Shown here: positions 1-64,000 of the stretch, in pieces
Position numbering within the stretch: the stretch's first letter is position 1
Layout of the letters: each line of letters begins with the position of its first letter
From: Flavobacteriales bacterium
GTDB lineage: Bacteria > Bacteroidota > Bacteroidia > UBA10329
Direction of reading: 5' to 3'
Assembly (NCBI GenBank): GCA_021739695.1
Contig: JAIPBM010000014.1
Location: forward strand, 1-64,000
Length of the DNA stretch: 64,000 nt
Program-made: the position numbers and the translations under genes
The notes under the pieces: model-generated
What the model saw: only the letters and a program-made list of their open reading frames with translations
What the model was told of the DNA's origin: nothing
The model's database searches: none

Positions 1-2293
1 CGTTGTAGGTGCCGGCAACAAGGGCGGTGAACGTTCCAGAAGCTTGCGGACCAGAACCAATGTCATAGCTATAGGCCGTTGTTCCGCCCGAAGCCGATAC
101 GGTGAACGAACCGTTGGCACTGCCACAGGTGGCATCGGTCACAGCATCTTCACTGAGCACCAACACAGCGGGTTCTGCAATGACCACCGCCACCGAGGTA
201 GGACAGCTGTTGGCATCCAGAATGTTGACGGTGTATGATCCCGCGGTCAGCCCTGTGAATGTTCCCGAAGCCTGAGGCCCAGCACCGATATCGAAAGTGT
301 AAGGAGCTGTTCCGCCTGATGCAGATACCGTTGCAGAACCTGTTGCTGCTCCGTTACAATCGGCATCTACCGTGGCATCCAACGTTCCAACAACAGGCGT
401 AGGTTCAGAGATGGTGATGGGCACCACATCACTACAGTTGTTCGCATCAAGCACGGTGACCGAGTATGAACCAGCAGCAAGACCTATGAAAGCACCCGAG
501 GCCTGAGGGCCGGATCCAATATCAAAGGTGTAAGGAGGCGTCCCGCCAGAAGCTGTTACTGTGGTTGAACCGTCTGAAAATGCATTGCAAGTAGCTGGTG
601 AATTGATGGAAGAACCAGAAACGACTGTCGGTTCTGTTATTGTCACTACGATTTCGGTTACGCATGAACTATACGTGTCTTCCACCGTAATGGTGTAGGT
701 TCCTGCACAAAGATTTATTGCAGTGCTAGAACCTCCATTGTTGTTGTCTGTAAAAACGATCGAATTATTCGAATCTCGAACCCACGTATAATTATAAGGC
801 CCTATTCCGTCACCAACAACGGTGGCACTACCTAAACAATCCCCGAAACACGGATTCGCAACTAAATTGACAAGTATGGGTTCTGGACAACAGGTCAAAA
901 TGGCATTGGAAACAACCGAAGGGTCTGGCGAACATGCATAACTTGTCCAGTCGCCACTTTCTCCATCAGCAGTTGTAGTCACATTAACTCCTAAATTCAT
1001 ACCATCTGAACCTGGAGGGCAATCTGAGGATGTAATTGTCCAACAAAACTCCCATCCGCCATCACCTTCATCTCCATAATTGTCGCCTGGGTCTGATGGA
1101 CTATTATCAAAGTCATCATCCTGAATGCTTTCGTAATAAAATCCTGAAGGAAACGAACCATTCGCGGGAATAGCACTGGCAATAGGACCAGTGTACCAGT
1201 TCCAAGTGCCCATTCCATCCACAGATGCTGCCGGAACAGTTGTAAGTGTACTTTGGTCCCAACCGGCACCAAAAGAAACCTGCACTCCATGCAGCCAATT
1301 GATATTTTGCTGTACCCAGGTGTCAATCGTGTAGCAGAATTCTACAGATGTTCCATTCTGATAAAATCCGTTGGTTGGAGGCGGATTAACAGAGATACTG
1401 GCTTCGGTCAAACATATATCACAGTTGAAAGAATTGGTAATTGAAAGTTCAAAATCATCCACATCACCAACACTTCCGCCAGAAACTTGAAGGTAATATG
1501 TGTTTCCGGGTATAACGGGTTCCACAATCAAATTGGCACTTCCCGAACCATTTGCACAACCAATACCAGCCAAACCTGCACAATCTCCACTCCAAAGACC
1601 GATTGAAGGAGATATCAATCCATTCACGGCAATGCTCAGCGAATTCCCTTGAGGAGTGAAACTGTACCAAACTTCCGGAACAAACGTGGGCATATCGCCA
1701 CCTCCAGAACAACTGAGTTGGTAACTGTAAGGGTTGGCAGCTGTAGCTCCAATATTGCTTCCACACCAACTCTGTTGCGTTCCGACACCATCAGGACAAG
1801 CTGTCGGTGCTGTCAACACCCCCAAATTGCATGCTGTTTCGCAGACATCAGCCGCTGCACCTGTGCAAACTGGTCCGCCTGCGCAAGGGGGTGTACATGT
1901 AATATTCAGGGTCATGCAAGCAGTACTATTCAAGCACGGCCACCTATCTATCAAAACCCTCAGAGAACCTGTGTAATTAGCTATCCAAGTGATGCTGGAT
2001 TGAGTTCCGCATGCATCGTCATTATAACCGACTGAAGTACCTCCATTGTACAACGTAATTTGAGTGTCAAAATCAGTATCGCCACAAGTCGAGAACGTAT
2101 AGGTATTGCCTGCAACTACATCGACCGTTACATATTGCCCTCCTTGCACACAGGTGTTGGTCGCTGATCCAGGGCAACTTGTGGGTGTCAAGTCGGCAAG
2201 AAAAGTGTTGTTGTTACCGCATTGAGCAAGCGCTTGTTCTGAAAAAACAAGCAGCAAAAGCATGAACGCAATATGTAATGACCAGCGAATCAT
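1..2293 (-). CDS. SprB-repeat cell-surface adhesin, N-terminal part (open at left edge)
   Basis: This frame is open from an ATG at 2291-2293 to the left window edge, about 764 codons, so the C terminus is missing. The N terminus has a signal peptide ending near LAQC. It is followed by a Cys-rich beta domain with DTDFDTQITLY-like residues, as in bacterial pre-peptidase C-terminal domains. The last ~230 codons hold at least three SprB-type repeats of about 77 residues (231-bp period). Each carries ASGGT.PY.FDIG..PQASG.F..L.AG.Y and ends in D.NSC. SprB repeats are known from gliding-motility adhesins exported by T9SS; a C-terminal sorting domain beyond the window is expected but not seen. The start overlaps the stop of the upstream gene (ATGA), which indicates one transcript. 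Adhesin is a family-level inference; the ligand is unknown. Confidence 0.85.
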   Translation of the reverse strand, partial: MIRWSLHIAFMLLLLVFSEQALAQCGNNNTFLADLTPTSCPGSATNTCVQGGQYVTVDVVAGNTYTFSTCGDTDFDTQITLYNGGTSVGYNDDACGTQSSITWIANYTGSLRVLIDRWPCLNSTACMTLNITCTPPCAGGPVCTGAAADVCETACNLGVLTAPTACPDGVGTQQSWCGSNIGATAANPYSYQLSCSGGGDMPTFVPEVWYSFTPQGNSLSIAVNGLISPSIGLWSGDCAGLAGIGCANGSGSANLIVEPVIPGNTYYLQVSGGSVGDVDDFELSITNSFNCDICLTEASISVNPPPTNGFYQNGTSVEFCYTIDTWVQQNINWLHGVQVSFGAGWDQSTLTTVPAASVDGMGTWNWYTGPIASAIPANGSFPSGFYYESIQDDDFDNSPSDPGDNYGDEGDGGWEFCWTITSSDCPPGSDGMNLGVNVTTTADGESGDWTSYACSPDPSVVSNAILTCCPEPILVNLVANPCFGDCLGSATVVGDGIGPYNYTWVRDSNNSIVFTDNNNGGSSTAINLCAGTYTITVEDTYSSCVTEIVVTITEPTVVSGSSINSPATCNAFSDGSTTVTASGGTPPYTFDIGSGPQASGAFIGLAAGSYSVTVLDANNCSDVVPITISEPTPVVGTLDATVDADCNGAATGSATVSASGGTAPYTFDIGAGPQASGTFTGLTAGSYTVNILDANSCPTSVAVVIAEPAVLVLSEDAVTDATCGSANGSFTVSASGGTTAYSYDIGSGPQASGTFTALVAGTYN

Positions 2294-2799
2294 TCCACCC
2301 TATACTCCTCAGGCTTAGAACGTATCATTAGCTGCTTTTCCTCGCTCATTTGTTCGAAATCCTCCATGGATACGAAGGTTTTGCGCGTACCAGAAAATCC
2401 GGCACCGATCTTTGCAAGTTTCGATTTTGGATCGATTTCAGTTCGAACTGCTATCTTACCATTCTCGCACAATTTGAAAACAATCGTAATGGCAGGATCC
2501 ACTTCACTAAAAAGCGAATACGAATCCAACGAAATCTGATATCCACAAGCTATTAGTTCCTTGGCGGAAATCAATTTAAAAGTTACTCCACCCTCAAACT
2601 GAATGGTTCTATCAGAATTTCGAAATCTGTAAGATTCCAATGAAGCATTTTGCAGCGAAATCTGATAGCTATCTGAACCCATTTCATTTGTAAGTATCTG
2701 AAATGAAGGACAAGCGACTTGAATATCTTGTTGAGCAGCAGCCTCAAGCGTGAAACAACAAATTCCAACCAGCGACAAGCCCCAAACGAAGTATTTCAT
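2290..2799 (-). CDS. Small exported protein of unknown function
   Basis: I do not recognise a family. The chosen ATG at 2797-2799 begins a clear signal peptide (MKYFVWGLSLVGICCF, cleavage near AAAQQ), giving 169 residues. An in-frame upstream start at 2868 would bury the signal peptide behind 23 polar residues, so I reject it. The mature part is beta-rich, with no catalytic motif visible and three Cys. The stop TGA overlaps the ATG of the SprB-repeat adhesin by 4 bp, so the two are probably co-transcribed and translationally coupled. A role in adhesin export or attachment is possible from position but is only inference. Confidence 0.7.
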   Translation of the reverse strand: MKYFVWGLSLVGICCFTLEAAAQQDIQVACPSFQILTNEMGSDSYQISLQNASLESYRFRNSDRTIQFEGGVTFKLISAKELIACGYQISLDSYSLFSEVDPAITIVFKLCENGKIAVRTEIDPKSKLAKIGAGFSGTRKTFVSMEDFEQMSEEKQLMIRSKPEEYRVE

Positions 2800-2920
2800 T
2801 TTGATGGATGTTTTATATCCGTTTTTGACGATCGTTTTCCAGTTTATCGTGTAAATAGCGGAACACACACATAGCTTATGTGATTAGAGGGAACAGGTTG
2901 TCGATTTGGTCTTGGAAAGA

Positions 2921-2947
2921 TACGTTTTTTCGTACGTGAAAAACGTA
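2921..2947. repeat. Palindrome with 9-bp perfect arms
   Basis: TACGTTTTT at 2921-2929 is the exact reverse complement of AAAAACGTA at 2939-2947, separated by 9 nt that are themselves nearly self-complementary (centre CGTACG). It lies about 120 bp upstream of the start at 2799. It could be an operator for that operon or an orphan hairpin; nothing in the sequence decides. Confidence 0.6.
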
Positions 2948-3182
2948 AAAAGATTCTGTAATTCTGTAGAAATAAGTACAGGGTCAGATCACGGTCCAGT
3001 TGGTAACATGAAGAGTCATACCGCTCAATATTCCATGCCAAATACTGTTTAGGCACTTGTCTTGATGTAACGGATATCAGCCTATAAGGAGAATTTGGAC
3101 TTAACTACGGGTATAAAGAATCTGAAAATCGTGAAACGGATTTAGTAGGCTCGACATTCGTCCACTTAGCTCCACCAAAATA

Positions 3183-3210
3183 AAGCCTTCTCAATTGAGA
3201 TGGCTTTTTT
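3183..3210 (-). terminator. Rho-independent terminator after moaA
   Basis: The hairpin AAGCC-TTCTC-AATT-GAGAT-GGCTT has one mismatch. On the minus strand it is followed by TTATTTT and on the plus strand by TTTTTT. It lies 22 bp past the moaA stop and could act in both directions. Confidence 0.75.
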
Positions 3211-3231
3211 GTTTTCCACCAATTTGAGATT

Positions 3232-4239
3232 TCAACCTCCAATCGCCACCATTTCACGGTTGTTTCCGTGCTCGTCTGGGTTAGAGAAATCTTCGAAAGA
3301 TTCCATTCCAGCACGGACTGCCTTTTTGTTTTGAATCGATGAGGTGATCAGTGGCATAAGATCTTCTCCGTTTCTCATCGCTGTTAGTAGATCGGTTTCC
3401 GAACCGGAGAACAGGCAATTCTTCAGTTTACCATCTGCCGTAAGTCGAATGCGGTTGCAACTATCACAGAATGGATTCGTGACCGTGCTGATGATGGCGA
3501 AAGAGCCCGCTGAGTTTTTGAGACGATAGTTCTTTGAAGTATCATTTGGTCTGTCAGAAATTCGTTCAAATCCAAACGGGCCAAAATGGTCTGATGTTCG
3601 CTTCAGAATATCATCCAACGAAACGCCTTTACTCCAATCCCATTCGTTGCCATTAAAGGGCATGAATTCAATAAACCGAACCGTAACGGGCGTTTCCTTG
3701 GTCCATTGTATGAAATCGATGATCTCATCGTCATTCACACCTTTCGTCACCACATTATTGATCTTCACGTCAAAACCACGGTCAATCAGTAGTTGGATAT
3801 TCTGCGTAATTCGGTCGAAGTAATCTCGTCTGGTAATGGCCAGCATGCGTTCGCGTTTTAGCGAATCAAGACTGACATTAACTGCTTTGACGCCACACAC
3901 TTCCAGTCTATCGATATGTTGATCAATGAGAATACCGTTGGTGGAAATACTCAACTCCACCGGAAGCGAGGAAAGCAATTCGATCACCGCTCCCGCGTCT
4001 TTCCGAACTAACGGCTCTCCGCCTGTCAGGCGGATCTTTTTCACGCCAAGATCAACGAAGGTTTTGGCAATGGCCATCACTTCTTCGGTTCGCATGAATT
4101 CCTCGCGCGGACGAAGCACAATTCCTTCTGCTGGCATGCAATAGGTGCAGCGCAGATTACAGCGTTCCGTTAAGGAAATGCGCAAATAATCGTGCTTTCT
4201 GCCGAACTGATCGACCAATATGTTGGTTTCTGCGCTCAT
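3232..4239 (-). CDS. moaA: GTP 3',8-cyclase (MoaA), molybdenum cofactor step 1
   Basis: This is a radical-SAM enzyme that converts GTP to 3',8-cyclo-dihydro-GTP, the first step of molybdopterin synthesis, working with MoaC. The N-terminal 4Fe-4S motif is CNLRCTYC (Cys27, 31, 34), followed by the GGEP motif. The C-terminal second cluster is visible as CDSCNRIR with a third Cys in KLKNCLF. The protein ends in GG, which is conserved and needed in MoaA. I chose the ATG at 4237-4239 (335 aa). A GTG at 4255-4257 in frame would overlap the preceding fusion gene and add six residues. It is the last gene of the cofactor run, 1 nt after the moaCB stop, and is followed by a terminator. Confidence 0.95.
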   Translation of the reverse strand: MSAETNILVDQFGRKHDYLRISLTERCNLRCTYCMPAEGIVLRPREEFMRTEEVMAIAKTFVDLGVKKIRLTGGEPLVRKDAGAVIELLSSLPVELSISTNGILIDQHIDRLEVCGVKAVNVSLDSLKRERMLAITRRDYFDRITQNIQLLIDRGFDVKINNVVTKGVNDDEIIDFIQWTKETPVTVRFIEFMPFNGNEWDWSKGVSLDDILKRTSDHFGPFGFERISDRPNDTSKNYRLKNSAGSFAIISTVTNPFCDSCNRIRLTADGKLKNCLFSGSETDLLTAMRNGEDLMPLITSSIQNKKAVRAGMESFEDFSNPDEHGNNREMVAIGG

Positions 4240-4240
4240 C

Positions 4241-5152
4241 TCAATCGTGGCGAGCACCTTTCAGGATTCCGAAAATGTGGAGCAACGGAGGAAACAGTGC
4301 ATCCATACTTTCCTTGGCTCCATTGGTTGAACCCGGCAAAGCCAAGACCAGCGTTTCACCTATCACTCCAGAAACCGTTCGCGAAAGCATAGAATAAGGG
4401 GTGCGGTCCTGTCCGTAACTGCGAACAGCTTCTGCAATCCCTGGAATATTTCTATCCAGCATTGGGATGATTGCCTCTGGTGTCACATCACGCTTCGAAA
4501 GACCTGTTCCACCTGTGAAAATGACCATGTCCGCGCCACGTTCAACTGCTTTATTTACTTCCGATTGAATCGCTTTCACTTCGTCTGGAATCACCAAGTA
4601 ATCAGCAATCTTCACATCACAACTTTCCAGTTTAGAGATGATGGCTTTTCCCGCTTTGTCTTCTTTTTCGCCTCTGGAGATGGTATCAGAACAGACCACC
4701 ACCACCGCTTGCAGGTCTTTCCTGAAACGGTTGGTGAAATCCGATTTTCCGCCCTTCTTTTTCAGGAGTTTGATGTGATGGATCTCCACGCCTTTGTCAA
4801 TCGGTTTGAGCATGTCGTACATCGTCAGCGCCACTACGCTTGCTCCGTGCATCGCTTCCACCTCCACTCCCGTTTTATAGATGGTTTTCACATGCATCAG
4901 AATGGTGATTTCTAGCCCATCCATGCTGTATTCGATGCTGGCCTGCTCAATGGGCATCGGATGGCAATCAGGCAGCAGATCAGCAGTTTTCTTCACGCCT
5001 AAAAGCCCTGCGGCTTTCGCCATTTCAAACACATCGCCTTTCGGAACGGTTCTGTTCTTCAGCGCCTCAATGGTTTCGGGTTTGCTCACGCGAACAATGG
5101 CCTGTGCCGTTGCTTCGCGAAGCGTGTTCGATTTATGTGTGATGTCAATCAT
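4241..5152 (-). CDS. moaCB: MoaC-MoaB fusion (cyclic pyranopterin monophosphate synthase / molybdopterin adenylyltransferase)
   Basis: A two-domain cofactor enzyme of 303 residues. Residues 1 to ~150 are MoaC: MIDITHKSNTLREA at the start, DLLPDCHPMPI, and the VEVEAMHGASV catalytic region. After a Lys-rich linker (KKKGGKSDF), residues ~160-303 are MoaB/MogA-like: VVVVCSDTISRGEKEDKAG and FTGGTGLSKRDVTPEA for binding and adenylating molybdopterin. Such fusions are known in Bacteroidota. I chose the ATG at 5150-5152 because it gives the canonical MoaC start; the longer frame upstream to 5242 adds a Cys-rich tail without conservation. A 123-bp gap separates it from moaE upstream, and moaA follows 1 nt later. 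Confidence 0.93.
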   Translation of the reverse strand: MIDITHKSNTLREATAQAIVRVSKPETIEALKNRTVPKGDVFEMAKAAGLLGVKKTADLLPDCHPMPIEQASIEYSMDGLEITILMHVKTIYKTGVEVEAMHGASVVALTMYDMLKPIDKGVEIHHIKLLKKKGGKSDFTNRFRKDLQAVVVVCSDTISRGEKEDKAGKAIISKLESCDVKIADYLVIPDEVKAIQSEVNKAVERGADMVIFTGGTGLSKRDVTPEAIIPMLDRNIPGIAEAVRSYGQDRTPYSMLSRTVSGVIGETLVLALPGSTNGAKESMDALFPPLLHIFGILKGARHD

Positions 5153-5275
5153 TGGTTTATTGTTGCACAGAGAAATTTGAGGAGTAGAGACGCACAGAGT
5201 CGGAAACATACATGATGAACTCACGTGATGGCTCTGTGTCACTCTGTTTCTCCATTCTCGCTCTGTGAAATGTTT

Positions 5276-5722
5276 TTATTTGTTCTCTTTCCAAATATGT
5301 GTTCCGTCCTCAAAAACCTCTTTTCCAAACACGGGAACTTTGGTTTTTATCTCTTCCACCAAATACCGCGTGGCTTCAAAACAATCCTTTCTGTGTGCCG
5401 ATGATGTGAATACGAACAGGCAGATTTCGCCAGCATTCACGCGCCCCAAACTGTGGTAAATGTGCATGCAGGTGAGGTCGAATTTTTCAAATGCAGCTTC
5501 GCGAATTTCATGAAATGCTTGATTGGCCATTTCCTCATAAGCCGTATAATCGATGGCCGAGACGGTCTTTCCGTCAATCTCGTCTGCGCGCACCTGACCA
5601 AGAAAAATATCGTGGCCACCAATATTGGTTTTCACTTGATGATGTGCAATGGAGGTTGCAATCTTCTCAGGTGTTATCGGCCCTTGAACAAATACGTTTT
5701 TCGGTTTTCGTTCTTTGGTCAT
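5276..5722 (-). CDS. moaE: Molybdopterin synthase catalytic subunit (MoaE)
   Basis: MoaE is the large subunit of molybdopterin synthase and transfers sulfur from the MoaD thiocarboxylate to precursor Z. The 148 residues match the usual family length. Visible features are GHDIFLGQVRADEIDGK, DYTAYEEMA, HSLGRVNAGE, SSAHRKDCFEATRYLVEEIKTKVP and the closing VFEDGTHIW. The start ATG overlaps the moeB stop by 4 bp. The partner small subunit MoaD is two genes upstream in the same run, so the complex is encoded as a unit. Confidence 0.95.
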   Translation of the reverse strand: MTKERKPKNVFVQGPITPEKIATSIAHHQVKTNIGGHDIFLGQVRADEIDGKTVSAIDYTAYEEMANQAFHEIREAAFEKFDLTCMHIYHSLGRVNAGEICLFVFTSSAHRKDCFEATRYLVEEIKTKVPVFGKEVFEDGTHIWKENK

Positions 5723-6480
5723 AGTGCATGTTTTTCGCGTGCGGCAATAGCTTTTTCTTTCACTTTCTGAACCTGTTCGTCATTTCGAGAAAACTCAAAC
5801 GTTCGGGTGGAATTTGTGAGGAGATTAAACGTCATCAGTTTTCCTGACAATACCTCTCCGATTCCGAGAATGATTTTCAAAACTTCGGTAGCCTGATATG
5901 TGCCAATAATTCCAGGAAGTACACCCAACACGCCTGTTTCATTGCAATTCGGAATCTGGTTTTCGCCAGGCTTATCTGGAAATAAGCAGCGATACGTTGG
6001 GCCGCCTTTGTAATTGAACACCGAAACCTGTCCCTCAAACTGATGAATGGCTCCGTAAACGAACGGTTTGTCCAATTTCACGCAGACGTCATTAATGCGA
6101 TAACGCGCTGCGAAATTGTCTGTGGCATCCACAAGTAAGTCGTAATTCGCAACAATATCCATGGCATTTCCAGCAGTTAGAAACTCGAAAAACGTTTGGA
6201 TTTCCACTTCTGAATTGAGTTGTTTCAATCGCTCAGCCGCAACTTCAACTTTAGGCTTTCCAACATCAGAATTGGTGTAAAGCACTTGTCTGTGCAGATT
6301 CGTCTCGTTCACTACATCGCCATCAACTATTCCGATGGTTCCAATACCTGCAGCGGCCAAGTATTGAAGTGCAGGACAACCCAATCCACCAGCACCAATG
6401 ACCAGCACTTTGGCGTTCATCAATTTCTGCTGTCCGCTTTCGCCAACTTCATTCAATGCTATTTGGCGTGCATATCTCAT
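5719..6480 (-). CDS. moeB: MoeB/ThiF-family adenylyltransferase activating MoaD
   Basis: An E1-like enzyme that adenylates the C-terminal glycine of MoaD. Seen: the nucleotide loop GAGGLGCP (29-36), DGDVVNETNLHRQ (53-65), VDATDN (117-122), and Cys179 in the NCNETGVLG loop. Its place directly after moaD, with a 4-bp overlap, favours MoeB over ThiF. The structural zinc site of E. coli MoeB is degraded. Only one Cys (165, in TYRCLF) of the first CxxC pair remains, and no CxxC follows in the C-terminal part. There is no C-terminal rhodanese domain, so the sulfur donor is separate. Length 253 residues is normal. Confidence 0.9.
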   Translation of the reverse strand: MRYARQIALNEVGESGQQKLMNAKVLVIGAGGLGCPALQYLAAAGIGTIGIVDGDVVNETNLHRQVLYTNSDVGKPKVEVAAERLKQLNSEVEIQTFFEFLTAGNAMDIVANYDLLVDATDNFAARYRINDVCVKLDKPFVYGAIHQFEGQVSVFNYKGGPTYRCLFPDKPGENQIPNCNETGVLGVLPGIIGTYQATEVLKIILGIGEVLSGKLMTFNLLTNSTRTFEFSRNDEQVQKVKEKAIAAREKHAL

Positions 6481-6713
6481 CCGCCTGCAAATGGAGGTAA
6501 AACGGCAATTTCATCTCCGAGCGTGATAATCGCATCTTCAGCTACAATCACATGATTCACGGCAATTTGATACGATGCGCTGTTCAAACCCGGAATCCGC
6601 TTCTCAATCTCACTTCGCAGCTCCGCAACGCTCGTTCCAGAGAAGTCCAGTTGGTCGTTCTCTGAGCCAGCCCATTCGGCTATCATTCCGAAGTATTTTA
6701 CGTTGAATTTCAT
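6477..6713 (-). CDS. moaD: Molybdopterin synthase sulfur carrier subunit (MoaD)
   Basis: A 78-residue ubiquitin-like sulfur carrier. The N-terminal beta-strand MKFNVKYFGMIAEWAG is typical of MoaD, and the C terminus LPPFAGG ends in the Gly-Gly that is adenylated by MoeB and thiocarboxylated. It overlaps the exporter gene upstream and moeB downstream by 4 bp each, which implies tight translational coupling with its activating enzyme. Confidence 0.94.
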   Translation of the reverse strand: MKFNVKYFGMIAEWAGSENDQLDFSGTSVAELRSEIEKRIPGLNSASYQIAVNHVIVAEDAIITLGDEIAVLPPFAGG

Positions 6714-7456
6714 GTGAAAAAGAGTTTAGCGCAGGCAATGATCAGCACGAAAGCAAGCATACGTTTCAGCACCAGATTGTCGAAGCGCATGCTGCCAAAA
6801 TAGCCACCCAACAAACCACCAATCAACGCGATTGCGATGAGCATGTACGCCTGTGGTTCAATCGTAATTCCACGACTGAAATGACCAGCCAATCCAGCTG
6901 CTGAATTCACCCAGATGAACGCAGCAGAAACAGATGCAGCCTCTTTCATTCTTCCCCAACCCATAATGAGAATGACGGGACTGAGAATGATTCCGCCTCC
7001 AATGCCGATCATCCCAGAAAACAGACCGATGGCTGCGCCAGCAAGCATTCCGTGCCAGAAAGGAACGTCTTTGATCCGATCGCTTTCTTTTCCGAAAACG
7101 CTCAACATTTTCAGTACGGCAAAGACCAGCAACACCGCCAAGATCTTCTTGTAAATGGATGCGTCAATCTCAATCATGCCACCCAAAAATGCCATAGGAA
7201 CAGACGCTAAAGCGAACGCCAAAAACAACTTGGAATTGAAGTGTCCTTTCCTCGCGTAAGCGAAAAACGAAATGGCCGCTACGAACAGATTAAGCACCAA
7301 CGCGGTCGGTTTCATCATCGAAACAGGAAACGACCACAAGGCCATGAGCGCCAAATAGCCACTGGCGCCACCATGACCGACAGCAGCATACATGAATGCC
7401 ACAATGGGCAAGAGCGCCAAAAACCAGCCGATTCCATCTATTTCAAATAGGTTCAT
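6710..7456 (-). CDS. TauE/SafE (TSUP) family anion exporter
   Basis: A 248-residue polytopic membrane protein with about eight hydrophobic segments and two related halves. The conserved TSUP patterns GHGGASGYLALMALW (near residue 27) and GMIGIGGGIILSPVI (near 151) are visible. Family members export sulfite, sulfoacetate or other C1-C2 anions. It lies inside a block that also encodes a sulfite oxidase-like enzyme and a rhodanese, so sulfite or another sulfur oxyanion is the likely substrate. Molybdate or tungstate cannot be excluded given the flanking ModE-like and MoaD genes. It overlaps both neighbours by 4 bp. Confidence 0.88.
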   Translation of the reverse strand: MNLFEIDGIGWFLALLPIVAFMYAAVGHGGASGYLALMALWSFPVSMMKPTALVLNLFVAAISFFAYARKGHFNSKLFLAFALASVPMAFLGGMIEIDASIYKKILAVLLVFAVLKMLSVFGKESDRIKDVPFWHGMLAGAAIGLFSGMIGIGGGIILSPVILIMGWGRMKEAASVSAAFIWVNSAAGLAGHFSRGITIEPQAYMLIAIALIGGLLGGYFGSMRFDNLVLKRMLAFVLIIACAKLFFT

Positions 7457-7791
7457 GACTGCACATTTTTGAGTTCATCTTCAAGAAATGAATGACAATT
7501 GGCATTAACACGTTCGTAGAGCGCAATGGCATCTTTGCCAGCTTCGGTAACGGACGTTCCGCCACCTCCGCTTCCGCCTGTAGTGCGAACAACCAAGGGT
7601 TCATCAGCCAATGAGTTCATATCATCGATGGTTTTCCACGCCTTTTTGTACGACATCTGCATGCTTTTGGCGGCCGCATTGATGGAACCAAACGAATCAA
7701 TCGCTTTCAGCAGTTCAACCCTACCTTTTCCAAGGAAAAATTGACCGTTTTTCTCAATCCAAAGTTTGTTTCCGATAGCAATGTTATACAT
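7453..7791 (-). CDS. Short ModE-like winged-helix regulator
   Basis: A 112-residue protein matching only the DNA-binding N-terminal domain of ModE (LysR-type winged helix). Helix-turn-helix residues GSINAAAKSMQMSYKKAWKT lie near 35-54, followed by VVRTTGGSGGGGTSVTEAG, the hallmark wing of ModE-type proteins. The molbindin domains that sense molybdate in E. coli ModE are absent. It must therefore sense something through a partner or act constitutively. It is the first gene of the TSUP-moaD-moeB-moaE run and has a strong inverted repeat just upstream of its start, which suggests autoregulation. Confidence 0.85.
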   Translation of the reverse strand: MYNIAIGNKLWIEKNGQFFLGKGRVELLKAIDSFGSINAAAKSMQMSYKKAWKTIDDMNSLADEPLVVRTTGGSGGGGTSVTEAGKDAIALYERVNANCHSFLEDELKNVQS

Positions 7792-7793
7792 GG

Positions 7794-7817
7794 CGTTATA
7801 TCCGATAGGAAATAACG
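7794..7817. promoter_or_regulatory. Likely ModE-type operator (inverted repeat)
   Basis: The 24-bp sequence starts CGTTATATCCGA and ends TAGGAAATAACG. The half-sites match at 10 of 12 positions when one is reversed and complemented. CGTTAT...ATAACG outer arms resemble the known E. coli ModE box. It lies 3-26 bp upstream of the ATG of the ModE-like gene, in the only gap between moeA and that gene. Confidence 0.65.
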
Positions 7818-7860
7818 AAAATAGTATGAGCTATTCAACTAATGTGTGACTGATGTTGCT

Positions 7861-9045
7861 TTACGATGGCAAGAGATGAACCTCAACTAAATCGCCAGCT
7901 GACTTAGGTTCGCAATTCGCTTCTACATACACCAAAGCGTTGGCCAACGCAAAGGTGTTGAGCATGGCCGAGCTTTGTCCTTCAAGGATTTCAACTGAAC
8001 CACTCTGAACCGTTGCCTTCAGGAATTGAGCTCGGCCTAAGGGGCGAATGGAATTCTGCTCGGCAAGCGGCAATTGAAACGAAGGAAGCCAAACATCCTT
8101 TCGACCGTAAAATTTGCGCAGAACGGGAAGAACATATTCGTAGAAACACGTGAGGCTTGCGGCAGGATTTCCGGGCAATGCGAAGATGGCTTTCCCATCT
8201 TTCGTTCCGAAAAAAAGTGGTTTGCCAGGTTTCTGAGCCACTTTGTAAAACACTTGTTTCACTCCAAGTTCAGACAAAGCTGATCCAACGTGATCGTGGT
8301 CGCCAACAGAAATTCCGCCTGTAATGATGATGAGATCGTTGGTTTGTAGTGCTTTGCCAATCATCTCAATCGTCTCATCCAAACTATCAGAAATGCGATT
8401 ACTTTCAGAATCGGTTCCTTCTCTGTGCAAGGCAGAAATCAGCATCTGAGAATTACTCTCGTAGATCTGTCCGTATTCGAGGTCCGTTCCAGGTTCTACC
8501 AGTTCGTTTCCGGTAATAAGAATGGTGGTTTTTGGCTTGGCGTAAACACCCACGGATGTGATGCCAAGCATGTACAAAAACCCAATGGTTCCGGGCGTGA
8601 TTAGCGTGCCTTTTTCAAGCGCAACCTCACCTGTTTTCATCTGCTCTCCCTTCGGTCGGATGTGCATCATTTCGGCTACTTCGCGCTGAAGGATGATGGT
8701 ATCTCCATCGCGTTCAATCCATTCTTGCTGCACAACCGCGGTAGCACTTTCGGGAACTGCTGCTCCTGTAAAAATCCGAACACATTCGTTTGTTTTTAGG
8801 TCGTAGTGAACAGGACTTCCTGCGGCCACTTCTCCTATCAGTCTGAACTCGGATTCAGCAGTTTTCGGACCAATTCCCAAGGCATAACCATCCATGGCGC
8901 TTTGCGGAAATGGCGGCATATCGATGGGCGAAAGCACGTCTTCTGCAAGAACATATCCAGCGCTTTCAGCCACATCTATGCGCACTAAACGGATTGGAGC
9001 GCTGTAATCAGCAATGAGGGATTTTGCTTCTTCGACTGAAATCAT
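7861..9045 (-). CDS. moeA: Molybdopterin molybdotransferase (MoeA)
   Basis: MoeA inserts molybdate into adenylated molybdopterin. The 394 residues fit the family. Seen: PPFPQSAMDGYAL (near 45-57), FTGAAVPESA, the RPKGEQMKTGE loop, ITGGISVGDHDHV (central MoCF/MogA-like fold) and ALPGNPAASLTCFYEY. The C-terminal domain IV closes with DLVEVHLL. It sits between the sulfite-oxidase genes and the ModE-like regulator. A hairpin terminator upstream at 9088-9112 and the operator downstream suggest it may be transcribed separately from either side. Confidence 0.95.
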   Translation of the reverse strand: MISVEEAKSLIADYSAPIRLVRIDVAESAGYVLAEDVLSPIDMPPFPQSAMDGYALGIGPKTAESEFRLIGEVAAGSPVHYDLKTNECVRIFTGAAVPESATAVVQQEWIERDGDTIILQREVAEMMHIRPKGEQMKTGEVALEKGTLITPGTIGFLYMLGITSVGVYAKPKTTILITGNELVEPGTDLEYGQIYESNSQMLISALHREGTDSESNRISDSLDETIEMIGKALQTNDLIIITGGISVGDHDHVGSALSELGVKQVFYKVAQKPGKPLFFGTKDGKAIFALPGNPAASLTCFYEYVLPVLRKFYGRKDVWLPSFQLPLAEQNSIRPLGRAQFLKATVQSGSVEILEGQSSAMLNTFALANALVYVEANCEPKSAGDLVEVHLLPS

Positions 9046-9087
9046 TGACTAGTTACAATTCGTAAAACTCAAATGTAGGACAATGAA

Positions 9088-9112
9088 AAAGGCAGGAATA
9101 AACCTGCCTTTT
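9088..9112 (-). terminator. Rho-independent terminator
   Basis: Perfect 9-bp stem AAAGGCAGG / CCTGCCTTT with a 7-nt loop and T-runs on both sides. It follows the hydroxylase gene ending at 9138 and precedes moeA, dividing the block into a sulfite-oxidase part and a cofactor part. Confidence 0.8.
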
Positions 9113-9137
9113 CAATTCTATCGATTTTGACGAAAGT

Positions 9138-10022
9138 CTATTTCTTAAATCCGTAAAACAGCTGTTTCCAGAAAGAATGAACTGGAAACTCATCAATGTC
9201 ATCGAAACCTAATTCGTACGTTCCATCCTCGCTTTGTGGAATGTAATTCGTTCCGAAAATGTAATCCCAACTTGAAAGACTGATACCAAAATTCACACCT
9301 GGCATCTGACCTTCTGGCAACGCTTTCATGTGATGAAAAAGGTGCATTACCGAGTTGTTGAAAATGTACTTCAGCGGTCCCCAAGTAATGCGAACATTCG
9401 CATGATTCAAGTGCCCAATGGTGATGGCTACGAAGTGAATAAAGAACGCTTGTTCTGGTTCGAATCCACCAACCAACATGACGGCCAATGTTTTTAGAGG
9501 CTTGTAGAATACGTTCTCCATCCAGTGGTAACGTAGGTGAGCGGCAAAACCCATTTCCTGTACAGAGTGATGTACTTTATGGAATCGCCAGAAAAACTCA
9601 TAGCGATGAAGTATTACGTGTGTAAACCACTGCACAAAATCGTTCAGAACGAAGAAGATGAGAATCTGCGCCCAAGCCGGTAAAGCCGTGAAGTCAAAGA
9701 AGCTCAAGGAGGTCATCGTTAAACCGAACAGACCTGCAGAGTACTCAATCAGCGCGTAAACGCCTGTAATTACCAATCCGAAGATGAAAAAGTTGAAATA
9801 CATGTAAAATCCGTCCAACCAGAAATCCTTTCGGACAATCGGCTGGTTCTTTCTCCACGGAAAGGCAATTTCCAATCCCCAAACCAGTAGTGAAAGCACG
9901 GTTAATCCCCAGAAATAATTCTGGTACCACGGTTTGTAGTCGTAGTTGAAGGTTACTTCGCTTACAATCCAGCCCCAGTAGTTACCAATGGCAGTTAGGA
10001 TGATGTCAAAAAATTCGCTCAT
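9138..10022 (-). CDS. Sterol desaturase / fatty acid hydroxylase superfamily membrane protein
   Basis: A 294-residue integral membrane diiron enzyme candidate. The histidine boxes of the superfamily are present in order: HVILHR (HxxxH), HKVHHS (HxxHH), then HLNH and HLFHH near the C-terminal side. About four membrane segments surround them. Family members hydroxylate or desaturate lipids at the membrane surface; the substrate cannot be read from sequence. It overlaps the preceding membrane-protein gene by 4 bp, and this pair follows the rhodanese gene. A role in sulfur metabolism is not apparent; it may be a passenger or modify a membrane lipid or quinone. Confidence 0.88.
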   Translation of the reverse strand: MSEFFDIILTAIGNYWGWIVSEVTFNYDYKPWYQNYFWGLTVLSLLVWGLEIAFPWRKNQPIVRKDFWLDGFYMYFNFFIFGLVITGVYALIEYSAGLFGLTMTSLSFFDFTALPAWAQILIFFVLNDFVQWFTHVILHRYEFFWRFHKVHHSVQEMGFAAHLRYHWMENVFYKPLKTLAVMLVGGFEPEQAFFIHFVAITIGHLNHANVRITWGPLKYIFNNSVMHLFHHMKALPEGQMPGVNFGISLSSWDYIFGTNYIPQSEDGTYELGFDDIDEFPVHSFWKQLFYGFKK

Positions 10023-10696
10023 GACGCTTCAGATAAGTTAACTCCTTTACGCAAAATAGTGCTCCCTAGTGCAATCAGCCAAATCACTTTAACGTAGAAT
10101 ACGGGTTTGTATACCTCGTAGTTGTCATGAATGAACATTACGAGTCCCATAGCGGCAAGACCAAGGAGAATAGTGAATATGCTGAGCCATTTATCGGTGA
10201 TATTAAACTTGAGAAAACCTGCTCCTAAAAGCACGAGACCTGCACCAGAGAAAACCTTTCCAAACCGTGCTAAACACGTTATGTAATGGGTAACCGGAAG
10301 TATTCCATTCATGAATTGCTGAATTTCTTCTGGCGACTTATCCATTGTCATACCAATGCCCCAAGCACCGAATGAATAGTAGAATGCTGTAGCAAGGGCA
10401 GAAACGAAGGTTCCCACAATCAAAATACCTGCACCTGCAGTGGTCATTGCACGGAATGGCGGTTTAAATGTAATAGCAGCTAGTCCAACAATACCTGCAC
10501 CCATGCCAACCCAACCGAAAATGTGCAATCGATATAGCCAAATCCATGGCCAAAAGTTTTCGTTAATGGCGGTAAAGTCTGACGGCACCAAGTATTCGCC
10601 CGAATGGTGAGGTAGCAATACCCAACCAATCACTAGCATAAGTGCTCCGACTATCAGCGCCCAGCCGGTGAATTTAGTTTCGAAATCGTTTTTCAT
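10019..10696 (-). CDS. Polytopic membrane protein of unknown function
   Basis: I recognise no family. The 225 residues contain about six hydrophobic segments: near 12-30, 53-75, 85-110, 135-165, 170-190 and 200-215. Charged patches such as MTMDKSPEEIQQF sit between segments. His residues HHSGEY and LHIFGW lie near the first two membrane segments and could bind heme or metal, but this is only a visual impression. The gene overlaps the downstream hydroxylase by 4 bp and is 81 bp after the rhodanese lipoprotein, so it belongs to the sulfite-oxidase transcription unit. Confidence 0.75.
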   Translation of the reverse strand: MKNDFETKFTGWALIVGALMLVIGWVLLPHHSGEYLVPSDFTAINENFWPWIWLYRLHIFGWVGMGAGIVGLAAITFKPPFRAMTTAGAGILIVGTFVSALATAFYYSFGAWGIGMTMDKSPEEIQQFMNGILPVTHYITCLARFGKVFSGAGLVLLGAGFLKFNITDKWLSIFTILLGLAAMGLVMFIHDNYEVYKPVFYVKVIWLIALGSTILRKGVNLSEAS

Positions 10697-10777
10697 TTTC
10701 GTGATGGTTTTTAAGAATAACTAACGAAGCTAAAGCCGAGCTGCCTATCCGATTGTGACAATAGTTACGCAGTGGAT

Positions 10778-11692
10778 TTATTCGGAACGGATATGACTCC
10801 ATTCAATCCACGAACCATCGTAATTTTTGATGTTACGATATCCTAAAAGTTCTGTAAGAACGAATAAAGTATGGGCCGAACGAACTCCAGAATGACAATA
10901 AGTGATAACGGGTTTATCGCCATTCAGTCCAATAGCAGCATATTTTGCTCTAAGTTCATCTGCAGGTAGAAATCGCTGTGAGCCGTTGTAATCCACAGCT
11001 TCGGCCCAATCCAAGTTTTTGGCAGAATCGATGCGACCAGGACGTGCCGCACCATCCTTGTGTTTGGAGCCAATGTGTTCTTCCAAACCGCGTGTATCAA
11101 GAATGAAAATGTCAGTGTCCAAAAGCGATTTCACGACCTCCTCGTGCAACGCCAAGATGCTCGAATCTGAATTTGCCGTAAAATGGTAGTCCGATAATTG
11201 GGGCTTAATCATCTCTGTAGAAATGTCTCCGCCCGTGCTAGTCCAAGCCTTCAATCCTCCATTAAGGAGTTTGATGTGCGAATGGCCATAAAACTTCAGG
11301 ATCCACCAAAGCCGAGCTGCATCACATTCCGCCTTATCGTCATAAATCACGATTGTGTCTGATGAACGGATTCCCAATTGACTCAACAGAATTTCCATCT
11401 GCGATCGCGTTGGCATCATGCCATCGTAACGGTAAGTTGTATCCGTAATCTGATCGCGCCAAACATTCAGCGCGCCCGAAATATGTCCTTCGGTAAATTC
11501 GGCTGGTTTGCGAAGATCGATGAGCTTCATTCCGTTGATAGAAGCGCGTTTTTTGGCCAATTCTTCTGCTTCTATAAGACACTCGGTCGAAGCGTATTCC
11601 GCAGGGTTTGTTTTAGTTGTTTCAGATTCGGAACCGCACGAAACCGCGAATGCTGAAATTGACCAAATGAGAAGGCTAGTTCTCCAATTCAT
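10778..11692 (-). CDS. Rhodanese (sulfurtransferase) lipoprotein, two domains
   Basis: Residues 1-19 form a lipoprotein signal peptide with Cys19 in AFAVSC, so the protein is probably anchored on the periplasmic side of a membrane. Two rhodanese domains follow. The N-terminal one (about 45-160) has IDLRKPAEFTEGHISGA but lacks a Cys in the active loop (YDDKAE). The C-terminal one carries the catalytic loop CHSGVRS with Cys266. This matches thiosulfate or 3-mercaptopyruvate sulfurtransferases with an inactive first domain. It overlaps the cytochrome gene upstream by 17 bp. Sulfite released by thiosulfate cleavage would be the substrate of the neighbouring sulfite oxidase-like enzyme; that link is inference. 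Confidence 0.9.
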   Translation of the reverse strand: MNWRTSLLIWSISAFAVSCGSESETTKTNPAEYASTECLIEAEELAKKRASINGMKLIDLRKPAEFTEGHISGALNVWRDQITDTTYRYDGMMPTRSQMEILLSQLGIRSSDTIVIYDDKAECDAARLWWILKFYGHSHIKLLNGGLKAWTSTGGDISTEMIKPQLSDYHFTANSDSSILALHEEVVKSLLDTDIFILDTRGLEEHIGSKHKDGAARPGRIDSAKNLDWAEAVDYNGSQRFLPADELRAKYAAIGLNGDKPVITYCHSGVRSAHTLFVLTELLGYRNIKNYDGSWIEWSHIRSE

Positions 11693-12152
11693 ACCAATCT
11701 ATATTGGTAAGTGGTTGTCTGCGACCAGCTGCCTCTGGTGCGTAGTATTTGGCCAAATAGTCTAAGATCAGCGGTTCGCTTTCTCCCAGATCCCAAAGGT
11801 TCTGTGTTTCCTGCATCCATCGGATCATCGTTTGCCACCCTTCTCGGGTAGCGCGATTTTGCGTTACCATCTTGGCAGAATGGCACGTGGTGCAATTATT
11901 AATGACCAATTGAAGGTTTTCTCCTTCCTTAAATCCAGTGGCGAGATGAATTCCATTCTCATATTCGGGCAAAGGAGCTTCTGCAACAACAGCAGCGTCT
12001 TTGCTTGGCATTGAAAATTCGAACGCTGGTGGATTGATGATGTAGTAGACAATTGCTGCCACACCAATAACAAGCACGTAGATTGCACGAGCTATGAATT
12101 TGATGTGTCCCTGGATCTGGTCAAGGATCTTCTGCCTTTCTGGATCGATCAT
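11676..12152 (-). CDS. Membrane-anchored monoheme cytochrome c, partner of the sulfite dehydrogenase
   Basis: 158 residues from the ATG at 12150-12152. One membrane anchor (about 20-40) is followed by a periplasmic domain with a single heme c site CTTCH (87-91). Conserved REGWQTMIRWMQ and LILDYLAKYYAP are typical of the cytochromes that accept electrons from SorA-type sulfite dehydrogenases. It starts 1 nt after the stop of the molybdoenzyme gene. An upstream in-frame start at 12173 would overlap that gene by 20 nt and is less likely. It most likely passes sulfite electrons to the respiratory chain. Confidence 0.9.
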   Translation of the reverse strand: MIDPERQKILDQIQGHIKFIARAIYVLVIGVAAIVYYIINPPAFEFSMPSKDAAVVAEAPLPEYENGIHLATGFKEGENLQLVINNCTTCHSAKMVTQNRATREGWQTMIRWMQETQNLWDLGESEPLILDYLAKYYAPEAAGRRQPLTNIDWYELEN

Positions 12153-12153
12153 C

Positions 12154-13377
12154 TTATTTGACCTTAACGGCAATTCGGTGGCAAGCGTTATTCAAATATC
12201 CTTTCGGATTCCAGTTCGGCAAAACCATAGGCTGTGCATTTCCATCGCTATCAGTTGCACGTGCCCAAACTTCGTAATAACCGTCTTCTGGGAAGGAAAC
12301 CGTAGCACTGAAATGTTGCCACGCCAAGCGATTGGCAGCCTTCTCTAGTTTGCAAGGTTTCCATGTTGAACCAAAATCGATGGAATATTCCATTTGGCTT
12401 ACTTCCAGATCACCGGCCCAAGCATGACCACGGATACTCAGCGTTTTTCCTTTATCAAGCATGGCGCCCGTTTTTGGGTAGGTGATGAGCGATTTCACAG
12501 GCATCGATTCGATGATACACATGTCTTCATCGGCAACCTTGTCACCTGGTGCAACAGGTTTGCACGGAACACGATAGCTCGGAGATTCCATCTTGGGTCC
12601 ATCATGAACCACATTCCTAACAGCAATCCTCTTGAGCCATTTTCCAGATACGGAAGCAGGCCAACCGCCAGCCACCAACCTTAAGGGATAACCGTGCGCC
12701 AAAGGAATTTCTTCGCCATTCATTTTGAAGGCGATAAGTGTTTCATCTTCCAGCGCTTTGCTCATTGGAACGCCTCTGGAGATGACCACTTTTTCGGGGT
12801 TTCCAGTGAGGTGAACATCCGCGCCATAATAACCGATGTAAACCGCGTTGCTTTTGATGCCGACATCTTTCAACACATCTGCCAAGCGAACTCCGGTCCA
12901 TTCGGCACAGGAAACCGCACCGTATTCCCACTGGTTTCCCTTGGCTGGCGGGTTGAATTCCTTTCTACCATTACCTCCACATTCTATTGTTAACTGGTAT
13001 GTATGCTGAGGGAATTTGGTCTTCAGCTCTTGTAGCGTATAGGTTTTGGGTTTAGCAACCGACTCACCATCAATGGTCAAGGTCCATTTGTTTACATCTA
13101 TGTCTTCTGGTATCAATCCGTTATTTCGGACGAACATCTTATCGTTTGGCGTGACCTTATCGTCCAGCAAATGCGGAGCCGATTCGATGTTCCAAGGTTT
13201 GTTGTTGAGAACCACCATGTCCTTATGCTTCTTGAACATGGAGTACGGGTCTCCATCCTGAAGAATAACAGGCACGTAATCCTTTGGAAGGTTGTTTCCG
13301 AATACAATTCGTGAACCGATAAGGGCTCCTAGCGTTGCTATTGACGAACGCTTGATAAAATTTCTTCTGCTTTTCAT
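12154..13377 (-). CDS. Sulfite oxidase-family molybdoenzyme (SorA-like), Tat-exported
   Basis: 407 residues. The N-terminal RRNFIKR followed by a hydrophobic stretch is a twin-arginine signal, so the enzyme is folded with its cofactor before export. The molybdopterin domain contains FVRNNG, then IECGGNGR with Cys133 as the expected Mo ligand, and GGWPASVSGKWLK. The C-terminal dimerisation domain has the pattern YSIDFGSTW. The family oxidises sulfite to sulfate; some members have other substrates. The neighbouring monoheme cytochrome supports a SorAB-type sulfite:cytochrome c dehydrogenase. It heads the block that includes the molybdenum cofactor genes. Confidence 0.9.
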   Translation of the reverse strand: MKSRRNFIKRSSIATLGALIGSRIVFGNNLPKDYVPVILQDGDPYSMFKKHKDMVVLNNKPWNIESAPHLLDDKVTPNDKMFVRNNGLIPEDIDVNKWTLTIDGESVAKPKTYTLQELKTKFPQHTYQLTIECGGNGRKEFNPPAKGNQWEYGAVSCAEWTGVRLADVLKDVGIKSNAVYIGYYGADVHLTGNPEKVVISRGVPMSKALEDETLIAFKMNGEEIPLAHGYPLRLVAGGWPASVSGKWLKRIAVRNVVHDGPKMESPSYRVPCKPVAPGDKVADEDMCIIESMPVKSLITYPKTGAMLDKGKTLSIRGHAWAGDLEVSQMEYSIDFGSTWKPCKLEKAANRLAWQHFSATVSFPEDGYYEVWARATDSDGNAQPMVLPNWNPKGYLNNACHRIAVKVK

Positions 13378-13450
13378 TGGCTAAACAATCCTACAAGGTA
13401 TGAGAATGAGATCAGCCTTTATGTGACATTCGGCACAGATGCAGAAGTGA

Positions 13451-16400
13451 CTATTCCAATTTAACTATCCTGGTCTGAATCACATCATCAGCATAGCCGA
13501 TGGTAATCGTGTAAATGCCATCTGCCCAGTTATCGCCATTGATGATCAGTGCTGAATTATTAGGCGAACTGCTGTGGACAATCCGACCACTTACATCTGT
13601 CACGGTGAGTTGTTTTATCAATTCACTGCTGCGGATGTTCAGTACGGATGAGAACGGTATAGGATATATTTCCAAGCCCAATTCCTGTTCTCTGATGCCA
13701 ACCGTCAACCAATTGTAAGGTTGAGAAATGGAAGAACAGCCATTCGCATCGAAGACCTCAACTGAGTAATCTCCAGACGTGCTTGGCGTGAATACAGCAT
13801 CGACTGCACCGCTGATCGGACTTCCATCCAAGTACCACTGATAGCTGGTTCCCGAAGTCGATTCAAGATCGGAACCATTTGCCGATATCTCAGGTTGCGC
13901 AGGTAACGAATTGACCACCACGGCAACATCTTCCGAAACAGAACCACAATTGTTGGAGGCAGTAACGGTGTAGGTAGTGGTTTGAGCAGGCGAAACGGTG
14001 ATGTTGCTTGTGGTTTCGCCTGTTGGCTGCCAATCGATCGTACCTGTTCCAGATGATGTGATCTGAACCGATTCTCCAGCGCAAAGCTCTTGATCGGCAG
14101 AAGCCGAAATGGTCGGGAGTGGATTCACATCGATCGTTAGTTGATCGGTAGCATTTCCGCAGGCATTTGATGCCGTAACTGAATAGGTTTCCTGACTGGT
14201 TGGACTAACGGTAATGTTGGAGGTTATTTGCCCGTTCGACCACGAATACGAGTCCGCATCGGTGGCTGAAGTGGTGATCTGCACAGATTGCCCTTCGCAA
14301 ACAGACGTATTGCCAGAAACGCTAATGGTTGGTATTGGAGAAACCGTGGCAGTTACTTGCGTTCGGTTGGTGGCACAACCATCTTGCTGAATCAACCAAT
14401 CGTAGAAGAAATAGTAGTAATCGACACCAGCCGTGCTAGATGTGATGGAAACCACTCCCGGAATATCGTACGGATAGCTTGCACCAGTGTTGTTGCGATA
14501 AAGATTTGGTCCTGCGGAGGTTCCCAATTGAAGATCGGTTCCAATAGGGAGCGTAAAATTCAATGGAACCACACTTTCTCCATTTGGAATATTGACTGTG
14601 GCGCTTTGAATGACCGTTCCGCCACTGTTGCGCAATTCGATGGTTCTGTTTCCTGCACCCTGCGAATACACGCGCACCGAAACAAGCGTCACCTGCTCGT
14701 AGCAATCGAAGAGTTGCGATTGGATATTATTGAAGTTGCCACCCGTTCCGAAGTTGTTGTTGGGAGCACCACCGTTCAGTGGCGCTGGCGTTATCTCGCT
14801 TTCCACATAATAGGAAGTGGTTGTGCTGATGGATGGCGTGGCGAACGTTGGCCCCGTGTTCACTTGATTTCCGCCCGAAGCAGCATCGAACCAATTCAGG
14901 TTTCCTGAACCCGTTGCTGAAAGCGATACCGAACCCGATCCGCATCGCGCAGCATTCTGTACGCTGGGAGCTTCGGCAATCGCTGCCAACACAGCCGTTC
15001 TTTCCGAAATGCATCCTGGGGTTTCTATCACCCAATCGTAAAAATGGTAGTAGTAATCAACACCAGCACTACTGTTGGTAATGGAAACCAGCCCAGCCAA
15101 CGTGTATGGATAACTCGGCCCAGCATTATTGCGGTAAAGGTTTGGGTTGGTGGTTGTTCCCAACTGATAATTTGTGCCGGGTTGAACCGAAAAGTTCAAG
15201 GTTACCACTTGTTCTCCGTTCGGGATGTTGACCGTTGCAGACTGCAAAACGACTCCTGCACTGTTGCGCAGTTGGATGGTTCTGTTGCCGGCTCCTTGCG
15301 CGTAAACCTTCACGGTTTTCAGCGTGAACGCGTCCAAGGCATCGAAAAGCAAGTGCTGATCGCCCGTAAAGTTGCCTCCAGTGCCAAAGCTGTTATTGGC
15401 CGGGCCAAGCTGATACGTAGAAGGAAGCACGACATTCTCTACATAATATGTGGTGCTTGTGTTGATGGTGGGCGTGTTGAAGCTTGTTCCTGTTGCCATA
15501 ACTGAACCGCCCGAAGCCTGATCGTACCATTGAAGCGTTCCGTTTCCGCTTGCCGAAAGCGCTACAGGGCCAGCACTGCAGCTGAATCCGCCTGCGGCAG
15601 TTGGGCCTGTCGGACGATCAACCAAGATGTAGTTGTTCTGAGACACCACATTGCTGCCAAAGCCATTGGTGGCTGTGAGCGAAACGGTGTATGTTCCTTC
15701 GCTTTGATACGTGTGAGTCGGGTTTTGGTCTGTCGAGGTGTTCCCATCACCAAAATCCCATAACCAAGATGTAGCACCATTTATCGATTGATCGGCAAAC
15801 GAAACTTCGCCATTGCAACTGATGATCGGTGAGCCGCTGAAACTTGGCGATGGCGGTGCATTGGGCTGCACACATTCCCATGTAAGGACAAACCCAAGTT
15901 CGGTTACATACACATCTGAGGTTTGCCTTAAGGTGATGGAGCCACCTGTAGACGTGACCGTCCCGCCATTTGGCAAACCAAAACCATCATATTGTCCGAT
16001 CAGCGGACTGTTGGTATTCGGTCCATCGTAGATGAAGAGGTAATCATAGCCAGCTTCGTAACCGAACGAACTGAAGTTGAGTGTAACAGACGTGGCGCCT
16101 GTTGGCGATATCGTTGTGGTCACGTCACTGTTGTCCTGATAGTTTTCGTTGGGGCCGCCAGCATCGTAAAGCGTACCGGTGCACCAAGTGAGGGTTTGCC
16201 CGCCATTATCGGGCATCAAGGCCACACATGGGTTATTCGGGTCGATGCTGATATAATTCGTGCGAACGAGGTTGTCCGTTCCGCAGTTTCCGCCATCCAC
16301 AAAAAGCGAAACCGTGTAAACTCCGTTGTTGGTGTAGGTGTGCGAAGGACTGGCCAACGAACTGGTGCCTCCATCTCCAAAATCCCACGTGAAGGCTGCT

Positions 16401-18154
16401 CCGTTTGCACTGAAATTGCTGAAATCGATGGTGATCGGAGCTTCACAATTGGAAGTGATGGAAGCCGCAAAATCGCTGACCACCGTAGCATCGAACGGGT
16501 CTCCGACACCAACAGCATACCATGCGTTGGCGGTGGCAATTACCTGTGGCGAACATCCGCCAAATAGATCGATGGCCGATTGGATGGAGTAGAAGCGCGC
16601 ATCGGCATATTCGGAAGTAGGGCCGAGGTAAACGGTAAGACTGCGGTAGGCAATTGCCTGTGCATCGGCCAGACCAATGCCTGTAACGTTGTAGGAATCG
16701 CCAAGGTCATTCGTGCCTGTTTCTCCTTCCACAAGGATGTAATACCATTTGTTTTGCACGCCACTGTTGGTGTGTACGCCTCCATTGTCTGCCGTGCCTG
16801 TGGCCCAATTGTTTCCGTTGTACGTGTCTGGATCGCCATAGGCAGGCGGATTGCTCATCGAGCGGAGCGTTCCCACATCTTCGCCCATCAGCCAATCTCC
16901 CGATGATGGATTCTGGATCCACTCTACCGAAGCACCGAAAACATCAGAGAACGATTCGTTCAACGCACCCGATTCGTCCTGATAGACCAGTCCGGCAGAA
17001 TTCTCGGTCACACCATGCGCCATCTCGTGGCCGCAGATATCCAAAGCGGTAAGTGGTTGGCCATCCCCATCTCCGTAGGTCATGCGGGTGCCGTCCCAAA
17101 AGGCATTGAAATAACCCACATCGTAATGCACGTAGCTATTGATCTGCATGTTGGCATCGTCAATGCTGTTGCGGCCGTGCTCGTTCAAGAAATAATCGTA
17201 GGTCATTTCGGCACCCCAATGTGCATCAGTGGCGTACTGGTCCAGGTTGGCGTTTGCGTTATTCCAAACGTTGTTCGCGTCTGTAAAATCGACCGAGTTA
17301 CCATAACTCGTTCCCGTGTTCATGTCAAAGGTGCGCACACCGCCTCCTCGGCCAACCTCGCGAAGCCTGAAACCTCCATTGAAACTATCTGCAATGATGG
17401 TTTTTGTGCCAACATATCCCGTTTGGGCTGTTCCGGCCACATCGGCCACATGAATGCGGTGGTTCTCAAAAAGCACTTCACCCGTTAGAGCATCCACAAA
17501 GACTTCGGCACGATACAATGGCTTGTGTGCGTAGATGTCGAACTTGTAGGCAAGTCGGAAATCGGCTGGTTGTGTGAAGTCGAAACGTGGGTTGATGTAC
17601 ACCAATTCTCCCTTCGGGAAATAAGTGGCCGTTGGATCTCCTGATTCCCATTTCAGGTGATCTTCCTCACTCGGAAGTTCCCATTTATAAGACGCTGCAC
17701 CAACGTGTTGCTTGGCGCTTTCCAAGGCATTTGCCTCTGTTAATGAAGCTTGCATGCTGCCGATCTGCGTTGGCAGCTTTCCGTTGATGGACGAAACCTT
17801 GTCGTTACTGCCATGGGTATGAACGAAGGCTCCGAAAACAGGAATCCCGTTGTTGGTGAGCTGGTAACGGCTGTGCTGCATGCCCAAGTTGTCCAACTCA
17901 TCGCGCAGCTTGACAAAGCCAAGGTTTTCGTTCAGGTCGAATGCTTTTTTGGCCCATGCAGGGAACTTGGAAGCAGGGAATTGATGGGCCTCTTTGAGCT
18001 GAACGAACGCGGGTGTGGCCGATTTCTGCTCAACCCGAACAAGGCTGGCTCCGCTGATGATCTTGTCGGCATCAGCACCTCGGTAATCCTGAGCATAGGC
18101 CTGTGGTAGCGCAAAAGAAAGTCCCACGAGTAGGGACAGAAAGGTGATCTTCAT
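13451..18154 (-). CDS. Large secreted M4 (thermolysin-like) metalloprotease with PKD and CUB-like domains, T9SS substrate
   Basis: 1567 residues. Order: signal peptide (ending YAQDY), FTP/PepSY-type propeptide, then the M4 catalytic domain with HEMAH (376-380) and downstream GALNESFSDVFGA supplying the zinc Glu. A PKD domain (FTWDFGDGG), a CUB-like domain (GYDYLFIYDGP) and a second PKD (WLWDFGDGN) follow. Next come two tandem copies of a ~200-residue module sharing GAGNRTI.LRNS and YPY...G.VSIT. Ig-like segments and a C-terminal sorting domain (LEIYPIPFSSVLNI to RIVKLE) close the protein. It is a cell-surface or secreted protease. The gene stands alone, 73 bp before the sulfite-oxidase block, and has no clear promoter motif. 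Confidence 0.93.
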   Translation of the reverse strand: MKITFLSLLVGLSFALPQAYAQDYRGADADKIISGASLVRVEQKSATPAFVQLKEAHQFPASKFPAWAKKAFDLNENLGFVKLRDELDNLGMQHSRYQLTNNGIPVFGAFVHTHGSNDKVSSINGKLPTQIGSMQASLTEANALESAKQHVGAASYKWELPSEEDHLKWESGDPTATYFPKGELVYINPRFDFTQPADFRLAYKFDIYAHKPLYRAEVFVDALTGEVLFENHRIHVADVAGTAQTGYVGTKTIIADSFNGGFRLREVGRGGGVRTFDMNTGTSYGNSVDFTDANNVWNNANANLDQYATDAHWGAEMTYDYFLNEHGRNSIDDANMQINSYVHYDVGYFNAFWDGTRMTYGDGDGQPLTALDICGHEMAHGVTENSAGLVYQDESGALNESFSDVFGASVEWIQNPSSGDWLMGEDVGTLRSMSNPPAYGDPDTYNGNNWATGTADNGGVHTNSGVQNKWYYILVEGETGTNDLGDSYNVTGIGLADAQAIAYRSLTVYLGPTSEYADARFYSIQSAIDLFGGCSPQVIATANAWYAVGVGDPFDATVVSDFAASITSNCEAPITIDFSNFSANGAAFTWDFGDGGTSSLASPSHTYTNNGVYTVSLFVDGGNCGTDNLVRTNYISIDPNNPCVALMPDNGGQTLTWCTGTLYDAGGPNENYQDNSDVTTTISPTGATSVTLNFSSFGYEAGYDYLFIYDGPNTNSPLIGQYDGFGLPNGGTVTSTGGSITLRQTSDVYVTELGFVLTWECVQPNAPPSPSFSGSPIISCNGEVSFADQSINGATSWLWDFGDGNTSTDQNPTHTYQSEGTYTVSLTATNGFGSNVVSQNNYILVDRPTGPTAAGGFSCSAGPVALSASGNGTLQWYDQASGGSVMATGTSFNTPTINTSTTYYVENVVLPSTYQLGPANNSFGTGGNFTGDQHLLFDALDAFTLKTVKVYAQGAGNRTIQLRNSAGVVLQSATVNIPNGEQVVTLNFSVQPGTNYQLGTTTNPNLYRNNAGPSYPYTLAGLVSITNSSAGVDYYYHFYDWVIETPGCISERTAVLAAIAEAPSVQNAARCGSGSVSLSATGSGNLNWFDAASGGNQVNTGPTFATPSISTTTSYYVESEITPAPLNGGAPNNNFGTGGNFNNIQSQLFDCYEQVTLVSVRVYSQGAGNRTIELRNSGGTVIQSATVNIPNGESVVPLNFTLPIGTDLQLGTSAGPNLYRNNTGASYPYDIPGVVSITSSTAGVDYYYFFYDWLIQQDGCATNRTQVTATVSPIPTISVSGNTSVCEGQSVQITTSATDADSYSWSNGQITSNITVSPTSQETYSVTASNACGNATDQLTIDVNPLPTISASADQELCAGESVQITSSGTGTIDWQPTGETTSNITVSPAQTTTYTVTASNNCGSVSEDVAVVVNSLPAQPEISANGSDLESTSGTSYQWYLDGSPISGAVDAVFTPSTSGDYSVEVFDANGCSSISQPYNWLTVGIREQELGLEIYPIPFSSVLNIRSSELIKQLTVTDVSGRIVHSSSPNNSALIINGDNWADGIYTITIGYADDVIQTRIVKLE

Positions 18155-18261
18155 GTGGACCGTAACCAGATTAGGGTTCTAAAGTTGCGAAAAGATCAAG
18201 CAAGGAATGTCTGTAAGTAAGCAAAGGGGTGTTTTAGGTTCACCCGTCATTGTATCAAGTT

Positions 18262-18434
18262 GCGTCATTGCGAGGGAGGAACGTCCGCGGCAATCTGTCA
18301 CCTTACGCGTCATTGCGAGGACGAAGGACGAAGCAATCTCTTTCTAATAGAGACTAATTCTCTCTGAGATTGCTTGGAGTTACGTCCTTTCAGGCCGTGA
18401 GCTCCCTTCGGTCGGTTCGTTCCTCGCAATGACA
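18262..18434. repeat. MITE/REP-like palindromic element, copy 1
   Basis: Ends are GTCATTGCGAGG and CCTCGCAATGAC, an inverted repeat. An inner pair, GAAGCAATCTC and GAGATTGCTTGG, is also inverted. The arms match copy 2 at 19861-20037 almost base for base, while the ~30-bp centre differs. Similar GTCATTGCGAGG elements are known as dispersed repeats in several bacterial phyla. Confidence 0.85.
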
Positions 18435-18560
18435 GATGCTCAGGCAACATTCAGCGCTCCATCCGCGCATGCGCAACTCCGAAAGGCAACACCCCGAGCT
18501 CCATCTTCCCATTCACAAACCCGGCAGACAGGTATTGCCGCTCAAAACATTGGTTTTCGT

Positions 18561-18812
18561 ACTACACAACTATTGAAACGTGGAGATTTTACCATTTGTG
18601 TAACTACACAATTGTCGAAACGAGTAGATTTTACCATTTGTGTAACTACACAATTGCCGAAACGAGTAGGTTTTACCATTTGTGTAACTACACAATTGCC
18701 GAAACGAGTAGGTTTTACCATTTGTGTAACTACACAATTGCCGAAACGAGTAGGTTTTATCATTTGTGTAACTACACAATTTGCGAAATCTGCTAATTTT
18801 ACTGTACGTGTA
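18561..18812. repeat. Six-unit, 42-bp tandem repeat array
   Basis: Units start ACTACACAA and end TTGTGTA: 18561, 18603, 18645, 18687, 18729 and 18771. The inner four are nearly identical and the outer two are diverged. Each junction is a perfect 7-bp inverted repeat, TTGTGTA-AC-TACACAA, and each unit can fold on its own ends, with a possible inner GAAAC/GTTTT stem. The whole array is bounded by CGTACTACAC (left, from 18558) and GTGTAGTACG (right, to about 18817), exact inverted copies. There are no spacers, so this is not a CRISPR array. Confidence 0.9.
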
Positions 18813-18887
18813 GTACGTTAAAGGGCAATCTGATGTCTGAATGCACCCTTTTCGGTCTGCCATTCACCCTTATTGCCTTGTGTCATG

Positions 18888-19850
18888 CCTATCCGACAAT
18901 TTCCGCGCACCAACTATCAGCGAATAGCTGCCTTGCAAACCATAAAAGATAAGATTGACAATCCGCTTATTACTTCACACCCTTTCAAAGCAGCTACTGT
19001 TCAGCAATTGATGGATTTCTACCCTGAGTATGTAAACTTATTACATGATCTGAGGGTAGCTAAAGGCGAACAGACGGGCACCACATCAGAAGTAAAACAG
19101 TTGCGGAAGATGGCTCGTATTTGGGTACGTCAAGGATACAGCTCCATCATAAAGGCCGTTGTACGTGGCACCTTCAACCGGTCTGTTCTCAATTACTATG
19201 GCCTGCCGCTAAGCACAAAGGGAGCCCCAAAAATGACTTCGGAATCCGATATACTGTCTGCAGCAGTTGCATTGCATGAAGGAGAAACAAACCGAGTGGC
19301 AGCAGGAGGCGAGCCGATCGCCTTTCCTTCGGTGGCCGAAATAATGGTGCATGCCAACGCCTTTAAAGCCGTTAACCTAGACCAAGGAACACGTAAAGAT
19401 TTCTTTGGCGATGTGCAAAAAGCCATTGCCGTAGCAAATGTGGAAGCAGACAGGCTGATACTGAAGCTATGGAACGAGATTGAAACCGACTTTAACACAG
19501 GTGAAGCCCCTAAAATGAGACGCAAAGCCCGCGAATGGGGCGTGGTGTACGTTTCGGGGCGCAGGGAGACACCAACGGCAGAGACCAGCTCGGTCATGGG
19601 TTTCATTACGGATGAACACACAGGCAAGCCGCTGCGCAGGGTGCGTGTGCGGGTGAATGGTGTATATGACCGCATCAAAAGCAATGCGAATGGGCGCTAC
19701 TCGTTGCCGCTGTTACAAGCAGGAGAGCATGTGGTACTATTTCAACATAAGAGTTATGCGCCTTTAGCGCAGACCATAACGGTAATAGCAGGAGAAATGG
19801 CCGTGCTGAACATCCAACTGGCCGAAAAAGAGGCCGCAGCGGGCAAATAA
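18888..19850 (+). CDS. Orphan protein: unknown helical domain plus carboxypeptidase regulatory-like C-terminal domain
   Basis: 320 residues from the ATG at 18888; an in-frame start at 18873 adds five residues. There is no signal peptide or membrane segment, so the protein is probably cytoplasmic. Residues 1 to ~230 look mainly helical, with many Lys, Arg and Ala, and match no family I know. Residues ~235-315 resemble a carboxypeptidase-D regulatory-like beta-sandwich: SVMGFITDEHTGKPLRRVRV, SNANGRYSLPLL, AGEHVVLFQHKSY. That domain is usually extracytoplasmic, so its use here without a signal peptide is odd. The gene is alone on its strand and framed by the 42-bp array upstream and two palindromic elements on either side. 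Function unknown. Confidence 0.75.
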   Translation, partial: PIRQFPRTNYQRIAALQTIKDKIDNPLITSHPFKAATVQQLMDFYPEYVNLLHDLRVAKGEQTGTTSEVKQLRKMARIWVRQGYSSIIKAVVRGTFNRSVLNYYGLPLSTKGAPKMTSESDILSAAVALHEGETNRVAAGGEPIAFPSVAEIMVHANAFKAVNLDQGTRKDFFGDVQKAIAVANVEADRLILKLWNEIETDFNTGEAPKMRRKAREWGVVYVSGRRETPTAETSSVMGFITDEHTGKPLRRVRVRVNGVYDRIKSNANGRYSLPLLQAGEHVVLFQHKSYAPLAQTITVIAGEMAVLNIQLAEKEAAAGK

Positions 19851-19860
19851 TTTTCATAGC

Positions 19861-20037
19861 GCGTCATTGCGAGGGAGGAACGACCGCGGCAATCTATCAC
19901 CTTACGCGTCATTGCGAGGACGAAGGACGAAGCAATCTCTTTCCAAGTCTAAGTGTGCTGTATTCACAGTGAGATTGCTTGGAGTTACGTCCTTTCAGGC
20001 CGTGAGCTCCCTTCGGTCGGTTCGTGCCTCGCAATGA
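19861..20037. repeat. MITE/REP-like palindromic element, copy 2
   Basis: Same orientation and arms as copy 1 (18262-18434), with a different central loop. It is flanked by GGGCAAATAA at 19841-19850 and again at 20060-20069; extended upstream the match is 16 bp with one mismatch. The first copy is the last codons and stop of the orphan gene. This looks like a target-site duplication or a duplicated gene end. Confidence 0.85.
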
Positions 20038-20070
20038 TGGATGCTTTGGGTGGCGCAACGGGCAAATAAG

Positions 20071-20098
20071 AAAGGCGAGCTCTTTCGAACTCGCCTTT
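20071..20098 (-). terminator. Rho-independent terminator
   Basis: Perfect 9-bp stem AAAGGCGAG / CTCGCCTTT with a 10-nt loop, 23 bp past the stop of the LamG gene ending at 20121. It belongs to a conserved 3' cassette that recurs at 25909 and 27426. Confidence 0.82.
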
Positions 20099-20120
20099 CA
20101 CCCACTTACCTGAAAAAACA

Positions 20121-22097
20121 TCAGTGCTTCACGAGCTTCATCACGGCTCCCGAAGTTTCTTCACGTATAAAGTAGATTCCTGCTGAGAATGAACTGGCAT
20201 CGATGCTGGTTCGTCCGTTGATGGTTGTTGATAGAACCACTTCTCCCATGGCATTCATCACACTGATCTGTGTAGTGGCAGCGGCCTCAATCACAAACTC
20301 ATTGGCGAATGGGTTCGGGTAGATGTTCAAAGAACTTGCAGCTGCTTCGTTCACTCCAACCGATAGCACCTCTATGTATTGGCTCGGAGTTACACCCGGC
20401 TCGCATGGGAAATCGATGAATGTAGCTTCCAAAGAATAGTTGCCACTTACCGTAGGGGTGTAGGTCAAGCCAGTGGCATTCGGTATCGCGTTGCCTTCCA
20501 ACAACCATTGGAACGTATGCGTGGTCGGATTGCCAAAAGCAAAAAGATCAGTGCCATCCTGATAAAAATAAATATCTGCCATGACCGAATTCTGATTGGA
20601 GGTCAAACTTACCGGTACACTTTGCGTCTGTCCGCAGGCATTGTAAGCGATGGCACTGAGGCTAACCGGACCATTCCAAGCACCTGTGGCCTGAATATAA
20701 ACACTGCTATCCGTGTCGGCCGTAGCAATCCATGTACTCAACGATTGATAGAAGATCTGTCGGGTGGTTGTTGTAGCATCATACTGGAAACTGTAGAATT
20801 CGGCAGGCGCATCTTTGCACAGAACCAAGCTTCCGCTCACCAAAGTAGCCGCAGCAGGTGGCTCTTGGAACACCGTCACCTCGTGGGTCTCCGTCCGAGC
20901 GAAGCACACGTTGGTCTTGGTAAAGGTGATATCGCCCGACTCTCCGGCCGTGAACACACCGCCATTGCTGTTCGGATAGGTGCTGGTCTGCACCCAGTTG
21001 TTAGGCGTGGTCCAAGAGATCGTTTCTCCAGTTGCTTCAACATAAACCGGTGCGCCACCACCCACACAAATAGTGGCGGGTGCTGTGATGGAGAACGGAG
21101 CAGGAGGAGTGACAACCGGCAAAGCAATCTGTTGGTCTGGACCAGTTGAACAAACATTCTCAGCGCGCACGGTGAATGAAAGGTATTGATAGTTGAACAT
21201 AGGATCGGCCGGCACCGTCATGGTCAGCACATTGCCGTTCAAGACGCCCGTCCAATCGTTCTCTGGCGTGAAACTGTAGGAAGTAGCATTCGGGTGAAAA
21301 AGGGTGTATTCCACTTCCTGTCCGGCACAAGCTGGGCCTGCTGCGGTAACGGTAGGTACGCTATTGATAGCCAAACAGGTGTTAAACGCGAACACTTGTC
21401 CACGCTCAGTTTCGTCCAGTGCGCGGTCATAAACCAGGAGGTCGTCAAGGTATCCGTCCAGTTTGCCAGTGGCAGTTTGAGCACCTGTGGCATTCGCTGT
21501 GGCGTTCTGGCCAAGGCTAAACACATCGCCAGCGCTGTAGCTGATGGGGTCAAGACCAGCAGAGGCACTTCCCTGAAAGCCGTTGTTCACGTACATGTAA
21601 TAAGTCCCCCCTTCCCTCATAAGGACGTAATGACGCCAAGTTGTCTGAGCATTCGGGAGGTTGCCGCCATACTGAAATCCTCCACCACCAGAGGTATAGA
21701 GGAATCCGTATAATCTCACATTCCCGTTAACCAGAGCATGATGAAATCCTGCTTTATCTGCCAAAGACACCAGCATGGCATTAGCCACCAGTTCGGGCGA
21801 TGATTTGGACCAAAAAGCAATCGTGAAATCGCCTGTGAGCTGAAGCGCTGCGTTGTCGTCCAGGCTATAATTCACTTTGTGATCGCTAGCAGACACGAAC
21901 TGAAGGCACTTGTTGGCCTCGCCATTACGGTCGGTGGCTCCAAGTGCAGAAAACACAGATGGAGTGATGGTACTTGGGCCTGCCGCGTTACCGTTGCCAT
22001 CCAACGGGAAATAGGCTACCAACCCACTGGTCGGATACTGGGCCATGGAAACTCCTGAAAGAAGCATCAGGCCTAATGATAGAAAATGTTTTTTCAT
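20121..22097 (-). CDS. LamG-domain secreted protein with T9SS sorting domain
   Basis: 658 residues from the ATG at 22095-22097, which starts a signal peptide (MKKHFLSLGLMLLSGVSMAQ). Residues ~15-230 form a LamG/concanavalin-like jellyroll (GLVAYFPLDGNGN, GYLDDLLVYDRAL). The middle consists of Ig-like segments with paired Cys. The C-terminal ~70 residues are a T9SS type A domain (LNIYPNPFANEFVIE to MKLVKH). Glycan or cell-surface binding is likely. The last ~200 bp and the 3' flank are nearly the same as in the genes ending at 25959 and 27476, so it belongs to a small paralogous set around the two propeller sensor systems. Confidence 0.88.
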   Translation of the reverse strand: MKKHFLSLGLMLLSGVSMAQYPTSGLVAYFPLDGNGNAAGPSTITPSVFSALGATDRNGEANKCLQFVSASDHKVNYSLDDNAALQLTGDFTIAFWSKSSPELVANAMLVSLADKAGFHHALVNGNVRLYGFLYTSGGGGFQYGGNLPNAQTTWRHYVLMREGGTYYMYVNNGFQGSASAGLDPISYSAGDVFSLGQNATANATGAQTATGKLDGYLDDLLVYDRALDETERGQVFAFNTCLAINSVPTVTAAGPACAGQEVEYTLFHPNATSYSFTPENDWTGVLNGNVLTMTVPADPMFNYQYLSFTVRAENVCSTGPDQQIALPVVTPPAPFSITAPATICVGGGAPVYVEATGETISWTTPNNWVQTSTYPNSNGGVFTAGESGDITFTKTNVCFARTETHEVTVFQEPPAAATLVSGSLVLCKDAPAEFYSFQYDATTTTRQIFYQSLSTWIATADTDSSVYIQATGAWNGPVSLSAIAYNACGQTQSVPVSLTSNQNSVMADIYFYQDGTDLFAFGNPTTHTFQWLLEGNAIPNATGLTYTPTVSGNYSLEATFIDFPCEPGVTPSQYIEVLSVGVNEAAASSLNIYPNPFANEFVIEAAATTQISVMNAMGEVVLSTTINGRTSIDASSFSAGIYFIREETSGAVMKLVKH

Positions 22098-22220
22098 ATG
22101 ATGATAAGTTGAATTTGAGCGCAAAACTCGTTTGAAGCCGTTTCATCGAGCGGCACGATCTTCCCAAACCCCGAAATCGTTTTCCGAAGCCCTGCTTTAT
22201 TTTCATCGATACCTTGTTTC

Positions 22221-22253
22221 TTTGGATCAGCCCTCAATCGGGCCGTACTTTTG
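22221..22253 (+). promoter_or_regulatory. Bacteroidota-type promoter of the first propeller kinase
   Basis: TTTG at 22221-22224 and TACTTTTG at 22246-22253, spaced 21 bp, fit the TTTG-N19-21-TAnnTTTG consensus. The ATG follows only 6 nt after the -7 box, so the transcript is probably leaderless. Confidence 0.65.
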
Positions 22254-22259
22254 CCACAC

Positions 22260-25142
22260 ATGCGCCTCCATCCTCTTTGGCTTAGCTGTTTCTGCCTGCT
22301 GCTTTTCGCCATGCGAGAGGCAAGGGCGCAGCAACCCATGGTGCAGCATTGGTCGCAGGCTTCGGGCATTCCTTCCAATATTGTTTTTGATGCCGTTCAG
22401 GATCATCGGGGCTACATCTGGTTCGGCAACGAAAAGGGCCTGAGCCGATTTGACGGCAAGGACGCCATCACCTACACCCATCCGAAGATGAACGGCACGG
22501 CTGTGAGCAACGTTTTAGAAGATGGATCGGGCCGCATCTGGTGCCAGAATTTCATTGGGCAATTGTTCTATGTGCTCAACGATTCGATGTACTTCGAACA
22601 GCAGATCGCCAGCAATAGCAACTATGCTCCCATGCTGCTCGATGCCAAGGGGCAACTTATCACCGCCCTCGGAAACAAGATCCAGATCTACGATCAGAAA
22701 GAGCGGAAACTGCTCATGACATTGGAAGTGGACGAGGAGGTGAATACGCTCCATCAGCAGCAGAACAAGCTTTGGGCAATGACCTCCGGCAAACTCTACC
22801 TATTTCAGGATGGAGAACCTAAGCAAACGCTCGAATTTACGGGTCTTCTCGACTTGGGTGCAAATCTCTTGGCTAGCATGGGAGATAAGGTCTATGCTTT
22901 TCCCAAAACGGGCAATTCGGGATTGGTCTTTGAGTTGGGCGAAAACAGCAAAGCTATTTCGGCTCTTCCGCCCGATCAGGTCGTTCAATCGGTGCGGGTC
23001 TTTGGCGATACCATGATTTGGGTGGGCACCACAGGCGGGCTCTACCTCTTCGACCGCCATTTAAAGCCCTACAGCTGGTTTCCACAGCCCTTGTTGCAAG
23101 GCCGAAGCGTGTCTTCCACGATGATCGATGCCAACGGGGCTTATTGGGTTACCACCATCGACAATGGGATTTATCGCATACCAGATCTGCGCAGCGTTTA
23201 CTGGGAAAAGCAGGACGCACAATTCACGGTTTTCAATCATCAACTCGAAGGTTCAAAGGTCTTGGTAGGTACCGAGTCGGGAGATGTGCTCGAAGTGTTG
23301 AATGGCGGCCTCAGCCGTTTCGTTTCGGCCAAGGCAAAGCATCGGGTCAATGTGGTCTTTCATGATGAATCAAAGGAATTGACCGTGGTGGCAGCCGATC
23401 GGGTCTATGTTTCGCAGAATGGGGTCGAGCTGAGTACCATGACAGCCGCTGGCAAGGACATTCTTAAAACGGATGACAGCGGTCCGATTGTGATGGCGGG
23501 AACAAGTACCGTCAATTTGCTTGACCCACAGAATCCCAAGGCCGAAATGAAGCAAATCGGAATGGGTGCTGCCGCTTTTCGTTCCACTGCCGCTGCTTAC
23601 AACGCCAGCACAGGAAAGGCACAGGTTGCCACCAGTTTGGGCATCTGGGAATTCGACCCAAAGACTGATTCCGTTGCAGTTCCACTTTACGGGGATGTGC
23701 TTGCCAATCGCCTTGTTTGGGTGGGCGACACCTTGATCGCCTCCACGTTGCAAGAAGGAATTCTCATGCTTCGCGATGGCAAGGTAATCGGAAATCTGGA
23801 ACAGCCACAAGGCCCCTTCAGCCGAATGGAATTGGTGGGGAACGTGCTTTATGTACGAAAGGAAAGGACCATTCACGCCATCGATCCGCGCACTTGGAAG
23901 CACCGAAGCGTGAACACCTCATTCCTCAACAATGGAGATGTGATCACCGACTTTACGATAAGGAATGGTCAACTCTTTCTTGCTGTTGGAAACCGGATTA
24001 TCCGGTCTGAGCTGAATTTTGAGACGAACCCACGTGTTGTCCCACTGGTTGAGCTCACAGAGTTCCGAAGCAACGACCGACCTATCGCGGTGATTGGCCC
24101 CATCTCGCTTCATCACGAACAGAACAGCATTCAGTTGCACTATGCCGTGCCGTGGTTTGGCGATCTGAGCGCGCTGGCCGTTCAGTATCGGGTAAACGAT
24201 GGCCTGTGGCAGACCAACGACCCCATGTCGCGAATGGTCAATCTGCCTTTTCTCTCGCCTGGCGATTACCGATTGGAATTACGAACGCTCTTGAGTGATG
24301 GTCGTGTTTCAGAAAGCACTTCGCTTGAAATGCGCATTCGCCCACCGCTTTACAAACGTTGGTGGTTTCAGTTGCTGGGCATTCTTTTCCTCGCAGCAGC
24401 TTTCTATGCTTTGTATCGCTATCGCGTAAGGTTGATGAGCCGACAGAATCTCTTGCTTCAGCAGAAATTGAAGCTAGAACAAGACCTAGAACGCTCCATG
24501 CTGGCTTCCATCCGTTCGCAGATGAACCCGCATTTCATCTTCAATGCGCTCAATACCATTCAGAGTTACATCTACATGAACGACCGAACCAACGCGGTCA
24601 ACTACCTCGGAAAATTCGCACAGCTAACGCGAAAGGTCCTCGATCTGAGTACCAACGAATTGGTTACGCTGCGCGAAGAATTGGATGCGCTCAATCTGTA
24701 TCTTGAGTTGGAAAAGATGCGATTTGAAGAAAGTTTGGAAGTAGAAGTGAACGTTGATTCTGCCATCGATATCGACCTCATCAAGATTCCGCCCATGCTT
24801 ATTCAGCCTTATGTCGAGAATGCGCTGAAACACGGTCTGCTTCATCGCAAAGAACATCGGAAACTGAGTTGTTCGTTTCGGGTAGATAGCGCGTCACTCG
24901 TGGTCACCATCACCGACAATGGCGTTGGGCGAAAGCGGTCTGAAGAATTAAATGCCAAAGCCGCGCGCCACAGGCCGTTTTCAACCGAGGCCACGCAGAA
25001 ACGATTGGAGCTGATGAACCGAGCATTGCCCAATGGGTTTACGGTCGAATACATCGATAGGCAAGCGGAAGACGGACAATCCGAAGGCACAACAGTAGTA
25101 CTTAGAATGCCTATCGCAGTGCAATCATTAACAAGCAATTAG
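22260..25142 (+). CDS. Propeller-domain sensor histidine kinase (LytS-type, HisKA_7TM-less)
   Basis: 960 residues from the ATG at 22260; a TTG at 22251 in frame would lie inside the promoter. A signal peptide is followed by ~620 residues of two-component-regulator propeller repeats (short blades such as GYIWFGNEKGLSRFDG and GAYWVTTIDNGIYRI), then a Y_Y_Y-like beta domain. One membrane segment lies near 700-725 (WWFQLLGILFLAAAF). The cytoplasmic LytS-type kinase has the phosphoacceptor His near 758 in MNPHFIFNALN, then LIQPYVENALKHG and TDNGVGRK. The periplasmic propeller probably senses a surface or glycan-derived signal. The cognate LytTR regulator starts 8 bp after its stop. Confidence 0.92.
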   Translation: MRLHPLWLSCFCLLLFAMREARAQQPMVQHWSQASGIPSNIVFDAVQDHRGYIWFGNEKGLSRFDGKDAITYTHPKMNGTAVSNVLEDGSGRIWCQNFIGQLFYVLNDSMYFEQQIASNSNYAPMLLDAKGQLITALGNKIQIYDQKERKLLMTLEVDEEVNTLHQQQNKLWAMTSGKLYLFQDGEPKQTLEFTGLLDLGANLLASMGDKVYAFPKTGNSGLVFELGENSKAISALPPDQVVQSVRVFGDTMIWVGTTGGLYLFDRHLKPYSWFPQPLLQGRSVSSTMIDANGAYWVTTIDNGIYRIPDLRSVYWEKQDAQFTVFNHQLEGSKVLVGTESGDVLEVLNGGLSRFVSAKAKHRVNVVFHDESKELTVVAADRVYVSQNGVELSTMTAAGKDILKTDDSGPIVMAGTSTVNLLDPQNPKAEMKQIGMGAAAFRSTAAAYNASTGKAQVATSLGIWEFDPKTDSVAVPLYGDVLANRLVWVGDTLIASTLQEGILMLRDGKVIGNLEQPQGPFSRMELVGNVLYVRKERTIHAIDPRTWKHRSVNTSFLNNGDVITDFTIRNGQLFLAVGNRIIRSELNFETNPRVVPLVELTEFRSNDRPIAVIGPISLHHEQNSIQLHYAVPWFGDLSALAVQYRVNDGLWQTNDPMSRMVNLPFLSPGDYRLELRTLLSDGRVSESTSLEMRIRPPLYKRWWFQLLGILFLAAAFYALYRYRVRLMSRQNLLLQQKLKLEQDLERSMLASIRSQMNPHFIFNALNTIQSYIYMNDRTNAVNYLGKFAQLTRKVLDLSTNELVTLREELDALNLYLELEKMRFEESLEVEVNVDSAIDIDLIKIPPMLIQPYVENALKHGLLHRKEHRKLSCSFRVDSASLVVTITDNGVGRKRSEELNAKAARHRPFSTEATQKRLELMNRALPNGFTVEYIDRQAEDGQSEGTTVVLRMPIAVQSLTSN

Positions 25143-25150
25143 AGAACAGG

Positions 25151-25900
25151 ATGGAGAGGATGAAAGCGATCATTGTGGATGATGAGACCCGCGCACGCCA
25201 AATGCTTCGTGCCATGCTGGCCGATCTGTGCCCCGAAGTGGAGGTGGTTGCCGATTGCGATGACCTGCCCAATGGCATCAAGGCCATCAAACGTCTTGCT
25301 CCTCAATTGGTTTTCCTCGACATAGAAATGCCGAGCTATAGCGGCTTGGAAATACTCGATTTTTTCAGCGAAGGCGAAGTGAATTTCGACATCATCTTCA
25401 CCACCGCCTACGACCATTATGCCATTCAGGCGTTCAAGGTTTCTGCTGTAGATTATCTGCTCAAACCCATTTCTCCCAACGAACTGCGTGCGGCTGTTCT
25501 TCGGGTCATCAACCGCAACAAACGAGAGTTGGAGCCGCTCGAACTATTGCGCCAGAATTTGAATTCGGAAGCGAACTCGAAGTTGGCGGTTCCGCAGCTG
25601 AACGGCTATCGCTTCATCGACCATTCGGATATTCTTTACCTGAAAGGCGAACGGGCCTATGCCACCATCTTCCTAAATGATGGAAGCTCTGTTTTGGCAA
25701 GTCGAAACCTCAAATATTTCGAGCAGCTATTGACCGATAGTTCGAAATTCTTCCGTTGTCATCGTTCGTTTATTGTCAATGTCGATCACATTACGGAGTA
25801 TGTGAAAACGGATGGTGGTAATCTCATCCTGCAAGGCAACCGACATGTAAGTGTGGCCATGGACCGCGTTCCCGTTCTGATGGAAAGATTGGGACGTTGA
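25151..25900 (+). CDS. LytTR-family response regulator, partner of the kinase at 22260
   Basis: 249 residues. The receiver domain (about 1-120) shows IIVDDE, the phosphoacceptor Asp57 in LVFLDIEMP, the switch Thr in FTTAYD and the Lys in YLLKPIS. The C-terminal LytTR DNA-binding domain (about 145-245) has ILYLKGERAYATIFL and FRCHRSFIVNVDHI. A second ATG at 25160 would shorten it by three residues. It is separated from the kinase by 8 bp, so the two form a classic operon, and a bidirectional terminator follows. Confidence 0.94.
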   Translation: MERMKAIIVDDETRARQMLRAMLADLCPEVEVVADCDDLPNGIKAIKRLAPQLVFLDIEMPSYSGLEILDFFSEGEVNFDIIFTTAYDHYAIQAFKVSAVDYLLKPISPNELRAAVLRVINRNKRELEPLELLRQNLNSEANSKLAVPQLNGYRFIDHSDILYLKGERAYATIFLNDGSSVLASRNLKYFEQLLTDSSKFFRCHRSFIVNVDHITEYVKTDGGNLILQGNRHVSVAMDRVPVLMERLGR

Positions 25901-25908
25901 CAAACGAA

Positions 25909-25936
25909 AAAGGCGCACCCTTTCGAATGCGCCTTT
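25909..25936. terminator. Bidirectional terminator between convergent genes
   Basis: Stem AAAGGCGCA / TGCGCCTTT with T or A runs on both sides. It serves the regulator ending at 25900 (+) and the T9SS gene ending at 25959 (-). Confidence 0.83.
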
Positions 25937-25958
25937 CACCCACTTACCTGAAAAAACA

Positions 25959-27320
25959 TCAGTTCTTCACGAGCTTCATCACGGCTCCTGAAGTTTCTTC
26001 CTGCACAAAGTAGATGCCTGAAGTAAGGTTGCTTGCATCAATGCTTGTTCTTCCGTTTATCGTTCTTGAAAGAACAACTTCTCCCAAGGCGTTCATCACA
26101 CGGATCTGTGTTGGTTGGATGGTTTCAATCACAAATTCTGAGTTGAACGGGTTCGGGTAGATGTTTAAACCGTTTGTAGTAGCATCAGCAATTCCTGTTG
26201 CAACGCCTGTGTAAGCGAATGGGTCGGAGGTGCCGCTGCAGCCAGATTCTGTCACGGAAACGGTGTAGTCGCCATCGGCCGTTGGGGTGTAGCTGTAGTT
26301 GTTTGCTCCGCTGATGGGGTTTCCATCCAAATACCACTGAAGGTTGAAGAAGGTTCCACCTGTTACCTCAAGTGTTCCCATGTTGTCCACTATTTCGGGC
26401 TGCGGATCAATTACCGTGATGGTGGTAGTAGCCGAAGCTGTGCAACCGAACGTGGTGCTGGTGGCAGTAAACGTGTAAGTGGTGGTCTCAGTTGGTGAAA
26501 CGGTGACATTTGCAGAAGTCATTCCTCCAGGCTGCCAATCCAATACGGAGTTGTGGGCTACTTGGCTGGACAACATGCGGGAAGCTCCAAGACAGATGCT
26601 TGTATTGCCTCCAAATATGGTAGCTGAATTGTCAACACCAGTGTTTACAAGCACATAGTCAGAAGTAATACTAACCCCACAAGCGGAAACGATGACCTGA
26701 TAGTAGGTAGACCCTTCTGTTGCATTATAGGTGGCATCATTCGCCCCAACAATATCAGACATGTTGGCGTTATTGTTCGGACTGGACTGCCATTGGTATG
26801 TGATGCCTGAACCGATCGCGTCAACGGTTATTGCGCGAAATCCTTCAGTCGGGCAGATATAAAGTGATGACGGAAGGGGTGCAAGGATAACTGGGCCGCT
26901 TCCTGCCACGCTGCATTCGACAGAGTAAGAGATTGTTCCACAATCGGTGGTCAACTTCGCTCTATAGTATCCGGCAAGCGATATGACGAGGTCTGAACCA
27001 ACCTCTCCGGTCATGTCCTCCCAATCGCTAACGAAGTTCTGCCACTGAACAGTGGTTGTCTGTTCGGCAACTGCCACGCTGATGGTTGTGGTGGTTGAAC
27101 CTTGGCAAATACCAACCGCTGATGGAGGTTGGGAAGTGATGACCGCTGGAGGACAGCCACCTGTTGCATTGAAAACCGGATCATCATTCGCGTTATCGAC
27201 ATGGCCTTGAATGCCAGTAATTCCACCGGAATCGATCGTTTGGGTTCCGTTTGACGGAGTTTGCGCAAAGGCGCTAGAGAAAAGTAAGGATGAAATGAGT
27301 ACTGAGTATAGTTTTCGCAT
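25959..27320 (-). CDS. Secreted Ig-like protein with T9SS sorting domain
   Basis: 453 residues. The signal peptide MRKLYSVLISSLLFSSAFAQ is followed by a short variable head and by Ig-like beta domains with Cys pairs (PPAVITSQPPSAVGICQG, TVSPTETTTYTFTATST). The C-terminal sorting domain runs from LNIYPNPFNSEFVIE to MKLVKN. Compared with its neighbour at 27476 it lacks the LamG domain, yet shares the 5' untranslated sequence, signal peptide, Ig-like half, sorting domain and terminator. It looks like a domain-deleted paralogue. No enzymatic motif is visible; a binding or structural surface role is likely. Confidence 0.88.
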   Translation of the reverse strand: MRKLYSVLISSLLFSSAFAQTPSNGTQTIDSGGITGIQGHVDNANDDPVFNATGGCPPAVITSQPPSAVGICQGSTTTTISVAVAEQTTTVQWQNFVSDWEDMTGEVGSDLVISLAGYYRAKLTTDCGTISYSVECSVAGSGPVILAPLPSSLYICPTEGFRAITVDAIGSGITYQWQSSPNNNANMSDIVGANDATYNATEGSTYYQVIVSACGVSITSDYVLVNTGVDNSATIFGGNTSICLGASRMLSSQVAHNSVLDWQPGGMTSANVTVSPTETTTYTFTATSTTFGCTASATTTITVIDPQPEIVDNMGTLEVTGGTFFNLQWYLDGNPISGANNYSYTPTADGDYTVSVTESGCSGTSDPFAYTGVATGIADATTNGLNIYPNPFNSEFVIETIQPTQIRVMNALGEVVLSRTINGRTSIDASNLTSGIYFVQEETSGAVMKLVKN

Positions 27321-27425
27321 GATGAATTGGGTTTGAAATTCGCGCGAAAGTCCAAAAGCGAATTCAAGTTCTGCGAGACCAATTCACGAAACGCCCTTCT
27401 GGCTTTACGAAACGCCCTATACAAG

Positions 27426-27453
27426 AAAGGCGCATCCTTTCGAATGCGCCTTT
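27426..27453 (-). terminator. Rho-independent terminator
   Basis: Stem AAAGGCGCA / TGCGCCTTT with a 10-nt loop, 23 bp after the stop at 27476. It is nearly identical to the hairpin at 25909-25936. Confidence 0.82.
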
Positions 27454-27475
27454 CACCCACTTACCTGAAAAAACA

Positions 27476-29467
27476 TCAGTTCTTCACGAGCTTCATCACG
27501 GCTCCTGAAGTTTCTTCCTGTACAAAGTAGATGCCTGACGAAAGGCTGCTTGCATCAATGCTTGTTCTTCCGTTTATCGTTCTTGAAAGAACAACTTCTC
27601 CCAAGGCGTTCATCACACGAATCTGTGTTGGTTGGATGGTTTCAATCACAAATTCTGAGTTGAACGGGTTCGGGTAGATGCTTAAACCGTTTGTAGTAGC
27701 ATTTGCAATTCCTGTTGCAACGCCTGTGTAAGCGAATGGGTCAGAGGTATTGCTGCAGCTACCCTCAACTACATAAACCGTGTAATCGCCATCCACTGTT
27801 GGTGTGTAAGTAGCACTTACAGCACCTTGAATGATGTTTCCATCCAAATACCACTGAAAGCCATTGAAAGTTCCGCCAGTTATTTCCAAGGTTCCCATGT
27901 TTTCCACAATCTCTGGTTGAGGGTCAACTACGGTAACAGTTGCAGTGGTGGTAGCCGAACATCCGAAAGTATTGCTGGTGGCAGTCACGGTATATGTGGT
28001 TGTTTCGGTTGGAGAAACGAGATACTGTCCGTTGCCTGTGCCATTGGCTGGCGACCAAACAAAGGAGCTGCTCTGAGCCACTTGTGTTACAATGGTTACG
28101 CTTTGCCCCGCACAGATTGTCCCTAGGCCTGGAGAAAACCCTCCAATGGTTATAGAGTTATCGGAACCGTTTGCAACCTGAATATAGTTGGAGGTGATTG
28201 AGTTGCCGCAAGCGGTAACTATCACTGTGTAATAAACGTCTGGAATTGCAGCTTGATACGTTTCGTTAGTAGCTCCAACGATGGAGTTCTGGTTTCCATA
28301 CGGCTGTCCTGCCATATTGCGATACCATTGGTAGGTCATTCCTTCACCCACTGCAAAGGCATTCAGTTCTACATGACCAACCGAAGGGCAGATGTATGAT
28401 GGAGAAGCATTTTGCGAAACGAATGCTGGAGCATCAACAGCCACCTCGGTCTCTTCAGAATAGCCATAAGCACCGCAAGCACTCTGAGTTTCTACCCGAT
28501 AGGTTCCGGCCGTGGTCACGGTTATCGTTGAACCGGTCTGGTTGGTCAAGTAACCCCATCCGTTGCCTGTGTTCACCTGCCAAACAAGAGTGGCATCCGT
28601 ATCTGCGACATCAATACTAATGTCGGCAGAACCGCCACTACAGAATGCTACAGCAGCTGGCGGTTGCGTGGTGATTACAGCTTGATCGCAGATCTCCTCG
28701 TTGTAAAGATCAAGGACTTCTTGAGCAGAAAGAACACGGTTGTAAACGCGCAGGTCGTCAAATTTTCCATCCAAATATTGGGTTGTTCCGCACTGAGCAC
28801 CACTGGCGCCAGCATAACGGGCGGCACTCAAATGAGCCGTTCCGTTGTCCATTCCGTTACCAATTCCGGTGCTTACGGTTTCTGAGATGCTGGTGGTCTG
28901 AAGTACACCGTTGATGTAGATCTTCATTCCCGAAAGATTGTTACTTATCAACTGCCCGACATTCACGGAATAAACGATGTGCGTCCAAGCATTGGCCGAA
29001 ACCGTACCATTGGTTCTGTAGCGCACGTGGCCGCCAGTAAGCGCCCCGAAGAGCTGAGCCTCTACTTGATTGGAAGCATTGATCAAAAACGCATATTCGC
29101 GACCTGCCAATCCGCAGGTGCTTTCAAAAGCGGCCTTGCCAAGCATGTATCGGTAAGTGCTGTTTATCTGGTCAAATTTTACCCAGAATGAGAAAGCGAA
29201 ATCGTTGGTTCCGCCTGTTTCAACGTCAAATACGTCACCGAATGTCAAATATGCAGCAGTAGGAAGGTCGTAGGCGTTTCCCGCGTTTCCGAAGCGGTCT
29301 GTGGTCGTCACTGCGCCCGGTTGGGCGACAGCAGATGTAGAAGTGTAGAAATCGTACAATGAACCGTTCGTAAACGTCCATTGGCCAACAAGTCCGCTCG
29401 TTGGAACCTGTGCAAAAGCGCTCGTAATAAAGATGAATGAAAAGAGTACTGAGTATAATTTTCGCAT
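27476..29467 (-). CDS. LamG-domain secreted protein with T9SS sorting domain
   Basis: 663 residues. Signal peptide (MRKLYSVLFSFIFITSAFAQ), then a LamG jellyroll to about residue 240 (GLVGQWTFTNGSLYDF, KFDDLRVYNRVLS), Ig-like domains with Cys pairs, and the type A sorting domain ending in MKLVKN. Same plan as the gene at 20121 and near-identical in its C-terminal half to the one at 25959. Probably a surface-exposed carbohydrate-binding or adhesive protein. It lies between the two propeller kinase systems and may be under their control, which cannot be read from sequence. Confidence 0.88.
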   Translation of the reverse strand: MRKLYSVLFSFIFITSAFAQVPTSGLVGQWTFTNGSLYDFYTSTSAVAQPGAVTTTDRFGNAGNAYDLPTAAYLTFGDVFDVETGGTNDFAFSFWVKFDQINSTYRYMLGKAAFESTCGLAGREYAFLINASNQVEAQLFGALTGGHVRYRTNGTVSANAWTHIVYSVNVGQLISNNLSGMKIYINGVLQTTSISETVSTGIGNGMDNGTAHLSAARYAGASGAQCGTTQYLDGKFDDLRVYNRVLSAQEVLDLYNEEICDQAVITTQPPAAVAFCSGGSADISIDVADTDATLVWQVNTGNGWGYLTNQTGSTITVTTAGTYRVETQSACGAYGYSEETEVAVDAPAFVSQNASPSYICPSVGHVELNAFAVGEGMTYQWYRNMAGQPYGNQNSIVGATNETYQAAIPDVYYTVIVTACGNSITSNYIQVANGSDNSITIGGFSPGLGTICAGQSVTIVTQVAQSSSFVWSPANGTGNGQYLVSPTETTTYTVTATSNTFGCSATTTATVTVVDPQPEIVENMGTLEITGGTFNGFQWYLDGNIIQGAVSATYTPTVDGDYTVYVVEGSCSNTSDPFAYTGVATGIANATTNGLSIYPNPFNSEFVIETIQPTQIRVMNALGEVVLSRTINGRTSIDASSLSSGIYFVQEETSGAVMKLVKN

Positions 29468-29562
29468 GATGAATTGGGTTTGAAATTCATGCGAAAATCT
29501 AACCGCGAACTCAGCTTTTAAGACGGCAATTCACGAAACGGCTGTTTGGGTTTATGAAACCG

Positions 29563-30315
29563 CTAACCGACCTTGATGCGCTGCAAAGTTTCTTCAATAA
29601 ACGCCTTCTTTTCCTTAGGAACGGAAACCGTTTGACCGTTATCAAGCACCAACAAACTTTCGGATTTGCTGTAGCGTTTCACAAAGTTGAAGTTGACCAG
29701 ATAGGAGCGATGCACTCGTACCATGAACGGGCGATCTTCCAATACATTTTCGAAGAAGAGTAGGCGCTTGCTGACCAATAGTTCGGAGCCGTTTTCGAGA
29801 TGCACTTTCGTGTAGGCGCCATCGGCCTCCAAGAGCACAATATCCTTTATCTCCACAAAAAGAAAACCGTCTGAAACAGGTAAAGCGATGCGATTGAAAT
29901 CCTTGTTCTCTGCCGAACGCTCGGCCAATTGCATGCGTTCGCTCATCATTCCAGAAGCCGTTCGTTCCTTCAATTTTCGGATGGCATCCGTAAGCTTTTC
30001 GGGCTGAACAGGTTTGAGTAGATAATCCACCGCAGAAAGCTCAAACGCCTTGATGGCGTATTCGCTGTAAGCGGTCACAAAAATGATGTGGAAGTTCATT
30101 TCGGGAAAGAACTGCCCGATTTGCAAACCCGAATACTGCGGCATTTCCACATCCAGAAAAACAACTTCGGGTTTGTGGAGATTGATGGCGATCACGGCAT
30201 CAGGAACGTTGACGCACATCGCCACCACTTCAACTTCGGGCACAGCTATTTCCAGCAATTGCTTCAGCCCCTTTCGGGCGCGCTCCTCATCGTCAACTAG
30301 GATGGCTTTGATCAT
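29563..30315 (-). CDS. LytTR-family response regulator, probable partner of the kinase at 30881
   Basis: 250 residues from the ATG at 30313-30315. The longer open frame to 30438 lacks conservation and runs into the DUF4258 gene on the other strand. Receiver: ILVDDEERARK, Asp55 in VVFLDVEMP, VTAYSEYA and LLKPVQP. The LytTR domain has IVLLEADGAYTKVHLENG and FMVRVHRSYLVN. A TACTTTTA box lies 7 nt before the ATG. It is a close paralogue of the regulator at 25151. Its kinase is on the same strand but separated by a two-gene cassette in the opposite direction. Confidence 0.93.
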   Translation of the reverse strand: MIKAILVDDEERARKGLKQLLEIAVPEVEVVAMCVNVPDAVIAINLHKPEVVFLDVEMPQYSGLQIGQFFPEMNFHIIFVTAYSEYAIKAFELSAVDYLLKPVQPEKLTDAIRKLKERTASGMMSERMQLAERSAENKDFNRIALPVSDGFLFVEIKDIVLLEADGAYTKVHLENGSELLVSKRLLFFENVLEDRPFMVRVHRSYLVNFNFVKRYSKSESLLVLDNGQTVSVPKEKKAFIEETLQRIKVG

Positions 30316-30369
30316 GGCGCCATAAAAGTACGTTTCCAACTTGTGGAGTTGGCCGCTATCTTTGTATTG

Positions 30370-30651
30370 ATGACGGTCAATTTTTACTTCACGAAGCATG
30401 CATTGATTGAAATGAGTGATGAAAACATCTCTATTCAAAACGTGAAAGAAGTTGTATTGAACGGAAAGGTGATTAGAACTTATCCTGAAGACCCCAAAGG
30501 TCTATCGCGACTGGTGCTCGGATTTCCTGATGGACGCGCCATTCATGTGGTTTGCGCACAACATCTGCAAACCGTTCACGTCATTACAGCATACCTGCCA
30601 AGTACCGACATTTGGGAGAACGATTTAGAAACGAAACGACAAGAGCCATGA
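30370..30651 (+). CDS. DUF4258 protein, probable toxin of a toxin-antitoxin pair
   Basis: 93 residues from the ATG at 30370; earlier starts add nine hydrophobic residues and are less likely. Seen: FTKHALIEMSDENIS, VLNGKVIRTYPEDPKG, and RAIHVV...HVITAYLPS near the C terminus. These match the DUF4258 pattern, a RelE/MqsR-like fold suspected to be an mRNA-cutting toxin. The stop overlaps the start of the following YgiT-type zinc-finger gene (ATGA), the usual arrangement for this pair. No member in the window has been tested, and toxicity is inference from family context. Confidence 0.85.
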   Translation: MTVNFYFTKHALIEMSDENISIQNVKEVVLNGKVIRTYPEDPKGLSRLVLGFPDGRAIHVVCAQHLQTVHVITAYLPSTDIWENDLETKRQEP

Positions 30652-30875
30652 TTTGTAGCACCTGCCAAATTGGAACATGTAAAGAGGGAACGACCGAAGA
30701 ATTGTTCAATAAGAACGGCCGTCTTATCATTCTGAAAGATTTGCCTGCTATGGTTTGCAACAATTGCGGAGCGAAGTTCTATAGTGAGCAAACCTCACAG
30801 ATCATTCTAGATAATCTAAAGAAAGCGGAGAACTCAAATGCTGAATTGGAAGTTATCAGTGCCAAGGTGGCCTGA
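30648..30875 (+). CDS. YgiT-type zinc-finger protein, probable antitoxin
   Basis: 75 residues with two CxxC pairs: CSTC (Cys3, Cys6) and CNNC (Cys37, Cys40). This is the N-terminal zinc module of MqsA/YgiT antitoxins, with the typical LIILKDLPAMVC between the pairs. There is no C-terminal Xre DNA-binding domain, so it is the short form. It overlaps the DUF4258 gene by 4 bp and ends 5 bp from the convergent kinase gene. Confidence 0.88.
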   Translation: MICSTCQIGTCKEGTTEELFNKNGRLIILKDLPAMVCNNCGAKFYSEQTSQIILDNLKKAENSNAELEVISAKVA

Positions 30876-30880
30876 ACCGT

Positions 30881-33751
30881 TCAATGGATCGGAATTGTCA
30901 GAATGACTTTCGTGCCGCTTGCCACATGGTTTTCATAAAGGTCGATCACCTCAACAGAACCTGAAATCCCTTTCCCGTTCTTCATAGCTTGAAGCCGATT
31001 TTCCGTGGCTTCGGAAGAAAAACTTCGGTGTTTCTTTTTCTGCTTCGCGAATTCTTCTGCCTTGGCGCGACCGACACCGTTGTCTTCGATCGTCACTTGA
31101 AGCACGCCACCGTTCTCTTCGAATTCGAGAACAAGTTTTCGGTTTTCTTGCAGATGAAGCAGGCCGTGTTTCAGTGCGTTTTCCACATAAGGCTGAATGA
31201 GCATAGGCGGAATGCGTGTTCCTTGAGCATCAATCTCAGGACCAATAACCATCGAAATTTCAAGTGTGTCACCAAAACGGAGTTTTTCCAATTCCAAGTA
31301 TTGGTTCAGCATGTCAATTTCTTCGGAAAGACGAACCGTTTCCTTGGCCGAATTCTCCAAAATGGTGCGGGTCAGACCAGAGAAGGTCCCGAGGTAGCGG
31401 ATAGCGTTCTTGGTATCTTTACTCAGCACCAACTCCTGAATAGAATTGAGTGCGTTGAACAGAAAATGCGGGTTCATCTGCGAACGCAATGCCGTGAGTT
31501 TTGAGGTGACGACCGCGTGCTCTAATGCTGCCTTTCTATTGATGTGGCGGATTCGAAGAAGGAACAATCCCGAGACCAGCGCGATGGACAAAGCAGCCAC
31601 CAAAAGGTAAAACCACCACGTTTGCCAAAAGGGTGGATTGATGGTGAAACTGAATGAGACGAGCTCCTCGCTTTGCACATCATCTTCATTCAACGCAAAT
31701 GCCTCAAATTGGAAACTTCCTGCAGGAAGGGCGTTATAAACGATCTCAATGTGATTACCTGTCTGTTCAGCCCAATTTGTGTCCAAACCGAGGAGTCGGT
31801 ATTTCACTTTACAGCTTCCCCGACTTCGGAAGGCAAGCACCGACAGATCCACTTTCAGTTCGTTGAATGTGTAATTGTATGAAGCGTTCTCCGAATTTGA
31901 AATAAGACTATCGCCAAGCGAAATGGCATTGGTGATGAGTTTTGGAGGGGTCGCATTTGTAGGAATTGAAGCGGACGGAACGACCGTTAGACCATTGTGC
32001 GAAGCGAGGTAAACGTTTCCATTTGAAACGAGCATATCGTTCACTTCTTTCAACGGCATGCCATCCAGCAAACCGAAATGAGTGAATTTTCCATTGATAA
32101 AACGGTCCAGACCATTGGCGTGGGCAATCCAAACCGTGTCGTTGGCAAGCGCCATGCAATGAAGGTTGTCAGAACCCAGTCCGTTTGAAGTGTTGAATTC
32201 CTCAATGATCTTTCCTTCAGAAACCTTAAACAAGCCGTTCGAAATCGTGGCGATCCAAACATTATCCAAGGAATCTATCTGAATATCCGCAGCAAAAACG
32301 GGCTTTCCGTCTTTCAGAAATGGGACGAGGTTTAAGTCATTTCCGTAATAAACTCCGTCTTTGAATGCTGCCCAAATTTCTCCTTTGGAGGTAATGACAA
32401 CCTTTCTACAAAATCCTTCACGAAGCTGTTTCCGTTCCCACTTTCTATCGACAGTAGGATGCAGTTTCGCGAGTTCTGTAACGGTTGCAATCAAAATGGT
32501 GTCGCCCTCCCACCGTACGAAGTCCTTTGCGTTTCCTCCAACAGATATTTCATCAATCTGTCCATTTTTCCAAATTGAAAAAGAACCACGTGCAGCTAGC
32601 AATTTCCCATCCTCAAACTGAAGTCGCTCAACTGTTCGGTGCATTCCATTTTTGGGCTCAAGGAATGGTCTGATCGTTTCCGATTTCGGATTGAATGTGA
32701 TTACCGCACCATCAAAATTTCCCATCAGAATTTGGCCAGATGCATCTAAGGTCAGTGAGGTCGAATTGGACAACTTTTTGCCAAAAAGAGCTTTGCCGTA
32801 GGTGCGAATTCCGATGCTTGGCATTGCCAATATTCCGTTGTCCAAAGTGGTGAACCAAAGCGTTCCTTCACGGTCTTCCATCACGTCAGAAACACGCTGA
32901 TCGGGGAAATAGGTTTTCGTTTCCGATCCATCAAACACCATGGCTCCAGCGTTAGTACATACCCAAAGTCTGTTCTGACGGTCGCTGCAGATTCGATTTA
33001 CGCGAGCTGTGATCGGTTCGGCTTGAAAACCTTCAAAAAGTGCCACGCGATCTTCCTTTATCTCTAGCCAAACGGATTTCCCATTGCTTACCTGCTGCCA
33101 GAGAACGAGCGTCATTCCTTTCCATTTTGTAAAATAGCAACGGCCCTCAGAAAGCGTGGGGGAAATGGGAGCAAATGACAATGGAATGGCTTGACCAGTT
33201 ATTGAATTTAGCTTATGAAACCCAGTTCCTCTAAAGTAAGTGATCACCTCACCCTGACCATCATTAAAGATTATGTCGATTTCTTGACGCTCGGAACCGG
33301 GAAGTTTGAAATGAGTGGTTTTACCGTTATCCGAGGCATGATAAATTCCATTGTCAGAACTGAGCCAAACTCCGTCTTGGCTTGTTCCAAAACTGGGAAA
33401 TTGCTTCTGCTTTGACGACCAATCGACAAACAATTTTAGGCTGTCATTTTCAACTCGGAAAATCTGTCCAGTAAAGCTGCCGCACCACAGATTTCCCTTT
33501 GCATCCAACTCCAAATTGGAAAGTGCTCTACCGCTCATTTCCGGATTTGAGTATTGCTTGAATGCTGCGCCATCGTAGCGGAAAAGTCCTGCATTGCAGC
33601 CTATCCAGATGTAGCCTTCTTGATCTTGAAGAATGCGATAAACCTCCTTGCTGGGGATTTCATCGGGCGTCAAAGGATAGGAAAATGGCTGCTGTGCTAA
33701 AGCTGCAAAGCAGATCAGTATTCCAGTCAGAAATGAAATGGCCGTTTTCAT
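30881..33751 (-). CDS. Propeller-domain sensor histidine kinase (LytS-type), second copy
   Basis: 956 residues. Signal peptide, ~600 residues of propeller blades (GYIWIGCNAGLFRYDG, GTLWFTTLDNGILAM), a Y_Y_Y-like domain, one membrane segment (FYLLVAALSIALVSGLFLL, near 720-740) and a LytS-type kinase with His near 762 in MNPHFLFNALN. LIQPYVENALKHG and EDNGVGRAK complete it. It is paralogous end to end to the kinase at 22260. A TACTTTTA box ends 6 nt upstream of the ATG, the same layout as in the first kinase. Its regulator at 29563 is separated from it by the DUF4258/YgiT cassette. Confidence 0.92.
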   Translation of the reverse strand: MKTAISFLTGILICFAALAQQPFSYPLTPDEIPSKEVYRILQDQEGYIWIGCNAGLFRYDGAAFKQYSNPEMSGRALSNLELDAKGNLWCGSFTGQIFRVENDSLKLFVDWSSKQKQFPSFGTSQDGVWLSSDNGIYHASDNGKTTHFKLPGSERQEIDIIFNDGQGEVITYFRGTGFHKLNSITGQAIPLSFAPISPTLSEGRCYFTKWKGMTLVLWQQVSNGKSVWLEIKEDRVALFEGFQAEPITARVNRICSDRQNRLWVCTNAGAMVFDGSETKTYFPDQRVSDVMEDREGTLWFTTLDNGILAMPSIGIRTYGKALFGKKLSNSTSLTLDASGQILMGNFDGAVITFNPKSETIRPFLEPKNGMHRTVERLQFEDGKLLAARGSFSIWKNGQIDEISVGGNAKDFVRWEGDTILIATVTELAKLHPTVDRKWERKQLREGFCRKVVITSKGEIWAAFKDGVYYGNDLNLVPFLKDGKPVFAADIQIDSLDNVWIATISNGLFKVSEGKIIEEFNTSNGLGSDNLHCMALANDTVWIAHANGLDRFINGKFTHFGLLDGMPLKEVNDMLVSNGNVYLASHNGLTVVPSASIPTNATPPKLITNAISLGDSLISNSENASYNYTFNELKVDLSVLAFRSRGSCKVKYRLLGLDTNWAEQTGNHIEIVYNALPAGSFQFEAFALNEDDVQSEELVSFSFTINPPFWQTWWFYLLVAALSIALVSGLFLLRIRHINRKAALEHAVVTSKLTALRSQMNPHFLFNALNSIQELVLSKDTKNAIRYLGTFSGLTRTILENSAKETVRLSEEIDMLNQYLELEKLRFGDTLEISMVIGPEIDAQGTRIPPMLIQPYVENALKHGLLHLQENRKLVLEFEENGGVLQVTIEDNGVGRAKAEEFAKQKKKHRSFSSEATENRLQAMKNGKGISGSVEVIDLYENHVASGTKVILTIPIH

Positions 33752-33818
33752 CGCGGTTAAAAGTAGGGAGAGAAAAGAATTGAAACTCCAGACATCACCG
33801 TGTCGGATTGCCTAAAGG

Positions 33819-33865
33819 GTAGGGTTTTGGTGGGGTTAGTGGCAGGATTTGACCCGATAGCTTTG
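33819..33865 (+). promoter_or_regulatory. Promoter with paired GTRGGGTT direct repeats
   Basis: GTAGGGTT (33819-33826) and GTGGGGTT (33830-33837) have an 11-bp period, followed after exactly 20 nt by TAGCTTTG (33858-33865). The same layout occurs at 38402-38448. The second repeat sits where the -33 box is expected, suggesting an activator site. Confidence 0.6.
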
Positions 33866-33891
33866 ACATCACAAACTAAAACCCTTTTAAC

Positions 33892-35058
33892 ATGAAAACA
33901 ACAATTACTTCAATTTTCAGCCTTTTTGCCTTGCCGCTTTTGGCACAGGTAACTATTGATCAAAGCAGTTTTCCTCGCCCAGCGGGATTCGTTGACAATG
34001 GAGTCCAAGCCGTGTCCAACGGAGTTGCGCTTCCAACGCATGGCGACAACCAAACTTGGGATTATGGTGGGTTGGTCTCTGCCCTTCCTACCACTACTGT
34101 TTATTATGATGCGAGTGGAGATTCAGATTTTCCAACCGCGTTGAACCACCGCGATCAGCAACTCAGCTTTCAAGGGTTTCCTATTCCGGCCAGCCTCTAC
34201 GAAGCTGTTGATGCGGACGGATGGTACGAACAAGGCCGTGTGTTGCAAGAATCTATCAACTCTATTTCTTTTATGACAGGAGGAGCCAACGATGAACTCA
34301 ATTTCCCTGCGCAGGTGCAGACATACGAAGGACGTTTAAATCTGCTGGATTTTCCTGTTCAGTATGAGGATACGTGGACTCAGAGCAATATCGAATACAC
34401 TCAATTTGAGCTAACGGTCGCTGCGTATTCACTGAACAATACTCCTGGACAACAGAAACGCACCAACACGCACGTTAGAACTGTTGTGGGTCAGGGTCAA
34501 CTTACCATTCCAGACGTAAACGGAAACCCTTCAGGTGCGTTGGATGCTGTACTTATTAAAGTGGAGCGTGCTGTTCTTGATAGCTTCTTTTTAGGCGGAC
34601 AATTGGCTCCAGCACCGTTGTTGAATACATTCGGATTGACCCAAGGATCTATTTTCGAAGAGGAATATTACGTTTTCTATGTCCCTGGTTACATAACAAC
34701 TGCGCTAAACATCAATCTTGATGAGCAAGGCGCTGTATCAACGGTGTTCTATCGTCCAGGTGCTGCCGAACTTTCTACTTCCATTGGAGATGACCTTTCT
34801 TTCAATGCGATGAAAATGTATCCGAACCCGGTTGCAGCAGGAGATGTGATGAACGTTGAACTTCAGGATAAAACTGATGCAACTACGATTGAATTGTTTG
34901 ACATGACAGGTCGTCAAGTGTTCTCCACTCCGGTTTCAACCAGTTCAGGCGTTGCGCGAGTTGCACTCCCAACCAACCTTTCAGTTGGAATGTACAATAT
35001 GGTTGTGCGAAGTGTTGATACTTCTGTTTTGAGTGTAAGTAAATTGATGGTGAAATAG
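33892..35058 (+). CDS. Secreted protein of unknown function with T9SS sorting domain
   Basis: 388 residues. The signal peptide (MKTTITSIFSLFALPLLAQ) leads into an acidic, beta-rich body with no catalytic motif I can recognise. The C-terminal ~80 residues form a sorting domain (MKMYPNPVAAGDVMNVELQ to VSKLMVK). ATG 33892 follows the promoter by 26 nt, and a strong terminator follows the stop. It shares its promoter design with the T9SS protein at 38475, so the two are probably co-regulated. Confidence 0.82.
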   Translation: MKTTITSIFSLFALPLLAQVTIDQSSFPRPAGFVDNGVQAVSNGVALPTHGDNQTWDYGGLVSALPTTTVYYDASGDSDFPTALNHRDQQLSFQGFPIPASLYEAVDADGWYEQGRVLQESINSISFMTGGANDELNFPAQVQTYEGRLNLLDFPVQYEDTWTQSNIEYTQFELTVAAYSLNNTPGQQKRTNTHVRTVVGQGQLTIPDVNGNPSGALDAVLIKVERAVLDSFFLGGQLAPAPLLNTFGLTQGSIFEEEYYVFYVPGYITTALNINLDEQGAVSTVFYRPGAAELSTSIGDDLSFNAMKMYPNPVAAGDVMNVELQDKTDATTIELFDMTGRQVFSTPVSTSSGVARVALPTNLSVGMYNMVVRSVDTSVLSVSKLMVK

Positions 35059-35081
35059 TCAACCGATCAATAGGTCATTTT

Positions 35082-35115
35082 AAGCCCCGACCCGAAACTT
35101 CGGGTTGGGGCTTTT
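35082..35115 (+). terminator. Rho-independent terminator
   Basis: Long stem AAGCCCC-GA-CCCG / CGGG-TT-GGGGCTT, with one internal loop, ending in TTTT. It closes the gene at 33892 and is followed 12 bp later by lnt. Confidence 0.88.
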
Positions 35116-35126
35116 CATATAGCAAC

Positions 35127-36746
35127 ATGACAAGACAGACGTTTACATACAGTATCCTCAGTGGCATTCTGCTCGGATTAGCGAATAATGAGGTGTTCGG
35201 ACTGCCGATGGCGCTTTTGGCGTGGGTTGCCCTCGTTCCGGTGTTGTTGGCATTGCGCCAAGCACAAGGATTCGTGGGCTATTTCTTCACGGGATATGTG
35301 TTCAGTCTGGTCTATCTTTTCATTGCCATGTTCTCGTTCCTCACCGCCTATTTCGTTGGAGGTGCGGTGCTCATTGCGGTGGGCGCGTTGCAGTTCAGCC
35401 TGCCGTTCGTGGTCAGCTATTTCTTGCAGAACAGAGTCGGTTGGAAACGGTCGCTGTTCATACTTCCGTTGCTGTGGCCTGTGGTTGAGTGGTTTGTGCT
35501 CGAATCAGCCCTTTCGATGCCGCTATTTGCCATGTACATCAGTCAGGCACCGATGCTGTGGCTGGTGCAGCATATCGACATTTTCGGCTACAGCGCCATT
35601 TCGTTTTGGCTGGTGCTACTGAACGTGCTGATCGCTATCGTCATTGCCGACACTTCCACCAACGCGACAGGAAAAGTGAGGTTGAAAAAGCTTTTCACCA
35701 TTGCGTTTGCTATGTTCATGCCTCCGCTTGCTTATGCCTTTTTCATCCATTCTTCTTTAGAAGATAATTTGGACGAAAAGGTAACGGTGAGCCTCATCCA
35801 ATCGGGCAATGCACCGCATCTGTTGGTCACGGATTCTGCCATGACGATGAACGTGATGAAGTATGCCGAATTAACCACATCGGCAGTAGAGCAATCCTCT
35901 TCCGATCTCGTGATTTGGCCAGAGGGCGCTATGCCTGTTCCGATTATAGAAAGGAAAGTTGCGCGCGAGCAATTGATGATCAATGTGCTGAAATGGAATA
36001 CGCCTTTGCTCACAGGCTGTTTGGATAGGAAGCTTTACGAATCAGTTGAAGAAACACCCGCCTTGCAGCAATATCTTGATCGCGATTATGAGGTCTATAA
36101 TTCTGCTGCAATGCTTACTCCTCAATTGGCTTGGCGCCATTTGAAAAATGGCCTCGATATAAGCAGTTTGAAATTATATCATAAGCAGCAACTGATGCCA
36201 TTTACGGAGTATGTTCCGTATTCGGATAAGTGGCCGTGCTTATCAAAGCTGACAATTGATCTTGGCGATGGGGCCAATTTCAGTGCAGGAGAAGGACCTA
36301 CATCGTTGCTTTTCGCCACGCGAGATGAGCGAGTTGTAAAGGTCAGCCCCATCATCTGTTGGGACATTTTCTATCCCTTGCCTTCGATAAAAGCAGCCCG
36401 AGAAGGCAAAAACTTCATCGCAGCACTCACCAACGAGAGCAGATTGGACGATTTGCCGACCATCGCCTATGAAGTAGAATGTTTCACACGACTCCGAAGC
36501 ATTGAAACGAGGCGGTCCATTGCTAAATGCGGCACCACCGGACGAACCTTCTTCACCGACCCCTTCGGGCGGGTGTACGGGAAAGTGCCAACTCAGCAAG
36601 CGGTGAGTTCAACAGAAGAAGTGCAATTGTCTAAAACAAGAACAGTTTACAGTCGGTGGCCGCAGTGGTTTCCAATATTTTGTGCAATTGGAAGTGTGAG
36701 TATGTTCATCATCAGTTTCAAAACAGAGAACAAGTTTTTAGGATAA
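35127..36746 (+). CDS. lnt: Apolipoprotein N-acyltransferase (Lnt)
   Basis: Lnt transfers the third acyl chain to the N-terminal Cys of lipoproteins in the inner membrane. The 539 residues have about seven membrane segments and a nitrilase domain. The catalytic triad is visible: Glu266 in WPEGAMP, Lys353 in YHKQQLMPFTEYVP, Cys411 in IICWDIFYP; the positions agree well with E. coli Lnt (E267, K335, C387). The nitrilase-type closing motif ALTNESRLDD and RSIETRRSIAKCGTTG are typical. The next gene, a TPR-LuxR regulator, starts 22 bp later, so they may share a transcript. Confidence 0.95.
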   Translation: MTRQTFTYSILSGILLGLANNEVFGLPMALLAWVALVPVLLALRQAQGFVGYFFTGYVFSLVYLFIAMFSFLTAYFVGGAVLIAVGALQFSLPFVVSYFLQNRVGWKRSLFILPLLWPVVEWFVLESALSMPLFAMYISQAPMLWLVQHIDIFGYSAISFWLVLLNVLIAIVIADTSTNATGKVRLKKLFTIAFAMFMPPLAYAFFIHSSLEDNLDEKVTVSLIQSGNAPHLLVTDSAMTMNVMKYAELTTSAVEQSSSDLVIWPEGAMPVPIIERKVAREQLMINVLKWNTPLLTGCLDRKLYESVEETPALQQYLDRDYEVYNSAAMLTPQLAWRHLKNGLDISSLKLYHKQQLMPFTEYVPYSDKWPCLSKLTIDLGDGANFSAGEGPTSLLFATRDERVVKVSPIICWDIFYPLPSIKAAREGKNFIAALTNESRLDDLPTIAYEVECFTRLRSIETRRSIAKCGTTGRTFFTDPFGRVYGKVPTQQAVSSTEEVQLSKTRTVYSRWPQWFPIFCAIGSVSMFIISFKTENKFLG

Positions 36747-36768
36747 AGAATAGATTAGCTACACCAAC

Positions 36769-38340
36769 ATGGAAAAACAAATCCATAAACTAAATGAAGA
36801 AGCTTGGAGCCTTCGTATTAGCGATCGTTCCCGTTCTCATGAACTTGCTTCCGAAGCCTTGAAATTGGCAGAAGAGAGTAAAAGCAGGAATGAAATTCTT
36901 CAGGCGAAGCTCACACTGGCATCGGGAGCCAATTTCAGAATGGAATTGGATCTGTCGACAAAGCTGCTCGAGGAGGTGGATGTGTATATCCGCGATGAAA
37001 CGCCAAGAACCATTGTGGCTCGATACCTTCACCAACGGTGTTACTGGCATTTTCAGAAGGCGGAGTTTCAGGAGGTGCTGAAAGTTGGTCGGGAAATGAT
37101 CGAATTCATCAACGGCAAGGGTTTGCATGATGAGCGTGCATGGGTACTTACCACCATGGGCATTGTTCATCAAAGGATGGCGCAAAGCCATTTGGCATTG
37201 AACAGTTACCGACAAGCAGAGGAACTGCTGCAAAAGGTGGGAGACAGGTCGCAGCTATCGAACGTGAAAATGTCTATTGGTACCGCGCTGGGCGAACTGG
37301 AAAAAAAGGCCGAGGCGCAAGAAATGTTCAAAGAGGCTTTGAACCTGCGTTTATCTGTGGGTGGCGATTTTCATGCTGGAATGATCATTGGCAATATGGC
37401 CAAGATCTACTATCAGACAGGCGATTATCCGAAGTCGCTCCTACGCTGGGGCGAAGCCATTGAGCTCTTGCGTAAAGCGGGCGGCATGCCTTTTTGGGCG
37501 CAAAGCGTTGCCGGTCGAGCGGATACATTAAGGGCAATGGGTAAGATCGAGGAAGCTGAAACCGAGCTGAAAGGGGCAATTGAAGAGTCAGACAAGATTC
37601 CCGCACTCATCCTTATAAACGTACACATGGCTTTGGCGCGCATTTATGCCGACTCGCAACGTTGGGAGTTTTCGCTCAACACATTGAGAGATGCGGAAGC
37701 GCTAGTCACAGAATCGACCGACCACAGCCAGCTTTTTGACCTTTACACTGGTTTTCACATGGTTTTCAAAGCGCTTGGAATTACCAACGAGGCTCTGGAA
37801 TATCACGAACGAATGTATTACCACCGCGAACGACATCTCAATGAGCTTAGCCTCAAACGCTTGGCAGAATGGGAAGCCTTGTACGATTTGCAGCGCACGC
37901 GCGAACGAGACCGTAAACTGTTGGAGAAGACCAAAACCATGCAGGAGGAACTGGCGGAAGTTATCAATGAGCGTGATGCACTACTTGATCGGGTTTCTAA
38001 ATGCGACACACTGCTGGATGAGATGCTCGCGCTCATTCCAGCCAAAGCCAAGGGAAGGATTGAGCGTCTGGTGCGGAATGCACGGAAATTAGAGCAAGAC
38101 CAGATTTCTGACGCAGTGCTTCAGACACGCATTTCTGAAGCGCATCCTACGTTGACGGTGGCCGAATTGCGCACCTGCACCATGATTGTTAGTGGCTGGA
38201 GCACGAAGGAAATGGCCGAGCGTAGCGGTACCAGCGTCAAGAACATTGAGAAGCACAGAGCCGCCATCAGACGCAAGGCGGGAATTCCCCGAAGCGTGTC
38301 GTTAACGGTTTACCTCAAAGGGCTGGTCAGGTTGGCATGA
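36769..38340 (+). CDS. TPR-repeat regulator with LuxR-type DNA-binding domain
   Basis: 523 residues. The first ~370 are helical TPR-like repeats (VLTTMGIVHQRMAQSHLALNS, ANMAKIYY-type helices). A coiled coil lies near 365-425 (RTRERDRKLLEKTKTMQEEL). The C-terminal ~65 residues form a LuxR/GerE-like helix-turn-helix: LTVAELRTCTMIVSGWSTKEMAERSGTSVKNIEKHR split by short loops. No membrane segment or receiver domain is seen, so it is a cytoplasmic one-component regulator, a common type in Bacteroidota. It lies between two T9SS genes that share the GTRGGGTT promoter and is the nearest candidate to bind it. Confidence 0.87.
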   Translation: MEKQIHKLNEEAWSLRISDRSRSHELASEALKLAEESKSRNEILQAKLTLASGANFRMELDLSTKLLEEVDVYIRDETPRTIVARYLHQRCYWHFQKAEFQEVLKVGREMIEFINGKGLHDERAWVLTTMGIVHQRMAQSHLALNSYRQAEELLQKVGDRSQLSNVKMSIGTALGELEKKAEAQEMFKEALNLRLSVGGDFHAGMIIGNMAKIYYQTGDYPKSLLRWGEAIELLRKAGGMPFWAQSVAGRADTLRAMGKIEEAETELKGAIEESDKIPALILINVHMALARIYADSQRWEFSLNTLRDAEALVTESTDHSQLFDLYTGFHMVFKALGITNEALEYHERMYYHRERHLNELSLKRLAEWEALYDLQRTRERDRKLLEKTKTMQEELAEVINERDALLDRVSKCDTLLDEMLALIPAKAKGRIERLVRNARKLEQDQISDAVLQTRISEAHPTLTVAELRTCTMIVSGWSTKEMAERSGTSVKNIEKHRAAIRRKAGIPRSVSLTVYLKGLVRLA

Positions 38341-38401
38341 GCGTGCCCATCGGCACTTATTGAATGTAACGACCAAGCTTCTCCAAGACCCGCAAGTATC
38401 A

Positions 38402-38448
38402 GTAGGGTTCAAGTAGGGTTACTGTTGTAAAAACCCCCTATAGCTTTG
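38402..38448 (+). promoter_or_regulatory. Promoter with paired GTAGGGTT direct repeats
   Basis: GTAGGGTT at 38402-38409 and 38413-38420 (11-bp period), then 20 nt, then TAGCTTTG at 38441-38448. Spacing is identical to the site at 33819-33865. Confidence 0.62.
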
Positions 38449-38474
38449 AAAATCAAATCCCAAAGCTAATTATC

Positions 38475-40412
38475 ATGAAAAAACATTACTCACTTATCCA
38501 TCGGGCGGCTGTAGTATTCCTCGTCCTTGGCGCCTACTTCTTACAGACTTCTTCGGTAATGGCCACCATGACCTATTGCTACGAACCGTGTGGTGAAGAG
38601 AGTGACTTTCGGCAGACAACGGAAGGCTTAGACCGGCCTTCAGGTTTAGAGAACGATGCGATTCTTAACCTCAATTCCACCACAGTAAACCTTGCTTTTT
38701 CTATTGGTTCAAGCGCTGTCACTCAGATTGGAGGAACCGTTAAAGACAGCGATGGCAATTACATCGTTACCGGTGGGTTTACAGGCACCATAGAGTTTGG
38801 CAGCCAAACCATCACCTCCAGCAAGGATTACGATTTTTTCATAGCGAAATATGACAACAGCGGTGATCCGGTTTGGATAAGGACCGCAACTGGTCTGGTC
38901 AATTTGCCAGACTATCTTTCTGTTGATGGTGGCATTGCACTTACGGTTAATCCGACCACGGGCGAGATATATGTAGGCGGCACCTTCGTTAAGTCCATGC
39001 AATTTTTGGACGGAGATCAAGCAGTTGTCGCTTCGCTCAGTGACGGTCGGAACGATAACCTCGTCAACTACGAACTTTTTGTGGCGAAATATGATGCCGC
39101 TGGTGAGTTGGAATGGGCATTGGGTGGCGAGAGCGGAAGCAATGCTGCAGCTAGCAACCTCAACGAGGGCCGCAACATGATCACGAGCATCATTCTCGAT
39201 GACGATGGATATCCGTATGTAGGAGGGCGTTTTTCAGGGACAAACCTCTTCGGAGAAACGGTAAGTGTGAGCGGAATGGGCGACTTCTTCTTGGCTTCGC
39301 TCGACTCGGACGGGAGCTCGCCATTCTGGGTTTCTATTGCAGGAACGCCTGGCGATGATGTTATCACTTCGCTTTCCATAGATGGTTTAGGCTACATCAA
39401 CGTGCTTGGGGTGCTTGGTGAAGGACTTGTGGAATTCCCTAATTCGTCTGTTACATACGAGAACGGAACGGGCAACTACGACACGTTTGTGATGAGCTAC
39501 GACATAAATGGCGACTGGTATTACGTGAGTTTCCTTGGAGCTGGCGAAGAGGTGGTTGGCAACGATGTTGCAAGCAATCTTGACGGCAGTATGTTCGTTG
39601 CGGGCCAATTTAAAGGAGAGGCAAGCTTTGTCGGTTCAAATATTGTTCTTGAATCGGATAGCGCGATTGATTGTGTCTTCCTAGTAAAATATGACTTACA
39701 AGGAGACGCCCTATGGGCAGTACGAAGTGGTGGTACGCATTACGCGAAAGCCAATCGTGTGGTCAACGATGCCGAGGGCAACGCCTATGTGTATGGTATA
39801 TTCAGTGAGATGGCCATCTTCGGTATTGAGACAGCCGCGCCCGATACGCTTTACTCTAACGGCATCACGGACATGTTCCTCATGAAGTATGACGCTGATG
39901 GAAATTATCAATGGGTGCGAAGATTGGATGGAAGCGAGACGGAGAGTCTCGACCTCATTTCAAGTCTTGAGAACAACATTAGAAGCAACCCAACGCAGAT
40001 GGTTTACAGTGATGTAAATGGTCCAGAGATCATCCTCAGCGGAGATTTCAATGGCACACTATTCGGACTCACAGCACCAACCGATGTGCGCCTCGGTTTT
40101 GTGGCTGCTATTGATGTGTCAGAGATTGTAACGGGTGTAGATGAGAATGCAGTTGCTAGCATCGGTCTGCTCGCTTATCCGAATCCGATGAACGGTGAAG
40201 GAATCGTGCAATTCTCATTAGATAGAACAGAAGTAGTTACAGCGGAGCTCACCAATGCTATTGGTCAAAAGGTTAGCACGCTTGCTTCAGGTTCATTCGG
40301 TACCGGACAGCATCGCGTTTCCATTGATCGAAACCAACTCGTAAGTGGCATTTACTTCTGCACCATCAATACATCACAAACTAGCGAGACGGTTCGCTTG
40401 GTTTTACTGTAA
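38475..40412 (+). CDS. Secreted repeat protein (SBBP-like) with T9SS sorting domain
   Basis: 645 residues. A signal peptide (hydrophobic 12-31) precedes a long region of propeller-like repeats with the recurring pattern DxDGNYxVTGGFxGTxxFG...F.AKYD..G...W (SBBP-type). Six or seven copies can be seen. The C-terminal sorting domain starts at LLAYPNPMNGEGIVQF and ends in ETVRLVLL. Its role is probably structural or adhesive at the cell surface. A leader of 26 nt separates the promoter TAGCTTTG box from the ATG, and an 11-bp hairpin terminator follows. Confidence 0.86.
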   Translation: MKKHYSLIHRAAVVFLVLGAYFLQTSSVMATMTYCYEPCGEESDFRQTTEGLDRPSGLENDAILNLNSTTVNLAFSIGSSAVTQIGGTVKDSDGNYIVTGGFTGTIEFGSQTITSSKDYDFFIAKYDNSGDPVWIRTATGLVNLPDYLSVDGGIALTVNPTTGEIYVGGTFVKSMQFLDGDQAVVASLSDGRNDNLVNYELFVAKYDAAGELEWALGGESGSNAAASNLNEGRNMITSIILDDDGYPYVGGRFSGTNLFGETVSVSGMGDFFLASLDSDGSSPFWVSIAGTPGDDVITSLSIDGLGYINVLGVLGEGLVEFPNSSVTYENGTGNYDTFVMSYDINGDWYYVSFLGAGEEVVGNDVASNLDGSMFVAGQFKGEASFVGSNIVLESDSAIDCVFLVKYDLQGDALWAVRSGGTHYAKANRVVNDAEGNAYVYGIFSEMAIFGIETAAPDTLYSNGITDMFLMKYDADGNYQWVRRLDGSETESLDLISSLENNIRSNPTQMVYSDVNGPEIILSGDFNGTLFGLTAPTDVRLGFVAAIDVSEIVTGVDENAVASIGLLAYPNPMNGEGIVQFSLDRTEVVTAELTNAIGQKVSTLASGSFGTGQHRVSIDRNQLVSGIYFCTINTSQTSETVRLVLL

Positions 40413-40434
40413 GCATTAGCATTGGCTGTAAGAC

Positions 40435-40473
40435 AAGACCGAAAGAAAATTTTCCTTTCGGTCTTTCTTTTTT
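40435..40473 (+). terminator. Rho-independent terminator
   Basis: Perfect 11-bp stem AAGACCGAAAG / CTTTCGGTCTT, 9-nt loop, tail TTCTTTTTT. Confidence 0.9.
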
Positions 40474-40531
40474 GCGTGACACCGTTTAGCATGGGCCCTT
40501 CCTTAATTGCTAAACGTTCTAACTTCGCGTT

Positions 40532-41593
40532 ATGAGCGGTTCAACCTACAAGCGGCCATTACAACCAGCGCCAGCAAAACTTTACGAGAACGGGAAGTTC
40601 AGTTATGCCTCGTTCGATGGGCCGATATCAAACCCGAATCTGATAGATGCTGAACAGCCGTATCAACTTCCGCTGCCGCGATTACTGAAATGGATGCAGC
40701 TACGCGAATGGCAGGCTTTTCAGATAAGCAATGGAACGCACTTTGTAATGGTGGCGATCTATAATGCGAAGAAGATCTCGTTGCTACAGTTCATCGTTTA
40801 CGATATCATCAACAACAAAAAATACCGTTACGAGAAGAAGGTAGCGCCTTGGTCTATTGATGTGGCAACGGGCTTGTTCGGAACAGAATCGAGCTACATC
40901 AGCAAGAATTTCAGCGTAGTTGCCAAGCATGATCTGAACAATAATTTGCTCGAACTCACGGCTTCCATCCGAAACCAGAAAGGATTGCCAGATGTGGAGG
41001 CGAAATTCAAAGGCATTCACGACACAAAACGCTACGAACCGATGGTGGTGTGCATGCCGTTTTCAGAGAAAAAGGCCATGTATTCGCACAAATGTCTGAT
41101 GCCGGTTTCAGGGAGCATTCAGTTCGGGAAGGATGTAATTCCGTTCCCCGAGAAGATCAGCCAACTCATCATTGACGATCACAAAGGCTACTATCCATAC
41201 CCGACCGTTTACGATTGGGTAACAGGAATGGGCCGCGATGCGGAAGGCAAACTGATTGGTTTCAATTGCACCGACAATCAGATTCTCGATCACGAAAAGA
41301 ACAACGAGAATTGCCTTTGGCACGATGGAAAGTTGAGTGTGCTTCCACCCATAAAGGTCACGCGACCTGATGGTTATAAAGGCATTTGGTTCGTGAAAGA
41401 CGAATACGGCACGATCGATCTGCAATTCCGTCCAGTCATTCACACAGCCGTGGACGTGAATCTGCTCATTCTGCGAAGCAAATACCAAGGCCCGTACGGT
41501 TTCTTCAATGGCTTCATCAAAAACCGCGATGGAGAGAAGATTGAGATAAAGGAAATGTTCGGAATGGGCGAGGATTTTTATCTGCGAGCTTGA
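40532..41593 (+). CDS. DUF2804 family protein
   Basis: 353 residues without signal peptide or membrane segment. Conserved DUF2804 features are visible: MYSHKCLMPVSGSI, DDHKGYYPYPTVYDWVTG and the closing PYGFFNGFI...EIKEMFGMGED. The fold is lipocalin-like in related families and the function is unknown. A TAACTTCG box 4 nt before the ATG suggests a leaderless transcript. It precedes the phosphonate genes on the same strand, but the 74-bp gap and unrelated family make a functional link uncertain. Confidence 0.83.
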   Translation: MSGSTYKRPLQPAPAKLYENGKFSYASFDGPISNPNLIDAEQPYQLPLPRLLKWMQLREWQAFQISNGTHFVMVAIYNAKKISLLQFIVYDIINNKKYRYEKKVAPWSIDVATGLFGTESSYISKNFSVVAKHDLNNNLLELTASIRNQKGLPDVEAKFKGIHDTKRYEPMVVCMPFSEKKAMYSHKCLMPVSGSIQFGKDVIPFPEKISQLIIDDHKGYYPYPTVYDWVTGMGRDAEGKLIGFNCTDNQILDHEKNNENCLWHDGKLSVLPPIKVTRPDGYKGIWFVKDEYGTIDLQFRPVIHTAVDVNLLILRSKYQGPYGFFNGFIKNRDGEKIEIKEMFGMGEDFYLRA

Positions 41594-41667
41594 ATTAATT
41601 GAAAGTTAATTGCCTCGGATGCTGATTGAATGGTTACCAAAACTATTTTCGCACCAAAATCAAACAT

Positions 41668-42411
41668 ATGTTATCTGACAAAATTTCTCTTGTGGTTTTT
41701 GATATGGCTGGAACCACGATGGTTGACAATGGCGAGATCGAGGATTGTTTTCTTGAGGCCTGCGTTCAAAATGGATTGAACGTAAGTCGAGCACAGATCA
41801 ATGCCATGATGGGTTGGTCTAAGATTGTGGTTTTCCAAACTTTCTGGAAAAAGAAACTGGGAGAAAACCATCCTGATCTGGAAGACAAAGTGGAGGAATC
41901 TTACAACACTTTCCGCGATCTTTTGGAAGCTCACTACGAAGAAACAGACCAGCATCCTACAGTTGGCGCGTTGGAAACAATGGCTTGGTTGCGCGATAAT
42001 GGCGTGAAAGTGGCTTTGACTACCGGTTTTTACCGAGAAGTAACAGATATCATATTGGAGAAATTGGGATGGGATGAAGGCTTGGATGAGAATTACGTGT
42101 CCACCGGCAGTTCAATTATTGACATGTCTATCACTTCTGACGAAGTTCAAAAAGGCCGTCCGCATCCGTTCATGATCCAAAAAGCCATGAAGCAATTCGG
42201 AATCACAGACCCGAAAAAAGTGGTGAAAATCGGAGATACGCCTGTTGATCTTGCCGCTGGCCGAAATGCAAAATGCCTGTACAGCCTAGCGGTAACGAAT
42301 GGTTCGCATACTGAGGCAGAACTTTCTAGGTTGGACAATGACGGATTGCTGCCAACAGTTGGGCATTTGAAAGGCTTCTTGATTGAGAAGCTTGGATTGA
42401 AAAATGCCTGA
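41668..42411 (+). CDS. Phosphonatase-like HAD hydrolase (PhnX-like)
   Basis: 247 residues from the ATG at 41668; a start at 41626 adds 14 residues with no conservation. HAD motif I is VVFDMAGTT with Asp12 as nucleophile. The cap region has GWSK with Lys52, in the place of the Schiff-base Lys53 of B. cereus phosphonoacetaldehyde hydrolase. The following His of classical PhnX is absent, so it is the phosphonatase-like branch. Motifs III-IV: KGRPHPFMI and KIGDTPVDLAAGRN. With PhnW in the cluster it could cleave phosphonoacetaldehyde to acetaldehyde and phosphate. It overlaps the PhnZ-like gene by 8 bp. Confidence 0.86.
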   Translation: MLSDKISLVVFDMAGTTMVDNGEIEDCFLEACVQNGLNVSRAQINAMMGWSKIVVFQTFWKKKLGENHPDLEDKVEESYNTFRDLLEAHYEETDQHPTVGALETMAWLRDNGVKVALTTGFYREVTDIILEKLGWDEGLDENYVSTGSSIIDMSITSDEVQKGRPHPFMIQKAMKQFGITDPKKVVKIGDTPVDLAAGRNAKCLYSLAVTNGSHTEAELSRLDNDGLLPTVGHLKGFLIEKLGLKNA

Positions 42412-42976
42412 TAATTCCATTGAAAAAACGGTCGAAGAGGTTTTCGGCCTCTTCAAAAAGCACGGCAATGCCGATTATATCGGTGAGGCCATTTCACAAT
42501 TAGAACATGCTTGTCAGGCAGCGCAATGTGCCGAAAAGGAAGGCTTCGCAGAAGAAGTCATTCTGGCTGCGCTATTCCACGATATTGGTCATCTCTGCGA
42601 AATGAACGGAGACAAACCAAACATGGGCGGTTATGGCGTGATGGAACATGAAAAACTCGGTGCCGATTTTCTTCGTGCGCGAGGTTTCTCCGAAAATGTG
42701 GCGAAACTCGTTCAAAGCCATGTGGCAGCTAAGCGCTATTTGTGCTATGCCGATGTAGATTATTATGGCAAACTTTCCGAAGCATCCAAGAAAACACTCG
42801 AATATCAAGGTGGAATAATGAGTGCCGAAGAAGCTGTCGCGTTTGAAGAAGATCCGCTTTGCGCAACCATCATTCGCATGCGCCATTGGGACGAAATGGC
42901 CAAGGAAATTGGCGTTCCATTGCCCAATATGAAACAGTATGAAAAAATGGCGCAGAATCATCTGGATAACAGATGA
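42404..42976 (+). CDS. phnZ: PhnZ-type HD-domain mixed-valent diiron oxygenase
   Basis: 190 residues. All residues known to matter in PhnZ are in place: Tyr25 and Glu28 (YIGE), His35, His59-Asp60 (FHDIGH), His82, His106, Lys110 (SHVAAKRYL) and Asp163, with nearly the reference spacing. PhnZ oxidatively splits (R)-1-hydroxy-2-aminoethylphosphonate into glycine and phosphate. The hydroxylating partner PhnY is not in this window. The gene overlaps the phosphonatase-like HAD by 8 bp, so the two are translated together. A different hydroxyphosphonate substrate is possible. Confidence 0.9.
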   Translation: MPDNSIEKTVEEVFGLFKKHGNADYIGEAISQLEHACQAAQCAEKEGFAEEVILAALFHDIGHLCEMNGDKPNMGGYGVMEHEKLGADFLRARGFSENVAKLVQSHVAAKRYLCYADVDYYGKLSEASKKTLEYQGGIMSAEEAVAFEEDPLCATIIRMRHWDEMAKEIGVPLPNMKQYEKMAQNHLDNR

Positions 42977-43044
42977 ATATCCAACTGAGGAACAGAAAAA
43001 CTTGCTCATCAATTAGAAAACGGATTATCTTTCCTACATCATTC

Positions 43045-43413
43045 ATGTCTGTTAACGGGAAATACGATCTTCAAGAACGGTTGATAACGTTTTCGGTAAG
43101 TATTATTGAGTTAGTGAGAAAGCTATCTGACAGTAAGGAATCACGCTACTTTGGAGGACAGATATTACGTTCTGGAAGTGCACCGGCTTTGATCTGTGCG
43201 GAAGCACAGGCAGCTGAATCTCGCAAAGACTTTATTCATAAAATGAAACTTTGTCAGAAGGAATTGCGTGAAACGTCCGTGAATCTCAGGATTATGAGCA
43301 AAACAGAAATCGCAAAACCTTCCTCGATTGAACCCATATTTAAAGAATGCGGAGAATTGAACGCGATTCTTTATTCATCAATTCAAACTGCTCAAAAGAA
43401 CATCAATGCTTAG
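43045..43413 (+). CDS. Four-helix-bundle protein (23S rRNA IVP family)
   Basis: 122 residues from the ATG at 43045; an in-frame ATG at 42973 overlapping the phnZ stop adds 24 polar residues. The pattern SVSIIELVRKL, GGQILRSGSAPALICAEAQ, DFIHKMKLCQKELRET and LNAILYSSI is the four-helix-bundle/S23 family, often encoded within 23S rRNA intervening sequences but also free-standing. Here it lies between phosphonate genes and is probably a passenger. Function is unknown. Confidence 0.85.
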   Translation: MSVNGKYDLQERLITFSVSIIELVRKLSDSKESRYFGGQILRSGSAPALICAEAQAAESRKDFIHKMKLCQKELRETSVNLRIMSKTEIAKPSSIEPIFKECGELNAILYSSIQTAQKNINA

Positions 43414-43489
43414 CTATTTATCCCAACGGAATTCACTTATTCTGTTCTTCCGTTCATCTGTTCACTAGTTATTCAGTTTACTTTCTAAA

Positions 43490-44356
43490 ATGTCTTGGAC
43501 GAATTACCACAGTCACACCAACTATTGTGACGGCACCAACACCCCAGAAGATTACATTAGAAAAGCACTTGCATTAGGAATGCCGACCTACGGCTTCTCA
43601 TCGCATGCTCCAATCCCATTTTTCGATTGCAAATGGGCCATGAAGATTGATGATCTGGAAGGCTATGTTGACGAGATCTATCGTCTTCAGCAGAAGTATG
43701 AAGACCGGATCGAGATTCTTCTTGGTTTGGAGGTCGATTACATTCCTGATAAAATGGGCCCAACGGCCGATTTCCTACAAACGGCCGGACTCGATTACGC
43801 TGTTGGATCAATTCATTTTGTGGACTCGTTCACTGGCGGAAAAGGGTGGGAGATCGATGGAACGCTGGAAGCTTTCAAGAAAGGATTGCACGAGATATTT
43901 GGTGGCGATGTGAAAGCGGCCGTAACGCGCTATTTTGAACTTACACGAGAAATGCTTCTTGAGGATTGTCCTGAGATAGTCGGGCACCTCGATAAGATCA
44001 AAATGCAAAATCTGCGCGAGCACTTCTTTTCTGAAAATGACAAATGGTATCGCGATGAAATGATGCAAACCTTGGAAGCCATTTCCAAGACCGATGCCAT
44101 CATGGAAGTGAATACGCGCGGACTTTATAAGAAACGTGCAAACGAAACGTATCCGAGCAAGTGGGTTTTGGAAGAGGCTTTGAAACTCGACATTCCAGTA
44201 CAGATCAACAGCGATGGACACACTCCAGATGAGATTTTGGGCGAGTTCGGAACCGCTGCGGAATTGCTGTTGAATGTAGGCTACAATAGCTGTGTGATTC
44301 TCATTGATGGCGAATGGTCGGAGGTTGGTTTGACCAAAGAAGGCTACGACATCTAA
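43490..44356 (+). CDS. PHP-domain phosphatase (histidinol-phosphatase HisJ/HisK-like)
   Basis: 288 residues. The PHP metal-binding motifs are NYHSHTNYCDG at the N terminus, FSSHAP, GLEVDYIP, GSIHFVD, GHLDKIKM and the closing NSDGHTPDEI. The family includes histidinol-phosphate phosphatases and other phosphoesterases. In this place, between the PhnZ-like enzyme and a transporter, a phosphoester or phosphonate intermediate is as likely as histidinol phosphate. No other histidine-biosynthesis gene is nearby. ATG 43490 gives the canonical start right before the first metal motif. Confidence 0.88.
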   Translation: MSWTNYHSHTNYCDGTNTPEDYIRKALALGMPTYGFSSHAPIPFFDCKWAMKIDDLEGYVDEIYRLQQKYEDRIEILLGLEVDYIPDKMGPTADFLQTAGLDYAVGSIHFVDSFTGGKGWEIDGTLEAFKKGLHEIFGGDVKAAVTRYFELTREMLLEDCPEIVGHLDKIKMQNLREHFFSENDKWYRDEMMQTLEAISKTDAIMEVNTRGLYKKRANETYPSKWVLEEALKLDIPVQINSDGHTPDEILGEFGTAAELLLNVGYNSCVILIDGEWSEVGLTKEGYDI

Positions 44357-44414
44357 TTTCCATTCTTAACAATTCGGCAATGTTGTCACGTCATCCATTT
44401 CAGAACTTGGCAAC

Positions 44415-45701
44415 TTGAAAAACCTCGGAAGCAACATCACCAAATGGTTGGCGAATTCGAATGGATTCGTCCTTTCGGTGTACGCCATTGTAGCGGCATT
44501 TTCCACCTATTCATGCATGTACGCGTTTCGCAAACCGTTCTCGGCTGCGAGTTTTGATGGAGTGGACGATATGTTCGGGCTTTCGTTCAAATCGGCCATT
44601 GTGATAGCGCAGGTTTTAGGCTACACGCTTTCTAAATTCATTGGAATAAAAGTGGTTTCCGAAATGGGACGAAACAAGCGTGGTTTGGCCATTCTTACAT
44701 TGATCGGAATTGCAGAACTAGCACTTCTCGGGTTTGCTGCTGTTCCGGTCAAATTCAAATTTTTGTTCTTATTCCTAAACGGAATTCCACTCGGAATGGT
44801 GTGGGGATTGGTCTTTAGTTTCTTGGAAGGAAGACGCTACACCGAACTGATGGGCGCTGGATTGTGCGCCAGCTTCATATTTGCTTCTGGCTTTGTGAAA
44901 AGCGTAGGAAAATGGCTGCTTATTGAAGGTGTATCCGATTTCTGGATGCCTTTTGCGGTGGGAGCGATTTTCGCTGTTCCGTTGCTGTTTTTCGTTAGCA
45001 TGTTATCGCTATTGCCCGACCCATCTAAAGAAGACGAGGAACTGCGAACCAAGCGCGAACCGATGACAGGTGCGCAACGAAAAGCGTTCTTCATGAACTT
45101 TGCCGGTGGATTGATTTCGCTGATCATCGTTTACATCATGCTCACTGCCTTCCGCGATTTCCGCGACAATTTCATGGCTGAAATTCTTGGCCAATTAGGC
45201 TTTGGAGATACACCGGCCATTTTCACCACTACCGAAATCCCAGTGACGATTGGTGTGTTGCTGATGTTGGCCTTCGTCATGTTCATCAGGAATAACATGT
45301 TGGCGCTCACCATCAATCATATCATTATCGGATTGGGCTGTGCGGCTGTTGGAGCCAGCACGTGGCTTTTTCATCACGATTTCATCGGACCCATTCCGTG
45401 GATCATGCTTACGGGTTTTGGCGCTTACATGGGCTACATTCCCTTCAATTGTATCCTTTTCGAGCGATTGATCGCGGCCTTCAAATACCCGAGCAACGCA
45501 GGCTTTCTCATCTACTTGGCTGATGCCTTCGGTTACCTCGGCAGCGTGGCTGTGCTATTTTACAAAGACTTCTTCGTCAGCGAGATGGATTGGCTCACAT
45601 TTTTCACCTACGCATGCTACGCGCTCAGCATCGTTGGGGTGGTTTTCACCATCTTCGCCATCATTTATTTCGAACGTAGAAAACTGTTGCTCAACCGATG
45701 A
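44415..45701 (+). CDS. DUF5690-family MFS-like transporter
   Basis: 428 residues with about 11-12 membrane segments. The signature AFSTYSCMYAFRKPFSAASF and GYTLSKFIGIKVVSEM is that of DUF5690, a Bacteroidota MFS-like group. The only start that keeps the first helix is TTG at 44415; no in-frame ATG occurs before residue ~35. It follows the PHP gene by 58 bp and precedes phnW by 114 bp on the same strand. Uptake of 2-aminoethylphosphonate or a related organophosphonate is the natural hypothesis, not shown by sequence alone. Confidence 0.85.
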   Translation: MKNLGSNITKWLANSNGFVLSVYAIVAAFSTYSCMYAFRKPFSAASFDGVDDMFGLSFKSAIVIAQVLGYTLSKFIGIKVVSEMGRNKRGLAILTLIGIAELALLGFAAVPVKFKFLFLFLNGIPLGMVWGLVFSFLEGRRYTELMGAGLCASFIFASGFVKSVGKWLLIEGVSDFWMPFAVGAIFAVPLLFFVSMLSLLPDPSKEDEELRTKREPMTGAQRKAFFMNFAGGLISLIIVYIMLTAFRDFRDNFMAEILGQLGFGDTPAIFTTTEIPVTIGVLLMLAFVMFIRNNMLALTINHIIIGLGCAAVGASTWLFHHDFIGPIPWIMLTGFGAYMGYIPFNCILFERLIAAFKYPSNAGFLIYLADAFGYLGSVAVLFYKDFFVSEMDWLTFFTYACYALSIVGVVFTIFAIIYFERRKLLLNR

Positions 45702-45815
45702 ACAGAATACCTGAAGAACAGGAAAACAGAAGAATTGATTGCTCTGTGAACTCTGTGCCTCTTTTTGTGCCCTCTGTGGTTCAACTTATATGCATCATTC
45801 ATAATTAGTATCACT

Positions 45816-46916
45816 TTGAAAGACAAACTGCTTTTTACCCCTGGTCCACTGACCACTTCCATGACCGTGAAACAGGCCATGCTTCGCGATCTTGGCTCGC
45901 GCGATTTTGAGTTCATCAACCTCGTAAAAGAGATCAGAGATCAATTGCTCGAACTCGGAAACGTAAGTCAAGCAAAAGGCTATGAATGTGTAATCATGCA
46001 AGGTTCTGGAACTTTTGGGGTGGAAAGCATGATTTCTTCCGCTTTGGCGAAGGATGGTCATTTGTTGGTGTTGGTGAACGGGGCTTACGGAGAACGCATC
46101 TGCAAAATGGCGGAGGTTCATGGCTTCCGATACGATGCCTTGACCTACGATGAAGACCAAGCGCCTTCTGTTCAGGAATTGGACGATTTTCTTGCCAAAA
46201 ACCCAAGCGTGTCGCATGTGGTTGTGGTGCATTGCGAGACCACCACGGGCATTTTCAATCCGATCAAAGAATACGGGATGGTGATCAGAAAGCATGGAAA
46301 ACGCTACATGGTCGATGCCATGAGCAGTTTTGGTGCTGTACCTGTTGATCTGGCTGAGTGCAACATCGACTTCCTTGTTTCGAGTAGCAACAAGTGTATT
46401 GAAGGCGTTCCGGGTTTCAGTTTCACCTTGGTAAGCCAAGCTGCGTTGAAGGAATGCGAAGGCCGTTCACGCACGCTAAGCCTCGACCTGTTTGCCCAAT
46501 GGAAAGGACTGGAGAATAACGGTCAGTTCCGTTTTACACCGCCTACACATTCGCTGTTGGCCTACCATCAGGCCATAAAAGAATTGTATGCAGAGGGTGG
46601 AGTGGAAGGCCGCTCAGCGCGTTATCAGAAGAATTATCAAACGCTTGTTGGCGGCATGCGCAATATGGGTTTCACGGAGTACTTACCTGAAGAAAAACAG
46701 GGCTACATCATTACTACGTTCAATCATCCTGATAGCGCCAATTTCAACTTCAACGCATTTTACGAAAAGTTGAATGAGCGTGGTTTTGCCATCTATCCGG
46801 GAAAACTGACCAAAGCAGATTGCTTTCGAATTGGAAACATCGGCCGCATTTCAACAGAAGATGTGGAAGCCTTGCTTAGCGCTATTGCGGAGGTGAAGGC
46901 CGAAATGGGGTTCTGA
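45816..46916 (+). CDS. phnW: 2-aminoethylphosphonate--pyruvate aminotransferase (PhnW)
   Basis: 366 residues counted from TTG at 45816, chosen because the conserved family N terminus KDKLLFTPGPLT starts there; the frame upstream to 45765 is unconserved. It is a PLP class V aminotransferase with QGSGTFGVE, HCETTTGI, DAMSSFGAVPVDL and the Schiff-base Lys193 in SSNKCIEGVPGF. PhnW turns 2-aminoethylphosphonate into phosphonoacetaldehyde, the substrate of phosphonatases such as the HAD at 41668. It is the last gene of the cluster; a hairpin follows at 46946. The TTG start matches that of the transporter gene upstream. Confidence 0.93.
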   Translation: MKDKLLFTPGPLTTSMTVKQAMLRDLGSRDFEFINLVKEIRDQLLELGNVSQAKGYECVIMQGSGTFGVESMISSALAKDGHLLVLVNGAYGERICKMAEVHGFRYDALTYDEDQAPSVQELDDFLAKNPSVSHVVVVHCETTTGIFNPIKEYGMVIRKHGKRYMVDAMSSFGAVPVDLAECNIDFLVSSSNKCIEGVPGFSFTLVSQAALKECEGRSRTLSLDLFAQWKGLENNGQFRFTPPTHSLLAYHQAIKELYAEGGVEGRSARYQKNYQTLVGGMRNMGFTEYLPEEKQGYIITTFNHPDSANFNFNAFYEKLNERGFAIYPGKLTKADCFRIGNIGRISTEDVEALLSAIAEVKAEMGF

Positions 46917-46945
46917 AAACGGTGAAATGAAAAATGAAAAAGGAG

Positions 46946-46965
46946 AAAACGTTCAGTGACGTTTT
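46946..46965. terminator. Hairpin between convergent genes
   Basis: AAAACGT and ACGTTTT with a 6-nt loop, between phnW (+) and the nucleotidyltransferase gene (-). A/T-rich flanks on both sides allow bidirectional termination. Confidence 0.65.
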
Positions 46966-46977
46966 TCATATCTCAGC

Positions 46978-47451
46978 TTATCGTTTTTCTTCCCTCAACA
47001 TTTGTAACTGCTGAATATCTAAAAGGTCTTTTGGCCTGCTGGATTTGATTTTGCTATTGATAAGGTCTTCATACGCAAGCACCCGATACTTCGCAATTTC
47101 GAGCGAGTTGATCGTGGTTGTTTCAGCATTGGTAAATGCTTCGTCAAATGTTTTTCCAGGATTGAAACGGGTAATAAGTTCTATTTCCTGAATAGGGGAT
47201 ATTTTGATGGAAATGTTCTGTTCAGCGCGTTTCACATCTTCAGGAAACGCATCAAAAGCATAGCCCATTTCGTTCAGAACAATTTTCAGGTGGTCAAGAT
47301 TTTCTTGGCGAATGTCAATCCAAAAATCAACGTCTGTGGAATGCCGTTGGTAGCCGTGGAAATTAACGGCACCACCACCCACCATTAGCATTTTTACTTC
47401 ATGCTTATTTGCCAGTTCAATGAACTGTTGAACCTTGTCATCAAACTCCAT
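46978..47451 (-). CDS. MNT-type nucleotidyltransferase
   Basis: 157 residues from the ATG at 47449-47451. The nucleotidyltransferase core is clear: MLMVGGGAVNFHGY followed by STDVDFWID with Asp40 and Asp42. This resembles small nucleotidyltransferases of the AbiEii/MNT group, several of which are toxins that modify tRNA or partner proteins. The body ends with RPKDLLDIQQL, a segment common in these proteins. It overlaps the small gene upstream by 11 bp, which suggests a toxin-antitoxin or related two-gene cassette. The longer open frame to 47523 lies inside the partner gene and is rejected. Confidence 0.82.
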   Translation of the reverse strand: MEFDDKVQQFIELANKHEVKMLMVGGGAVNFHGYQRHSTDVDFWIDIRQENLDHLKIVLNEMGYAFDAFPEDVKRAEQNISIKISPIQEIELITRFNPGKTFDEAFTNAETTTINSLEIAKYRVLAYEDLINSKIKSSRPKDLLDIQQLQMLREEKR

Positions 47452-47632
47452 CTTCCGATCTTGTAAGAACGAAGTTTCCTTTTTCAAGTGGTTTTGCCTT
47501 CGTTCCGAACTTGGTAAACTCACTCACCATTTTCAAGAAAACCTGCACGCGCTCCGCAGGAGACAAAGCCAAGAACTCCTCTTGCCGCCTGCGGTTGTTG
47601 TTCTCCTTTGTATCGAAAATGAGCTGTGACAT
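47441..47632 (-). CDS. Small partner protein of the nucleotidyltransferase
   Basis: 63 residues, mainly helical and charged: FDTKENNNRRRQEEFLALSP, AERVQVFLKMVSEFTKFG. I recognise no named family. A TAGCTTTA box ends 4 nt before the ATG, so this is the first gene of a two-gene transcript with the nucleotidyltransferase, which it overlaps by 11 bp. An antitoxin or substrate role is inferred from the arrangement only. Confidence 0.7.
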   Translation of the reverse strand: MSQLIFDTKENNNRRRQEEFLALSPAERVQVFLKMVSEFTKFGTKAKPLEKGNFVLTRSEDGV

Positions 47633-47666
47633 GATGTAAAGCTACGATGAAGAGAAAATAAAAACG

Positions 47667-47703
47667 AAAAAGGAGAAAATGTCTAGCACGTTTTCTCCTT
47701 TTT
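47667..47703 (-). terminator. Rho-independent terminator after pdxH
   Basis: AAAAAGGAGAAAA and TTTTCTCCTTTTT arms with a ~10-nt loop, 6 bp past the pdxH stop. A-runs on the left read as T-runs on the minus strand. Confidence 0.8.
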
Positions 47704-47708
47704 CCTCC

Positions 47709-48365
47709 CTACGGGGAAAGTTGCTCCATTGCCCATTCATCTCCGTTTTTGATGTAGACGAAACGATCGTGTAAACGGCTTGGGCGACCTTGCCAGAACT
47801 CCAATCGTTCGGGAATGACCACGTAACCGCCCCAATGCGCAGGTCGCGGTATGTCACCATCACCGAATTTCGCTTCCAGTTCCTTTACCGAATTCTGTAG
47901 CTGACCTGGGCTCGAAACGATGCTGCTCTGTGCCGAAGCCCAAGCCCCGATTCTGCTTTCGCGCGGTCGCGATGCCCAGTATGCATCGGAATTTTCTTGC
48001 GAAACTTTGTGAATTGGTCCTTCGATGCGGATCTGTCGATCCAATTCGCTCCAATGGAAGTTGAGCGCTACGTACGGATTGGCAGCAATCTCAATGCCTT
48101 TGCGGCTGTTGTAGTTGGTGTAAAGCACAAATCCGTCTTCACTCACATCGCGCCAATACACGATGCGCGATGATGGACGGCCGTTTGCATTGACCGTACT
48201 CAGGCACATGGCATACGGGTCCAAGATCTGCGCGTTCACAGCTTCTTCCATCCATGTGGCAAACTGCTCCATGGGATTTTCGTTCAGGTCGGATTTGCTC
48301 AGCGGTTTGCTGGCAAAATCGCGCCTAACGGTATTGATGTAATTACGGACTTCTTCTAAACTCAT
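47709..48365 (-). CDS. pdxH: Pyridoxamine 5'-phosphate oxidase (PdxH)
   Basis: 218 residues from the ATG at 48363-48365; a start at 48401 would overlap the nuclease gene and add 12 residues. It makes pyridoxal 5'-phosphate with FMN. Seen: NPMEQFATWMEEA, AMCLSTVNANGRPSSRIVYWRD, the FMN/PLP-binding NYNSRKGIEIAANPYVALNFHW, RQIRIEGP and the C-terminal ERLEFWQGRPSRLHDRF. Standard length and all family motifs. It follows the Mrr-like nuclease by 10 nt on the same strand. Confidence 0.95.
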   Translation of the reverse strand: MSLEEVRNYINTVRRDFASKPLSKSDLNENPMEQFATWMEEAVNAQILDPYAMCLSTVNANGRPSSRIVYWRDVSEDGFVLYTNYNSRKGIEIAANPYVALNFHWSELDRQIRIEGPIHKVSQENSDAYWASRPRESRIGAWASAQSSIVSSPGQLQNSVKELEAKFGDGDIPRPAHWGGYVVIPERLEFWQGRPSRLHDRFVYIKNGDEWAMEQLSP

Positions 48366-48375
48366 TTGTACCCAA

Positions 48376-49260
48376 TTACTGACCTTCGAAAAAGTCTTCA
48401 TCTAATTCTTTAACTTCATAAATTGTTCGAACCTGAACTCCGACATTGAATTCATGCATCAAGTCTACTAACTTGTAACCATCAATCAATATTATAGAAT
48501 GGTGCGCATCATTCGCCTTTTTCTCTGCACCACCATCAAAACTAGAAGTAGTAACGAAAACACCTTTACTAGTATCTCCACTCATCGCACCGATGAAATT
48601 TCTGATTTCTTTTTCACGAACCTTGTTTTCACCGTATCGCTTGGCTTGAATGTAGATTTTAGATAACCCGAGTTTATCCTCGTTTATTATTCCGTCTATT
48701 CCTCCGTCACCTGACTTTGAAGTTTCTATGAAATCTCCATATCCCATTTTTTTCAAAAGGATCAGTATGACTTTTTCAAAGTAGTACGGGTCAATTGTTT
48801 TTAGTTTTTCAAGGAGTTCATTTTTAACCTGAAGTTCGATTTCCGAGAAGCCTGAATCTATCAGGTCCTGTGGTGAAGAATTGTCAATTTTTAAGTCCTT
48901 ATGATTGTCTTTCTCTTTTTCATCTGAATAGAACTTCAAAAAGTCAGATTCACCCTCAACATCTTTTAATTTCAAGCCATCTCCTTGGACTTTACCTTTC
49001 TTAGTTATCTGAACCATCCCTCTCTCAGGATAAACGATGAACCCACCCTTTTTAAGATAGGACTTGCCCCAAGCAATTCTGTTCATGATAAGGACGTCAC
49101 CGCTCTTCGTTTTTTCTTCCAAAAGTTCTTTAGGTAAGTGAGAATAATACTTCTCCACGACACGTTTTAACAGTTCTCTGTGATGAATCGTTTTCCCATC
49201 ACTAAGAATATCCAGAATAGGGTTAAAAGTTTCGTGAAACTTGGGGAGTTCTGCTGTCAT
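48376..49260 (-). CDS. Mrr-like restriction endonuclease
   Basis: 294 residues. The N-terminal part (about 1-90) is a winged-helix Mrr_N domain. A charged linker follows, then the Mrr catalytic domain from about 155. Catalytic residues of the PD-(D/E)xK type are visible: Glu162 in YYFEKVILILL, Asp189 in SGDGGIDGI, and Gln205-x-Lys207 in IYIQAKRYG. Mrr enzymes cut methylated DNA. No methyltransferase or second restriction subunit is adjacent, consistent with a stand-alone type IV system. The gene is less GC-rich than its neighbours, which hints at horizontal transfer. Confidence 0.9.
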   Translation of the reverse strand: MTAELPKFHETFNPILDILSDGKTIHHRELLKRVVEKYYSHLPKELLEEKTKSGDVLIMNRIAWGKSYLKKGGFIVYPERGMVQITKKGKVQGDGLKLKDVEGESDFLKFYSDEKEKDNHKDLKIDNSSPQDLIDSGFSEIELQVKNELLEKLKTIDPYYFEKVILILLKKMGYGDFIETSKSGDGGIDGIINEDKLGLSKIYIQAKRYGENKVREKEIRNFIGAMSGDTSKGVFVTTSSFDGGAEKKANDAHHSIILIDGYKLVDLMHEFNVGVQVRTIYEVKELDEDFFEGQ

Positions 49261-49297
49261 TCAAACGGTTCATTTTGTGGACGTCCAAATTAGCCAA

Positions 49298-49621
49298 TTA
49301 CGCATTCTCAAGCTGCCTCATCCGCATCACCAGATAGAGCGAAAAAGCCGCGGCAACACCGGGAACTAATCCAATCAATAAGGCAATCCAACCGTACTTG
49401 ATGCCTTTTTCGAACTTCTCGTAAACAACCCAAGCGGCAAGCACTAGCCAGCAACAAACGGCATCGGTAGCAAAGCCCGAAGAATAAGGATTTACGAATC
49501 CTGCTTTCACTGCAGCAACAATATCTGGGTCGGCAAAAAATACTGGGCCCATTGTAATGAAGAAGAATGCGGCAAAACCGATTCCGATGATTCCGAGCGT
49601 TGAGATGTAAGCTGTTTTCAT
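49298..49621 (-). CDS. Small membrane protein of unknown function
   Basis: 107 residues with three hydrophobic segments (near 8-30, 50-68 and 78-98): IGIGFAAFFFITMG, CCWLVLAAWVVY, WIALLIGLVPGVAAAFSLYL. No family recognised. It stands alone; a TATCTTCG box lies about 25-30 nt upstream of its ATG on the minus strand, and the divergent glycosyltransferase starts 72 bp away. Confidence 0.68.
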   Translation of the reverse strand: MKTAYISTLGIIGIGFAAFFFITMGPVFFADPDIVAAVKAGFVNPYSSGFATDAVCCWLVLAAWVVYEKFEKGIKYGWIALLIGLVPGVAAAFSLYLVMRMRQLENA

Positions 49622-49693
49622 TTTGGATGGATTTTGATGATGAACGAAGATATAACTGTTCCGAACTTAATTCGATAGGTTTGAATCTCTCAA

Positions 49694-51007
49694 ATGAGCC
49701 AACAGAAACTCCTCATCATCGGCACTGTTTTTCCAGAACCGAATTCTTCGGCTGCGGGCAGTCGGATGTTGCAGCTCATTGAGCTGTTCCAACGGCAAGC
49801 GTGGGAAATTACTTTCGCTAGTGCAGCCGCTGAAAGCGAGTTTGCTGTTGATCTTTCGGCCATTGGAGCAAAGCAGGTTTCCATTGAGTTGAACAGTTCC
49901 TCGTTCAATGATTTTGTTCGGGAACTCAATCCACAGATTGTGCTTTTCGACCGCTTCATGACCGAAGAGCAATTCGGTTGGCGCGTGGCGGATACTTGTC
50001 CGAATGCCTTGCGTGTTTTAGATACCGAAGACCTGCATTGTTTGCGCCATGCGCGTCATCAAGCCTTAAAAGAAAACCGAGAATTTGCTATCACGGACTT
50101 ATTAAACGAACACGCCAAGCGCGAGATTGCGAGCATTTACCGTTGCGACCTATCGCTCATCATTTCCGAGTTCGAAATGGAGTTGCTGAGAACGGTTTTC
50201 AAAGTCGATGAAGACGTGCTTCATTATTTGCCTTTTATGCTGACCACGCAACGGCCCCCTCTAACTCCCCCCAAGGGGAAGAAATGGAGCCATGAGCAAA
50301 TGTTGGAGCAAGGTGACAGTTCCCCTTCCTTTCGGGGAGGGGTTAGGGGTGGGGTATTTGAGGAAAGACAACACTTCGTCACCATTGGTAATTTCCTGCA
50401 TCCACCCAATTGGGACGCAGTGCAATACCTAAAATCAGACATCTGGCCGTTGATTCGAAAGCAACTTCCTAAAGCTGAAATGCACGTTTATGGCGCTTAT
50501 ACCAGCGAAAAAGCCAAGCAACTTCATTCCCAAAAAGACGGATTTCTCATTCTCGGAAGAGCGGAAAATGCCAAAGAAGTAATCAGTAAAGCGAAAGTGC
50601 TTTTAGCGCCATTGCGTTTTGGTGCAGGACTGAAAGGAAAACTGGTGGAAGCTATGCAGTGCGGTACGCCAAGCGTCACCACTTCAATAGGTGCAGAAGC
50701 CATGCACGGTTACTTGCCGTGGAGCGGTGCAGTTGCCGATTCACCAAAAGAATTCGCGCAAGCGGCTATAGAACTTTACACAGATAAATCCGCTTGGGAA
50801 ACGGCTCAGATAAATGGCGTTTCCATCATCAATCAGATCTATCCGAAGGAGAAATTGGGTTTAGAATTCATTCATCGATTGGAAAATCTACAATCCAATT
50901 TGGAAAGCCATCGCCAACAGAATTTCATCGGTTCTATGCTAATGCATCATAGCATGCGCAGCACGGAGTTTATGAGCCGTTGGATAGAGGCGAAGAATAA
51001 AAGGTAG
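49694..51007 (+). CDS. Glycosyltransferase (GT4-like) interrupted by an in-frame palindromic insert
   Basis: 437 residues. The N-terminal half starts LLIIGTVFPEPNSSAAGSR. The C-terminal half has the GT4-type donor-site region: ILGRAENAKEVISKAKVLLAPLRFGAGLKGKLVEAMQCGTPSV, read in pieces, with the family Glu after the GLKGK stretch. Between ~187 and ~220 lies a proline- and glycine-rich segment (RPPLTPPKGKK, SSPSFRGGVRGGV) encoded by a palindromic element at 50254-50354; it is not part of the fold. The frame is kept, so the enzyme may still work. A TAGGTTTG promoter box is at 49676-49683. The substrate is unknown. Confidence 0.88.
   Translation: MSQQKLLIIGTVFPEPNSSAAGSRMLQLIELFQRQAWEITFASAAAESEFAVDLSAIGAKQVSIELNSSSFNDFVRELNPQIVLFDRFMTEEQFGWRVADTCPNALRVLDTEDLHCLRHARHQALKENREFAITDLLNEHAKREIASIYRCDLSLIISEFEMELLRTVFKVDEDVLHYLPFMLTTQRPPLTPPKGKKWSHEQMLEQGDSSPSFRGGVRGGVFEERQHFVTIGNFLHPPNWDAVQYLKSDIWPLIRKQLPKAEMHVYGAYTSEKAKQLHSQKDGFLILGRAENAKEVISKAKVLLAPLRFGAGLKGKLVEAMQCGTPSVTTSIGAEAMHGYLPWSGAVADSPKEFAQAAIELYTDKSAWETAQINGVSIINQIYPKEKLGLEFIHRLENLQSNLESHRQQNFIGSMLMHHSMRSTEFMSRWIEAKNKR
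50254..50354. repeat. In-frame palindromic element inside the glycosyltransferase
   Basis: Arms of C-runs and G-runs, starting CCCCCTCTAACTCCCCCC on the left and ending GGGGTTAGGGGTGGGG on the right, are imperfect reverse complements about 40 bp apart. The peptide PPLTPP...SFRGGVRGG recurs in unrelated proteins of many bacteria, like Rickettsia palindromic elements. Confidence 0.82.
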
Positions 51008-51016
51008 GAGGCCTCA

Positions 51017-51066
51017 CCCTGAACTTGTTTCAGGGTCTAAAGCAGATGCTGAAACGAGTTCAGCAT
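51017..51066. repeat. REP-like double hairpin
   Basis: Hairpin 1 is CCCTGAA...TTCAGGG (51017-51035); hairpin 2 is ATGCTGAA...TTCAGCAT (51046-51066). Such paired hairpins are dispersed intergenic repeats in other bacterial genomes. They lie between convergent genes and may also terminate transcription. Confidence 0.75.
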
Positions 51067-51071
51067 GAACG

Positions 51072-51740
51072 TTAGTAAAACACCGCTACTTCCTCCAACG
51101 TTTTTCGTTCCAGATCAGGCACTTCAGCACCTTTAGCAGCATATCCCACAGGAATCAACAGAAACGGTTTTTCGTTCTCAGGACGATTTAAAACTTTCGA
51201 AAGAAAATTCATCGGGCTCGGAGTGTGCGTCAAAGCCACCAAACCAGCATTATGAATGGCTGCTAAGAGAAAACCACTTGCCAAACCGACACTTTCAGTT
51301 GCGTAATAGTTATTCTTCTTTTCGCTATCGACCAATTCATAAGAGCGTTTCATCACTATAATGAGCCATGGAGCGATTTCCAGAAATGGCTTGATGTGGT
51401 CGGTGCCGAAAGGTTCCAGGTCTTTGAGCCAACGCTCACTCATTCGTCCGTGGTAATTCTCATACTCTTCTTTTTCTGCGGCTTCGCGAATTTTCGATTT
51501 AATGTCTGCAGAACTCACTGCACAGAAAGTCCATGGCTGCATGTGCGCACCTGATGGCGCTGTTGAAGCAGTTCGAATCAGATTCTCAATCACTTCTCTC
51601 GGAACAGGTTTGTCCGAGAACGTCCGCAAGGATCTGCGCTTATTCATGAATTGGTAAAAATCTGTCGACCGTTGATGCATTTCTGCTTCGGGGAAATTAA
51701 GTGGCCCGTAAGGAATGAAGCCGTCTTTCGAATCTGTCAT
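51072..51740 (-). CDS. Iodotyrosine deiodinase (IYD)-like flavoprotein, nitroreductase superfamily
   Basis: 222 residues, no membrane anchor. FMN-binding region RRSLRTFSDKPVP and APSGAHMQPWTF, and the C-terminal PVGYAAKGAEVPDLERK, read very like animal and Haliscomenobacter IYD. The three substrate-lid residues that clamp the halotyrosine zwitterion are conserved: Glu92, Tyr96 and Lys117, with the 4- and 21-residue spacing of human E157/Y161/K182. This separates it from ordinary nitroreductases. IYD removes halogen from mono- and dihalotyrosines. The bacterial physiological role is not settled. It is transcribed alone, opposite the cystathionine gene. Confidence 0.88.
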   Translation of the reverse strand: MTDSKDGFIPYGPLNFPEAEMHQRSTDFYQFMNKRRSLRTFSDKPVPREVIENLIRTASTAPSGAHMQPWTFCAVSSADIKSKIREAAEKEEYENYHGRMSERWLKDLEPFGTDHIKPFLEIAPWLIIVMKRSYELVDSEKKNNYYATESVGLASGFLLAAIHNAGLVALTHTPSPMNFLSKVLNRPENEKPFLLIPVGYAAKGAEVPDLERKTLEEVAVFY

Positions 51741-51826
51741 CTTCTGTGCTTTGGGTTATGAAGCTAGTATAAAGATTCCTATACATTTGCCGCGAATCCG
51801 ACTGATGTCGGGCTAAAAGTCTCAAT

Positions 51827-52966
51827 ATGAAATTCGGAACCAAAGCAGTACACGCTGGTGTAGAGCCAGATCCAACAACGGGAGCCATCATGACTCCGAT
51901 CTATCAGACATCAACCTACGTGCAAGCGGCACCTGGCGATCACAAAGGATACGAGTATTCTCGAACTGGAAATCCAACACGAAATGCGTTGGAAAAAGCC
52001 ATTGCCGAGTTGGAAAATGGAAGCTACGGTGCTTGTTTTGGTAGTGGAATGGCTGCTATTGACTGCGTTATAAAAATGCTGAAACCGGGCGATGAGGTAA
52101 TCAGTACGAACGATCTATATGGCGGAACCTACCGTCTGTTCACGAAGATCTATGAAGGATTCGGTATCAAATTCCATTTTGTACCGATGGGCGATTTGGA
52201 ATCCGTGAAAGCCAAGGTGAATGCCAATACCAAACTCATTTGGGTAGAAACACCAACCAATCCGATGATGAACATCATTGATATTGAAGCAATGTCTAAG
52301 ATCGCGAAAGCGGCCGGAGCTCTTTTGGCGGTCGATAATACATTTGCCACTCCAGCACTTCAGCAACCGCTTGATCTTGGTGCCGATATCGTGATGCATT
52401 CGGTAACGAAATACTTGGGTGGTCATTCAGATGTGGTGATGGGCGCCTTGGTTGTGAAAGACAAAGCTCTTTCAGAACGGATGTATTTCATTCAGAATAG
52501 CAGCGGAGCCGTTTGCGGACCGATGGATAGCTTCTTGGTGCTACGCGGATTGAAAACGCTTTCTATAAGGATGAAACAGCATTGTATCAACGGAAAAGAA
52601 ATTGCCCATTGGCTGAAGGATCATCCAAAAGTGGACAAAGTCTATTGGCCAGGTTTTGAATCTCATCCGAATCACGAAGTGGCCAAAAAGCAGATGAGCG
52701 GTTTTGGTGGAATGGTTTCTTTCACATTGAAGGAAAACACCATCGCGGCAGCAACCAAAGTGCTTTCGAACACGCATCTTTTTGCCTTGGCAGAAAGTCT
52801 GGGCGGAGTGGAATCGCTTCTAGGTCACCCGGCCAGCATGACGCATGCTTCCATCCCGAAAGAAGAAAGAGAGAAGACGGGTGTTGTAGACTCGCTTATC
52901 CGTTTGAGCATAGGAATAGAAGATCCCGAAGACCTGATAGCCGACCTAAAAGCTGCATTAGGGTAA
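51827..52966 (+). CDS. Trans-sulfuration PLP enzyme (cystathionine gamma-synthase/lyase family)
   Basis: 379 residues. Family motifs: YSRTGNPTRNALE, SGMAAIDCV, NDLYGGTYRLF, WVETPTNPMM, AVDNTFATP and the Schiff-base Lys195 in HSVTKYLGGHSD; the C-terminal GGVESLLGHPASMTHA and RLSIGIEDPEDLI are present. Whether it makes or cleaves cystathionine cannot be told from the sequence. A TACATTTG box at 51782-51789 is a fair -7 promoter element, giving a leader of about 30 nt. Confidence 0.92.
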   Translation: MKFGTKAVHAGVEPDPTTGAIMTPIYQTSTYVQAAPGDHKGYEYSRTGNPTRNALEKAIAELENGSYGACFGSGMAAIDCVIKMLKPGDEVISTNDLYGGTYRLFTKIYEGFGIKFHFVPMGDLESVKAKVNANTKLIWVETPTNPMMNIIDIEAMSKIAKAAGALLAVDNTFATPALQQPLDLGADIVMHSVTKYLGGHSDVVMGALVVKDKALSERMYFIQNSSGAVCGPMDSFLVLRGLKTLSIRMKQHCINGKEIAHWLKDHPKVDKVYWPGFESHPNHEVAKKQMSGFGGMVSFTLKENTIAAATKVLSNTHLFALAESLGGVESLLGHPASMTHASIPKEEREKTGVVDSLIRLSIGIEDPEDLIADLKAALG

Positions 52967-52998
52967 TATTCGTTACATAAAACCGCGACTCTCGAACT

Positions 52999-53006
52999 TA
53001 TATTTG
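52999..53006 (+). promoter_or_regulatory. -7 promoter box of the M43 protease gene
   Basis: TATATTTG fits TAnnTTTG. A transcript from here would start near 53013, which rules out the upstream GTG at 53010 and supports the ATG at 53025 or 53028. Confidence 0.6.
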
Positions 53007-53024
53007 TGAGTGAACATAAACCGA

Positions 53025-55109
53025 ATGATGAAGAATTTTCCCTTGATTTTTGCAGCCGTGCTGCTTTCAATAGTTTCAACACAGGCTCAAAACGCACATT
53101 GCGGTTTTGATGCTCAGTTTGAAAAGATGCTTGAGCAAGACCCCGCTGGTCTACAGAGGATTTTAGAGTTTCAGGATCAAGCCACTGATATTGCCCGTCA
53201 GAATGCCGAATATGAAGGAGAACGAGGCGGGCCACGCATCATCCCAACGGTGTTCCATGTCATTCATCAAGGTGGAAATGAGAACATCAGCTACGAGCAG
53301 ATTGAGGATCAAATGCGCATTCTGAATGAGGACTACAGCAGGTTAAATGCCGATGCTGTGAATACTCGTCCTGAGTTTCAGGGTGTGGCTGCAAATCCGA
53401 ATGTTGAATTCCGTTTGGCCAAATTGGATCCACAAGGAAATTGTACTGATGGTGTGGTTCGCGTATGGTCGTCATTGACCTATAACGCTTCTGACGACAA
53501 TGGTGTTAAAGGTGTGAGCTATTGGCCAAGCACGAAGTATTTCAATGTATGGGTTGTGGCTTCAATTGCTGGAGATGGTACCAGTGGTGGGATCACCTTA
53601 GGCTATGCTCAGTTCCCAGGATTTGGAAGTGCCAACACGGACGGAGTTGTGGTGCGTGGAGATTTTATTGGAAGCATTGGTACTGCTGCGAACAACACGA
53701 ATGTGGGTCGCACCTTGACACATGAAGCAGGTCATTGGCTCGGTTTGTTCCATACGTTTCAAGGTGGTTGCGCTGGCGGATTCTTTGATGATGGTTGCGA
53801 TGACACTCCTCCAACTGCCGAGGCAAATTACGGCTGCCCGCTTACGCGAAACAGCTGTACAAACGACAGTCCAGATATAATTGATCAAGTAGAGAATTAC
53901 ATGGATTATTCAAATGGAACGTGTCAGAACATGTTCAGTCTTGATCAGAAAGCAAGAATGGATGGCGTCCTTTCCGGAACGCGTGCACAGCTGATTTCCA
54001 GCAATAACTTGAACAGTACGGGAGTTTTACTTAGCGAGACTCCATGTGCTCCAAAGGCAGATTTCTTTGCGCTGCAACGACTAACCTGCACAGACGAGCC
54101 CATAGTGCTATCTGATGCCAGTTTCAACGGCACCGTAGATACTTACAGCTGGAGCATGCCAGGTGGCACTCCAAGTACTTCAAGTAGCGCCAATCCATCG
54201 GTTTCCTTCGCTTCTCCAGGCGTTTATTCTATTACACTAACGGTGAGCAATGCCGAAGGAACTGATAGCCATACACAAACAGATTACGTAACGGTTATTC
54301 CGGGGTCGGCTCAGATCACAAGCTATTTCAGTTTTGAAGGATTTGAGGAAGATCAGGAAGATTACCTCGTTTTTTCTGATGGCGTGGGATCAACATGGCA
54401 AGAGACGAATACGGCCTTTACAGACAACAAAAGCATCTACCTGAATAATTACAGCACAAATCCATCAGGAAGCACGGATGAATTCCAACTTCCGTCTGTG
54501 GATATGACCCAAATGAATGATCCGGACCTTTATTTCCGATTAGCCTACAAACAGCGTTCGGGTGGAGAATCAGACAACCTTCGAGTGTATGTTTCTAAAG
54601 ATTGTGGGCAGAATTGGGCGCTGCGCTACAACAAAAGTGGGGCATCGCTATCAACGGTAAGCGGTACTCAAAGCTCTGCTTATACGCCAAGTTCAAGTGC
54701 AGATTGGGAGCTGGTGAACGTGAATCTGGGAAGTTATGCCAATGAAGAGAATCTATTGGTGAAATTCAGAGGAGTGAGCGAGAAAGGAAATAACATTTAC
54801 ATCGATGACATTCAAATTTCCGGGCCACTTGGTGTAAACGACCAGCAGGCCGATTTTGAGTTTACTGTGAGTCCAAATCCGTTGGTAGATAATGCGCAGA
54901 TCAATTTGGAAGTGGCAAATTCTGGGAATTACGGAATCACGTTGATGGACGTGGCCGGGAAAATAGTAGCGACAATTCATCAAGGAACACTCTTGAGCGG
55001 AGCGCACCGATTCACATTAGACCGTTCCATGGTACAGAGCGCTGGAATCTACTTGCTGCAAATTCAAGGAACTGCAGGAAGAACGGTCAAAAAACTGGTT
55101 GTGGAGTAA
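53025..55109 (+). CDS. M43 (pappalysin-like) zinc metalloprotease with PKD and T9SS sorting domains
   Basis: 694 residues from ATG 53025. Signal peptide, then the protease domain with the long metzincin site HEAGHWLGLFH (His near 233) and the Met-turn NYMDYSNG. Cys-rich segments between them are typical of M43. A PKD domain (about 355-420: TYSWSMPGGTPST) and a choice-of-anchor/MAM-like domain follow. The sorting domain (FTVSPNPLVDNAQINL to RTVKKLVVE) ends the protein. It is a secreted or cell-surface protease. A terminator follows at 55137. The domain before its sorting tail is of the same type as that of the truncated gene at the right edge. Confidence 0.92.
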   Translation: MMKNFPLIFAAVLLSIVSTQAQNAHCGFDAQFEKMLEQDPAGLQRILEFQDQATDIARQNAEYEGERGGPRIIPTVFHVIHQGGNENISYEQIEDQMRILNEDYSRLNADAVNTRPEFQGVAANPNVEFRLAKLDPQGNCTDGVVRVWSSLTYNASDDNGVKGVSYWPSTKYFNVWVVASIAGDGTSGGITLGYAQFPGFGSANTDGVVVRGDFIGSIGTAANNTNVGRTLTHEAGHWLGLFHTFQGGCAGGFFDDGCDDTPPTAEANYGCPLTRNSCTNDSPDIIDQVENYMDYSNGTCQNMFSLDQKARMDGVLSGTRAQLISSNNLNSTGVLLSETPCAPKADFFALQRLTCTDEPIVLSDASFNGTVDTYSWSMPGGTPSTSSSANPSVSFASPGVYSITLTVSNAEGTDSHTQTDYVTVIPGSAQITSYFSFEGFEEDQEDYLVFSDGVGSTWQETNTAFTDNKSIYLNNYSTNPSGSTDEFQLPSVDMTQMNDPDLYFRLAYKQRSGGESDNLRVYVSKDCGQNWALRYNKSGASLSTVSGTQSSAYTPSSSADWELVNVNLGSYANEENLLVKFRGVSEKGNNIYIDDIQISGPLGVNDQQADFEFTVSPNPLVDNAQINLEVANSGNYGITLMDVAGKIVATIHQGTLLSGAHRFTLDRSMVQSAGIYLLQIQGTAGRTVKKLVVE

Positions 55110-55136
55110 TCCTTCAGCATTGGACGAATTGCAAAA

Positions 55137-55170
55137 CAAAGGCGTGGGTTTCCACGCCTTTGGTGTTTTT
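55137..55170 (+). terminator. Rho-independent terminator
   Basis: Perfect 11-bp stem CAAAGGCGTGG / CCACGCCTTTG, 4-nt loop, tail GTGTTTTT. Confidence 0.85.
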
Positions 55171-55298
55171 ACATACGTTGCAAAGTATTGTACTCGCATT
55201 GTTGAGGAGGTTTCCCATGTAATTTTAGTGTAAATGAATGGCTTGTTCCTTTTCGGAATTTCTGCATTCTATTGATCAAACCACATGAAACCTACCAC

Positions 55299-56279
55299 AT
55301 GAAAAGCATTTTACAAACCACTGCATTATTGACCCTGCTTGTTGCCATCGGCTGTCAACAGCCATGCACCACCACCACTTTCAACGTGAACAAATACTCG
55401 GGCGACACCGTTTTTGTCAAGCGTGCCTATGCCATTTGTGGCGATACATTGAACTACTATGAAAGACAAGTGACAAGCGACTCAATAGTCGTTTCTGAGG
55501 GCGAAGTGCTGAATGGAAAGAAGGAGGGTCAATGGAAGACCAGCGGATGGAACAAAACCGTTTCCGATTATCAACATGGAATTGCGCTACGGGTTGAAAT
55601 ATCAAACAAAGAGGGAGTGCTGGAGCAGGAAGAAGTGCTCGGTCCAGATTCTCTATATAAGGTAAAATCGTTTTACGAGGATGGAACACTCGAGTCGGAG
55701 TTTTTCCAAACCTTGGATGGTCTTATGACCGGTCGTGGAATAGAATATGACAAGGCTGGCAAAAAGATTGCCGAAGGCGAATATTTGACCGAATGGATCA
55801 TAGGCGATACCATGTACATTGAAAGTCCACTGCCACCGTATGACCTTGAGATGACCATCATTTCGGATGCTGGCGGCAAACATGGCCCGTGGTTCTACTA
55901 CGATTCGAATGGGAATGTAACGGATACTGTAAAGTTCAATGCGGGCAAGGCAGAATGGACTGGTAATCTGGTCGGCCTTTGGGATTCGGATAGCGTTGCA
56001 ACCACTTACACTGCACCCTCAGAAAAGGTGTTGCCTATGCTCGCATACGGCTTCGAGGATTTCAAAGGATACGAATTCACAGAGTCTGGAAGCCTGCATG
56101 CCAGAGGCAAAAAAGGAAGATTGGGCCGTACCATGCATTACGATTGGACGCACGACAATAGTTATCTCGAAGTGACCGACCAAGGCGACCATCTTTCCTT
56201 GCAGATCAGAAGGTTTGATGACACCCGCCTCATTCTCATCCTTGATGACCTTACATTCTATCTGAGGCGGGCAGAGTAG
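55299..56279 (+). CDS. Lipoprotein with MORN-like (YwqK-type) repeats
   Basis: 326 residues from ATG 55299, which starts a lipoprotein signal peptide with Cys19 in LVAIGCQQ. The body has short repeats such as GEVLNGKKEGQWKTSG, YEDGTLESEFFQ, YDKAGKKIAEGEYL and KHGPWFYYDSNGNV, the MORN-repeat variant often annotated as a YwqK-type antitoxin although no toxin partner is seen. The last third has no repeats. The protein should be membrane-anchored; its function is unknown. A start at 55272 (TTG) adds nine residues and breaks the signal peptide. Confidence 0.82.
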   Translation: MKSILQTTALLTLLVAIGCQQPCTTTTFNVNKYSGDTVFVKRAYAICGDTLNYYERQVTSDSIVVSEGEVLNGKKEGQWKTSGWNKTVSDYQHGIALRVEISNKEGVLEQEEVLGPDSLYKVKSFYEDGTLESEFFQTLDGLMTGRGIEYDKAGKKIAEGEYLTEWIIGDTMYIESPLPPYDLEMTIISDAGGKHGPWFYYDSNGNVTDTVKFNAGKAEWTGNLVGLWDSDSVATTYTAPSEKVLPMLAYGFEDFKGYEFTESGSLHARGKKGRLGRTMHYDWTHDNSYLEVTDQGDHLSLQIRRFDDTRLILILDDLTFYLRRAE

Positions 56280-56284
56280 GTCGC

Positions 56285-56345
56285 TGGGTGCAACAGACGA
56301 AGCAATCTGTCTGAGAACACTGGGCTGCGTTCGCAATAACGAACC
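56285..56345. repeat. Possible degenerate fragment of the MITE-like element
   Basis: The 13 bases GACGAAGCAATCT, followed by GTCTGAG and later GCGTTCGCAATAACG, recall the arms of the elements at 18262 and 19861. The match is short and could be chance. Confidence 0.35.
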
Positions 56346-56373
56346 CTTATCTTCGTAGCCAAATTCGATTCCC

Positions 56374-56730
56374 ATGCGCAAGATCCACCACCTTTCCAGC
56401 TGCGATACCTGCCAACGTATTATTAGTGAACTAGGTCTAAGACAGAAGGATTTTGAGTTCCAGGACATCAAGGTTGAGAACATTTCTGCCAAAGATTTGG
56501 ATGCCGCAAAGGAGAAAGTTGGATCTTACGAAGCCTTGTTCAGCAAGCGTGCCATCAAGTTCAGAAGTTTGGGATTGAACGAAATGAAGCTAACGGAAGC
56601 GGATTATCGGAAGTACATCTTGGAAGAATACACATTTCTGAAACGACCCATTATTTGGATAGAAGAAGAAGTATTTGTTGGCAATGCCAAGAAAACGGTG
56701 GAAGCCGCCAAGGCCGCTCTGCATGAATAA
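56374..56730 (+). CDS. ArsC/Spx-family thioredoxin-fold protein (arsenate reductase-like)
   Basis: 118 residues. Redox motif SCDTCQ (Cys10, Cys13), followed by VGSYEALFSKRAIKFRSLG and TFLKRPIIW of the ArsC/Spx family. Spx-like proteins bind RNA polymerase; ArsC-like ones reduce arsenate. With a CxxC instead of a single Cys and no ars genes nearby, the arsenate role is uncertain. The DMT permease gene overlaps its end by 8 bp. A TATCTTCG box at 56348-56355 lies about 18 nt upstream of the ATG. Confidence 0.85.
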   Translation: MRKIHHLSSCDTCQRIISELGLRQKDFEFQDIKVENISAKDLDAAKEKVGSYEALFSKRAIKFRSLGLNEMKLTEADYRKYILEEYTFLKRPIIWIEEEVFVGNAKKTVEAAKAALHE

Positions 56731-57625
56731 ACAACTCTTAGCGCACCTGATGTTGTTCTGTGCGCAGCTCTTGTATGGGCTCAATTACACCATTGCAAAG
56801 GAGGTGATGCCCGAATATATTCAACCCTTTGGGTTTGTGCTGTTGCGGTGTTTGGGAGCGGTTTCGATGTTTTGGCTGGTCAGTCTTTTTGTAAAGGAGA
56901 AGATTGACCGAAAGGACTTTCCCAGATTGCTGCTTTGCGCACTTTTTGGCATTGCTATCAATCAGTTGATGTTCTTCAAGGGATTGAGCCTTACGCATCC
57001 GATAAATGCAGCCGTCATCATGATATCTACACCTATTCTGGTGCTGATCATGGCAGCTGTCATTATCAAGGAACGGATTACAGCGAAAAAGGCCTTGGGC
57101 ATCGGTATAGGAATGATCGGTACGATGCTTATTCTTCTGGCTGGCAAGGAGCTTTCTTTCAGTAGCGACACATTTACGGGTGATCTTCTGATCTTGGTCA
57201 ACGCATCGTCTTACGGAGTATATCTCGTGCTTATTTCGCCCATTATGAAGAAGTATCATCCATTTACGGTGATCAAATGGGTGTTTCTCTTTGGGTTGAT
57301 AATGGTGCTACCATTCGGTTTTGAGGAATTTTCGCAGATCCAATGGAGCACTTTCCCGCCAAACATCATTTGGGCCACTGTCTTTGTGGTGGTCGGGCTC
57401 AGTTTTTTCGCCTATCTCTTTAACATTTCAGCGCTTAAATATGTGAGTCCTTCGGTGGTGAGTACCTACATCTATCTGCAACCGATCATTGCCTCAGCTT
57501 TCGCCATCTCGTTGGGAAAAGACCATTTGAGCTGGGTCAAAGTGGCATCAGCCGTGCTGATCTGCACCGGAGTTTATCTCGTCAGTTCTAAGGCCGCGCC
57601 TCAGGCCGTAGGAAAAGAAACGTAA
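56723..57625 (+). CDS. EamA/DMT-family permease
   Basis: 300 residues from ATG 56723. Ten hydrophobic segments in two EamA halves, with typical YGLNYTIAKEVMP and GLSFFAYLFNISALKY...YIYLQP. It is probably an inner-membrane exporter of small metabolites. It overlaps the ArsC-like gene by 8 bp and ends 25 bp inside the convergent kinase gene, so the two 3' ends share DNA on opposite strands. Confidence 0.9.
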   Translation: MNKQLLAHLMLFCAQLLYGLNYTIAKEVMPEYIQPFGFVLLRCLGAVSMFWLVSLFVKEKIDRKDFPRLLLCALFGIAINQLMFFKGLSLTHPINAAVIMISTPILVLIMAAVIIKERITAKKALGIGIGMIGTMLILLAGKELSFSSDTFTGDLLILVNASSYGVYLVLISPIMKKYHPFTVIKWVFLFGLIMVLPFGFEEFSQIQWSTFPPNIIWATVFVVVGLSFFAYLFNISALKYVSPSVVSTYIYLQPIIASAFAISLGKDHLSWVKVASAVLICTGVYLVSSKAAPQAVGKET

Positions 57626-60600
57626 AAGGTGGTTCCTTCCGATTCGGAAGTTTCAAACCAGATCTTGCCGTTCGCTGATTCAACAATATTTTTCACCATC
57701 GCCAATCCCAATCCCATTCCCGATGTTTTGGTAGTGAAATTGGGCACGAATATCTTTTCCTGAAGCTCTTCGGGAATGCCCGAACCGTTGTCTGTTACCG
57801 AAACAATCCAAAGGCCATTTTCGGGCTTTAGCCTGAGCACAATTTGAGGATTGGTTCCTTCAGAAACAGCCTGAATTGCATTCTTGATAAGGTTATTGAA
57901 CACACGCAGCATCTGGTCCTTGTCGGCCATTACGCAACTTGGTCCATCGGTTTGGGTTTCCAGCACAATCACCACTTCATTGTTTTGATGAAGTTCTGCC
58001 ACACTTTCGAGCAGGTGTTTCAGATCTACACTTTCAATGTTTGATTTTGGCATTTGCGCAAAAGAAGAAAACTCGCTGGCTATGTTGGAAAGCGTATCGA
58101 TCTGCTCAACCAGCGTATTCGTCACTTTATCAATTCGCTCACCTAGATCTTCCGCGCCATCATTCTTGCTTCGCTGAAGCATCTGTATGCTCAGTTTCAT
58201 GGGCGTCAGCGGATTCTTGATCTCGTGCGCTACCTGTTTGGCCATTTCGCGCCAAGCACTTTCTCGCTCTGACCGCGCCAGCATCTCGGCACTTCGCACC
58301 AGTTCGTTCAAGGTGCGGTTGTATTCATCAACCAATTCACCGATCTCGTCCTTGCTGTTCCATTCAATGGCGCGGTTGGCTTCATCCAGTTTCAGGTTTT
58401 TTAAGCTATCGCGAATGAAACGTAGCGGTTCAGTAATGCGGTTGGAAATGACCAAAGCAACCACTACTGAGATCAGAATCAGGAACACATAAATGTTGGT
58501 CAAAGCGGCCAAAAGCGAGAATATTTCCTGCTGCAAACCGTATTGCCGGGCGAAATAAGGCAAACTCACAATGGCGATCACTTCACCTTTATCATTCCTA
58601 AAAGGCACGTATGCCGTAAGGTATTTTAGGTTGCCAATGGTTTCTTCCTGGATGAAACTTGACCGTTGATTGAATCGCATTTCGACATAAGCAGTGCGGT
58701 CGAGCACTTTTGCTAACAAACCTTCGTCATACAAACGAGGGCGCGAAGTGGCCAGAAGATGGCCGTTCATCTGATATAGATTCACATCGGTGAAAAACAC
58801 TTTCGACAATCGGTTGAGTAATTCCGAAAGCATTGGCTGATCTTCTTGCGAGAAAGATTCTCTTTCGCGAAGCCGTCTTTCCATGACGATGAGAACCGAA
58901 CGCGAGCGTTCCGATATCATTTCCTCGTTGCGGTTGTTGTATTCGCGGACCACGTAAAAAACCGTGAGCGCACCGATTAGCAACAGTGAGAAAAGCAGAA
59001 CGGAACCCATTGCCAGATTGATACGACTTCGGAAACTGCTATTGGTAAAGAGACCACGTATCAAGGTGCCTTCGAGCATGACCGCAATGGTGGCCAAAGC
59101 AAAATAGAACAGGAATAAATAAGAAAAAATGGTGAGATGATCGATGATGCCATCGTCTACGATACTGATGACCACCACGTGACCATCGGAAGGATTATTG
59201 ACCAGATGCTCGTAACCATCAAAAACAGTAAACGTGTTTTCGTCTTTGAACTTGGCAAACATGGCATCCGAAAGACTGTAGGCAAAATCTCCGTGACGTT
59301 CTTGCAATTCGCCATTTTGGTAAATGGCGTACGAATAACCTTCCAGGTCTTTGGCGGTGCCGATCTCCTCGTCCACAAACAGATCGGTGAATCCAACCAC
59401 ATCATCTGTTTTTTCGGGAATGAGTTGAATGAAAAGCACGAGGTCATCCTGCGAACGTCTGCCTTTCAATTCCAGCCTGGCCAAGTAGCCGCCATCCGTA
59501 TTCCAAATTCCTGCGTAGCGTAGGTTCTTGGACATGGTTGGTTTAGAGGCATCGAAATCGCGTTGCAACTCAAAATAGTTAGGTCCAACAGTTGGCTGGT
59601 CAGAAACCATTATTCCACCGTTCTGGTTGTACATGTTAACTACCGCTCGGTACTGATTCCAGTGGTCGTAGGCCAGAAAATGATGAATAGCAATCAGTAC
59701 CGCATCTTCATCCATTGGCCGAACGGTAAGCAGGTTGCGCAATGACCTATCATCAATGATCTTTTCTTCCAAAGCAGAGAAGAGATATTCGCTGATCGGA
59801 TTTTGACGGTGCTCAATTTTTTGGGCCAGCGCTTTGCGCGATTCGCGTTCGTTGGCGTGGAACGAACTCACCATCATTACGCTTGCAAGAATGGTAAAAG
59901 CGAGAACCAAAGGAACGTAGCCAGAAAGCCCATCTGTCCGGCTGAGCCATTTCTCTGCCACAGAGAGGAAAATGACCAAGGCTAATGCCGTTGCACTCAC
60001 CAATATCGCACTGGCGTCCATGTTGGTCAGCAAGAACAATCCGATGGTACCGATCAGCCAAAAAACGATTGACTTCCTCCAGTTTCTTGTTTCCGAAGGA
60101 AGGATTCGATTAAGCAGTTTGTAGGAAATGAAATAGCTAAGCAGCCCAATAAAACTGATTGTGAGTCCCACAAAACTGTAGATGCTGAGAGAGAACGGGT
60201 CATTCAGTTTTAAGGAGAAAGACGAGTTGACCACTAGCGTTTGAAACAGCCAGAAAACCGGAAAAACAAGCAGTACTTGAATGATGGGCACAAGGGCGCT
60301 GACGACTCGCGAATTAGACGGACGGAATCCGAAACGTACCAATCGGATCAGCATCACCAATCCGAAAATGAGATGCAGCGCTAGGTCGCCAAGCGATGGG
60401 ACCAAGAGGGATGAAGCGTGCAATGAAGGACCGAATGTTTCGATGGCGTAGAGTGCCTTCGGGAGATTCCACCAAAGCATTAATCCTCGGAAAAGGAGAG
60501 TGAGAACAATAAAGCTTGCCACAGAAACCGAAGGCGATGTGAACACCAACATCCAATTTGCCGCAGCCCAAAGCGTCATCAATACAAGCGCAATGAACAC

Positions 60601-61203
60601 CAGCCACAGCGCTGCCGAACGTGAAAAGGCCGGGTTTGCATGCGGATCGCTGAAACGCACATACGCAGCCACCATTCCATCCGCAAAGTGCAAGGCTTGT
60701 GTTTCGTGGTCGCTGAGCGTTACCGAAAAATGGTCTCCATCTTTTATCGCTGGATTCCAACGGTTCTTGATGTATCGGTTCTCAAATCCGTATTCGGTCT
60801 CAATAAGCGCATAACCTACCAGCAGTTGGCCATTCACTTCGGAGGTTCGACACAGATACCAAGCATTTTTAAGCTTTGTGAGACCTTCGGTCGGTTTGGT
60901 TCTTTCTTCGAATGAAGTCTGAAAAGGCAGTGCGTTGGTTGTCCATTCGGTGGCCAATCCGTTGTCGTAGATCACCAGACCGATACCGTATTTTTCCCAG
61001 CAATCACAATATGTTCGAAGGCCATCAGTTCGTTCTTCTACCCGTTTGATTGTCTGCTGCAAACGCGCGTCAACGGCCTGAAAATCGAGTTCAATCTGCG
61101 CGTGTTTCAGTTCTCGCTCGTTGCTTTCGCGATAGTCCGTGAGGAAACCTGCAGAGAAACCTACAAGCAAGGTCAGGGTGAATAGCAGAAGGAATTTTCT
61201 CAC
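57601..61203 (-). CDS. Very large NtrY-like sensor histidine kinase
   Basis: 1200 residues. N-terminal membrane segment, a periplasmic part to ~190, about eight further membrane segments between ~195 and ~450, a second periplasmic part, another membrane pair (near 700-735), a sensor region, then a HAMP-like linker (ISNRITEPLRFIRDSLKNL). The kinase follows: phosphoacceptor His near 993 in VAHEIKNPLTPMK, then NNLIKNAIQAV, TDNGSGIPEE and GMGLGLAMVKNIVESANG. This is the NtrY type. No response regulator is adjacent. A TATCTTTG promoter box is at 61224-61231 on the minus strand. Its 3' end overlaps the convergent EamA gene by 25 bp. Confidence 0.88.
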   Translation of the reverse strand: MRKFLLLFTLTLLVGFSAGFLTDYRESNERELKHAQIELDFQAVDARLQQTIKRVEERTDGLRTYCDCWEKYGIGLVIYDNGLATEWTTNALPFQTSFEERTKPTEGLTKLKNAWYLCRTSEVNGQLLVGYALIETEYGFENRYIKNRWNPAIKDGDHFSVTLSDHETQALHFADGMVAAYVRFSDPHANPAFSRSAALWLVFIALVLMTLWAAANWMLVFTSPSVSVASFIVLTLLFRGLMLWWNLPKALYAIETFGPSLHASSLLVPSLGDLALHLIFGLVMLIRLVRFGFRPSNSRVVSALVPIIQVLLVFPVFWLFQTLVVNSSFSLKLNDPFSLSIYSFVGLTISFIGLLSYFISYKLLNRILPSETRNWRKSIVFWLIGTIGLFLLTNMDASAILVSATALALVIFLSVAEKWLSRTDGLSGYVPLVLAFTILASVMMVSSFHANERESRKALAQKIEHRQNPISEYLFSALEEKIIDDRSLRNLLTVRPMDEDAVLIAIHHFLAYDHWNQYRAVVNMYNQNGGIMVSDQPTVGPNYFELQRDFDASKPTMSKNLRYAGIWNTDGGYLARLELKGRRSQDDLVLFIQLIPEKTDDVVGFTDLFVDEEIGTAKDLEGYSYAIYQNGELQERHGDFAYSLSDAMFAKFKDENTFTVFDGYEHLVNNPSDGHVVVISIVDDGIIDHLTIFSYLFLFYFALATIAVMLEGTLIRGLFTNSSFRSRINLAMGSVLLFSLLLIGALTVFYVVREYNNRNEEMISERSRSVLIVMERRLRERESFSQEDQPMLSELLNRLSKVFFTDVNLYQMNGHLLATSRPRLYDEGLLAKVLDRTAYVEMRFNQRSSFIQEETIGNLKYLTAYVPFRNDKGEVIAIVSLPYFARQYGLQQEIFSLLAALTNIYVFLILISVVVALVISNRITEPLRFIRDSLKNLKLDEANRAIEWNSKDEIGELVDEYNRTLNELVRSAEMLARSERESAWREMAKQVAHEIKNPLTPMKLSIQMLQRSKNDGAEDLGERIDKVTNTLVEQIDTLSNIASEFSSFAQMPKSNIESVDLKHLLESVAELHQNNEVVIVLETQTDGPSCVMADKDQMLRVFNNLIKNAIQAVSEGTNPQIVLRLKPENGLWIVSVTDNGSGIPEELQEKIFVPNFTTKTSGMGLGLAMVKNIVESANGKIWFETSESEGTTFYVSFPTA

Positions 61204-61246
61204 AGAATCGAGAACGATTTAATCAAAGATAAGGTATGCCGAAACG

Positions 61247-62101
61247 TTAGCGGATCACCACCATCCGCTTGTTGCTTACTTGTGCTCCGCTCGATAATCG
61301 TACCAAATAGATTCCAGATTCAAGACCGGAAGCAATCAGCACTTTTTCTGCTGGGGAGTTGCCAAGCGGTTTTCGTGCAATCAAATGCCCTGATGTAGAG
61401 AATATTTCAACCACAGCATTTGAGACGTTTGCTGCATTGGCCGAAAGGAAAACATTGCCATTATTTGGGTTCGGATAAATGGAGAATAGCTCGGTATCAG
61501 CTTCCGAAATGGCATCATTCACCGAACAGCTTGCTCCAGGGTTGGCATGGATCTGAATGCCGTTTATAATGATTCCCGTATTGGTTGCGGCAGTCGACCA
61601 ATTAGCGCCAACGGAGTTGTCCAACGAATCGATGCAAAGCACAATGGATGCTCCGTTTCCATCCGCTCCAGTAGGCCAAGGAGCCGAAGTAGTGTAAGGA
61701 ATAGAATCTACGGTCTCGTTGAAATTACTTTTCACGATAATGGTTTCGCCCGCATCATCCAAGTCTCCGCTGGTCCACTGTAGAGCAGGAATGCCGAATG
61801 TATTTTCAAAGGCCACCGAATCTTTGGCTATGATCACGTATTCCAGCGGCTGAACTAAAAAGCCTATTGGAAATGTAAACTCAATGCCTTGCACAAAGGA
61901 ATGCCCAGATAAACTCCGTTCGCTGGTTGCGCTCGGATTTTGAATCTCAATGAACTCCAAATTGTCCTCGCCCAATTGAGGAGAATGGTACATGATCTCC
62001 GAAATGACGATGGCAGGACTCCCAGGTGGAAGCGGTTGGCTGAAAGCTGCCCCACTGATTCCAGGTAAGAACAGGATAACTAATGCTGGTAGAAAACGCA
62101 T
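61247..62101 (-). CDS. Lamin-tail-domain secreted protein with T9SS sorting domain
   Basis: 284 residues. Signal peptide, then a lamin-tail domain (VISEIMYHSPQLGEDNLEFIE, with GFLVQPLEYVIIAKD and the conserved PWPTGADGNGASIVL), and a C-terminal sorting domain (FSIYPNPNNGNVFLSA to NKRMVVIR). Lamin-tail modules occur in secreted nucleases and adhesins; no nuclease motif is seen here. A TACCTTCG box ends 4 nt before the ATG. It is paralogous to the gene at 62263. Confidence 0.87.
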   Translation of the reverse strand: MRFLPALVILFLPGISGAAFSQPLPPGSPAIVISEIMYHSPQLGEDNLEFIEIQNPSATSERSLSGHSFVQGIEFTFPIGFLVQPLEYVIIAKDSVAFENTFGIPALQWTSGDLDDAGETIIVKSNFNETVDSIPYTTSAPWPTGADGNGASIVLCIDSLDNSVGANWSTAATNTGIIINGIQIHANPGASCSVNDAISEADTELFSIYPNPNNGNVFLSANAANVSNAVVEIFSTSGHLIARKPLGNSPAEKVLIASGLESGIYLVRLSSGAQVSNKRMVVIR

Positions 62102-62215
62102 GACACGAAGGTACTTGGTAAACGAATATGCGCTTCAAGGTTGTGTTGGAGTACCAAGTACGTGGCAGATGGTGGATTATTTAGGGGTGGATAAACAGGA
62201 ATTGTGCAAAACAGA

Positions 62216-62241
62216 AAGGGCGGCCCAGATGAGCCGCCCTT
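62216..62241 (-). terminator. Rho-independent terminator
   Basis: Stem AAGGGCGGC / GCCGCCCTT with an 8-nt loop, 22 bp downstream of the stop at 62263. Confidence 0.82.
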
Positions 62242-62262
62242 CATTATTTGATAGGTAAGTGC

Positions 62263-63120
62263 TTACTGCACAATCAAATTCTGATGCGAAATAGCATCTC
62301 CATCTTGTAGTGTGATCACGTAAAATCCACTTGCCAATTGAGAATCAACTCGTTTAGTTGTGGTTCCAGCGGCAATGGTTTCCATTTGAATCAACTGACC
62401 AACACTGTTGTGGATGCTCAGTGTTCCCATGTTCTTTAGTTCTGCGAATTGCATCGTAAACAGACCTTCAGTAGGATTTGGATAAACGAGCGTAGTAATG
62501 ACGTTATCGTCTGCGATACCTGTTGCTGTACAAGTAGCAGCCATTCCAGGATCTGCATAGATGGTCAAACTATTCACAACAACCCCAGTGTTGTTCTCAG
62601 AAACGGTCCAGTTTGCAGCCAAGCTGTTGTCTGCCGTTGGGTCGCACAGAACCAATGAGTACCCTTGGCTGTTTGCCCCAGCAGGCCACATTCCAGAAGC
62701 GCCATAAGTAACTTCATCTACTACTGTGCTATTCGGGGCTTTTAAGGTGATTGATTCACCGTTATTGCTTAATTGGTTGGCAGAGCCTTCCCATTGGAGT
62801 GCTTCAACACCAAAAGCAGACTCAAATATCACAGAGTCTCCTGCAATTACAACATACTCGCCAGTGCCTAAGATGAAGCCTGATGGGAAAGTGAAACTAA
62901 AAGCATCTTCAATATAAAAACCAGACATGTTGATGGTGGCTGTTAGACTTGGATTGAGTATCTCAATGAATTCCAAGGAATCGGTTCCCGATTCTGGTGG
63001 ATTGTACATGATCTCGGTAATTACGGGAGCAGCTCCGCCAAGTGCGGATTGTGCAACGGTTTGTGTGCCAAAGGCAACAACACCGGTTAAAACAGAAAAG
63101 TAAAGTAGAATTTGTTTCAT
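62263..63120 (-). CDS. Lamin-tail-domain secreted protein with T9SS sorting domain, paralogue
   Basis: 285 residues. Signal peptide, lamin-tail domain (VITEIMYNPPESGTDSLEFIE, GFILGTGEYVVIAGD, MWPAGANSQGYSLVL) and a sorting domain (TLVYPNPTEGLFTMQF to SHQNLIVQ). It matches the gene at 61247 along its length, so a tandem duplication is likely. A TACTTTTA box lies at 63139-63146 on the minus strand, with a leader of about 18 nt. Its role is unknown beyond secretion by T9SS. Confidence 0.87.
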   Translation of the reverse strand: MKQILLYFSVLTGVVAFGTQTVAQSALGGAAPVITEIMYNPPESGTDSLEFIEILNPSLTATINMSGFYIEDAFSFTFPSGFILGTGEYVVIAGDSVIFESAFGVEALQWEGSANQLSNNGESITLKAPNSTVVDEVTYGASGMWPAGANSQGYSLVLCDPTADNSLAANWTVSENNTGVVVNSLTIYADPGMAATCTATGIADDNVITTLVYPNPTEGLFTMQFAELKNMGTLSIHNSVGQLIQMETIAAGTTTKRVDSQLASGFYVITLQDGDAISHQNLIVQ

Positions 63121-63168
63121 GTAATTATTTTAGAATGGTAAAAGTAAGTAGATCAGGACTTTCCTGTA

Positions 63169-64000
63169 TTAAAGTACGATGAATCTTTTGGTGACCTGAC
63201 CACTGTTTGATCGGATGGAGAGAAAATAGATTCCAGCAGGTAATGTTTTCAGATCTAAGCGTTGAAAATGAGCGCCCGAAGCAAATTCTTGTGCTCGTAT
63301 TTCCATGACCGATTTTCCCATCAGATCTACGATTGAGAAGGAAAGTTCGTTCGCTTCTTCCAGTCCAAATTCTACGTTCAATTGTTCTTTGGCCGGATTG
63401 GGATGGATGGAAACATCCATTGCATTGCGCTGAGAATCTTCAACGCCTGCGGTAACATCTACGTTGATATCATCCAAAAACAGCCGATTGTTACCAGCGG
63501 AGGTAAACACGAATCGGAATCGGAAACCATCTTCCAAATAACTGGAAGGGATGCCAATATCTTCCTGTTGCCACTGTTCGATTGTTGGCGCAAAGGGTTC
63601 GGATTGAGCTGGTGCGGTTTCAAGCGAATTTCCAACGATGCTCAATCTGGTGACCCATGTGGTCTCGCAGTTCCTACTTACCTGAAGCTGCAACTTGGTG
63701 TCATTTGTTGCGTCAGTTTGCCCAGCAAAAGCATATTTGAAGGCTAAGCGCATGGTAGAAGCTGAACTTAGGTCGATGGATGGGCCGTAGAGTTCATCAA
63801 CCGTAATGGCATCATTGTCCCAGTTATCTACCCAAACGGAATGACTCGGACTATGAGAAGCAACTTCCGTCAATTCCCATCGGTTGTCCGCATCCAAGGA
63901 ATTCTCTGACCAAGGCATTCCCTCCAGATCGGAGTTTCCTTCAAACCAATCCCAAAATGGATAGGACCAAGAAGAGTCTGCCGATACTTGGATGTAGTTC
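63169..64000 (-). CDS. C-terminal part of a secreted T9SS protein (open at right edge)
   Basis: The frame is open to the right edge (277 codons seen) and the start lies outside; the ATG at 63916-63918 is internal. The visible part is a choice-of-anchor/MAM-like domain (WDWFEGNSDLEG, NDAITVDELYGPSIDLS, FLDDINVDV) and a sorting domain (VSIHPNPAKEQLNVEF to VTKRFIVL). It resembles the end of the M43 protease at 53025, so the missing part may be a metalloprotease domain. Confidence 0.85.
   Translation of the reverse strand, partial: NYIQVSADSSWSYPFWDWFEGNSDLEGMPWSENSLDADNRWELTEVASHSPSHSVWVDNWDNDAITVDELYGPSIDLSSASTMRLAFKYAFAGQTDATNDTKLQLQVSRNCETTWVTRLSIVGNSLETAPAQSEPFAPTIEQWQQEDIGIPSSYLEDGFRFRFVFTSAGNNRLFLDDINVDVTAGVEDSQRNAMDVSIHPNPAKEQLNVEFGLEEANELSFSIVDLMGKSVMEIRAQEFASGAHFQRLDLKTLPAGIYFLSIRSNSGQVTKRFIVL

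Follow-up and report, generated by a model that had tools for sequence, protein, structure and literature searches.

The array-gene locus and its product

The window, meaning the whole 64-kb stretch of DNA that was analysed, contains a 42-bp tandem array (18558..18817, forward strand), followed on the same strand by a leader (18818..18884) and an orphan gene encoding a protein of 321 aa (18885..19850; ATG at 18885, stop codon ending at 19850). Copies of a dispersed palindromic repeat lie upstream at 18262..18440 and, 10 bp past the stop codon, downstream at 19861..20045 (both forward strand). The neighbouring genes encode a thermolysin-like metalloprotease with PKD-like repeats (13451-18154, reverse strand) and a LamG-like protein (20121-22124, reverse strand), both ending in apparent type IX secretion sorting domains as judged by eye. 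A preliminary description had placed the array, gene and palindromes at these positions, which is borne out by tandem repeat detection (TRF), the gene coordinates and the palindrome halves; it had also stated that spacers and transposases are lacking, and none were seen in the element.

Regarding the array, TRF called a core at 18561-18788 (period 42, 5.4 copies, 94% matches, zero indels), the sole tandem array detected by this program across the whole 64 kb, and a sixth, diverged unit extends to about 18817, for a total of about six units bounded by exact 10-bp inverted ends (CGTACTACAC at 18558-18567 and GTGTAGTACG at 18808-18817). Units are arranged head-to-tail without spacers and every unit junction is a hairpin, TTGTGTA-AC-TACACAA, at exact 42-bp spacing; the dyad TTGTGTAACTACACAA recurs each 42 bp and a weaker dyad, AAAC-GAGTAG-GTTT, is offset by 21 bp. 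The dyad score of the array was 0.82 compared with a maximum of 0.60 from permuted columns (0/60), and its RNA folding was far below that of shuffles (z -5.7). A pattern search showed that the array sequence occurs nowhere else in the host genome, and an Rfam scan of the region returned sub-threshold chance matches only. The leader has no recognisable Bacteroidota promoter; candidates between array and gene did not score above shuffles and none was consistent.

The orphan protein comprises an all-helical N-terminal domain (residues 1 to ~228) and a transthyretin-like (TTR-like)/CarboxypepD_reg beta-sandwich (about 231-310). The C-terminal CarboxypepD_reg domain alone was detected by Pfam, the remaining ~230 N-terminal residues matched no family in Pfam, NCBIfam, PADLOC, or PHROGs, and neither a known-toxin-like domain nor Cas, ParB or Rep domains were found in library scans of the protein. 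An AlphaFold2 model built on an alignment of 43 relatives (pLDDT 93.5) predicts two very long helices (36-94 and 150-202) and shorter helices, followed by the TTR-like sandwich, and the N-terminal domain modelled alone reached a pLDDT of 95.1. Foldseek recovers the TTR-like domain, and its search with the N-terminal model against the PDB and viral structures gave generic coiled coils only, none at E <= 0.001. The N-terminal domain of the window protein has a pI of 9.7, and most N-terminal domains of the array-bearing clade described below are acidic to neutral. Relatives of this protein, referred to here as family 1, were absent from the viral contigs, phages and plasmid collection searched.

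Fixed-step arrays upstream of two orphan gene families

Of 395 genomes of the class searched with a profile, 28 contained a family-1 relative. In the genus of the window, each relative is preceded by an array whose step is exactly 42 bp and whose units show no obvious likeness to those of the others, and the top upstream autocorrelation lag was 42 or a multiple in almost all fetched family-1 loci, the exceptions being L066, with a step of 41 bp, and L046, L053 and L063, which are weak. In 717 kb around family genes, 48 arrays had a lag of 42, 35 of 84, 15 of 21 and 14 of 63, with at most 5 arrays at each of the other lags, so that the 42/84/126 series dominates; 316 kb from 20 genomes without a family-1 gene contained one weak array match and no such peak. 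Among held-out loci from two further genomes the top lag was 42 in four of the five readable cases, the fifth being weak, and of relatives from another class of the phylum one has a 42-bp array and another does not. The array always lies 5' of the gene, on the strand of the gene, and in many cases stops 33-90 nt short of the start codon. The proposal that array and gene belong together is therefore supported by the recurrence of upstream arrays before family-1 homologues; the more specific expectation that homologues are repeatedly preceded by tandem repeats of the TACACAA type holds very strongly for the repeats and fails for the letters, as the conserved trait is the 42-bp step.

In a protein tree of 42 rows, a single branch (100/99 support) separates 35 array-bearing rows, which include the weak arrays L046 and L063, from 7 array-less ones, and array state changes once on the tree, a value as low as which was reached in 0 of 500 shuffles. 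The array-less clade consists of basic proteins of about 235 aa, encoded in five genomes (L085-L089) in the order polyprenyl synthase, orphan, TatD; because this operon-like order is conserved, the domain may serve an ordinary function of the cell in this clade. Members of the array clade have no conserved neighbour across genomes besides their own array, and in genus g4 orthologous family-1 loci are syntenic. Separately, loci L073-L077 encode 119-aa proteins that match the family-1 profile at its two ends only, over the first ~53 and the last ~49 positions; this miniature form has no array. At L048 and L051 a small ORF (MEQDERIRNLLPPL...) separates the array from the family-1 gene, and a good promoter of the Bacteroidota type, TTTG-19-TATCTTCG, precedes this ORF on the array side.

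Sampling of 400 kb of the host genome for arrays yielded three further lag-42/21 arrays. Those at L146 and L153 lie upstream of orphan genes whose products have a helical N-terminus and an fn3-like C-terminus, and a search with one of them identified six members of this second family in the host genome, all six with 21- or 42-bp arrays immediately upstream, including the two (L146 and L153) that had been the starting point. The second family is present in 62 of the 395 genomes. Among sampled loci elsewhere, 19 of the 29 readable ones have an upstream array whose top lag is a multiple of 21, and several others have a lag of 21n minus 1. Most second-family arrays consist of 21-bp direct repeats, and their dyad excess is small or nil (0.56 compared with a null of 0.53). 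Homology between the two orphan families was not supported by profile comparison. The shared invariant is therefore the 21-bp step; dyads characterise family-1 arrays and some solo arrays. One second-family locus, L244, has perfect repeats in multiples of 7 bp upstream (lags 14, 21, and 28), perhaps a shorter sub-step of the same lattice.

Arrays also occur away from family genes, above all in genus g147, where genome G272 contains 59 lag-42 arrays in 316 kb, about one per 5 kb, and its relative G396 contains 8 in 66 kb. None were found in 65 kb of G397, of the same family and without the gene, or in 100 kb of G093 sampled away from its six genes; this contrast in array density comes from small sampled stretches and is suggestive only. 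Arrays of G272 and G396 are mostly of 21 bp, nearly all with private sequences, and those of the genus occupy gaps of every gene orientation. Dyads exceeded those of permuted columns in 27 of 64 arrays tested, a set that includes three host arrays. Only 5 of the 67 arrays in g147 have a recognised family gene within 700 bp, so an adjacent gene is not required for an array. Occurrence of the array elsewhere beside unrelated genes, considered in the preliminary description to speak against the association, is thus true of the class of 21- and 42-bp arrays and untrue of the window array sequence, which the pattern search located nowhere else in the host genome. Array-dense loci include L118-L137 in G272 and L198-L202 in G396, and some of the arrays there lie inside open reading frames.

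Inheritance, unit structure and interpretation of the arrays

Two second-family loci of the host genome, L227 and L228, have in common a 1.35-kb block at 93% identity within unrelated flanks, comprising array, leader, gene and a terminator-like hairpin with a T run. Palindromes follow one of these loci and not the other; since the block was duplicated without them, the unit is array plus gene and the palindromes are bystanders. Thus, of the earlier suggestion that the set moves as one block, the discrete duplication of array and gene stands, in the sister family, and the inclusion of the palindromes does not: these are dispersed repeats outside the duplicated block, which also rules them out as element ends, and both copies in the window are judged to lie outside the cassette. 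The two window palindromes have the same orientation, with halves 97% (18262-18440) and 93% (19861-20045) identical, and are by far the most alike among the 47 partial matches listed by BLAST in the host genome. The downstream copy may serve as transcription end for the orphan gene. Although outside the duplicated block, palindromes of the GTCATTGCGAGG type adjoin three of the seven array-gene cassettes recognised in the host genome (window 18262-18440 and 19861-20045; L226 1217-2057; L228 2300-2507), which may reflect shared permissive gaps or a real link.

In L224 and L225, array, leader and the first ~40 codons are 93% identical and the remainder of the gene is strongly diverged; the identity boundary is sharp and lies near 1586 in oriented coordinates. 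Between close orthologues, array length differs by exactly 84 bp, with a variable number of units, and an orthologue of the upstream protease in the genus of the window lacks the adjoining array and gene. No integrase, transposase or target duplication was seen, and the L227/L228 block has no recognised ends.

Family-1 units are approximate palindromes, which places dyad centres every 21 bp; each dyad has an unpaired centre, with strong pairing over offsets 1-8. Covarying unit pairs numbered 91 compared with 45.6 (sd 10) in shuffles, with 0/300 reaching the observed value, and controls in which the partner was slid remained at null expectation; as the shuffles ignore relatedness of units, this covariation is supportive and gives no strict probability. 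At the level of pairs, 29 double changes retain pairing and 16 lose it, and one hairpin differs between two close species by GTG..CAC to GCC..GGC. The dyads are thus maintained, although palindromes could also be restored without selection via template switching in inverted repeats. One-sided changes comprise 56 G.T and 37 A.C (ratio 1.5), a weak strand bias; that there is so little excess of G.T argues for double-stranded DNA over RNA, while the ratio itself tilts slightly toward RNA. No signal of intrinsic bending by 10.5-bp A/T phasing was found in family-1 arrays.

The arrays are non-coding. Compared with column-shuffled arrays, neither the excess of open frames (p 0.53 and 0.94) nor codon phase (p 0.998 and 0.54) was significant. 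Small proteins of 7- or 14-residue repeats could be suggested because both 21 and 42 are divisible by 3 and many arrays have one or more frames free of stops, and we regard this as extremely improbable: openness equals that of column-shuffled arrays, a third-position pattern is absent, several arrays have stops in all six frames and one has a step of 41 bp. A coding tandem repeat was accordingly rejected, no frame being open beyond chance and no codon-position pattern being present.

Retention of the step while the letters turn over suggests that selection acts on spacing and symmetry over fixed sequence, and the alternating orientation in family 1 is compatible with a symmetric protein. A step constant at two or four turns of the helix, the changing letters, the position on the 5' side and the little strand bias are together best explained by phased double-stranded DNA. 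We therefore propose, with a probability of roughly 0.4, that the window locus is a copy of a recurrent Bacteroidota cassette in which the array is a helically phased DNA platform for a protein. The cassette has two parts, a non-coding array on a 21-bp lattice (two helical turns) followed by an orphan gene encoding a putative long-helix domain joined to a beta-sandwich. In family 1, adjacent 21-bp half-units are mutually inverted, giving the visible period of 42 bp with dyads every 21 bp. Acting as double-stranded DNA, the array would present repeated sites on one face of the helix to a multimeric protein, symmetric in the case of family 1, and the simplest binder would be the product of the gene itself or a dedicated partner. 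The outcome would probably be control of the downstream gene or local organisation of the DNA, a regulatory or an architectural role. Points against this reading are the predicted helical fold, which has no significant structural relative, the acidic to neutral N-terminal domains of most of the array clade (the window protein, at pI 9.7, being an exception), the lack of a consistent promoter and of 10.5-bp A/T phasing, the many g147 arrays with no recognised family gene close by, and the slight tilt of the mismatch ratio toward RNA.

Transcription of the array would offer another explanation, in which a chain of RNA hairpins in the leader is bound or cut by the protein in the manner of a type III toxin-antitoxin system, or forms a structured 5' leader. 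The consistent 5' position relative to the gene, with many arrays as close as 33-90 nt to the start codon, the stable hairpins with unpaired centres, the compensated changes and the slight G.T excess are in keeping with this. However, an RNA helix should give a strong G.T excess rather than one of merely 1.5-fold, hairpins do not demand an exact 21n-bp step, the second-family arrays have little or no dyad excess, arrays of g147 sit in gaps of all gene orientations, and neither an Rfam match nor a known-toxin-like domain was found in library scans; overall we consider an RNA function unlikely. The same judgement applies to the possibility that the array is a site of recombination or mobility, with cassettes that duplicate, swap 5' modules and gain or lose units, the gene being cargo. 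It draws on the duplicated L227/L228 block with unrelated flanks, the 5' portion common to L224 and L225, the 84-bp differences between close orthologues and the absence of the window locus at the orthologous flank in the same genus, whereas the syntenic family-1 orthologues of g4 indicate that cassettes are not very mobile, integrase, transposase and target duplication were not seen, and recombination alone leaves a constant step in unrelated sequences unexplained.

Neutral satellites, arising by replication slippage on a 21-bp scale and tolerated in intergenic DNA, would account for the variable unit number and for arrays without a family gene, above all in g147. Slippage yields many periods, yet few of the arrays here have a lag that is not a multiple of 21, and the 20 genomes without a family-1 gene show no such peak; with the association with two gene families on their upstream side, the dyad covariation and the single-branch distribution on the tree, this makes a neutral origin highly improbable. 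Beyond the phased DNA platform, the arrays might represent a new class of bacterial chromosomal element in which selection favours helical step (21 bp) and symmetry and is indifferent to sequence. Families of long-helix/beta-sandwich proteins would then recognise the lattice and not the letters, and in one genus the arrays would have spread over hundreds of intergenic positions and serve to organise the chromosome; this extension is rather doubtful.

Significance and relation to known systems

Repeats are normally recognised by sequence. What is kept here across much of the phylum is only the step, exactly two or four turns of the helix, and the location before particular orphan genes, and if the proposed reading is true, sequence-based searches would miss such elements altogether while a simple period scan finds them, and two orphan gene families would become approachable through one feature. 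Genus g147, at roughly one array per 5 kb, lends itself to directly testing chromosome organisation by fixed-step arrays. Should the arrays prove to be ordinary operator arrays, the case reduces to a variation on a known kind. A search of the open-access literature found no relevant description of 21- or 42-bp intergenic arrays in Bacteroidota, nor any prior description of a cassette of fixed-step array and orphan gene, which is present in many Bacteroidota.

A CRISPR array was rejected, as the units have no unique spacers and the adjacent protein has no Cas domain. Regarding transposable elements, the block duplication within unrelated flanks was seen in the sister family, and neither ends nor target duplications were recognised. 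The flanking GTCATTGCGAGG elements resemble REP/MITE-type dispersed palindromes in general type, whereas the 42-bp array shares no sequence with these and its sequence is not repeated elsewhere in the genome. Upstream of plasmid rep genes, iterons form direct repeats of about two helical turns beside the gene of the protein that binds them, and the arrays here are likewise direct repeats of about two turns adjoining one gene. In contrast to iterons, the arrays are chromosomal, several cassettes occur per genome, no match was obtained in the plasmid collection and no Rep domain is present; an iteron replicon was rejected, given the missing Rep domain and the absence of relatives in the plasmid and phage collections searched.

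Type III toxin-antitoxin systems (ToxIN, CptIN, TenpIN) similarly have a short tandem array immediately 5' of a single protein gene, the known arrays encoding RNA antitoxins followed by a terminator and the endoribonuclease toxin gene (PMC8860590). As to an action of the repeats as RNA, pairing is maintained at the arrays, and the mismatch strand bias is only 56:37. The cassette differs in its predicted long-helix and beta-sandwich protein, its weak strand bias and its fixed 21n-bp step; a toxin of this type was rejected, as no ToxN-family match was obtained (Pfam, NCBIfam, PADLOC) and the AlphaFold2 model is a long helical bundle with a TTR-like domain, and membership is not claimed.

Nearest in anatomy is sopC of plasmid F, a tandem array of twelve 43-bp repeats whose 16-bp inverted repeats are binding sites of ParB-F, the protein of the adjoining system itself (PMC6238139), and here too membership is not claimed. 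The locus resembles sopC/parS-F with SopB (type Ia partition) in its 42-bp units, its 16-bp inverted repeat and its adjoining dedicated gene. A sopABC-type partition locus was rejected, since ParA/ParB genes and a ParB domain are absent and array-clade genes have no conserved neighbour. Compared with sopC/parS-F, the arrays described here are located on chromosomal contigs, lie upstream of one gene and have a different sequence in each cassette.
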